Assembly: GCA_031274495.1 (NCBI GenBank)
Contig: JAISQB010000012.1
Location: 1-32,498 of the forward strand
Direction of reading: 5' to 3'
Length of the DNA stretch: 32,498 nucleotides
DNA from: Campylobacteraceae bacterium
GTDB taxonomy: Bacteria; Campylobacterota; Campylobacteria; Campylobacterales; Campylobacteraceae
The translations under genes and the position numbers were made by a program. The notes beneath the pieces were generated by a model. That model worked only from the letters and a program-made list of their open reading frames with translations, did no database searches and was not told the DNA's origin. Below are positions 1 to 32,498 of the stretch, piece by piece. Every line of letters begins with the position of its first letter. The stretch's first letter is position 1.

Positions 1-956
1 AAATTTTTGACGGGATTTTCTTTGTTGGTCAAAAATACAAACGCCTCTTTGCCGATAGGGGTAAAGATAAGCTCCACGCCTCTATCTTCGGCGTTTTGCA
101 GCTGCTCGTTTGAGGGTGCGCCGACAAATATCAACTCCGCTTCACCGGATATGATCCTATCGTAAGCCACGGGCGTTGTTGAGCAGTAGACATATTGTTC
201 GCCATTTTCAGGATAGATAGCCCTAAAAGCCGACATAAAAATCGGACAAAGCGCCGTTGCGCCGTTGATTTCGGGCAAGTTCTCTGTTATGTACAGGGTC
301 GGCTCGCCTCGAAGCTGGGTTTCGGTGTAATCATCTGTGTAAGTGCCGTAGTACCCATCACCCTCGTGGACGCTTTGGATGTCGGCGATAGAGGAGGGGA
401 GCATATGGCTACTTCTATATCCCCACTGCGCCCCAAACGCCAAAGCCAATATAAGCGTGATACTAAGCAGTATAAGGGCGGGTTTTTTGGAGAGTTTTAG
501 GGCATTTTTCTTTAAAGAGAGGGCAAACCCAACACTAAAGGCGCAGTAAAGCAGCTCGAAAACAAACATATAGATATACGCACCCGAAAATATAAACCAA
601 ACATTTAAAAATAAAAAGGTCGGATTGGAGTATAAAGCTATCATAAAAAAGTTCCCTTGCGATACATCGCCGCCCGAAATGATAAAGGCGATATTTGCAC
701 ACAAAAGAGTATAGATAGGGAGGGCAAAAAGGGCGAAATATGTCGAAAAACCGACCCTTTTTTCAAACTTTTTAGCCCAAAAATAGCCAAACGCGCCTAT
801 AACGGCAAACTCAATGATATAAACCAAAACACCAAGGTTATATTTATGCACCTCTTCAAATAGGAACAGCCCCGCGACCACTTGCACCAGTACGGGCACA
901 TATATAAAGAGAACTACATATATATTTGTGAAAATCTTTTTTAAAACGCGCAACAT
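1..956 (-). CDS. Partial: multi-pass membrane protein with C-terminal PstS-like substrate-binding domain
   Basis: This minus-strand frame is open from an ATG at 956 to the left edge, about 318 codons, so the C-terminus is missing and the ORF track omits it. An AGGAGG lies four bases before the ATG. The first 170 or so residues hold about six hydrophobic segments (for example YVVLFIYVPVLVQVVAGLF). A soluble part follows, with features of phosphate-binding-type periplasmic proteins, notably PIGKEAFVFLTNKENPV close to the edge, which resembles the PstS-family pattern PIGxxAFVFxxNxxNPV. I infer a membrane-tethered periplasmic PBP-like domain; the ligand is unknown. It starts 13 bases after lpoB and is probably the last gene of that lipoprotein operon. 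It could be a phosphate sensor or binding protein, but no pstCAB genes are visible. Confidence 0.7.
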   Translation of the reverse strand, partial: MLRVLKKIFTNIYVVLFIYVPVLVQVVAGLFLFEEVHKYNLGVLVYIIEFAVIGAFGYFWAKKFEKRVGFSTYFALFALPIYTLLCANIAFIISGGDVSQGNFFMIALYSNPTFLFLNVWFIFSGAYIYMFVFELLYCAFSVGFALSLKKNALKLSKKPALILLSITLILALAFGAQWGYRSSHMLPSSIADIQSVHEGDGYYGTYTDDYTETQLRGEPTLYITENLPEINGATALCPIFMSAFRAIYPENGEQYVYCSTTPVAYDRIISGEAELIFVGAPSNEQLQNAEDRGVELIFTPIGKEAFVFLTNKENPVKN

Positions 957-969
957 TTTCCCTCCTAAT

Positions 970-1590
970 CTACCAATTTACAGACTTTTTATCCCCGACT
1001 TTTCCTATGATACTCTCGCTCTCCCAGACGGCAAGTCCGTTTTTGAGGTTGGTGAGTGTGAGTTGAAAATAGTACTCGACAAGCTTGTTTTTATCCACCG
1101 TCTTTGTCTGCTGTATTATCTTGCCTGAGAGCGACAATTCAGGCGCTAAGAGAGTATTTTTCTCGGCTATCGTATCTTGTTGGAACTCATCATCCTCCCT
1201 TAAATCTCGCGTTTGGTAGATGAGCGCGTCGTCATTGCCGCCCGCGGTTATGGCTGATGTGACTATAGCCTTTTGCGACTCTAAGATAGATATCCTTATC
1301 TTTTTGATGAGTAGGTCGGTGTCTATCTTTTGTGTGGTGTCGTTGATGATACGGCTGATGGCTAAGATATATTTTGAGCCGTTTGGCTTATTTAAAACGC
1401 CCGAACGCAACAGCGAATCAACGGCGTCCGTCGCCGCTTTTTCAAAGTCTTGCCTATCAAGCCCCATCGATATGACGGCTTGCACCTCGGGGTTATCCAC
1501 CCCAACATAGCGTGGGGCTTGTTGTGTGCAGCCCGCGATCAAAGCCGCAAATGCGGCAAACAGTAGACCTTTTGATAGAACATTTTTCAT
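970..1590 (-). CDS. lpoB: Penicillin-binding protein activator LpoB-like lipoprotein
   Basis: The 206-residue product has a lipoprotein signal peptide with lipobox LIAGC (Cys21). The body matches the LpoB/YcfM (COG3417) family, with a segment like SKYILAISRIINDTTQKIDTD and a mixed alpha/beta tail rich in LTLTNLKNG-type strands. In enterobacteria LpoB is an outer-membrane lipoprotein that crosses the periplasm to stimulate the bifunctional peptidoglycan synthase PBP1b. Unlike E. coli LpoB, this protein has almost no disordered linker after the Cys. It starts one base after the YcfL-like gene ends, so they are co-transcribed. The family call is from recognisable sequence; its partner PBP here is not known. 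Confidence 0.82.
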   Translation of the reverse strand: MKNVLSKGLLFAAFAALIAGCTQQAPRYVGVDNPEVQAVISMGLDRQDFEKAATDAVDSLLRSGVLNKPNGSKYILAISRIINDTTQKIDTDLLIKKIRISILESQKAIVTSAITAGGNDDALIYQTRDLREDDEFQQDTIAEKNTLLAPELSLSGKIIQQTKTVDKNKLVEYYFQLTLTNLKNGLAVWESESIIGKVGDKKSVNW

Positions 1591-1591
1591 T

Positions 1592-2113
1592 TTATTCTCC
1601 TTGATACTCTTTTAGATTTGTGTTTTTATCTCTTAACTCATCTTCTTGCGATGGCGTGCCGACACGGATTTTGTAAGCGGCGGCGTTTTCACGGGGGCTG
1701 ATCGCGCGTATGACGACATTGCGCCCGCCCTCGACTGAAATTATCTTCCACTTTGACAAGATGGACTTTATGACAAGACCATCCTCATCATACCAGTCGA
1801 TCCTATATGTAAACTGCTTGGCGGACGAGAGCCTGTTGATGCCGATGAGCTCCAACTCTATCAACTTATCATTTCGCTTTTTTGCGGTGAAACTATCCAA
1901 AATCAGCCAATCTTTTACAATATCGTCTTCAAAAATTACATCTTGATAAGACTTTTGTACAAGAGCTATTTGCGGTCTTTGCAGCTGCTCTTGTGGCTGT
2001 TGCTGTTGCGGTTGTGGTCCCAGCCCCAAGTCTTGCCACAACTGCCGCACCTGCGTGCATCCGGTAAATAAAAACAGCCCCACCCCTAAAACAATATACA
2101 AAACACCCTTCAT
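1592..2113 (-). CDS. YcfL-like lipoprotein (DUF1425)
   Basis: The 173-residue lipoprotein has lipobox LFTGC (Cys19) followed by a Gln/Pro-rich linker (PQPQQQQPQEQLQ) and a beta-rich domain. The stretch RIDWYDEDGLVI and the closing AISPRENAAAYKIRV resemble YcfL/COG5633 (DUF1425). In E. coli ycfL is the gene next to lpoB (ycfM), and the same pairing is kept here between the COG3014 gene and lpoB. Its molecular role is unknown; the conserved linkage points to envelope or peptidoglycan-synthase regulation. The polar linker would let the domain reach away from the outer membrane. The start is supported by AAGGAGAAAAAG upstream of the ATG. Confidence 0.75.
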   Translation of the reverse strand: MKGVLYIVLGVGLFLFTGCTQVRQLWQDLGLGPQPQQQQPQEQLQRPQIALVQKSYQDVIFEDDIVKDWLILDSFTAKKRNDKLIELELIGINRLSSAKQFTYRIDWYDEDGLVIKSILSKWKIISVEGGRNVVIRAISPRENAAAYKIRVGTPSQEDELRDKNTNLKEYQGE

Positions 2114-2123
2114 CTTTTTCTCC

Positions 2124-3497
2124 TTAAAAATAGATTTTATGCACTGTGATTTGCCCTTTGAGGGCTGATTTTAGATATATGATTGCGTTTTTGTCGCTTG
2201 GTAAAAACTCCTTCAGCAATGTTACACCATTTTCGTCAATAATTTCAATATTCCCATCTTTTATCGGTATACTCGCCGCCTCAAATCTTTTAGGCAGCGC
2301 GCTCCACGAGCGTACATCCGCATCGGTGGTCACCCTTTGAAATATCGCCCCTAATATCCCAAGCAGCGGGTCTATATCGTGCAACTGTTTTTGCGAGATA
2401 GTCTTCACCGCCGCGCTTACCATCGCCTCCGCGGCAATGGCTGAAAATCGCTTGTTAAATTCCGCTCTTATAACGGCGTCCATATCGGCGACGATTTCGC
2501 TCTTCGCGCTATCCCCCGAACCATTTTTGATAAAAAGCGCCCCGTAAGAGCTGCCGCGCTCACGAAGAATTGGCAGCGCCACGCCTGTATATATAAGCGA
2601 ATCCGACACGATAAACAGCGGCAGATCGATCCTCGTCTCATCTTTAACCGCGCCCAGACCGTTTTCATATATAAGCCACACATACCCTTGGTCAAACTTC
2701 GCATTCATCGCACTTGCCATCGTCTCAGCCAGCGCGAAATCCTTTTTTATCTGGGGATTGTTCGGATTCATCTCGTAACTCTCCCGCATTAGATCTGCCG
2801 CCCTCTGGTAACTTCTGTCATTTAGCAAAAAAAGAGCGCTCATATAGAGGGCAAAGGGGTTGATAAAGTCCGCGTACGCCAAAGCCCCGCTATTTGGGGC
2901 GTATTTGCCCATCGCTATATCTACGGCTTTGGAGTTAAAGTTAAAATCCTGAGGCTTGTTGTTAATCGTTTTCAGATTTTTTTCGTTTCGCTCTTCTTGC
3001 TTTCTTATCTCGTTTGAAAAATACTCTTTGGCGATTCTTTGGCGCTCTAAGGCTCTATTGAACTCCACTCTGGCGTTATCTTTGTCGCCAAGATTTAAAA
3101 AGTTCAAAGCTTTGTAAGTATTGACCATAACTTTTTCGTAAACATTGCCCTCGTAGTCGTTGAGGTTGTTGTTGATAAGGATAGATTTTGTGCGATCTTT
3201 TGTCGTGATGAGGGGGTTTTTCAAGTCTACATCGAACTTATAACGCGTTTCGGCTTCGTCGAAAAATGAGATACTTTTTTTGTACTCTTTACAGTCTCTG
3301 GCAAGCGAGCCCGCTTGGATATTCCAGAGTATCGCGTCATCGCCGCTTTTTAACTTTTTGTCGATGAGCGAAAAATCACACTGCCCCTTTAAAAGGGTAT
3401 TTTCAAACTGTGCACTCTCTCGTAGCGTCGTTTTATACGCGCATCCGCCCAAAAAAAGCATAGTAACGGCAGGCAAAATCAGAAACAATCCGCGCAT
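2124..3497 (-). CDS. COG3014-like TPR lipoprotein
   Basis: The 457-residue lipoprotein has lipobox FLGGC (Cys19). The N-terminal half is helical and TPR-like (for example NTYKALNFLNLGDKDNARVEFNRA, and later RSYQRAADLMRESYEMNPNNPQIKKDFA). The C-terminal half is predicted alpha/beta (for example GSSYGALFIKNG). This length and layout fit the uncharacterised COG3014 family, which is commonly found beside YcfL and LpoB lipoproteins. It is the first gene of the leftward operon and ends ten bases before the YcfL-like gene. A scaffold or assembly role at the outer membrane is an inference from TPRs and neighbours only. Confidence 0.72.
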   Translation of the reverse strand: MRGLFLILPAVTMLFLGGCAYKTTLRESAQFENTLLKGQCDFSLIDKKLKSGDDAILWNIQAGSLARDCKEYKKSISFFDEAETRYKFDVDLKNPLITTKDRTKSILINNNLNDYEGNVYEKVMVNTYKALNFLNLGDKDNARVEFNRALERQRIAKEYFSNEIRKQEERNEKNLKTINNKPQDFNFNSKAVDIAMGKYAPNSGALAYADFINPFALYMSALFLLNDRSYQRAADLMRESYEMNPNNPQIKKDFALAETMASAMNAKFDQGYVWLIYENGLGAVKDETRIDLPLFIVSDSLIYTGVALPILRERGSSYGALFIKNGSGDSAKSEIVADMDAVIRAEFNKRFSAIAAEAMVSAAVKTISQKQLHDIDPLLGILGAIFQRVTTDADVRSWSALPKRFEAASIPIKDGNIEIIDENGVTLLKEFLPSDKNAIIYLKSALKGQITVHKIYF

Positions 3498-3524
3498 AAA
3501 CTCTCTTTTTATTTTGTAAACGCA

Positions 3525-3530
3525 AGTATA
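3525..3530 (-). promoter_or_regulatory. Possible -10 element of the lipoprotein operon
   Basis: On the minus strand the sequence TGTAATATACTTGCG contains TATACT about 28 bases before the ATG of the COG3014 gene, and AAGAGAG precedes that ATG. No convincing -35 is visible, which is usual for Campylobacterota promoters. The 145-base divergent gap holds nothing else I can name. Confidence 0.3.
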
Positions 3531-3654
3531 TTACATTTTGAGTTAATGCCGTTTTATTCATTTATATGTAAAAATTCGCTAATCTACGCTTCTATGGTTT
3601 TGGGGTCAAAAGAGGTAAGGGTTTAAACAAAAATTATCTTTAATGGAGAGAGCG

Positions 3655-5046
3655 ATGGACAAAGAGGAGAAACTGCACAGGGGTTTGAAAAACAGGCATA
3701 TACAACTTATCGCGCTTGGCGGAGCTGTCGGGACGGGGCTATTTTTGGGGACCGGTTCGGCGATATTTTCAAGCGGTCCGTCTGTGCTTTTGGGGTATGC
3801 TATCGGAGGACTTATAGTCTTTCTTATAATGCGCCAACTTGGTGAAATGATGAGTGAAGAGCCTATGGCGGGTAGTTTTAGCTACTTTGCGTATAAGTAT
3901 TGGGGCAATTTCCCGGGCTTTTTGGCGGGATGGAACTACTGGATACTTTATGTGATGGTGAGCGTCTCGGAACTCACAGCTGTGGCGGCGTATATGCAGT
4001 TTTGGTTTCCTGAGCTTCCCACTTGGGTGACGGCTCTGATATTTTTCATCGTCATAAATGTCATCAATTTTTCAACCGTCAAAGTGTTTGGCGAGATAGA
4101 GTTTTGGTTCTCCATCATCAAAATATCCGCCATCATCGCTATGATAGTCTTTGGTCTTTATATACTTTTTTTAAATACAAGCTTAGTTCCTGGTGCCTCT
4201 ATAACCAATCTCTGGCAAGCTCCCGCAGGAGTGGAGGGCAAAAGCGGCTTTTTCCCTAACGGTCTATACGGGCTTGTTATGGCGATACCTATCATAATGT
4301 TCTCTTTTGGCGGGCTTGAACTGGTAGGCATCGCCGCAGCCGAGGCGGATGAGCCTCAAAAGACGATACCCAAAGCGACCAATCAAGTGCTGTTTCGTAT
4401 CTTAGTCTTCTACATAGGCACCGTCACCGTCCTACTCTCACTCCACCACTGGAGCAACCTCACAAAAGAGTCGAGCCCTTTTACGATGATATTTTCAGCC
4501 ATCGGCTTTAAAAACGTCGCGGGCGTTTTAAACTTTGTCATCCTAACCGCCGCGCTTTCGGTCTTCAATAGCGGCGTCTACGCGACGAGCAGGATGCTTT
4601 TTGGGCTCTCAAAACAGGGCAACGCGCCGCAGATTTTCTCTAAACTTAACACACGCGGAGTCCCCGTGGCGGCTATGGGTCTGGCGGCGCTTTTGACATT
4701 TACCGTTGTGCCGTTGAACTATTTTTTGCCAAAATGGGTGGACGCTTTCGGGCAGGCTATGTCTATAGTCGTGGCGGCTTTGGTGATAAATTGGGCGATG
4801 ATAAGCTTAGCTCACCTATTTTTCCGCCGTGCCAAAGATAAAGAGGGGACGCGGACTATCTTCCCAACTGTACTCTATCCCTTTGGCAATTACCTCTGCT
4901 TGGCGTTTGTAGTCTTTGTCTTATCCGTGATGGCGACTCCGCAGTTTGGTATGTTCTACTCCGTCCTTGCCGTGCCTGTCTGGATAATTTTTATGTACGC
5001 GATGTATAGATTTAACAACAAATACAAAAAAGGAAGCGAGGGTTGA
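3655..5046 (+). CDS. Amino acid permease, APC superfamily (AAT family)
   Basis: This is a 463-residue, about 12-helix transporter. It opens with GLKNRHIQLIALGGAVGTGL, the TM1 signature of AAT-family proton/amino-acid symporters such as AroP, PheP, ProY and CycA, followed by LGEMMSEEPMAGSFS. It should import one or a few amino acids across the inner membrane; the substrate cannot be read from sequence. The track starts at 3643, but GGAGAG lies inside that extension and four bases before the ATG at 3655, so I prefer MDKEEKLHRG. The stop overlaps the TTG start of cca by four bases, so the two genes are probably co-transcribed. Confidence 0.9.
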   Translation: MDKEEKLHRGLKNRHIQLIALGGAVGTGLFLGTGSAIFSSGPSVLLGYAIGGLIVFLIMRQLGEMMSEEPMAGSFSYFAYKYWGNFPGFLAGWNYWILYVMVSVSELTAVAAYMQFWFPELPTWVTALIFFIVINVINFSTVKVFGEIEFWFSIIKISAIIAMIVFGLYILFLNTSLVPGASITNLWQAPAGVEGKSGFFPNGLYGLVMAIPIIMFSFGGLELVGIAAAEADEPQKTIPKATNQVLFRILVFYIGTVTVLLSLHHWSNLTKESSPFTMIFSAIGFKNVAGVLNFVILTAALSVFNSGVYATSRMLFGLSKQGNAPQIFSKLNTRGVPVAAMGLAALLTFTVVPLNYFLPKWVDAFGQAMSIVVAALVINWAMISLAHLFFRRAKDKEGTRTIFPTVLYPFGNYLCLAFVVFVLSVMATPQFGMFYSVLAVPVWIIFMYAMYRFNNKYKKGSEG

Positions 5047-6242
5047 AAAAGTATCTGGTAGGGGGTGCGGTGCGGGATATGATTTTAAGGCGCGCCAATA
5101 ACGACAAGGACTATGTCGTGGTAAATTCGAGCGTGGAGGAGATGTTATCTCTTGGCTTTAAAAGCGTGGGTAAATCGTTCCCCGTTTTTGTTCACGCCGA
5201 TATGAAAGGCGAGTATGCGCTTGCCAGAACCGAAAAAAAGAGCGGGAAAAAGCACTTTGATTTTGAGTGTTTTACTAAAGATGTTAGTCTGGAGGAGGAT
5301 TTAAGGAGGCGGGATTTGACGATAAACGCGATAGCTTATGATGAAAACAGCGAAGCGTTTATAGACCCGTTCGGCGGGCTGGACGATATAGAAGATAGAG
5401 TTCTGCGTCCTGTTTCGGCGGCGTTCAAAGAGGACGCTTTGCGCATTTTAAGAGCGGCTAGATTTAGGGCTGAACTTGGTGAGGGGTGGCGGTTTGACGC
5501 TATTTTGAAAGGATACGCCGAAGAGTTGAAAGAGGAGTTAGGCGAGATATCAAGGGAGAGGATATACAAAGAGAGCAAAAAGGCGATGCAGAGCAAAAAG
5601 CCCTCTTTGTATTTTAAATCTCTGCTGGAACTTGGCGTTTTGGAGACGGTTTTCCCTTGGATATATGAGCTTACGAAGATAGAACACGATAATGAGTATC
5701 ACAAAGAGGGGTCTGTTTTTAACCATACGATGATGGCTGTCGACTTGTGCGCTGACGAGAATGCGAAGTGGGCTGTTTTGTTTCACGATGTGGGGAAATA
5801 TCGGGCGTTTTTGGAGGATGGAAATTTTTACAGACACTATGACGCGAAGATTTTGCAGAGCGTTTTTAATGATGTGCAAAGTTCGCTTAGCCTTAGCCGC
5901 GAGGAGCTTGAGGTGTCGAAATTTTTTGCTCTAAATCACCATAATTTACAAAACATATTTAAAAACTCAATGAGAGCCTCAAAAATCGCAACACTTCTCT
6001 CAAAAATCAAAAGCAAAAAGCGGCTAAACAGCCTTCTTGAGGCGACTTTGGCTGATTTGGACGGCAGGATCGGCGCGAAAAACGAACTCTTTTTTACCAA
6101 AGAGCAGGTGGCAGAGCTTTGGGGGCAGCTAAAAGAGGCTGATTATGGCGTGGATAGCGAAACGATGAGTGTTGAGGCAATAAAGTCACGAATTATGCAC
6201 AAACAGATACAAATAGTGAGAAATTTTATCCAAATCAAGTAG
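5043..6242 (+). CDS. cca: CCA tRNA nucleotidyltransferase with HD domain
   Basis: This 399-residue class II nucleotidyltransferase adds or repairs the 3' CCA of tRNAs. The N-terminus has YLVGGAVRD and NDKDYVVV, which carry the catalytic GG/RD and DxD motifs. These are followed by RRRDLTINAIAYD and FKEDALRILRAARFRAE, the neck-region signatures. A C-terminal HD domain is visible (VFNHTMMAVDL, then VLFHDVGKYRAF), as in multifunctional CCA proteins with phosphohydrolase activity. The start is TTG inside the permease stop (TTGA overlap), with AGGAAG upstream. Length and motifs are normal for the family. Confidence 0.93.
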   Translation: MKKYLVGGAVRDMILRRANNDKDYVVVNSSVEEMLSLGFKSVGKSFPVFVHADMKGEYALARTEKKSGKKHFDFECFTKDVSLEEDLRRRDLTINAIAYDENSEAFIDPFGGLDDIEDRVLRPVSAAFKEDALRILRAARFRAELGEGWRFDAILKGYAEELKEELGEISRERIYKESKKAMQSKKPSLYFKSLLELGVLETVFPWIYELTKIEHDNEYHKEGSVFNHTMMAVDLCADENAKWAVLFHDVGKYRAFLEDGNFYRHYDAKILQSVFNDVQSSLSLSREELEVSKFFALNHHNLQNIFKNSMRASKIATLLSKIKSKKRLNSLLEATLADLDGRIGAKNELFFTKEQVAELWGQLKEADYGVDSETMSVEAIKSRIMHKQIQIVRNFIQIK

Positions 6243-6294
6243 CATTTTAGCAACTACAAGGTAAAATTGCGGGAATTAAATAAGGAGTGTTGTC

Positions 6295-6891
6295 TTGAGG
6301 TATCTGGTAGCGGTTTTTTGTCTGCTTTTGATGCTCGGCTGCGATAGTAAAAAAGAGGATGTAGGTGTCCCCAAAAGCAGCGCGTTAAAGGTCGGCGAAA
6401 GCGTTGATTTGACGAGTGTACAGGGCGCTAAAATCACCATCAAAAGAGTGGAGGGCGGACTTGTGCAAGAGGGCAAAGAGGATGGGGTATTAATACTTGA
6501 CATTTTCGGTACATTTTGCGAGCCTTGCAAAAAAGAGGCGAGCGCTCTTATGAACTTGCAGATAAAACATATCTCCGATGTGACGCTGGTGGGGCTTAGC
6601 TACTTTGAGGATGTGGATGAGAAATATATCGTCGAAAACTTCGCCAAACCTTACAACGCGCACTATTTTATCGCTAAAAACTCGCCCGCCAATAAAGCTT
6701 TGGTAGACACAATAACGCAAGATATAAATTATAAAAATCTTATATCCCTACCTTTTAAGGTAGTTTTAAAGGGCGGCAGGTACCAAAATCTGACCGACAC
6801 TTGGGAAGGCAAAGCGGACAACAAGTACTATATCGGCGGCATCGGTACTGACGTCGTAGAGAACGATCTTAAAAGAATTTTGAAAGAGTAG
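6295..6891 (+). CDS. Thioredoxin-fold lipoprotein (TlpA-like)
   Basis: The 198-residue lipoprotein has lipobox LMLGC (Cys16) and a thioredoxin-like domain. The active-site motif FGTFCEPCKKE carries Cys75-x-x-Cys78, and SLPFKVV later supplies the cis-proline region. It should act in the periplasm as a membrane-anchored thiol-disulfide oxidoreductase, probably a reductant, as in TlpA/ResA proteins. The start is TTG with a perfectly placed AAGGAG seven bases upstream; nearby GTG and TTG triplets are out of frame. It ends directly before clpS. The substrate is unknown; the cytochrome c maturation partners that some TlpA proteins have are not nearby. Confidence 0.82.
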   Translation: MRYLVAVFCLLLMLGCDSKKEDVGVPKSSALKVGESVDLTSVQGAKITIKRVEGGLVQEGKEDGVLILDIFGTFCEPCKKEASALMNLQIKHISDVTLVGLSYFEDVDEKYIVENFAKPYNAHYFIAKNSPANKALVDTITQDINYKNLISLPFKVVLKGGRYQNLTDTWEGKADNKYYIGGIGTDVVENDLKRILKE

Positions 6892-7197
6892 ATGATGGCA
6901 AAAGCGCAAAAAGATGTAGCTGAAAAAGTACGCGCACAGATAAAAACACCGAAAAGATATGTGGTTTATCTTCTAAATGACGACTATACGACGATGGAGT
7001 TTGTGGTAAAAGTATTAATGTTATATTTTGGGCATAATGCGCGGGCGGCATTTGATATAATGATGAAGGTACACGAAGAGGGCAGAGGGGTGTGTGGGGC
7101 ATATCCTTTCGAGATAGCCGAGACCAAAATCGCGCAGGTGCACACACACGCCAAAGCTAACAATTTTCCGCTTAGAGCGTTTATGGAGGAAGAGTAA
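6892..7197 (+). CDS. clpS: ATP-dependent Clp protease adaptor ClpS
   Basis: The 101-residue ClpS has the family core KRYVVYLLNDDYTTMEFVV and the helix FDIMMKVHEEGRGVCG, ending in AETKIAQVHTHAKANNFPL. ClpS binds N-degron substrates and hands them to ClpA, steering ClpAP proteolysis in the cytoplasm. The NDD-T-MEFV stretch and the downstream Met/His residues form the N-degron pocket. Two tandem ATGs (6892 and 6895) start it right after the preceding stop; the SD is weak (GAAAGAG). clpA follows two bases after its stop, so the adaptor and unfoldase are made together. Confidence 0.95.
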   Translation: MMAKAQKDVAEKVRAQIKTPKRYVVYLLNDDYTTMEFVVKVLMLYFGHNARAAFDIMMKVHEEGRGVCGAYPFEIAETKIAQVHTHAKANNFPLRAFMEEE

Positions 7198-7199
7198 TT

Positions 7200-9374
7200 A
7201 TGTTAAGCCAAGAGCTCAGTCAAGTCTTTAACCGCGCCATAACTTACGCAAAGACACACCGCCACGAATTTTTCACCATAGAGCACGTCTTTTATATACT
7301 TTTGGAAAATGACGATATCAAGGCGCTCTTAAACTCTTTAAATATAAAAAATGACGATATCATCGATATAAAGTACTCTTTGGAGAGTTACTTTGAGATA
7401 AATTACAAAAAGATCCCCCCTGAGGAGAGTTACGAGCCCGTTGAGACCGTAGCCCTCTCCCGCGCGATAGAGCAGATGTTTTTGCATATCAACAAAGCCG
7501 ACAAACAAGAGGCGTCTTTGTACGATATGATCTATTTTCTGTTTGAAGAGAAGAGCTCTTACAGCGTCTATCTGCTTTGCGAAAAAGGGGCTGACAGAGA
7601 GGATCTGTTGGAAGCTATCGTAGAGCGCGCCGACAAAAGCGCACAAGAGGAGAACAGCGAAGTAAGCTTTTGCGTCAATCTTTTAGACCAAGCAAGACGC
7701 GGACTCATAGACCCGTTAGTAGGTCGCGCAGAAGAGCTTAGACGCGTAGAGCAGGTACTCTGCCGCCGCAAGAAAAACAATCCTCTGCTTTTGGGCGAAC
7801 CCGGAGTCGGTAAAACGGCGATAGTGGAAGGTTTGGCGCTCGCGATAAACGAGGGCAGGACGCCGCAGATACTGAAAAACTGCCAACTCTTTACGCTTGA
7901 TGTAGGCTCTTTGCTGGCAGGCACGAAATATAGGGGAGACTTTGAGAAGAGGCTAAAAGATACGATAGAAAAATTAGAGCGCATACCAAACGCGATACTC
8001 TTCATTGACGAGATACACACTATCGTAGGTGCGGGCTCCACAAGCGGCAGCAATATAGACCTCTCAAATCTTTTGAAGCCATCTTTGGCTAACGGCAAAT
8101 TACGATGCATAGGTGCGACCACATATCAAGAGTATAGAAGCAATTTTGATAAAGACAGAGCCTTATCGCGCCGCTTTGCGACGATAGATGTAAAAGAGCC
8201 CGATATCGACGAGAGTTATAGGATACTTTTGGGCTTAAAGAGCGTTTATGAGAAGCACCACGATGTCAAACTCCCCGACACAACGCTGAAAACCGCCGCC
8301 GAACTTGCGAAAAAATATATCAACGACCGCTTTTTACCCGACTCCGCGATAGATTTGATAGACGAAACTTGCGCGTCATTTCACCTCTTAGAAGATAGCA
8401 AAAAAAGCGTCGAAGTGACCGATATCGAAAAGACGCTCTCGCGTATGGCAAATATCCCCAATCCAAGAGCTTCAAGCGATGAGGAGGAGATATTAAAGAC
8501 GCTTGCCTCAAAGCTTAAGGCTAAGATTTTCGGGCAAGACGGCGCGATAGATCTTTTGACGCACGCGATAAAACGCTCCCGCGCAGGACTTGGCAACCCT
8601 ACCTCCCCGATAGGCTCATTTTTATTTGTAGGACCAACAGGCGTGGGCAAAACCGAAGCAGCAAAGCAACTGGCAAACGAGCTTGGCGTGCACTTTGAGA
8701 GATACGATATGAGCGAATATATGGAAAAACACGCCGTCAGCAGACTTATCGGTTCGCCTCCCGGGTATGTGGGATTTGAAGAGGGCGGACAACTTACAAA
8801 TAGCATCAAAAAGCACCCCTACACCGTACTTTTGTTGGATGAGGTCGAAAAGGCGCACGCGGATTTATTAAACATCCTGCTTCAAGTTTTCGACAGCGCT
8901 ATGCTCACAGACAATAGCGGCAAAAAGACCGATTTTCGCAATGTCATCATCATAATGACTTCAAATCTTGGCACAAAAGAGGCGCCGCAGGTGGGCTTTA
9001 CGAAGATAGAAAACGACCAGACGCTTAGAGCCGTAAAAGAGTTTTTCGCTCCCGAATTTAGAAACCGCCTTGATGCGGTTGTGGAGTTTAAGCCTTTGGC
9101 GACGGAGCAGATGGTGAGGATAGTGGAAAAGTTGCTGCGTGAGATTGAGGTGCAAGTGATGGATAAAAATATCAAAATTACAGCCTCACAAAGCGCAAAA
9201 GAGTATCTTGCGACAAAAGGCTTTAGCGCGGCGTTGGGCGCTAGGGAGATGAAGAGGGTCATACAAGAGGAGATAAAAACGCCTCTAACGGATGAGATAC
9301 TCTTCGGCAGACTAAAAAACGGCGGAGAGGTTAAGATAGGTTTCAAAAACAAAAAGTTGGAATTTAGATTTTAG
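7200..9374 (+). CDS. clpA: ClpA, AAA+ unfoldase subunit of ClpAP
   Basis: This is a 724-residue class I Hsp100 protein. An N-domain (1 to about 145) carries the ClpS-binding fold. NBD1 has GEPGVGKT near residue 200 and Walker B LFIDEIHT. NBD2 has GPTGVGKT near residue 478 and Walker B VLLLDEVEKAH. There is no ClpB-type middle domain. A VGF tripeptide near residue 597 (APQVGFTKI) sits where the ClpP-docking IG(F/L) loop is expected, which separates it from ClpB. It unfolds ClpS-delivered substrates and feeds them to ClpP, whose gene is not in the window. SD AGGA precedes the ATG. Confidence 0.95.
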   Translation: MLSQELSQVFNRAITYAKTHRHEFFTIEHVFYILLENDDIKALLNSLNIKNDDIIDIKYSLESYFEINYKKIPPEESYEPVETVALSRAIEQMFLHINKADKQEASLYDMIYFLFEEKSSYSVYLLCEKGADREDLLEAIVERADKSAQEENSEVSFCVNLLDQARRGLIDPLVGRAEELRRVEQVLCRRKKNNPLLLGEPGVGKTAIVEGLALAINEGRTPQILKNCQLFTLDVGSLLAGTKYRGDFEKRLKDTIEKLERIPNAILFIDEIHTIVGAGSTSGSNIDLSNLLKPSLANGKLRCIGATTYQEYRSNFDKDRALSRRFATIDVKEPDIDESYRILLGLKSVYEKHHDVKLPDTTLKTAAELAKKYINDRFLPDSAIDLIDETCASFHLLEDSKKSVEVTDIEKTLSRMANIPNPRASSDEEEILKTLASKLKAKIFGQDGAIDLLTHAIKRSRAGLGNPTSPIGSFLFVGPTGVGKTEAAKQLANELGVHFERYDMSEYMEKHAVSRLIGSPPGYVGFEEGGQLTNSIKKHPYTVLLLDEVEKAHADLLNILLQVFDSAMLTDNSGKKTDFRNVIIIMTSNLGTKEAPQVGFTKIENDQTLRAVKEFFAPEFRNRLDAVVEFKPLATEQMVRIVEKLLREIEVQVMDKNIKITASQSAKEYLATKGFSAALGAREMKRVIQEEIKTPLTDEILFGRLKNGGEVKIGFKNKKLEFRF

Positions 9375-9459
9375 TTCTATAGTGCGGTTAAGTCTTTCTT
9401 TTTTGACAAAATATAGTATTTTAAGAAATATTTAAGCCAAATTGTTAACAAATCTGGAC

Positions 9460-9465
9460 TATAAT
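9460..9465 (+). promoter_or_regulatory. -10 element of the RND efflux operon
   Basis: A perfect TATAAT lies 60 bases before the adaptor-gene ATG, with no strong -35, as expected for Campylobacterota sigma-70 promoters. Transcription would start around 9472, just before the inverted repeat at 9482-9497. Confidence 0.55.
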
Positions 9466-9481
9466 ACACGCTTCGTAAAAA

Positions 9482-9497
9482 TGTAATCTTGATTACA
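9482..9497. promoter_or_regulatory. CmeR-like operator
   Basis: TGTAATCTTGATTACA is a perfect 7-2-7 inverted repeat. From established knowledge, the CmeR operator in front of Campylobacter jejuni cmeABC is a 16-bp repeat of the form TGTAAT(4)ATTACA, and this site has exactly that pattern and length. It lies just downstream of the -10, where a bound TetR-family repressor would block transcription. No cmeR gene is adjacent; clpA is the upstream neighbour. Confidence 0.7.
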
Positions 9498-9524
9498 GTA
9501 ATTTAATACACTTGGAGTTTCACT

Positions 9525-10688
9525 ATGTGCTTGCATAGATTTTTATCACTTAAATACGGCGTTGCCATACTTATTTGTTCACTTTTCATCACGGGCTGCG
9601 ACAAGGGTGGAGCAGGTCAGAATGCCGCTGCGGGCGCACCGCAAATGCCGCCGTTGCCGGTCAATACTTTCACAGTGCAAAAGCGCGATGTACCGGTCAA
9701 TCTGGAGTACCCCGCCAGAATAAAAAGCGTCCAGCAGGTGCAAGTGGTCGCAAGAGTTCCCGGTACTTTGGAGAAAAAGTTTTTTAAAGACGGTTCATTT
9801 GTAAACGAAGGCACTCTTTTATATCAGATAGACCCAGCCAAATATCAAGCCGCTTACGATGTGGCAAGTTCGCAGGTTTTAGTCGCGGAAGCCTCTTTAA
9901 AACAGGCTGAACGCAACTGGCAAAGAAGTGAAAGGCTATATGAAAAAGTTGCCGTCAGCCAAAAAGAGTATGACCAAGCCTTAAGCGCGTTTGAGACGGC
10001 AAAAGCGCAGGTAGAAGCGGCGAAAGCGGCCCAAAGCAGCGCTAAAGTCGATCTTGACTATACACAAGTAAGAGCAACCGCGAGCGGTAGCATCGGACAA
10101 AGCATACAGGATTTGGGAAGTTATGTGGGTACAGCGGCGACAAATGCCGTACTTACCACTATCACGCAGACCAACCCCATATACGCGGAGTTTTCACTGC
10201 CCGATATCGAGCTTTTGAAAAAAAGATATACCTTAGCTCGCGGAAATTGGCAGACTATCACGAGTGCGAAACTGCCCGTGAAGATTTTCACGCCTGCGGG
10301 TGAGCCGTATGATAAGGTGGGCACATTTGACTTTTTGGATAATTTAGTAGACCCCCAAACTGCCACTATCAAAGCCAGAGCTACATTTGACAATAAAGAC
10401 GGCGTCTTGATACCGGGGCTATTTGTGAGAGTCTCCGTAGAGGGGCTTTTGCAAAAAGATATATTCACGATACCTCAAAGGGCGCTTTTGCAGGACCCTA
10501 TGGGCACTTATGTCTATCTCTTTAAGAACGGCAAAGCTGAAAGAACTTATCTAACGGTCGAAAATACGATAGCAAACAGTGAGATTATCATACAAAAGGG
10601 GTTAAGCGAGGGTGACGAGGTGATACTTGACAACCTCACCAAGTTAAAACACGGTGATGCCGTAACAGCTATCCCAAAGGCTAAATAA
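9525..10688 (+). CDS. cmeA: RND efflux periplasmic adaptor lipoprotein (CmeA/AcrA family)
   Basis: The 387-residue membrane fusion protein has lipobox ITGC in the first 30 residues. The order is the beta-barrel/lipoyl half-motif (VQVVARVPGTLEKKFFKDG), a coiled-coil hairpin rich in Ala/Gln (about residues 105-175), the second lipoyl half (YTQVRATASGSIGQ) and a membrane-proximal domain. It links the inner-membrane pump to the outer-membrane channel. The stop overlaps the pump gene start (TAATG). A GGAG lies upstream of the ATG. The symbol is by family and operator; orthology to C. jejuni CmeA is likely but not proven. Confidence 0.88.
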   Translation: MCLHRFLSLKYGVAILICSLFITGCDKGGAGQNAAAGAPQMPPLPVNTFTVQKRDVPVNLEYPARIKSVQQVQVVARVPGTLEKKFFKDGSFVNEGTLLYQIDPAKYQAAYDVASSQVLVAEASLKQAERNWQRSERLYEKVAVSQKEYDQALSAFETAKAQVEAAKAAQSSAKVDLDYTQVRATASGSIGQSIQDLGSYVGTAATNAVLTTITQTNPIYAEFSLPDIELLKKRYTLARGNWQTITSAKLPVKIFTPAGEPYDKVGTFDFLDNLVDPQTATIKARATFDNKDGVLIPGLFVRVSVEGLLQKDIFTIPQRALLQDPMGTYVYLFKNGKAERTYLTVENTIANSEIIIQKGLSEGDEVILDNLTKLKHGDAVTAIPKAK

Positions 10689-13600
10689 TGTTTTCAAAGT
10701 TTTTTATATACAGACCTATTTTCGCGACTGTACTATCTATAGTAGTGCTTATCGCGGGCGTTGTCTCTATCAACTCTTTGGGAGTGGAGGAGTATCCGCA
10801 AGTTACTCCGCCGCAAGTTATGGTAATGACAAGTTACACAGGTGCGAGCGCTGAGACTATCGCCAACACCGTAGCCTCTCCGTTGGAACAGCAGATAAAC
10901 GGCGTGGAAAATATGATGTACATAACATCCACATCATCCTCAAGCGGCACTATGTCGATGAATATATTTTTCAAGATCGGCACAGATCCCGACCAAGCTA
11001 CCATCAATGTCAATAACCGCGTTCAGCAGGTATTGCGCCTCTTGCCGGCGGAAGTTCAGGCAAACGGCGTTATGGTGATAAAGCGCTCTTCTACTATACT
11101 GAATCTGGTCGCTTTGTATTCGGATAACAATACATACGACCCGGGATTTATGGCAAACTACGCGCTTATAAATATTATAGATAACTTAAAGCGCGTCAAA
11201 GGCGTGGGTGACGCGGCGCTCTTTAGCAGACAAAACTACTCTATCCGTATCTGGATAAAGCCCGATATGCTCTCAAAATACAACCTCTCCCCGACAGATA
11301 TTTTAGCGGCTATCAGAGAGCAAAACAGCCAATTTGCCCCGGGTAAGTTTAACCAATCGCCCAATAAAGGCAACGAAGCTTTCACATACTCCATCACAAC
11401 TGACGGACGATTTACCAATGTAGAAGAGTTCAAAGATATCATACTTTTCACAAACGCCGACGGCTCGACTTTGAGGCTAAAAGATGTGGCTAATGTAGAG
11501 CTTGGTATCGAGTCTTACGATGCGCACGGCAAACTAAACGGACGCGACGCTGTCGCGATAGGCGTCTTTTTGCAATCAGGTGCGAACGCTCTTGAGACTG
11601 CCGAAGCTGTCAATAAAGCGCTTGAGGATTTGGCAAAAGAGTTCCCCGAAGGGCTAAAATACAATATCCCTTACGACACGACTAAATTTATCAAGATTTC
11701 CGTAGACGAAGTTACAAAGACTTTTATCGAAGCTCTGGCTCTTGTTATGCTTATCATATATATGTTTTTGGGCAACATCAGAGCGACCATCATCCCGATG
11801 CTGGCAGTCCCCGTCTCCATCATCGGCACATTTGCCGGTATGTACGCGTTTGGATTTTCTATCAACCTCTTGACGCTGTTTGGTCTGGTGCTTGCTATCG
11901 GTATCGTCGTGGATGATGCGATCATCGTTATAGAAAATATCGAAAGGATCATACACTCTCACCCCAAGATATCGGTCAAAGATGCCGCTGTGCAGGCTAT
12001 GGAAGAGGTGACGGGTCCTGTTGTGGCTATCGTTTTGATACTCTGCGCCGTCTTTATTCCCGTTTCGTTTATGGGCGGTTTTACGGGCGAGATATATAAG
12101 CAATTCGCCATTACGATAGTCATATCGGTCGTCATTTCAGGCATCGTAGCACTTACGCTCACACCTGCTCTTTGTTCTGTATTTTTATCCAAACACCCGC
12201 CAAAACCGTTCTGGATAGTGAGAAAATTCAACGAATTTTTCGACTGGTCTACGGGCGTATTTACCGAGGGTGTAAAATTGACGCTAAGATACGGACTTGT
12301 GGCGATTTTGTGCTTTGGCGTGATGATAGGCTTTATGGTTAAACTATTTCAAGTAGTTCCAAGTGAGCTTGTTCCTGCAGAAGATAAGGGTATGCTGATG
12401 GTTATGATGCAGCTGCCGCCTGCCTCTTCGCTTGATAGAACGCTTGCGGCGACGGATAAGTTTAACGCTATGGCAAGTTCGATGGACGAGATAAAACAGG
12501 TGACTACTATCTCTGGTCTTGATTTGGCTACATTCGGACTAAAGACAAGCTCCGCCGTTGGGTTTATAGAGCTGAAAGATTGGAGCGAACGTAAAGACGC
12601 CAACCAGACCTCTTTTGCTTTGGCGAACAGACTAAACGGTATGTTCTTTTTCGGTATGCCCGAAGCCACAGTCTACACGCTGAACCCACCCGCGATAATG
12701 GGACTTAGTATGTCGGGCGGATTTGAAATGTTTGTGCAGGATAAGACGGGCAGCAGCCTCAATAACCTAAAATCTTATGTAGATAGGATAGTAGATGAAG
12801 CTACGAAGACGGGTAGATTGACAAATGTGCGCACGACTTTTGACAACAACTTCCCGCAGTTCAAAGTGGAGATAGACAAAGAGAAAGCCAAAGCTTACAA
12901 TGTCGCGATAAACGACGCTTTTGCAGTTATGCAGTCTACATTTGGGGCATATTATGTGAACGATTTTGACCTATACGGCAGGTCGTACCGCGTCAATATG
13001 CAAGCCGAGCAGCAGTACAGACAAAAGCCCGAAGATGCCGGCAATGTCTTCGTACGCTCCCGCGGCGGCGATTTGATACCTTTAAGTTCGCTTTTGACAT
13101 TTCAAAAGATAGTGGGTCCCGACACCGTGGATAGATACAATGTCTTCCCTGCGGCAAAAATCACAGGCGAGCCCGCTGTCGGATACACCTCCGGAGACTC
13201 TTTAAATACGATAGAAGAGATAGCCAAAAGCATACTTCCAGAGGGCTACGATATCGGCTGGATCGGCACATCTTATCAAGAAAAAGAGATGGAGGGGACG
13301 GGAGCTAAGGCTTTTATATTCGGTATTATATTTATATTCCTTATCCTCGCCGCGCAGTATGAGAGATGGTTGATGCCGCTGGCGGTCGTCACAGCCGTGC
13401 CGTTTGCGGTATTTGGCTCTATACTTGCCGTGTGGTTAAGGGGCATAAGCAATGATATATATTTCCAGATAGGTCTTTTGGTGCTCATCGGACTTTCGGC
13501 GAAAAACGCTATACTTATAGTCGAATTTGCGATGCTCGCCCAAGAGCGCGGTAAGAGTATATTTGACGCGACCATAGAGGCGGCGAAGCTTCGCTTTAGA

Positions 13601-13852
13601 CCGATCGTTATGACCTCTTTGGCATTTACTTTGGGAGTTATACCGCTTGTAGTAAGCTCAGGTGCGGGAGCTGCGAGCCGCCACGCCATAGGTACGGGCG
13701 TCATCGGCGGTATGATAGCATCCACCACTATAGCGATATTTTTCGTGCCTCTGTTTTACAGCTGGCTTGCTAAATTAAATGAGAGATTTCTCGCTAAAAA
13801 AGAGAAATTTGAAAAAAAATCAGAAAGAAGGAGCGAAAAAGATGGGCAATAA
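10688..13852 (+). CDS. cmeB: RND multidrug efflux pump, HAE1 family (CmeB/AcrB)
   Basis: The 1054-residue inner-membrane transporter has the normal HAE1 length: TM1, a large porter loop, TM2-6, a second loop and TM8-12. The proton-relay residues are present: Asp409-Asp410 in GIVVDDAIIVIENIER (TM4) and Lys939 in SAKNAILIVEFA (TM10), matching E. coli AcrB D407/D408/K940. GVEEYPQVTPPQV after TM1 is also typical. It exports drugs, bile salts and other amphiphiles by proton antiport as a trimer with the adaptor and the channel. The last 11 bases overlap the channel gene. Confidence 0.93.
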   Translation: MFSKFFIYRPIFATVLSIVVLIAGVVSINSLGVEEYPQVTPPQVMVMTSYTGASAETIANTVASPLEQQINGVENMMYITSTSSSSGTMSMNIFFKIGTDPDQATINVNNRVQQVLRLLPAEVQANGVMVIKRSSTILNLVALYSDNNTYDPGFMANYALINIIDNLKRVKGVGDAALFSRQNYSIRIWIKPDMLSKYNLSPTDILAAIREQNSQFAPGKFNQSPNKGNEAFTYSITTDGRFTNVEEFKDIILFTNADGSTLRLKDVANVELGIESYDAHGKLNGRDAVAIGVFLQSGANALETAEAVNKALEDLAKEFPEGLKYNIPYDTTKFIKISVDEVTKTFIEALALVMLIIYMFLGNIRATIIPMLAVPVSIIGTFAGMYAFGFSINLLTLFGLVLAIGIVVDDAIIVIENIERIIHSHPKISVKDAAVQAMEEVTGPVVAIVLILCAVFIPVSFMGGFTGEIYKQFAITIVISVVISGIVALTLTPALCSVFLSKHPPKPFWIVRKFNEFFDWSTGVFTEGVKLTLRYGLVAILCFGVMIGFMVKLFQVVPSELVPAEDKGMLMVMMQLPPASSLDRTLAATDKFNAMASSMDEIKQVTTISGLDLATFGLKTSSAVGFIELKDWSERKDANQTSFALANRLNGMFFFGMPEATVYTLNPPAIMGLSMSGGFEMFVQDKTGSSLNNLKSYVDRIVDEATKTGRLTNVRTTFDNNFPQFKVEIDKEKAKAYNVAINDAFAVMQSTFGAYYVNDFDLYGRSYRVNMQAEQQYRQKPEDAGNVFVRSRGGDLIPLSSLLTFQKIVGPDTVDRYNVFPAAKITGEPAVGYTSGDSLNTIEEIAKSILPEGYDIGWIGTSYQEKEMEGTGAKAFIFGIIFIFLILAAQYERWLMPLAVVTAVPFAVFGSILAVWLRGISNDIYFQIGLLVLIGLSAKNAILIVEFAMLAQERGKSIFDATIEAAKLRFRPIVMTSLAFTLGVIPLVVSSGAGAASRHAIGTGVIGGMIASTTIAIFFVPLFYSWLAKLNERFLAKKEKFEKKSERRSEKDGQ

Positions 13853-15245
13853 AATTATCTCTTTAACGCTTTTGACGCTTTTGCTTGGTGGCTGCACGTT
13901 ATCTCCCAAACTCGACATCAGACCTGTCGAAATCAAAGAGATAAAAGCGTTGGGCTTTAATACGACCGATAAAAATTCGACCATCAGCCAAGAGTGGTGG
14001 AGAGAGTATCGCGACCCGGTGTTAAACTCCCTTGTAAGCGAAGCTTTGCAAAACAACAAAGATATCGAACTGGCACTTTTAAATATCTCCCTCTCAAGAG
14101 CCTCTTTAGCTCTTAGAGAGGCTGATAAATATCCGTCACTGTCGGCAAGCGGCGGCGCGTCAAGAACGGAAACAAGTAAAGAGACTTACACTTCAGGTGG
14201 CAGGAGCACGACTTTTAACGACTTCTCTTTAAGTGCGATTTTGAATTATGAGGTGGATTTGTGGGGCAGGGTGCGCGCTTCAAATGAAGCTGCAAAAGCG
14301 GCACTCCTTAGCTCCAAAGCCAGCGCGGACGCCGTTAAACTCTCGCTGACAAGCGCCGTTGTGGATAGTTATTTCGCGCTTGTGTCACTAAAAGAGCAGC
14401 TTGCCATCACGCAAAATGCTATTAAGACGCGTGAAAAGACACTTGCGTTGACAAAGATACGATTTGAAGAGGGTGCCGATAGAGAAAGCACGATGGTACA
14501 ACAACAGTCCCTCCTCACATCCGCGAAAATCACAAAAGTTAATATAGAGCAGCAAATAGCGCTTGCAAGCAGTGCACTGGGTATCCTCTTGGGGCGCGAT
14601 GTGAGCGGATTACTTGCCGATAAAAGCATCAAACTTGCCGCTTTACCAAAAGATATAGTAGTACCAAGCGATATACCCTCAAGTATACTCGCAAACCGCC
14701 CCGATGTTGAGGCGAGTTATCAACAGCTTGTCTCTTCAAATGAGCTCATAGGCGCGGCGCGCGCGGCATATTTTCCAAGTCTTAGTCTTTCAGGACTGTT
14801 TGGATTTGGCAGCGCTGATGTGGGCGATTTGCTTAAAACTACTGCCGGAACTTGGAATATGGGGGCTAATTTAGTAGCACCGTTGATTGATTTTGGCAGA
14901 ACAAGAGCCAATGTGGATGTGGCTTTAATCCAAAAAGATATCAATGTGGTAAATTATGAAAAGACAGTCTTAAACGCGTTTGGTGAAGTATATAACGCTC
15001 TATCTTCGCGCAAACTTTTAGGACAAAATCACAAAAACGCCCTTGAATACGAACGTGCGATAGCAAGAACGCTGGAACTTGTACGATACGAATATGACGC
15101 CGGAAATGTGGACTTTTTATCCGTACTCGACGCGGAACGCTCGCTTTTGAGTGCGCAATTAGCAAGAGTGCAGACGCACCAGTCACTACTTAGCAGCGGA
15201 GTATCCCTATTTAAAGCCCTCGGCGGCGGTTGGCGCAAAAACTGA
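13842..15245 (+). CDS. cmeC: RND outer-membrane channel lipoprotein (CmeC/OprM, NodT family)
   Basis: The product has 467 residues from the ATG at 13842. AAGGAG lies eight bases before it, and the lipoprotein signal MGNKIISLTLLTLLLGGC starts there, whereas the track's 13779 start adds a charged, non-secretory leader. Two OEP repeats follow, with characteristic stretches such as DLWGRVRASNEAAKAA and later APLIDFGRTRANVDVA. It forms the trimeric TolC-like outer-membrane tunnel of the pump. It closes the operon and a long hairpin follows the stop. Confidence 0.92.
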   Translation: MGNKIISLTLLTLLLGGCTLSPKLDIRPVEIKEIKALGFNTTDKNSTISQEWWREYRDPVLNSLVSEALQNNKDIELALLNISLSRASLALREADKYPSLSASGGASRTETSKETYTSGGRSTTFNDFSLSAILNYEVDLWGRVRASNEAAKAALLSSKASADAVKLSLTSAVVDSYFALVSLKEQLAITQNAIKTREKTLALTKIRFEEGADRESTMVQQQSLLTSAKITKVNIEQQIALASSALGILLGRDVSGLLADKSIKLAALPKDIVVPSDIPSSILANRPDVEASYQQLVSSNELIGAARAAYFPSLSLSGLFGFGSADVGDLLKTTAGTWNMGANLVAPLIDFGRTRANVDVALIQKDINVVNYEKTVLNAFGEVYNALSSRKLLGQNHKNALEYERAIARTLELVRYEYDAGNVDFLSVLDAERSLLSAQLARVQTHQSLLSSGVSLFKALGGGWRKN

Positions 15246-15252
15246 TTTTACG

Positions 15253-15289
15253 GAAGTTTTTATGAGAGAAAAACTCTTATAAAAACTTC
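15253..15289 (+). terminator. Terminator of the RND operon
   Basis: A 16-bp stem (GAAGTTTTTATGAGAG with CTCTTATAAAAACTTC, one G-U pair) closes a five-base A loop, seven bases after the channel-gene stop, and is followed by TTAGTTTGATT. Confidence 0.75.
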
Positions 15290-15433
15290 TTAGTTTGATT
15301 GTCTGCTGCCTCTATCTATATTAATCACCTCCTTTTTATTTTCGCGAGCAAAGCCTTCAAAAACAACTTTTACATTTTTCGAGGAAATACTTTGCTTTTT
15401 TGATTTCCAACACCCCTTCGCTATTAGCGCACT
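15290..15433 (-). other. Startless open frame, possible gene remnant
   Basis: Between the RND terminator and the lipoprotein promoter, the minus strand has a 47-codon open frame with no usable start. It ends in a composed-looking peptide (KVVFEGFARENKKEVINI, then DRGSRQSN). A strong AAGGAGGTGAT sits inside it. I do not recognise it. It could be the tail of a lost gene or a chance frame; codon composition looks better than random AT-rich spacer. Confidence 0.22.
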
Positions 15434-15542
15434 TTACATTATAGTTTCGTGTCTGTATGTGTAGAAAAAGGGATACTACTAAACCCTATAAATACAAAAA
15501 ATAATCAAAAGATTTACTTAAGAAAATATATTTTATATTATT

Positions 15543-15548
15543 TATGAT
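15543..15548 (+). promoter_or_regulatory. Possible -10 of the repeat lipoprotein gene
   Basis: TATGAT(AAAAT) lies about 57 bases before the start codon, in very AT-rich DNA typical of Campylobacterota promoters. An 8-bp inverted repeat, GATAAAAT with ATTTTATC, surrounds the presumed start of transcription and could be an operator. Confidence 0.33.
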
Positions 15549-15604
15549 AAAATGGCGTAATTTATCTTTTCCATAAATATTTTATCAATACATGGAGGTC
15601 AAGT

Positions 15605-17353
15605 ATGTTTGATTGTGCAACAAACACTTTAGTGGCAAATCCGTCTGCAAATTTAGTGAAGCTTGCTTCATCGGCAGCTAAGAATAGGACATCTCTTGCA
15701 ATACTTCGCTCTATAGCCGCTATCTTTTTTGCATCGTTGCTGCTTGTGGGATGCAGTAGTTTCAAGAGAGAAATTTATACGGCTACATTTATCAGCCATA
15801 AAGATTCGCAGATCATAATAAGCGCAGCGGCCGGTTCTGATATTCCTATTCCTACCGCGAGCAGAGCGGGTTATCTTTTTACGGATTGGCAAGAGGATGA
15901 CACAGCGGAGGCGATAGCAGGCGGGACTTCGTACAAGTTGACAAAAAATACAACTTTCAAAGCGCGCTATACCGCCATAACTTATACCGTTATATTTGGA
16001 TCGGATACCTTCAAAGGAACGCAAGATTCACCCATAACAGCTCCCGCTATCGCGCCTAAAAAAGGCTATATCGGCGTTTGGCAAGAGGAGGGCGGGGACG
16101 TAAAAGTGTCAAACGGCACCCTATACGCACCGACAAAAAACGCAACCTTTCAAGTGCAGTATGAAGAGCCCGTCAGAGTTGCTTTTTTTGACGCGGATCT
16201 TAATCTTTTAACATCTGAAGATATTTTGAATGGTGAGACTGTGATGTTTTGCAATACATGCTGCACGCAAACTTGGTACGAAGCAAACAAGTCAAGCCCG
16301 ATAAGTATACCTTTTGCGGCAAACGGCAGTATCAACTTTTATGCGATTCCAAATGTTATAGAGGTAGCCGATCAGGTGGGATTGGACGATATGCGAAATA
16401 ACTTGACCGGCAAATATGTATTGACAAAAGATATAGCGTTAAGCGATAGAGCCGCCGGCGTTGATAGTAATGGGTGGTTTCCCATCGGGCATGATTATGA
16501 CAACCGCTTCTCGGGCGTTTTTAACGGCAACGGACACAAGATAACGAAACTTTGGATGGATAGAACATATGGTAACTATACGGGGTTGTTTGGTTTTATA
16601 CAGGATGCGACGATAAAAAACCTAAGCGTTGAGATAGACAATAGCAACGGCGGCATTAGAGGGCATGACCGTGTCGGCGGCATCGCGGGAGTAGCTTACG
16701 ACCGCTCAACGATCGCCAACAGCCGTACCACAGGAAAGATCAGTGGAAGAGATTATGTCGGCGGCATCGCGGGATATGTAAGTGCCGGTTCGATAACCAA
16801 CAGCTACTTTAAGGGAAATATCGACGCGAGCGGTAACTATATCGGTGGCATCGCGGGACTTGCCAACGCCAAATCGATAATAACCGGCAGTTACTCCAAA
16901 GCCGGTATCGACGGACTAAATAATGTCGGCGGCATCGCGGGATACATCTACAGCGGCAGCATAAGCAACAGTTACTCTACGGCAAATATCAGCGGGGCAA
17001 GCAATGTGGGCGGTATCACGGGAAGCGCTTATTACGGCTCGATCATCACCAATAATGCCGCGCTGAGCTCCCTCGTTTTGGGCACGGCAAACTCCAATCG
17101 TATCGTCGGATATATAGACGGCGTCAATACGGTATTAAACAATATCGCCAAAATCGATATGGCGACGGACTTTACCGATTTTGTCGAAGGCAACGGGTAT
17201 TCTGGAACAGGAAAGACTGATAGCGTTTTGAAGTCTAAAGAGACTTATGCCAACAATCCGGTTAGCGGTGGTCTTGGCTGGAATTTTGAGACGATTTGGA
17301 AGATGGAGGCGGATAAAAACGGCGGGCATCCATATTTTTACTGGCAAGAGTAG
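15605..17353 (+). CDS. Surface lipoprotein with Flg_new-like and GLUG repeats
   Basis: This is a 582-residue protein. The start is fixed by GGAGGT upstream of the ATG and by the absence of later Met codons. It has an unusually long n-region, then a hydrophobic segment and lipobox LLVGC at Cys50. Residues 55-180 hold two copies resembling the Listeria-Bacteroides (Flg_new) beta-grasp repeat, for example PTASRAGYLFTDWQEDD. From about 355 on, five GLUG-type repeats with the consensus VGGIAGY...GSITNSYS occur every 27-28 residues and probably form a beta-helix. Such proteins act as adhesins or cell-surface structures. It ends in a flat C-terminus with no sorting motif. It is monocistronic, flanked by terminators, and next to the prophage. 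Confidence 0.75.
   Translation: MFDCATNTLVANPSANLVKLASSAAKNRTSLAILRSIAAIFFASLLLVGCSSFKREIYTATFISHKDSQIIISAAAGSDIPIPTASRAGYLFTDWQEDDTAEAIAGGTSYKLTKNTTFKARYTAITYTVIFGSDTFKGTQDSPITAPAIAPKKGYIGVWQEEGGDVKVSNGTLYAPTKNATFQVQYEEPVRVAFFDADLNLLTSEDILNGETVMFCNTCCTQTWYEANKSSPISIPFAANGSINFYAIPNVIEVADQVGLDDMRNNLTGKYVLTKDIALSDRAAGVDSNGWFPIGHDYDNRFSGVFNGNGHKITKLWMDRTYGNYTGLFGFIQDATIKNLSVEIDNSNGGIRGHDRVGGIAGVAYDRSTIANSRTTGKISGRDYVGGIAGYVSAGSITNSYFKGNIDASGNYIGGIAGLANAKSIITGSYSKAGIDGLNNVGGIAGYIYSGSISNSYSTANISGASNVGGITGSAYYGSIITNNAALSSLVLGTANSNRIVGYIDGVNTVLNNIAKIDMATDFTDFVEGNGYSGTGKTDSVLKSKETYANNPVSGGLGWNFETIWKMEADKNGGHPYFYWQE
16673..17060 (+). repeat. GLUG-coding tandem repeats, five units
   Basis: GTCGGCGGCATCGCGGGA or close variants start at 16673, 16757, 16841, 16925 and 17006, a spacing of 84, 84, 84 and 81 bases. 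The near-identical 18-base core at DNA level could allow unit gain or loss by recombination. Confidence 0.85.
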
Positions 17354-17381
17354 ATAAAACGCTTCGTTTGAGGAGAGCCAT

Positions 17382-17411
17382 AGGGCGGATTTAACAAGCC
17401 AAATCTGCTCT
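17382..17411 (+). terminator. Terminator of the repeat lipoprotein gene
   Basis: AGGGCGGATTT pairs with AAATCTGCTCT (11 bp, two G-U pairs) around an eight-base loop, and GTCTGTTTTTG follows. It starts 28 bases after the stop codon. Confidence 0.65.
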
Positions 17412-17429
17412 GTCTGTTTTTGTTTGCTT

Positions 17430-17520
17430 TTGTGGGAGAGTGCTTGAAATGTAAGTTGTCACTTGAAAAAAATTATTGTGGGGAGTGCTTGTGATGCGTT
17501 GTCTGTGAGAAGTTGTGCTT
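17430..17520. repeat. Left-end direct repeats, candidate transposase-binding sites
   Basis: TTGTGGGAGAGTGCTTG (17430-17446) and TTGTGGGGAGTGCTTG (17476-17491) differ by one base gap and are 46 bases apart. A weaker third copy, GTTGTGCTTATG, lies near 17512. Each is followed by ATG and then GTTGTC-like bases. This resembles the multiple MuA sites (L1-L3) at the Mu left end in arrangement, not in sequence. Confidence 0.5.
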
Positions 17521-17590
17521 ATGTTTTATGTGCAAAAAGATTGCGGCAAAAGAGTTGAAAATTTCCAAAAAAGATTTTTTTAAAAGGCTT

Positions 17591-17622
17591 AAGTCCTATT
17601 TTATGGGCTTTTAAAAGGACTT
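17591..17622 (-). terminator. Possible terminator after the repressor gene
   Basis: AAGTCCT and AGGACTT form a 7-bp stem with an 18-base loop, 20 bases beyond the repressor stop. On the minus strand it is followed by AAGCC and a T/A-rich run ending in TCTTTTTT. A third GTCCT copy allows an alternative pairing. Confidence 0.35.
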
Positions 17623-17641
17623 TAAAAAGTGTCCTAAAGTT

Positions 17642-18346
17642 TTAAAAGATTACCTTTATGACCTTGCCTATGATCTGGAATACGCTTTGATCGTCCGGAT
17701 CTACTTCCCAGCTTTTATAATCAGCGTTTCGCGAAATAATCTCTAAAGTGCCTTTGTTTGATAGCTGTAAAATTTTGACCATAAGGACATTGCGCCAGTT
17801 TAGTACATACAGCCCATCTCCGCTGTAAGTGTTTTTTGTGATGTCAAAAATGACCCAGTTGTCGGGTAAAAGTATAGGGAGCATACTATAGCCGTCTACT
17901 TGGGTAGTACGCAAATTTGCAGCATTTGCCGGTGTTTTAAAGGCTATTTGAGAAATAACAAAAGTCTCATGTGTATCAAAAACTTCCGTATCTTCTATGC
18001 TTGATAATGTACCGGCTGAGGCACGCTGTGACAATATGTTTATGCGTACAGTCTCTTCTGTCTTGCTTGATGGATCTGCTGATTGATTGAACGTCTCCGA
18101 AATCTTTTTTATAGGACTTGGTGACACATTTTCCTGACTTAGTGACTCGTTCTCTTTTTCTAAAAAATAAGAGATATCTTTTTCGAGCGCTTTTGCAAGC
18201 TTTCCCAGAATAGAGAGAGTTATTTTTGCCTTGTCTATCTCGTAAGATTTAACGCTGTTTAGGGATACACCGGATTTTTTGGCAAGCTCTTCTTGATTCC
18301 AACCAAATTTTTGTCTGTGAAGTTTTATTTTTTGTCCTAAAGTCAT
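17642..18346 (-). CDS. Prophage repressor, HTH plus S24 (LexA/CI-type) peptidase domain
   Basis: The 234-residue protein has an N-terminal XRE-type helix-turn-helix (NQEELAKKSGVSLNSVKSYE). The C-terminal S24 domain carries a likely self-cleavage site Ala111-Gly112 (RASAGTL), the nucleophile Ser154 (DGYSMLP) and Lys191 (LMVKILQ). The Ser-Lys spacing of 37 equals that of LexA. It should keep the prophage silent by binding the operator at 18362-18379 and should be inactivated by RecA-stimulated self-cleavage during DNA damage. This differs from phage Mu itself, whose Repc lacks an S24 domain. AAGGA precedes the ATG. Confidence 0.88.
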   Translation of the reverse strand: MTLGQKIKLHRQKFGWNQEELAKKSGVSLNSVKSYEIDKAKITLSILGKLAKALEKDISYFLEKENESLSQENVSPSPIKKISETFNQSADPSSKTEETVRINILSQRASAGTLSSIEDTEVFDTHETFVISQIAFKTPANAANLRTTQVDGYSMLPILLPDNWVIFDITKNTYSGDGLYVLNWRNVLMVKILQLSNKGTLEIISRNADYKSWEVDPDDQSVFQIIGKVIKVIF

Positions 18347-18355
18347 ATTTTTTCC

Positions 18356-18384
18356 TTGACAAGTCTAAATATTTAGACTATAAT
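18356..18384 (+). promoter_or_regulatory. Early rightward prophage promoter, perfect sigma-70 consensus
   Basis: TTGACA (18356-18361) and TATAAT (18379-18384) are separated by exactly 17 bases. It faces away from the repressor gene and should drive the ner, transposase A/B and early genes. On the opposite strand, TATAGT just right of the palindrome may serve the repressor gene itself, giving overlapping divergent promoters. Confidence 0.82.
18362..18379. promoter_or_regulatory. Repressor operator, 18-bp perfect palindrome
   Basis: AGTCTAAATATTTAGACT is a perfect palindrome. It fills the early-promoter spacer and overlaps the first base of the -10, so a dimer bound here would exclude RNA polymerase and could also control the repressor promoter. 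Confidence 0.75.
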
Positions 18385-18450
18385 TTCAATAGTTTTAGAA
18401 AATTATTGCATTTAACTGCTTTAACTTTTCTTGTGTTTTTTAATTTATTG

Positions 18451-18542
18451 GCCTCGAGATTGCCAAGAGGCTCCTACGTACTATCCTAATGGAGGGCAAA
18501 CGCCCGCCGTGAGCGCAATAATAAGCGGATAGTTATTTTTTT
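18451..18542 (+). ncRNA. Structured leader RNA or attenuator in the early transcript
   Basis: About 60 bases into the early transcript lie a GCCTC/GAGGC hairpin and then a multi-stem element. The outer pairing ACTATCC (18480-18486) with GGATAGT (18527-18533) encloses a GGGC-AAAC-GCCC hairpin and GC-rich bases. The right outer arm ends at the start of TTATTTTTTT. It is far more GC-rich than its flanks. It could be a small RNA ending in an intrinsic terminator, or an attenuator limiting early transcription. I know no matching RNA family. Confidence 0.45.
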
Positions 18543-18667
18543 GGGTTTTTTAGGGCGGAGATTATTTCATTTCTGCCATTGCAGATATATATGTGGTATA
18601 TCCTTTTGATTTGCCTCCTCTTCCCTGAAAAGCCCATTTTTAGTTAATTTTTGTTTGGAGACAAATA

Positions 18668-18823
18668 ATGACAAAAATAGTTGAATATAAGCTTGAGTAC
18701 GGCACCGGCGCGTGCAATAAATGAGGCGGTTGGCGAGGGGAGCTTTGCGAACTCAATCGGCTTTTGGCAACTTATAAAAAGATGAAAGCAGTTAGGAGTA
18801 TAAGGCAACGTATGAGTAGATAA
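18668..18823 (+). pseudogene. Small early ORF interrupted by TGA, probably decayed
   Basis: A good GGAG sits eight bases before an ATG that opens an 18-codon peptide (MTKIVEYKLEYGTGACNK) ended by TGA at 18722-18724. The same frame then continues 32 codons to a TAA (GGWRGELCELNRLL...). A second frame over the same DNA also reads well (ARAINEAVGEGSFANSIG...), so a frameshift after codon 13 may be the true lesion. I infer a decayed small gene. Function unknown. Confidence 0.35.
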
Positions 18824-18894
18824 AGGCAGACGTTTAACGCAAAGCGGGATTAAATTTGTAAAGATGTTTGAAGTGGTTATCGCAGGATAACAAT

Positions 18895-18944
18895 TTGCGA
18901 AAACCCCTAATAGTCTGTATATAATACTCTACGGTGATGTAGAG
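18895..18944 (+). promoter_or_regulatory. Possible second promoter with hairpin, upstream of the ner-position gene
   Basis: TTGCGA and TATAAT (18920-18925) are separated by 19 bases. Immediately after the -10 lies CTCTAC-GGTGAT-GTAGAG, a perfect 6-bp inverted repeat that could be an operator. The rest of 18824-19043 has only short, broken frames. Confidence 0.33.
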
Positions 18945-19043
18945 GATATCAAGTAAATATATGCGTAATTGCGGATGGGTGCAAATGGTGAATTTTATTG
19001 AACAAAAATAACTGACTACTAAAAAAATTGAAAAGGAAAAAAT

Positions 19044-19271
19044 ATGAAATTTAAATCAGGGTCTCTATCTGAAAGATTGGCAAAGAGAGGTAAATCCATA
19101 ACCCTTTTAGGCAGGAGCGTAGGATTTACAACAAGCGAAATCGCCCTGCTTGGTAAATTCAGCAACGGCACTACTCGAGGAAAAAGAAACAGCATAACAA
19201 AAAGGCTGCTTAAGACGCTGCAAGAGTGCGATAAAGATGTAGATGAAGTGTTACGTGAAATGGAGTGGTGA
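19044..19271 (+). CDS. Small basic protein at the ner position
   Basis: The 75-residue basic protein is placed exactly where Mu has ner, between the repressor region and transposase A. The SD AAGGA is well spaced. A helical stretch (LSERLAKRGKSITLLGRSVG) may be the first helices of a DNA-binding fold. I see no strong similarity to Mu Ner, so the role as a negative regulator of early transcription is inferred from position, size and charge. Its stop lies two bases before the preferred transposase ATG, which suggests translational coupling. Confidence 0.6.
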   Translation: MKFKSGSLSERLAKRGKSITLLGRSVGFTTSEIALLGKFSNGTTRGKRNSITKRLLKTLQECDKDVDEVLREMEW

Positions 19272-19273
19272 CC

Positions 19274-21295
19274 ATGGCAGAATGGAAAAGCGCAAAAAAA
19301 TTTGCACAAGAAAAAGGTGTTAATTATGATGCTGTCAGGCAAGCTGTATCTCGCGCCAATAAGGCAGATAAAAAATTTTGCAAGATAGGGTCTAAATATT
19401 TGTACTTTAGGTACATTTATGGCATTGGACATGGTGGTAAAGTTCTGCAAATTTACTCCGAACCGATACAAAGTGCTACGCCCGAATGCGTAGAGGTGGG
19501 CGTGCCCATCCAAACTGAAGTTGTCCCCACGCAGGCTAATACTAAATCTATTACAGAGACTCCCGATATAAGCTATTTTACGCTTACAGCGGAGCAAAAA
19601 GAGGAGGCGAATAAAAAACTTTGCATCCTTAAAGAGTACGAAAAAGCCCGTAAGCGCGGTGTTTGTGTTGTGGATTTTTTAAAGGTCTGCGACATAGAAC
19701 ACCCTGAATATGCGCTGAATGAAGCGAAGCTGTTTAGATGGCGGCGCGATTACAAAAAAAGCGGTATAACCGCTCTTGCGGATAAGCGCGGTGTTGTTAG
19801 GGCAGGTTCTACAAGTTTGGATGAGTGGATGCAGGAGTTTGTGCTTACAAAGTTTCGCGCACACGGTGCAGGGAAGATGAATTTTTTACAACTCCGGGAT
19901 GCCTTGCATAAAGAGGCGCATTTTAGAGTTGGATACGACTACTACGGCTTTATAATGGGGGAAGTTAAATCTCTGTGCGGCTATGGCACTATTAAGAGAT
20001 TTATTGAAAATTATTACAAAGCGAACTCCCTTGAGTACTTAATGGTTACTAAGGGCGAGGATAAGGCTAAGAGCTATAGGCAACCCGCGATGGGCAACCA
20101 AAAAGAGATTGTAACCTACCGCAACCAAGAGTGGCAGATAGACAGCTCTCCTTTGGATGTTATAGTCTTAGATAAAGACGGCAAGCAGATACGCCCGTTT
20201 ATATTGTCTATTATTGATACATACTCGGGCAGATGTGTCGCGAGCCTCAATAAGACCTCCAACTCCCTTGCGCTTATAAGGCTTCTTTGGAAAGCGTTCT
20301 CTAAGCTCGGCAAACCTACCTACATAAAAGGCGACAACGGCAAGGATTATCTATCTAAACAATTTCAAGAACTTTTAAATGGCTTGGGGATTGATTACGA
20401 TAGGGCTATTGCTTACAGCGGCGATGAAAAAGGCAGTGTTGAGCGGCACTTTGGCGTTATGCAACACTCCGATATCTCTTTTGCACACGGCTATATAGGA
20501 TCTTGTCTAAGAGATAGAGAGGCTATCGAGCAGCGCACACCTAAACGCGAGCGCACGGGAACGGATAATAATGGCAACGCGATAAAAACGAACCAGAAAT
20601 TTTTAATGACCTTTGAGGAGGCGGAGGCATTGTTGGAAGAGACGGTCCTGAAGTGGGACATTATGAGAGTGCGCCGCAAGTCTGATTTATCTCCTTTAGA
20701 CAGATGGAACGCCTGCAACAAAGAGTTGGTGGGCGTGGACTATGCGAAGTTTTTGTTGTATGCCTCTGAGGGCGTTAATAGGATCGTTGGCAAAAAGGGT
20801 CTGAGTGTGGAAGCGATGGTCTATGTAAGCAAAGATCTGCCTCCTGTGGGTACGGAGGTAGTTACAAGACACAACATAGACAACTTACAAGAGATTTATG
20901 TTTTTGACGCTAAGGGCAATTTTCTATGTACTGCGTGGGATAGAGAGATAGCTGCCTTGAGCGCGGAAGATTATAAATTGGCTAAAAAGATGTTTAGAGA
21001 GGATGTGAAAGCCATAAGGAAGCTTATCCGAAGCGCACAAGCATCCGAATTTACGAAGTTGCATCTTGCTTATGACCTTGAGAAGATGCAAGATACGCAT
21101 AGAAAATCTCTTAAATCCGAAAGTATGGCAGAAGATGGCGACATAAGTGCACTTAAACAGCAGCTAAAGGAGGAGAGAGAGATAAGAGCTATCACGGGAG
21201 CGAATTTTGATGCCCCCGAAATTAAAAAACAGCCTAAGCAAAAACGGGTTACTTGGGAAGATGTGGTTAACGGCTACATCTCAGAGAGTGCTTAA
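19274..21295 (+). CDS. MuA-like DDE transposase
   Basis: The product has 673 residues from the ATG at 19274. GGAG eight bases upstream supports it over the GTG codons at 19265 and 19268. The N-terminus is a winged-helix-like DNA-binding region (EWKSAKKFAQEKGVNYDAVRQ), as in MuA/HTH_Tnp_Mu proteins, followed by further helical binding domains. The catalytic core has Asp290 (WQIDSSPLDV), Asp354 (IKGDNGKDYLS) and Glu390 (DEKGSVERHF), with a D-35-E spacing. A Mu-type C-terminal beta-barrel and a basic, helical tail (about 600-673) that would contact MuB and ClpX follow. It cuts and joins phage ends during integration and replicative transposition. Confidence 0.92.
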   Translation: MAEWKSAKKFAQEKGVNYDAVRQAVSRANKADKKFCKIGSKYLYFRYIYGIGHGGKVLQIYSEPIQSATPECVEVGVPIQTEVVPTQANTKSITETPDISYFTLTAEQKEEANKKLCILKEYEKARKRGVCVVDFLKVCDIEHPEYALNEAKLFRWRRDYKKSGITALADKRGVVRAGSTSLDEWMQEFVLTKFRAHGAGKMNFLQLRDALHKEAHFRVGYDYYGFIMGEVKSLCGYGTIKRFIENYYKANSLEYLMVTKGEDKAKSYRQPAMGNQKEIVTYRNQEWQIDSSPLDVIVLDKDGKQIRPFILSIIDTYSGRCVASLNKTSNSLALIRLLWKAFSKLGKPTYIKGDNGKDYLSKQFQELLNGLGIDYDRAIAYSGDEKGSVERHFGVMQHSDISFAHGYIGSCLRDREAIEQRTPKRERTGTDNNGNAIKTNQKFLMTFEEAEALLEETVLKWDIMRVRRKSDLSPLDRWNACNKELVGVDYAKFLLYASEGVNRIVGKKGLSVEAMVYVSKDLPPVGTEVVTRHNIDNLQEIYVFDAKGNFLCTAWDREIAALSAEDYKLAKKMFREDVKAIRKLIRSAQASEFTKLHLAYDLEKMQDTHRKSLKSESMAEDGDISALKQQLKEEREIRAITGANFDAPEIKKQPKQKRVTWEDVVNGYISESA

Positions 21296-21401
21296 GGTAA
21301 GAGAAGTTGTAGGTATTGCGGTTGTCTTTGATTTTTTGTCTGAATGCAAAAAAGATACGGGGACGGGCGAATTATGACATATTTTGTTGGGAGTTTAAAA
21401 A

Positions 21402-22349
21402 ATGGAACTTAGAGATAGAATTAAACGGTATTTGGAGGAGAACGGTGTCTCTCAAAATAGGTTTGCAAAAACGATAGGCGTTAACGGCGCCTATCTTAGT
21501 AGGTATTTAGAAGAGGGATCCGGTTATCGCTATGCCGGTAAGATAGAAGGACCCGCTGCAAAATACATTGACAATTGCAGCACAAAAACGCAAGAGGGGG
21601 TAAGAGAGCCTATCCCTTTTATCGTTACAAGGGATGTTAATAACGCATTCTTTGTGATAGATGATGCCGTAGATATAGGTAAGATAGCGGTAATTACAGG
21701 CACTCCCGGGTGCGGAAAAACACGCACGATAAGGGAGTATGTACAAGAGAGGCCAAACGCTGTGCTTATAGAGGCTACTATCCGCACGCGCGGTAAAGAG
21801 CTGTTTGAAATGATAGCAAAGAGACTTGGCGTTAAGACGCTTGCAAGTCAGGATGCCATGGTAAGGGAGTGTGCCGAAGAGTTGACAAGAAGTGAAAAAT
21901 TTTTTATCGTGGATGAGGCTGAACATTTGTCTTACGCTGCTCTGGAGCTGCTTAGGCGCTTGCACGATTTTTCGGGGCGCGCACTAATCCTTGTGGGGAC
22001 GGAGCAATTAGTAGATAACCTAAGGGGAGCAAAAAGCTCTACGCGCAAGGCAAGAGAGTACAGACAGTTAAGCTCTCGAATTGTAGGTAAGTACGAGTTT
22101 AAGGGGCTTGCATATAAAAGAGAGGTTGCCGAGAAGATAGTCGAGGAGCAAAAGGATTTAATCGCATACTGCGAAGCTTTAGGGGTAAAGAACACCGGAG
22201 CGATAAAAACTACAAAACTCCTTGCACGTGGCAATGTACGCAAAATAGAGAATCTACTCGAGCGCGCTAAACGCCTTGCGCGTATCTCTAACGCACAGAT
22301 AGACGCAGAGTTGATAAAAGAAGCCTCCGCGATGGTTTTTTTAGATTAG
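21402..22349 (+). CDS. MuB-like AAA+ transposition ATPase
   Basis: The 315-residue protein, close to Mu B in length (312), has an N-terminal helix-turn-helix (QNRFAKTIGVNGAYLSRYLE), then an ATPase core with Walker A GTPGCGKT at residues 100-107 and Walker B FFIVDEAEHL. The C-terminal helical domain (VRKIENLLERAKRLA) matches the AAA_22/MuB layout. It should coat target DNA in an ATP-dependent way, recruit transposase and confer target immunity. GGGAG lies before the ATG. The 106-base gap from the transposase has no convincing gene. Confidence 0.88.
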   Translation: MELRDRIKRYLEENGVSQNRFAKTIGVNGAYLSRYLEEGSGYRYAGKIEGPAAKYIDNCSTKTQEGVREPIPFIVTRDVNNAFFVIDDAVDIGKIAVITGTPGCGKTRTIREYVQERPNAVLIEATIRTRGKELFEMIAKRLGVKTLASQDAMVRECAEELTRSEKFFIVDEAEHLSYAALELLRRLHDFSGRALILVGTEQLVDNLRGAKSSTRKAREYRQLSSRIVGKYEFKGLAYKREVAEKIVEEQKDLIAYCEALGVKNTGAIKTTKLLARGNVRKIENLLERAKRLARISNAQIDAELIKEASAMVFLD

Positions 22350-22361
22350 GGAGGCGGCAAG

Positions 22362-22439
22362 ATGAAAAAACCGGTTTGGATGGTTGCAGATGACATTGGA
22401 AAGCCGAGCTTGGCGGATGAGGTGGTGTATGATAGTTAG
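22362..22439 (+). CDS. Micro-ORF, 25 residues
   Basis: GGGAGG seven bases before an ATG opens MKKPVWMVADDIGKPSLADE..., ending 11 bases inside the next ORF. Function unknown. The excellent SD and tight packing support expression. Confidence 0.45.
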   Translation: MKKPVWMVADDIGKPSLADEVVYDS

Positions 22440-22623
22440 GCTTACAAGAGCCTCTGTAGCTTTTGCCCTCGCACTGGGAGCTAAGAATATAGAGGAGTAT
22501 ATAAAAATTATGGAGGCGACAAATGGAGTGGGCTACGGCGTGTGTATTGTTAATAATCGTAATTATCGTGGAGGCGATACACGAAATATGGACGATAAAA
22601 AAGAGAGAAAGATGGAAAGGTAA
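22429..22623 (+). CDS. Hypothetical early phage protein, 64 residues
   Basis: The track's 22384 start is in-frame but unsupported; the ATG at 22429 has GAGGTGG just upstream, inside the end of the previous micro-ORF. The N-terminal part (TRASVAFALALGAKNIEEYI) is a plausible helical domain. The last 30 residues are polar and charged (DDKKERKMER) and overlap another good reading frame (22523-22627), so either frame could be the functional one there. Not recognised. Its place after B is where Mu carries small semi-essential early genes. Confidence 0.5.
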   Translation: MIVRLTRASVAFALALGAKNIEEYIKIMEATNGVGYGVCIVNNRNYRGGDTRNMDDKKERKMER

Positions 22624-22627
22624 ATGA
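22523..22627 (+). CDS. Micro-ORF encoding a single-pass membrane peptide
   Basis: TATGGAGGCGACAA precedes an ATG that opens 34 residues. A strongly hydrophobic stretch (WATACVLLIIVIIVEAI) is followed by a basic tail (KKRERWKGK), the layout of a one-helix inner-membrane peptide. It lies out of frame within the 64-residue ORF and ends ATGA-style into the next one. Function unknown. Confidence 0.42.
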   Translation: MEWATACVLLIIVIIVEAIHEIWTIKKRERWKGK

Positions 22628-22689
22628 TTAAGACAGACAATAAGAACAGCACAAAAACCTTTATGTGCGATCGCCGCAAAGAACATTAG
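22624..22689 (+). CDS. Micro-ORF, 21 residues
   Basis: It starts at an ATGA overlap with the previous stop and has AAGG upstream. It encodes a short polar, basic peptide (MIKTDNKNSTKTFMCDRRKE...). It may be only a coupling peptide. Confidence 0.28.
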   Translation: MIKTDNKNSTKTFMCDRRKEH

Positions 22690-22712
22690 AGAAATTAAAA
22701 GGAGATAAAAAG

Positions 22713-22910
22713 ATGAAAACTAACGGCGGAATTAATTTTTTCGGACTGCTGACGATAGTGTTTATAACGCTGAAACTGACCGAAGTGATCAACTGGTCTT
22801 GGATATGGGTGCTGGTATTTTTTTGGCTGCCGTTTGCAATTGTTATAGTTGCGGCTATAGCCATTTTTGTATGGCACATACTGAAATATCTTTACCAAAA
22901 AATAAAATAG
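22713..22910 (+). CDS. Two-helix small membrane protein ('transmembrane Fragile-X-F' type)
   Basis: The product has 65 residues from the ATG at 22713, preceded by AAGGAG; the track's longer start at 22665 lacks support. It opens MKTNGGINFFGLLTIVFITL and continues with a WSWIWVL turn and a second hydrophobic helix ending in KYLYQKIK. This matches my memory of small phage-associated membrane proteins annotated as transmembrane Fragile-X-F, whose role is unknown. Two inner-membrane helices with a positive C-terminus are predicted. Confidence 0.6.
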   Translation: MKTNGGINFFGLLTIVFITLKLTEVINWSWIWVLVFFWLPFAIVIVAAIAIFVWHILKYLYQKIK

Positions 22911-22956
22911 GCAGCGGCAGAGTTTAGAAATAAATAAAAAGCAAAGGAGAGACAAA

Positions 22957-23631
22957 ATGGCTAAGACGGACGGTAGAGGTTGGTGGTTTAACTACAGAGG
23001 AGATGCTGTACATCCTGACTTAATTAAGGCAGACGAAAAGCTCAAAGATGAGCTTGTAGAAAAGATCCTCGCGAGGGCGATAGAGGAGCGAGAGCGGATA
23101 GCACAGTTTGACAAATGGGTGGACGAAAGCGCAGGTAGCTTTATGAGCCTTTTGATGGATGTTTATGGTATAGACGCCAAAAGACAGACAAAAAAAGGAA
23201 ATCTAACGCTTGAGAACTACTCTAAAACAGCGAAATTAGAGATAAGAGCGCAAGATAGTGTCACGTTCGATGAAAAGCTGCAAATCGCAAAGATGAAGGT
23301 AGACGAATATCTTGAGGATATTACATCCAATTCTACGCCGGAAATCCGTACGCTTATAACAAGGGCGTTTGAAGTGGACAAAAAAGGCAAAATAGACGCT
23401 AAGCGGATTTTTGATCTTAAAAACTATGATATTCCCGACCTTAGATGGAAAGAGGCAATAGCGATTATAGACGATAGCAAACAGATAACACATACAACTA
23501 CTTACAAGCGTTTTTATATAAGAGACAGTGTAGATAAGCCTTATAAGTTTGTAGCGATTGATATAGCAAGTGTGGCAAATGTACAGGAGATGGATAATGG
23601 CGCAGAAAGGAGCTCCGCATTTAAGATTTGA
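22957..23631 (+). CDS. DUF3164 family phage protein
   Basis: The 224-residue protein has the DUF3164 hallmarks: RGWWFNYRGDAVHPDLIKAD at the start, the KKGNLTLENYSKTAKLEI core, AFEVDKKGKIDAKRI, and a C-terminal WKEAIAIIDDS/KRFYIRD region. The family is typical of early regions of Mu-like transposable phages; its function is not established. AAGGAGAGACAAA precedes the ATG. The end overlaps a 28-residue ORF. Confidence 0.8.
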   Translation: MAKTDGRGWWFNYRGDAVHPDLIKADEKLKDELVEKILARAIEERERIAQFDKWVDESAGSFMSLLMDVYGIDAKRQTKKGNLTLENYSKTAKLEIRAQDSVTFDEKLQIAKMKVDEYLEDITSNSTPEIRTLITRAFEVDKKGKIDAKRIFDLKNYDIPDLRWKEAIAIIDDSKQITHTTTYKRFYIRDSVDKPYKFVAIDIASVANVQEMDNGAERSSAFKI

Positions 23632-23683
23632 CAAGATATTGATGGTTGAATATTTTCAGAGCTCTCTGCGGAGGGCTCCATAA
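23597..23683 (+). CDS. Micro-ORF, 28 residues
   Basis: It starts inside the end of the DUF3164 gene with AGGAG upstream and encodes a basic peptide (MAQKGAPHLRFDKILMVEYF...). Its last codons form the hairpin at 23659-23678. Not recognised. Confidence 0.35.
   Translation: MAQKGAPHLRFDKILMVEYFQSSLRRAP
23659..23678 (+). other. Hairpin after the DUF3164 gene
   Basis: GAGCTCTC and GAGGGCTC form an 8-bp stem (one G-U) with a TGCG tetraloop. TAAAATATTTTTTT follows some ten bases later. It may be a weak terminator or a processing or stability element in the early operon. Confidence 0.4.
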
Positions 23684-23705
23684 AATATTTTTTTGGAGGT
23701 AAAAA

Positions 23706-23771
23706 ATGGGCGCGGAGTTATGTCGTTTTGCTGCAGCGGCAATAAAAAAACAAAATACGGGGGCGGTATGA
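23706..23771 (+). CDS. Micro-ORF, 21 residues, coupled to the ATPase gene
   Basis: A near-perfect GGAGGT with five-base spacing precedes MGAELCRFAAAAIKKQNTG..., and its TGA overlaps the ATG of the next gene (ATGA). It may act as a translational coupler. The track merged this area into an unsupported ATPase extension. Confidence 0.42.
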   Translation: MGAELCRFAAAAIKKQNTGAV

Positions 23772-24709
23772 GTACTATTTTTAATTTTCTGGAGGAGCAC
23801 AAATTAAACTCTAAGCACTTCATGGAGAAGGTAGAGTTTTATATTCCGAATTTTTTACCCCGCGGGCTGATAACAATGATATATGCAGACGGCGGACAAG
23901 GCAAGAGTTATCTATCCCTCTGTCTTGCAAAAAGGCTGCTTGCGATGGGCGTGGAGAGGCTTATATATCTGGATTTCGACAATCCCTTAAGTGTACTGAA
24001 AACAAGGGGAGTGGATACTCTTATAAAAATGCACAAAAATCTAAACTACATACAGCGCAGCTCTTTAGACCTGCAGCCGTTCGATTTGCTGCTTAAATTA
24101 GAGGAAAATGGTGTAAGCAGAGCTTATAACAACTGCGTCTTTATCGTGGACAGTATCAGAAACTTTGTAGATATCGGCAACGACGCTAAAGCAATGCGGC
24201 TTATGAATGCCTTTATGCGGATTAGAGATGCGGGCGCTACGATAATTCTTTTGCACCATGCAAATAAAGACGGCAGGAACTATCAGGGCAGCAACAATAT
24301 ACGAAATTCTTTAGACTGCATGTACAGCTTAGAGAAGCACTTATCCTTGCTTGGAGAGATAAATATAACCCTTGAAGTTATAAAAGAGCGCGCAGGTGTA
24401 AAAGATATAGGGTTTACTCTTTACACCTCTACTTTGGAGATGGTGGAGTTGGATATGCGCATTGCCAAGATGGAAGATAAGGATAGAGTATTTGTAGACA
24501 AAGCTCTGAAAATCCTTAATAAACCTATGAATAAGACGCAGTTCCTTAAGCGGCTTGGCTATGAAAAGGACGATAAGAGAGCGCGGGAGATGATAGAAAG
24601 GTTCGAGGGGGTATTTTGGGACAATAAAAAACAGAGTAATATATGTACCTATTATCCCCGTACAACTGTTACAACTTCTCCTATTGCGGGAAGTCATGAA
24701 ATTGCGTAA
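23768..24709 (+). CDS. RecA-fold (RepA/KaiC-like) ATPase or helicase
   Basis: The product has 313 residues from the ATG at 23768, which has GGGGGCGG upstream and overlaps the preceding stop; the track's 23693 start has no SD. Walker A DGGQGKS lies at about 41-47, followed by a RecA-like core with Walker B VFIVDSIRNF and the sensor strand ATIILLHHANKDG, as in RepA-type hexameric helicases and KaiC-like AAA_25 proteins. The C-terminal part (NKPMNKTQFLKRLGYEKDDK) looks like a small winged-helix domain. Phage Mu has no such gene. It may help replication or recombination, but the substrate is unknown. Confidence 0.7.
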   Translation: MSTIFNFLEEHKLNSKHFMEKVEFYIPNFLPRGLITMIYADGGQGKSYLSLCLAKRLLAMGVERLIYLDFDNPLSVLKTRGVDTLIKMHKNLNYIQRSSLDLQPFDLLLKLEENGVSRAYNNCVFIVDSIRNFVDIGNDAKAMRLMNAFMRIRDAGATIILLHHANKDGRNYQGSNNIRNSLDCMYSLEKHLSLLGEINITLEVIKERAGVKDIGFTLYTSTLEMVELDMRIAKMEDKDRVFVDKALKILNKPMNKTQFLKRLGYEKDDKRAREMIERFEGVFWDNKKQSNICTYYPRTTVTTSPIAGSHEIA

Positions 24710-24729
24710 AAAAGGAGATAAAAATAAGT

Positions 24730-24795
24730 ATGCAAAACATAAAAGATAGAGTTATCCGACTTAATGAAAAAATTAACAAGGAGGGGGCGAAATGA
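24730..24795 (+). CDS. Micro-ORF, 21 residues, coupled to gemA
   Basis: AAGGAG precedes the ATG of a charged helical peptide (MQNIKDRVIRLNEKINKEG...), whose TGA overlaps the GemA ATG (ATGA). The AAGGAGG inside its end is the gemA SD. It is probably a coupling ORF or a small early protein. Confidence 0.38.
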   Translation: MQNIKDRVIRLNEKINKEGAK

Positions 24796-25280
24796 AAGAG
24801 CGTAAAACGCACGGTATGACACCGCGACAAAAAAAGCTACACGCCTATTATGTCAAACTTTGCCACACGATAAAGAAAAATCGTTTTGCGGATGATGAGA
24901 CGAGACGCGATTACTTATGCTCTGAATTTAATGCTACAAGCTTTAAGGAGCTTACTATAACTGAGTTGCAAGAGGTAGCTAAGTTCTTGGGCTTTACCCA
25001 TAAAGAGTACAAAAAAGAAGAGGAGGTCAAAAGGATACAGCCTCCTAAAGGCGCAAAAATGCCTCCCTTAAGCGCGACACAAGAGCAGGTAAAGACTATA
25101 GAGGCTATCTGGTTTAAGGTTGCAAGGGAAAAAACGGAGCTTGCTCTAAGGAGATTTATCAACCGCATTGTTAAAAAAAGTCCTGTTTATCTGAACTGTT
25201 TAACAAGAGCACAGGCGCAGAAAATTATAACTGCGCTAAGCGAAATGCAAAAAGATTGGAGTAAGGCACATGATAGCTAA
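24792..25280 (+). CDS. gemA: GemA (Mu gp16)-like regulatory protein
   Basis: The 162-residue basic protein matches the GemA/DUF1018 family. It has an N-terminal helical part (TPRQKKLHAYYVKLCHTIKK) and FKELTITELQEVAKFLGF in the middle. The C-terminal half (RRFINRIVKKSPVYLNCLTR, then AQKIITALSEMQ) has the family's typical closing pattern. In Mu, gp16/GemA lies just before mor and affects host gene expression. The order is the same here: it overlaps the Mor-like gene by 11 bases. Confidence 0.72.
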   Translation: MKERKTHGMTPRQKKLHAYYVKLCHTIKKNRFADDETRRDYLCSEFNATSFKELTITELQEVAKFLGFTHKEYKKEEEVKRIQPPKGAKMPPLSATQEQVKTIEAIWFKVAREKTELALRRFINRIVKKSPVYLNCLTRAQAQKIITALSEMQKDWSKAHDS

Positions 25281-25557
25281 CGAAGAGATATTTCTACAGA
25301 TGTTTAACGATATCAGAAGTGGTATGAGTATTGAAGGTGTTTGCAAGAATTATGGCGGCAGCAATATTTATATCCCCTCTTTTAAAACCATGGGGCGCAA
25401 TGAAGAGATTAGGACAGAATACAAAAAGCGCTTAAGCGAGGGCGCGGACACAGTAAGGACAATCCGCCTCCTCACAAGGGAGTACAATCTCTCCTATGCG
25501 CATATTTTTAAGATTGTAAACACCCCAAAAACTCCCACAGAACCTACACTTTTTTAA
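25270..25557 (+). CDS. mor: Mor/C-family middle transcription activator
   Basis: The 95-residue protein has the Mor signature: a dimerisation helix, then GGSNIYIPSFKTMGRNEEIR (the GxxxYIP strand) and a C-terminal helix-turn-helix (LTREYNLSYAHIFKIV). Mor binds just upstream of the -10 of the phage middle promoter and activates RNA polymerase. Mor is shorter here than in Mu (129 residues). Its position after gemA and before a strong terminator equals Mu. A target promoter should lie further right; I cannot point to it. Confidence 0.75.
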   Translation: MIANEEIFLQMFNDIRSGMSIEGVCKNYGGSNIYIPSFKTMGRNEEIRTEYKKRLSEGADTVRTIRLLTREYNLSYAHIFKIVNTPKTPTEPTLF

Positions 25558-25558
25558 T

Positions 25559-25591
25559 CATTTCAGCGCCCTTTAAAAAGGCGCTGAAATG
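25559..25591 (+). terminator. Strong terminator closing the early block
   Basis: CATTTCAGCGCC and GGCGCTGAAATG form a perfect 12-bp stem with a nine-base loop, one base after the mor stop. The downstream T run is short (GTTTCT). T-rich DNA just before the stem suggests it can also work in the other direction. Confidence 0.75.
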
Positions 25592-25659
25592 TTTCTACGC
25601 GATTTAATTTCCAATACATTTATTCTTTTAATACTTTTTAAAACTCTTTTTAAATACAA

Positions 25660-26145
25660 TTGCGAAAATTCACTTTGCAAGGACTTACAATAAAACTCTT
25701 AGTACTATTGCTGCCTCTTACTCTCTTCGCTCTCGAGGGCAAGGTGATAAAGGTAACGGACGGCGACACCGTTAATATCCTTACGCCGGAAAACCGGACG
25801 ATTAAAATCCGAATGTACGGCATCGACGCGCCGGAGAAAAAGCAGGCGTTTGGGAATGCAAGCAGAAAAAACCTTGCAGACCTATGTGCTGCACAAAATG
25901 CTACGGTGCAAGAGAACGGCAGAGATAGGTACGCAAGAGTTGTGGGTGTCGTAACCTGCAATGGGGTAGAAGCAAACAGAAAACAGGTGCAAGACGGCTA
26001 CGCTTGGGCTTACATGCAATACGGCGGCAAAGAGTATGCGTCGGACGAAGCGGACGCACGAGCAGCAGAGCGGGGGCTATGGCATGATGCTAACCCTACA
26101 GCCCCGTGGGAGTGGAGAAAGAGACCTAAGGAAGATAAAAAATGA
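25660..26145 (+). CDS. Secreted staphylococcal-nuclease-like nuclease (start codon doubtful)
   Basis: This is a thermonuclease-fold protein with an export signal (KLLVLLLPLTLFA) and then the SNase core: TDGDTV, IKIRMYGIDAPE and GRDRYARVVG, which carry the catalytic Asp, Arg, Asp, Glu and Arg. It should cleave DNA or RNA outside the cytoplasm. The only legal start upstream is a TTG at 25660 without SD. A good AAGGA (25679-25683) sits six bases before an ATA at 25690, where MKLLVLLLP... would be expected, so the native ATG seems to have become ATA. It sits between the early and lysis/tail blocks, like a moron. Confidence 0.75.
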   Translation: MRKFTLQGLTIKLLVLLLPLTLFALEGKVIKVTDGDTVNILTPENRTIKIRMYGIDAPEKKQAFGNASRKNLADLCAAQNATVQENGRDRYARVVGVVTCNGVEANRKQVQDGYAWAYMQYGGKEYASDEADARAAERGLWHDANPTAPWEWRKRPKEDKK

Positions 26146-26617
26146 AAACGAACACGGTAAAGTACATAATAGCCCTATTACGATTATAAGCGCGGTAGTC
26201 GACATCGCAGCCTGTCCCGCAAGCAAAACTATTGCTGCAACGAGCATAAAAGGGACAACAACAAAATACCTTAGCGAAGCGGAGGGCGACCTATTTACCT
26301 TTTATAGCACACATCCTACATTTGCCGGGGCGGGATATGCGTGTCGGAGTAAAAGTTTAACATCTCATCGGTTATGATGCCCTCCGCGTTCCGGGGCGGG
26401 ATATGCGTGTCGGAGTAAAAGGGCGTATGGCGAGTATTTTATCCGTTGCGCAGGTGTCGGCTACGAAAAGGGAGCTATATACGCTTACTCTGAAGATGAG
26501 CGGGAGTACAAACTGCAAGGCGTGTCGAGCTTAACTTTTGCGGCACACGGAGCAATACCCACATACGACGGCAGCGTAGCAACAGATGCAATATACAGAG
26601 CTTTCAATGTAGATTAA
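26142..26617 (+). pseudogene. Broken small gene of unknown function
   Basis: An ATG overlaps the nuclease stop (ATGA) and has AAGGA upstream, but its frame ends after 15 codons. The reading frame one base out of phase carries a convincing protein (ISAVVDIAACPASKTIAATS..., FTFYSTHPTFAGAGYACRSK) that continues to 26617 (RAYGEYFIRCAGVGYEKGAI...). It is cut by a TGA inside a 66-base insertion flanked by a 31-base repeat. Removing the 66 bases and one frameshift restores one gene of about 135 codons. The protein is not recognised; its position beside the nuclease suggests it is also phage cargo. Confidence 0.6.
26325..26421 (+). repeat. 31-bp direct repeat inside the broken gene
   Basis: CCGGGGCGGGATATGCGTGT... 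occurs identically at 26325-26355 and 26391-26421, 66 bases apart. The 35 bases between the copies have no visible source in the window and contain the in-frame TGA. Confidence 0.9.
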
Positions 26618-26685
26618 TAAGCAAAAACCTGCCTTTTAATTATCATCCGTTTTCAAACAGCTATATACCCTTTTAAAATGCTTTT

Positions 26686-26714
26686 AACCCTTTTTAAAAT
26701 CGTTTAAAAGGGTT
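26686..26714. terminator. AT-rich hairpin between the broken gene and the gp37-like gene
   Basis: AACCCTTTTTAAA pairs with TTTAAAAGGGTT (one bulge) around ATCG. Further copies of the AAAAGGGT motif flank it in both orientations (near 26669 and 26746). It could terminate converging transcripts. The interval 26618-26863 otherwise shows no gene I trust. Confidence 0.42.
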
Positions 26715-26863
26715 GAGAGAGTACAAACCCTTACCCGAGATACTAAAAGGGTTTACAAGCTCTTTACGGCTTAATCCGAAAATAGAAAGTGGTTTGATTT
26801 CGGAAACAGTGCTTTACTATCAACTACAACTCCTGCAACATTTACAACTTCCCTTATTTTATA

Positions 26864-27292
26864 TTATTTGCCTGTTTCTACTGTCACATCTAAGGTGCGC
26901 TCATAAACAACTAAATATCCTATACCGCAAATGCCATCTTGCAGCTTTTTTAGGGTGCGCTGCTTAGGATATTCGCTTATTCCCGCACATTGGAATGTAA
27001 GAAACTTCGCATCTATCTTCTCTATTAGTTGTATAAGCTCGGATTTAGCTTTTTGTCTGTGAGCAGAGCTGTTGGAGGTAGTAGCGGATACGAAATAGAG
27101 GCTGTATTCCACGCGCTTTTTGAATTGGTGCTCCCAAGTATCACCTTTTAAGTCGTAGAAAATTATCTGCTTGCTGTCATTAATAATGCCCTCCATCGTC
27201 TCAGCACTATCAAGCTCCCCCAAATATGGTCGAATTTCTGCATCTGCTGTTTCCAAATGCACCCTAAAAGCAGTCTCAAACTCGCTTATCAC
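26864..27292 (-). CDS. Phage protein, possibly Mu gp37-like (DUF1834)
   Basis: The 142-residue protein is read against the surrounding phage genes. It starts at GTG with TAAGGA six bases upstream. The pattern is N-terminal helix, a strand region (IIFYDLKGDT), a central YSLYFVSATTS strand, a helix (KAKSELIQLIEKIDA) and a C-terminal strand LVVYERTLDV. This resembles the DUF1834/gp37 group of tail-associated proteins, but the match is by pattern only. The leftward direction inside a rightward late region is unusual and implies its own promoter in the inverted-repeat region at 27338-27421. Confidence 0.45.
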   Translation of the reverse strand: MISEFETAFRVHLETADAEIRPYLGELDSAETMEGIINDSKQIIFYDLKGDTWEHQFKKRVEYSLYFVSATTSNSSAHRQKAKSELIQLIEKIDAKFLTFQCAGISEYPKQRTLKKLQDGICGIGYLVVYERTLDVTVETGK

Positions 27293-27337
27293 GCTATTCC
27301 TTATAACTTTTTTGCAACATTAACTTAAAAGCACGCA

Positions 27338-27421
27338 CAAAATCTAATATCAAATCTATTTTAGATTTTTAGAGAAAATTTCTCTTCGAGATTTATAGAA
27401 TAGATTTGATATTAGATTTTG
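27338..27421. repeat. 23-bp perfect inverted repeat in the divergent gap
   Basis: The arm CAAAATCTAATATCAAATCT(ATT) at 27338-27360 is repeated exactly, inverted, at 27399-27421, with a 38-base centre that contains a smaller hairpin (AGAGAAA/TTTCTCT). It lies between the leftward gp37-like gene and the rightward endolysin gene, so each arm could carry a copy of the same promoter or activator site. Confidence 0.85.
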
Positions 27422-27468
27422 CATCCGCCTTTGCATTATGCTTACGAAAAATTTATAAGGCTTACGGG

Positions 27469-27825
27469 ATGCAAGGGCAGATAACAAAACACTTTAACGC
27501 CTCCGAATTTACCTGCAGGTGCGGGTGCGGTTTGAACAATATAAGCCTCCTCCTTGTAGAGAAATTGGAACGCGCACGGGTTGCTTGCGGATGTAAGTTT
27601 ATTATTACTTCAGGCTGCCGCTGCGAAAAGCATAACACTAAGGTAGGCGGCGTTGAAAACAGTGCACACCTTAAGGGCTACGCTGTAGATATTGCACTTC
27701 CGCAGATTGATAGAGTGGTAATTATCTTAGCGCTCAGAAAAGAGTTTAATCGTATAGGCATAGGCAAAACATTTATACATGTAGACATAGATCCTGCTTT
27801 GCCGATTGCGGAGTGGAGGTACTAA
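27469..27825 (+). CDS. Peptidase M15-type endolysin
   Basis: The product has 118 residues from the ATG at 27469 (AAGG eight bases upstream). The track's TTG at 27406 lies inside the inverted repeat and adds a leader without support. It is a peptidase M15_3 domain: HFNASEFTCRCGCG at the start, then SAHLKGYAVDI with zinc ligands His67 and Asp74, and IHVDID with His104. It should cut peptide cross-links of the host wall at lysis. A Cys-rich N-terminus (CRCGCG) is normal for this subfamily. It is followed at once by the spanin-like gene. Confidence 0.82.
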   Translation: MQGQITKHFNASEFTCRCGCGLNNISLLLVEKLERARVACGCKFIITSGCRCEKHNTKVGGVENSAHLKGYAVDIALPQIDRVVIILALRKEFNRIGIGKTFIHVDIDPALPIAEWRY

Positions 27826-27826
27826 G

Positions 27827-28189
27827 ATGTTTAACGTAAGAGCTATTATGGTTATGGTTGTAAGCTCGTTTTCCATCATCTTGCCCATAATAGTTGGATT
27901 TTACAGCAGGGGCAAAACTATAGACACTCTTAACGTGCAAGCAAACGCAAGCGCACAAGCTTATGCCCTGTGCGAACAAAAAACCAATCTCCTATTAAGA
28001 GAGACAGCCCTCCAAAACGCCGCCATTGAGGCGCAAAAAATCGACATGCAAAACGCCGCCGCCGACCTTTTACGTGAGCGCACGAAAATGATGGCAAAGT
28101 GGCAAGTGGTCGACAACGCGACTGCTTGTGAAGAAAAAATAACACAGATAGATACGCTGCAAAAGAGCTTTTTTAAGGAACGGCAGTGA
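27827..28189 (+). CDS. Inner-membrane spanin-like protein (Rz-like)
   Basis: The product has 120 residues from the ATG at 27827, with GGAGGT upstream, one base after the endolysin stop. A single N-terminal membrane helix (IMVMVVSSFSIILPIIVGF) precedes a long Ala/Gln-rich coiled coil (residues 40-110), the layout of an i-spanin that bridges the periplasm. The place between endolysin and lipoprotein supports this. Spanins show little sequence conservation, so the call is by architecture and context. Confidence 0.55.
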   Translation: MFNVRAIMVMVVSSFSIILPIIVGFYSRGKTIDTLNVQANASAQAYALCEQKTNLLLRETALQNAAIEAQKIDMQNAAADLLRERTKMMAKWQVVDNATACEEKITQIDTLQKSFFKERQ

Positions 28190-28536
28190 GTAAGTTTTTC
28201 ACAACGGCAAAAACCCCAAAGAGGTCAAAAATGCAGACAAAAAACGCAAAAAATCGACTTCTTAAGCTCTTTAGAGAGGTTTTAATTGCAGCAGGTATGG
28301 CTTTGGCATCTGTAATATTGTTTGCGTTTATTTCGTTTGCGTTTTCCGGATGCGCGACAAAAGAGTATATCGAAGTTGTAAAGACAGTAGAGGTAAAAAC
28401 GCCCGTGCGTTGCGATTTGCCAACCCCGAAACTTGCGCAATATAACAACACCTCTGCTATAAAAAACGAGGCAAATATTTATATATACACAGAAACTCTT
28501 GAGGCTACTCTAAGAGCGTGTAAGGGGCAAAAATGA
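28186..28536 (+). CDS. Small lipoprotein, candidate o-spanin
   Basis: GTG at 28186 overlaps the previous stop (GTGA) with AAGGA upstream; an ATG at 28231 with AGAGGT is an alternative that would shorten a long, basic n-region. A hydrophobic helix ends in FAFSGC (Cys56 counting from the GTG), followed by a short periplasmic part with VKTVEVKTPVRCDLPTP. A lipoprotein after a coiled-coil membrane protein suggests an Rz/Rz1-type pair that fuses inner and outer membranes at lysis. This is inferred, not proven by similarity. Confidence 0.5.
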   Translation: MSKFFTTAKTPKRSKMQTKNAKNRLLKLFREVLIAAGMALASVILFAFISFAFSGCATKEYIEVVKTVEVKTPVRCDLPTPKLAQYNNTSAIKNEANIYIYTETLEATLRACKGQK

Positions 28537-28847
28537 ATGCATTCTTAGACAAGCTCGGCTTTTGGGTCTGGTTTTTTACGATAGCAATGGTAGGGGCTAT
28601 TGTCTCTATCATCACAAAAGCGGACTTTAGCGGCTTGGATAAAAAAAGCAAGCTGCGCAAGATAACGGCGGGCATTTTGGCGAGTATGTTCGTAGCTTAC
28701 ATAGTCTTTGAGCTTACGCTATATTTTTTCGGAGCTGAGAGGTTTTCCGTGGCTTGCGCGGGAATAGCAAGTTACATGGGAACGGACGCTTTAGTAGCTC
28801 TTACGAATGTGTTTATTACATTAATTATAAGGAATAAAAATATATGA
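28533..28847 (+). CDS. Holin, LydA/holin superfamily III-like
   Basis: The 104-residue protein has about three membrane helices. The opening FLDKLGFWVWFFTIAMVGAI, the SGLDKKSKLRKITAGILASM link and the ACAGIASYMGTDAL C-terminal stretch fit the LydA-type phage holin family (PF16083). It should form membrane holes that release the endolysin. It overlaps the lipoprotein by four bases and gpV by four bases, so the lysis genes share one transcript with the baseplate genes. Confidence 0.75.
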   Translation: MNAFLDKLGFWVWFFTIAMVGAIVSIITKADFSGLDKKSKLRKITAGILASMFVAYIVFELTLYFFGAERFSVACAGIASYMGTDALVALTNVFITLIIRNKNI

Positions 28848-29497
28848 ATAACTTAGCGCGATTTGGAACAATAACGGAAGTGCAAGGAGAAAAAGCAAGG
28901 GTAAAACTTGCCGAAAAGCTTGTTACCGACTTCCTTCCTGTTGTGCAGTTTGCAAACTCTTTTAAGCAAAAATGGGAACCTATCCGCCCGGGCGAGCAGT
29001 GCTTTGTATTGCCGAACTTAGGTGATATAAACGCCGGACTTATTATAAGAGGTGTCTATTTTACCGCACTTTCTGCGCCATCTACAAGCGAAAATGAGGA
29101 GGTAACAACCTACACGGACGGCACAACTATCTCCTACAACACAGAGGCGAAAGTGCTTAATGTTTCTCTTGCGGGCAATGCGACTATTAATGTTGCGAGT
29201 GACGCAAACATAACAGTTGGAGGCAACCTTAGCGTTAAGGCGGCAACGGCAAATATAGAATGCCCCGCAACCGCAATAAAGGGCAATGTAACAGTAGAGG
29301 GCATCGTAACAGCTGCAAGCGTTGTAGGTGCAACCGTAACCGTAGGCACGGGTGCAAACGCATCTAAACTTACATCTGCCGGCGGAGAGTTTACGATAGA
29401 GGGCAATCTTAAGGCAACGGGCAATGTCAAATCCGGCAACATCGTATCCGATAAATGGGGCGCACTCCGCACACAAGCTCCGTATGGAGGCGCATAA
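28844..29497 (+). CDS. Baseplate assembly protein V (Mu gp45-like) spike
   Basis: The 217-residue protein has an N-terminal OB-fold (FGTITEVQGEKARVKLAE, then WEPIRPGEQCFVLPNLGD) as in P2 gpV/Mu gp45. The C-terminal half is a regular hydrophobic/Ala-Val-rich beta-helix (NATINVASDANITVGGNL...) that would form the trimeric membrane-piercing spike. No terminal HxH iron-binding motif is visible. It stops within TAATG, the start of gpW. Confidence 0.83.
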   Translation: MNNLARFGTITEVQGEKARVKLAEKLVTDFLPVVQFANSFKQKWEPIRPGEQCFVLPNLGDINAGLIIRGVYFTALSAPSTSENEEVTTYTDGTTISYNTEAKVLNVSLAGNATINVASDANITVGGNLSVKAATANIECPATAIKGNVTVEGIVTAASVVGATVTVGTGANASKLTSAGGEFTIEGNLKATGNVKSGNIVSDKWGALRTQAPYGGA

Positions 29498-29778
29498 TGT
29501 ACTTTGTATCCATACGAGAAAGCATCCAAGACATACTTATAACACCTATCGGCAGCAGAGTAATGCTACCCGAGTACGGTAGCCGCCTTTTTGAGCTTAC
29601 CGATAGAAAAATTGACGATGAATTCAGAGCGGATTTGACGACTTATGTTGCAGAAGCGATAGAGAGATGGGAGCCGAGAGTGCGTGTAAAAGAGGTGAGA
29701 TATAACTCTCTTGTAAACAGCAAGTTTAACTTTTCCATAGTGCTGGATAATAATACAACAGTGGAGGTAGCCGCATGA
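29497..29778 (+). CDS. Baseplate protein gpW/gp25 family
   Basis: The product has 93 residues from the ATG at 29497 (GGAGG upstream; the track's 29455 start lies within gpV and lacks an SD). ESIQDILITPIGSRVMLPEY and GSRLFELTD are the classic gp25/gpW motifs, ending in a short beta-rich tail. It is a structural part of the contractile-tail baseplate wedge. It overlaps gpJ by four bases. Confidence 0.88.
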   Translation: MYFVSIRESIQDILITPIGSRVMLPEYGSRLFELTDRKIDDEFRADLTTYVAEAIERWEPRVRVKEVRYNSLVNSKFNFSIVLDNNTTVEVAA

Positions 29779-30854
29779 GCTTTTTAACCAATCTCCCCAA
29801 GCCCGAAATTATTGAAAACATTAATTACGAGGCAACTAAACAAGATATTGTAGATAAATTTCGGGCGCAATTTCCCGATTATGAATTGCTGGAGAGCGAT
29901 CCTTACATAAGCGTGCTTGAGGCGATAGCGTACCGCAAAGTCCTATTAAAAAACAGGATTAATGACAGCATATACAGCATGCTGATTAACTACGCAACGG
30001 GCGCAGATCTCGATAACCTTGCAGCGCTCTACGGTGTGGCAAGACTACAAGGCACGAAGCCGCAGGCGCAAGTAAATTTTAGCCTCACGATTGCACTTAG
30101 TACGGATGTAACTATCCCCGCGGGCACGATATTTCGCTCCGATAGGGGAGACATTTCGACGCTTAAGAGCAGTGTAACTATCCCTGCAGGAGAGACAACG
30201 GCGTTTGGAATACTTATCTTAGAAGAGTATACAAAACAGAGTGCCGTAAAAACAGAATATATTCAAAATCCGCTCCCTTTTGTCATCAAGGCTTCGCAGC
30301 CCGACTCCTACATAGGCGGCGCGCCCGTAGAGAGTGACGATGCGTTCCGCGAGCGAGCTATCCTATCCTTAGATAGGTTTTCTACAGCCGGGTCTGTGCA
30401 GGCATACAAGTATTACACGCTTACGGCTAACGCGAAGATAGAGGAGGCGGCGGTAACAACACCTGCGGCAGGTACCGTTAAAGTGTTTATTAAGGTAAGC
30501 GATGATGCAGATGTTAAGGCAGATGTACTTGCTGCCCTTAACGCCGATAAAGTTAGACCATTGACAGACCTTGTAGAAGTTGATATGGCAGAGCAACAAG
30601 AGCTTAAAGTAGAGGCAACTTTAGAGTTGTTAGACATATCCCGACAAGCGGAAATCGACGCGAAGATAAGGGCAAGTACTAAGCGTTTTGCACTCGGGGA
30701 AGATGTAAATCTCAGCTACCTGTATAAGACTTTACACCAAGAGGGCGTTTATCGTGTAATTTTAACAAATCCGGACGCAGACAAAATAGCGGCGGACAAC
30801 AAATTTTACGAGATAACAGAATGGCGATTAACCTATCAGGAGGCGACATGGTAG
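29775..30854 (+). CDS. Baseplate protein J family
   Basis: The 359-residue protein begins SFLTNLPKPEIIENINYEAT and has the gpJ pattern LEAIAYRKVLLKNRIND, ATGADLDNLAALYGVARL and the DDAFRERAILSLDRFSTAGS region. It forms the wedge arms that link baseplate hub and fibres. Length is normal. The end overlaps gpI by seven bases. Confidence 0.9.
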   Translation: MSFLTNLPKPEIIENINYEATKQDIVDKFRAQFPDYELLESDPYISVLEAIAYRKVLLKNRINDSIYSMLINYATGADLDNLAALYGVARLQGTKPQAQVNFSLTIALSTDVTIPAGTIFRSDRGDISTLKSSVTIPAGETTAFGILILEEYTKQSAVKTEYIQNPLPFVIKASQPDSYIGGAPVESDDAFRERAILSLDRFSTAGSVQAYKYYTLTANAKIEEAAVTTPAAGTVKVFIKVSDDADVKADVLAALNADKVRPLTDLVEVDMAEQQELKVEATLELLDISRQAEIDAKIRASTKRFALGEDVNLSYLYKTLHQEGVYRVILTNPDADKIAADNKFYEITEWRLTYQEATW

Positions 30855-31477
30855 AGACACTATTACCCGCACATAAAAGCGCGATAGAAAAAGCCTTAGA
30901 CATCCTTGCAAAAGAGGAGTTTGAAAGTATAGACTTAAGCGCCATATCTATCTTGCCCGCTACCTGCCCCGCAAAGATTTTGCCGCACCTTGCGGAGAGT
31001 TTTGATGTGGATATTGCGGGGCTTAACGAGGCGGAAACAAGAGAGTTGCTGCAAGATGCATTTTTGCTGCACTATTACGCAGGCACGCCTTACTCTATCA
31101 ACCGAGCTCTTGCGATTATATTTGCGGAAGCAAAGGCGCAGGAGTGGTTCGATTATGGCGGTGAGGCGTATTATTTCCGCATTTTAATTAACTCCGGCTT
31201 TGATATTACGGGGATAAATCAGGAGCTCTTCGCAAGGCTTATCAAAACGGCAAACCGATATAAAAATGCAAGGAGTCTTATCGATAAGTTCTTGATAGAC
31301 GCTGAAATTAAGGGCAACATTTACATAGGAAGCGCAGCACAAAGCGGCATAACAACAACTATCTACCCCTCTAACTCTGCGGATATTCTTACAGAGGGTG
31401 AGATATTTTTCGCCGGTGTGGTGCACACAGCATATAACATAACAATAGAGGCAGACAAGCAATGGATTACAATATAA
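30848..31477 (+). CDS. Phage tail protein I
   Basis: The product has 209 residues from the ATG at 30848 with AGGAGG upstream; the track's 30821 start has no SD. LLPAHKSAIEKALDIL, LPHLAESFDVDIAGLNEAET and YYAGTPYSINRAL are typical of P2 gpI/Mu gp48-type proteins. It completes the baseplate wedge and helps attach the fibres. The C-terminal 40 residues are beta-rich and overlap the fibre start by 16 bases. Confidence 0.85.
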   Translation: MVETLLPAHKSAIEKALDILAKEEFESIDLSAISILPATCPAKILPHLAESFDVDIAGLNEAETRELLQDAFLLHYYAGTPYSINRALAIIFAEAKAQEWFDYGGEAYYFRILINSGFDITGINQELFARLIKTANRYKNARSLIDKFLIDAEIKGNIYIGSAAQSGITTTIYPSNSADILTEGEIFFAGVVHTAYNITIEADKQWITI

Positions 31478-32498
31478 TTTTAACAGATAAAGGTAAGGCA
31501 AAAATAGCGGCTGCGATAGCAAACAGCACAACTATAGAGCTTAAAAAGATAGCTTTCGGAGATGGCAACGGTAGTGTCTATATGCCTACAGCAACCGCTA
31601 CGGCACTAAAAAAGAAGAAGTACGCAACCGACCTAAACAGTGTAACAATCCACCCCGACAACAAAAACTGGATTGTCTGCGAGGGCTACATCCCCACAGA
31701 TGAGGGGGATTTTTGGATTAGAGAGATCGGTGTGTTTGACGAGGCGGGTGATCTTATCGCTATAGGAAATTACCCCGAGACTTACAAACCTCTGCTTACT
31801 TTAGGCATAGGTACAGACCTTGTACTTAGGGTAGTTATGGAGGTCTCCGACGCCTCAGTAGTTAATCTCACAATCGACCCCTCTCTCACTATGGCAACGC
31901 AAGAGTGGGTAAAAGAGGAGATAAAAAAGAATCCGAGCGGCACATATATAGGTATGCTCAGCAGCTCTACACGCCGAGATCTTCCTGCAGGCTGGATCCG
32001 CTTAGACGGCGCGACCTACACGCAAGAGACTTTCCCGCAGTTTTATGCATTGCTTGAGGGCGGGAAATTTCCTACCTGCACGGCAGCGCAATACAGTAGT
32101 TATCTCTCCACACAAAAGGGGAGCTGCGGATTTTTTGTACTTGATACAAGCGCAAAAACCTTCAGAGTACCTACAATAACAGACGGCGCAGCTCTTACGC
32201 AAGCTCTTACAACAGGGGAGCTTACCAAGTTTTATGAAGGCGCGATAGAAAACATTAAGGGCTTCTTTGAGGCGCAGACTTATCCAGGCTGCGATAATGT
32301 AGATGGGCAGCTATTCCGTAAGACTTACGCAGGCAGAGCTAATCGAAACACGAATGATACAAGCTATAGATTTGACTTCGACGCTTCCAGAGTTGTAGCT
32401 ACCGCCTCAGAAACACGCACAAGGCAGATACGCTACCCATTTGTTATGTGCATCGCTCACGCAGGAGAAAAAGAGGTAAGCGAAGTAATTTGGAACGG
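31462..32498 (+). CDS. Partial: tail fibre protein with phage collar-type N-terminus
   Basis: The frame is open from the ATG at 31462 to the right edge (345 codons), so the ORF track does not show it. The N-terminus (YNIILTDKGKAKIAAAIANS, then KKIAFGDGNGS) matches the tail-collar fibre domain (DUF3751 type), which docks to the baseplate. A tail-collar-like part follows (PAGWIRLDGATYTQETFPQF and FRVPTITDG), with RQIRYPFVMCIAHAG near the edge, typical of receptor-facing fibre ends. It should decide host range. The C-terminus and any assembly chaperone are outside the window. Confidence 0.82.
   Translation, partial: MDYNIILTDKGKAKIAAAIANSTTIELKKIAFGDGNGSVYMPTATATALKKKKYATDLNSVTIHPDNKNWIVCEGYIPTDEGDFWIREIGVFDEAGDLIAIGNYPETYKPLLTLGIGTDLVLRVVMEVSDASVVNLTIDPSLTMATQEWVKEEIKKNPSGTYIGMLSSSTRRDLPAGWIRLDGATYTQETFPQFYALLEGGKFPTCTAAQYSSYLSTQKGSCGFFVLDTSAKTFRVPTITDGAALTQALTTGELTKFYEGAIENIKGFFEAQTYPGCDNVDGQLFRKTYAGRANRNTNDTSYRFDFDASRVVATASETRTRQIRYPFVMCIAHAGEKEVSEVIWN

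Follow-up and report, generated by a model that had tools for sequence, protein, structure and literature searches.

Between the B gene and gemA of a prophage in a Campylobacteraceae genome, a patch of DNA carries many very small open reading frames (ORFs), and it raises the question of which of them are genes and which serve only translation or arise by chance. The window analyzed here is the whole 32,498-nucleotide stretch in which this patch lies, and a Mu-like prophage spans it from about 17.6 kb onward. In the early operon of this prophage, we identified the interval from 22362 to 24795 as the portion with variable accessory genes. Within it, ORFs are named below by the position of their first nucleotide. 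We are fairly confident that this early slot holds one certain small gene (22713), two or three probable orphan genes directly after B, and some ORFs that are probably not genes.

The early genes of the prophage follow the order of phage Mu: ner slot, A, B, accessory genes, gemA, and mor. Upstream of the interval, the A transposase (Pfam rve, 6.1e-12; Mu-transpos_C, 1.9e-9) and the B ATPase (AAA_22, 3.8e-21, with a weak MuB_C match of 0.0076) were recognized; downstream, GemA (3.6e-18) and Mor (1.4e-7) were found. No Rfam family was detected in the window. Just left of the prophage lies a large lipoprotein-like ORF (15605-17353) with repeated G-I-A-G motifs. In Mu, the semi-essential early (SEE) region contains small genes whose role is mostly unknown (PMC4553209). 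This region, located between B and C and comprising kil, gp6-gp14, gam, gemA, and mor, has the same place and order as the interval. Of the Mu early proteins, however, only GemA and Mor are matched; in place of the others the interval has a membrane protein, a DUF3164 protein, and an AAA ATPase, and Gam was not seen. None of the larger proteins scanned gave a Pfam match to Gam. Comparison of the interval proteins with Mu Kil and Gam by blastp gave nothing meaningful, the best match, that of 24730 to Gam, having an E value of 0.016 over 12 residues. Kil, a 74-amino-acid septation inhibitor, occupies the same slot directly after B, but the best similarity to it was E 0.36 over 18 residues and, unlike Kil, 22523 and 22713 are membrane proteins.

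All seven ATG-initiated ORFs that a sequence-only reading had proposed for the interval are present where it placed them. Their products measure 25, 64, 34, 21, 28, 21, and 21 amino acids in order of position. They do not form the single string linked by ATGA overlaps that had been described. Instead, they fall into three clusters divided by full genes, namely those for the 65-amino-acid membrane protein, the DUF3164 protein, and the AAA ATPase (Table 1). True ATGA stop-start overlaps occur only at 22523/22624, 23706/23768, and 24730/24792, the last of these leading into gemA. The overlap between 22362 and 22429 is 11 nt, and the TGA found there is outside the 22362 frame. The 22523 start lies within 22429, and the out-of-frame overlap runs to the 22429 stop; 23597 has no ATGA link to any ORF. 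A Shine-Dalgarno sequence at every ORF had also been claimed, and this applies to six of the seven in varying strength: it is good at 22362, 22523, and 23706, good but distant at 24730 (about 12 nt upstream), present at 23597, and moderate at 22429, whereas at 22624 it is practically absent (-3.5 kcal/mol).

Table 1. Coordinates of small ORFs and neighboring genes in the prophage
Position	Strand	Feature	Supporting data
17642-18346	-	Repressor-like gene	
19044		75-aa gene in ner slot	
22362-22439	+	25-aa ORF	Shine-Dalgarno GGGAGGCGG, -11.8 kcal/mol; codon score above 99.7% of out-of-frame windows
22429-22623	+	64-aa ORF, orphan	Codon score far above out-of-frame windows
22523-22627	+	34-aa single-pass membrane peptide	+1 frame inside the 22429 ORF; own Shine-Dalgarno GGAGGCG (-9.3)
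22624-22689	+	21-codon ORF, ATGA-joined to 22523	Shine-Dalgarno -3.5; codon score ambiguous
22713-22910	+	65-aa two-helix membrane protein, PHROG 1374	PHROG E 2e-16
22957-23631	+	DUF3164 protein	Pfam PF11363 E 8e-51; phrog_846 E 1.5e-55
23597-23683	+	28-codon ORF over end of DUF3164 gene	Codon score negative; Shine-Dalgarno present
23706-23771	+	21-codon ORF, ATGA-joined to start of AAA ATPase	Shine-Dalgarno TGGAGGT (-10.6); codon score ambiguous
23768-24709	+	AAA_25 ATPase	Pfam 3.9e-9; phrog_6357 3.4e-99
24730-24795	+	21-codon ORF, ATGA-joined to gemA	Codon score above 99.7% of out-of-frame windows
24792-25280	+	gemA	Pfam GemA 3.6e-18; 25% identity to Mu gp16, E 2e-7

The number of ORFs after B exceeds that expected by chance. 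In the 363-nt gap that follows this gene (22350-22712), the plus strand contains four ATG ORFs of at least 20 codons, compared with a mean of 1.28 in 3,000 dinucleotide shuffles (P = 0.014). Three of the ORFs have a good ribosome site against 0.21 expected, a number reached in none of the 3,000 shuffles, and the minus strand of the same gap contains no such ORF. The first cluster is therefore beyond chance.

Coding potential was scored with a codon model trained on 8,790 codons from the window's own genes. Most of the small ORFs look coding by this score, as had been supposed. The values for 22362, 22429, 22523, and 24730 are reached by at most 0.3% of out-of-frame windows; those of 23706 and 22624 are ambiguous, since 2 to 7% of out-of-frame windows do as well. 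Coding at 23597 is not supported: its score is negative, below 99% of in-frame windows, and it is scored as noncoding. Once amino acid composition was removed, only 22713 and 22523 stayed clearly distinguishable as coding, and the synonymous-only score was uninformative for 22362, 22429, 22624, and 24730. On frames so short, codon tests are weak and no replacement for conservation.

Relatives of the ORFs directly after B were sought widely. For 22429, none was found in 50,697 phage records, in IMG/VR, or in 397 genomes of the class, and 153 genomes of the family yielded only weak matches; one of these, in G144, was rejected as a relative because of its chromosomal location. The phage records contained no relative of 22523, and 22362 had no PHROG match. 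A 26-nt match to 22624 in G139 lies outside any homologous ORF and was discarded as a homologue. This lack of relatives for 22429 and 22523 would fit an explanation in which 22713 is the only gene and the ORFs from 22362 to 22689 are nonfunctional remnants of decayed cargo or have opened by chance in a G-rich stretch that resembles ribosome sites. So would the uninformative synonymous-only scores of 22362, 22429, and 22624, the fast turnover of cargo in the slot (see below), and the AlphaFold prediction for the single 22429 sequence, which gave no confident fold (pLDDT, 51.5). We consider this explanation rather unlikely, as the three ORFs bearing Shine-Dalgarno sequences were matched by no shuffle, the minus strand has none, and the overall codon scores equal those of real genes. 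Under the reading we prefer, 22362 is a probable small gene or leader, and translation of 22429 is likely to be coupled to it. An earlier in-frame ATG for 22429 is located at 22390. The ambiguous 22624 is weak and perhaps spurious, and it is probably no gene.

Where 22429 and 22523 overlap, the two frames can be compared directly. Synonymous codon choice in the shared stretch favors the 22523 frame (3.5) over the 22429 frame (-1.2). Ahead of 22523, the 22429 frame is probably coding; past that point, the frame is uncertain. This succession of the coding signal, in the 22429 frame first and then in that of 22523, is what would be expected if the two ORFs were one gene whose frame switches after about 22520 through an assembly error, a mutation, or a programmed shift. 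Such a single frameshifted gene seems improbable to us, given that 22523 has its own ATG and a strong ribosome site and that, by eye, no repeat or slip run was recognized there. Taking 22523 as an ORF in its own right, its peptide reaches a Kyte-Doolittle maximum of 2.33, and the PHROG 1374 hairpin gene follows 90 nt downstream.

The remaining small ORFs lie near the genes for DUF3164, the ATPase, and gemA. The 23597 ORF is probably no gene; it overlaps a nonsignificant inverted repeat and a promoter-like match. The latter (TTGACA-17-TATTTT, 23628-23656) is situated where the DUF3164 gene ends, upstream of the ATPase gene. An RNA hairpin or terminator in the 23597 region was considered and rejected (fold z-score, -1.34), a terminator-like site being absent there. 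The 23706 ORF is possibly a coupling leader, and 24730 is possibly a micro-gene or a leader. Their very short products and the true ATGA overlaps into the ATPase gene and gemA are also in keeping with a more general proposal, that the small ORFs serve only to restart ribosomes at the next gene and that their peptides are inert. As an account of all of them, this is possible but doubtful: the ATPase gene and gemA have strong ribosome sites of their own (-8.0 and -11.9, respectively), and 22523 encodes a clear membrane helix, which coupling does not need. At its 3' end, the ATPase gene contains a 15-nt word, ACAACTGTTACAACT (24662-24676), that is identical in IMGVR_2875006304 (L038, 6256-6270) at a similar place before gemA. 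It may be a site or the trace of a common Thr-Val-Thr-Thr protein tail.

Among the small genes of the interval, 22713 has the best support, although the sequence-only reading did not list it. Its product aligns over residues 3 to 60 with positions 12 to 69 of the 89-position PHROG 1374 profile and carries a WSWxWVL motif. AlphaFold predicts a helical hairpin with helices at residues 9 to 22 and 35 to 64 (pLDDT, 84.8). The family is represented in 422 phage records at an E value of 0.05 or better, from phages of Klebsiella, Rheinheimera, Mycobacterium, Bacillus, Gordonia, Vibrio, and other hosts, and in 180 matching stretches of IMG/VR. Invariant in 46 aligned members are W28, W30, K21, F9, and the GLLTIVFI core, the invariance of the last being partly built in, as GLLTIVFI was a search pattern. 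The protein of the window conforms to the invariant core G-F-x-GLLTIVFI-x-LKL-x3-I-x-W-S-W, and shares GLLTIVFIxLKLxxxIxWSWxW with other PHROG 1374 proteins, but it has Phe in place of the near-invariant Pro at position 36 (Pro in 71 of 75 relatives). Elsewhere, PHROG 1374 bears the annotation names "transmembrane fragile-X-F protein" and "small Trp-rich protein." The former originates from a weak resemblance to PF10269, below the Pfam cutoff: the best score of the phage relatives was 22.0 bits against 23.1. The 22713 protein itself gave no match to this eukaryotic family (Tmemb_185A). A profile search of the PDB with the family gave only a weak match (E 0.63), and no function for PHROG 1374 was found in the literature searched.

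Outside this prophage, the gene is mostly found next to genes of replication or of nucleotide metabolism. Neighbors of the family in annotated phages include DNA polymerase, a DnaB-like helicase, an RNase H-like protein, an exonuclease, MazG, phosphatases, and a methyltransferase, and no lysis gene was annotated beside it in the phage stretches examined. In IMG/VR, the neighbors with a named family are RecT-like, polymerase, exonuclease, ligase, dUTPase, nucleoside deoxyribosyltransferase, NUDIX, metal-dependent hydrolase, and formyltransferase proteins, the remainder having no named function; none belongs to a lysis family. GemA was found in none of 49 IMG/VR carriers, many of these records being fragments, and the Mu-like setting of 22713 is therefore unusual.

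Related prophages were sought in IMG/VR with B, the transposase, the DUF3164 protein, the ATPase, 22429, and 22713 as queries, in GTDB contigs with B, in the family genomes with several proteins, and in the class genomes with 22429. No close relative sharing these small genes was found; the searches gave only prophages with different ones. The nearest, G137 (B 68% identical) and IMGVR_2875006304 (DUF3164 53% identical), have other small genes after B, and different small genes also fill the slot of G077, G024, G042, G107, G140, and G136. These Campylobacteraceae prophages (G024/G042, G077, G107, G140, G136, and IMGVR_2875006304) have A and/or B, the ATPase, and gemA or Mor in the same order, and they too contain small genes that overlap and often have a strong ribosome site. 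Unlike the prophage of the window, they have a Gam-like gene or, ahead of DUF3164, one that resembles nucleoside deoxyribosyltransferase. The ATPase also occurs in other Campylobacteraceae Mu-like prophages, with 53% identity in G022, G024, and G045. Across this region, G024 and G042 share about 90% identity, and G042 has an insertion of roughly 0.6 kb with two extra small genes. Because relatives differ in their small genes and G042 has this insertion, we conclude that the slot gains and loses cargo, which upholds the view of the site as one where a transposable phage carries variable cargo. Of the two small genes in the insertion (L161 versus L162), one encodes a membrane protein; at the edge of the insertion, a segment of about 55 nt is repeated imperfectly in inverted orientation.

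Between A and B, two other prophages from this genus, G140 (G140:C31, L057) and G136 (G136:C76, L167), each have a micro-ORF that possesses a ribosome site and encodes a single-helix membrane peptide of 28 amino acids. Their peptides have 7 of 28 residues in common, which could be explained by hydrophobicity alone. Very small membrane genes thus occur in this lineage, and a 34-amino-acid membrane gene at 22523 is plausible, though not proven by them.

From these observations, we infer how the slot might operate. After induction, the early transcript would pass through it; 22362, 22429, and 22523 would be translated through tightly packed or overlapping starts, and 23706 and 24730 would most likely act mainly by delivering ribosomes to the next start. 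The membrane peptides 22523 and 22713 would enter the inner membrane during phage replication, where they might change a function of the host envelope or keep other phages out. A role in host takeover, exclusion, or anti-defense is plausible judging solely from position and membrane character. No PADLOC match was obtained for 22713, 22429, or 22523; PADLOC lists defense, not counter-defense. The most specific form of this idea, in which 22523 is a true out-of-frame gene within 22429 and acts with the 22713 hairpin on the inner membrane of the host during early lytic growth, is improbable. If it is true, this transposable phage would carry a nested membrane effector of a new type.

Overall, the site is an ordinary cargo slot, and 22713 is a new member of a widespread, uncharacterized family. 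Within a dense patch of tiny ORFs, those likely to be real could be separated from the unlikely ones. In distant phages, PHROG 1374 repeatedly stands beside genes of replication and nucleotide metabolism rather than those of lysis, which hints at a role early in infection, and this widespread protein is now placed among the early cargo of a Campylobacteraceae transposable phage.
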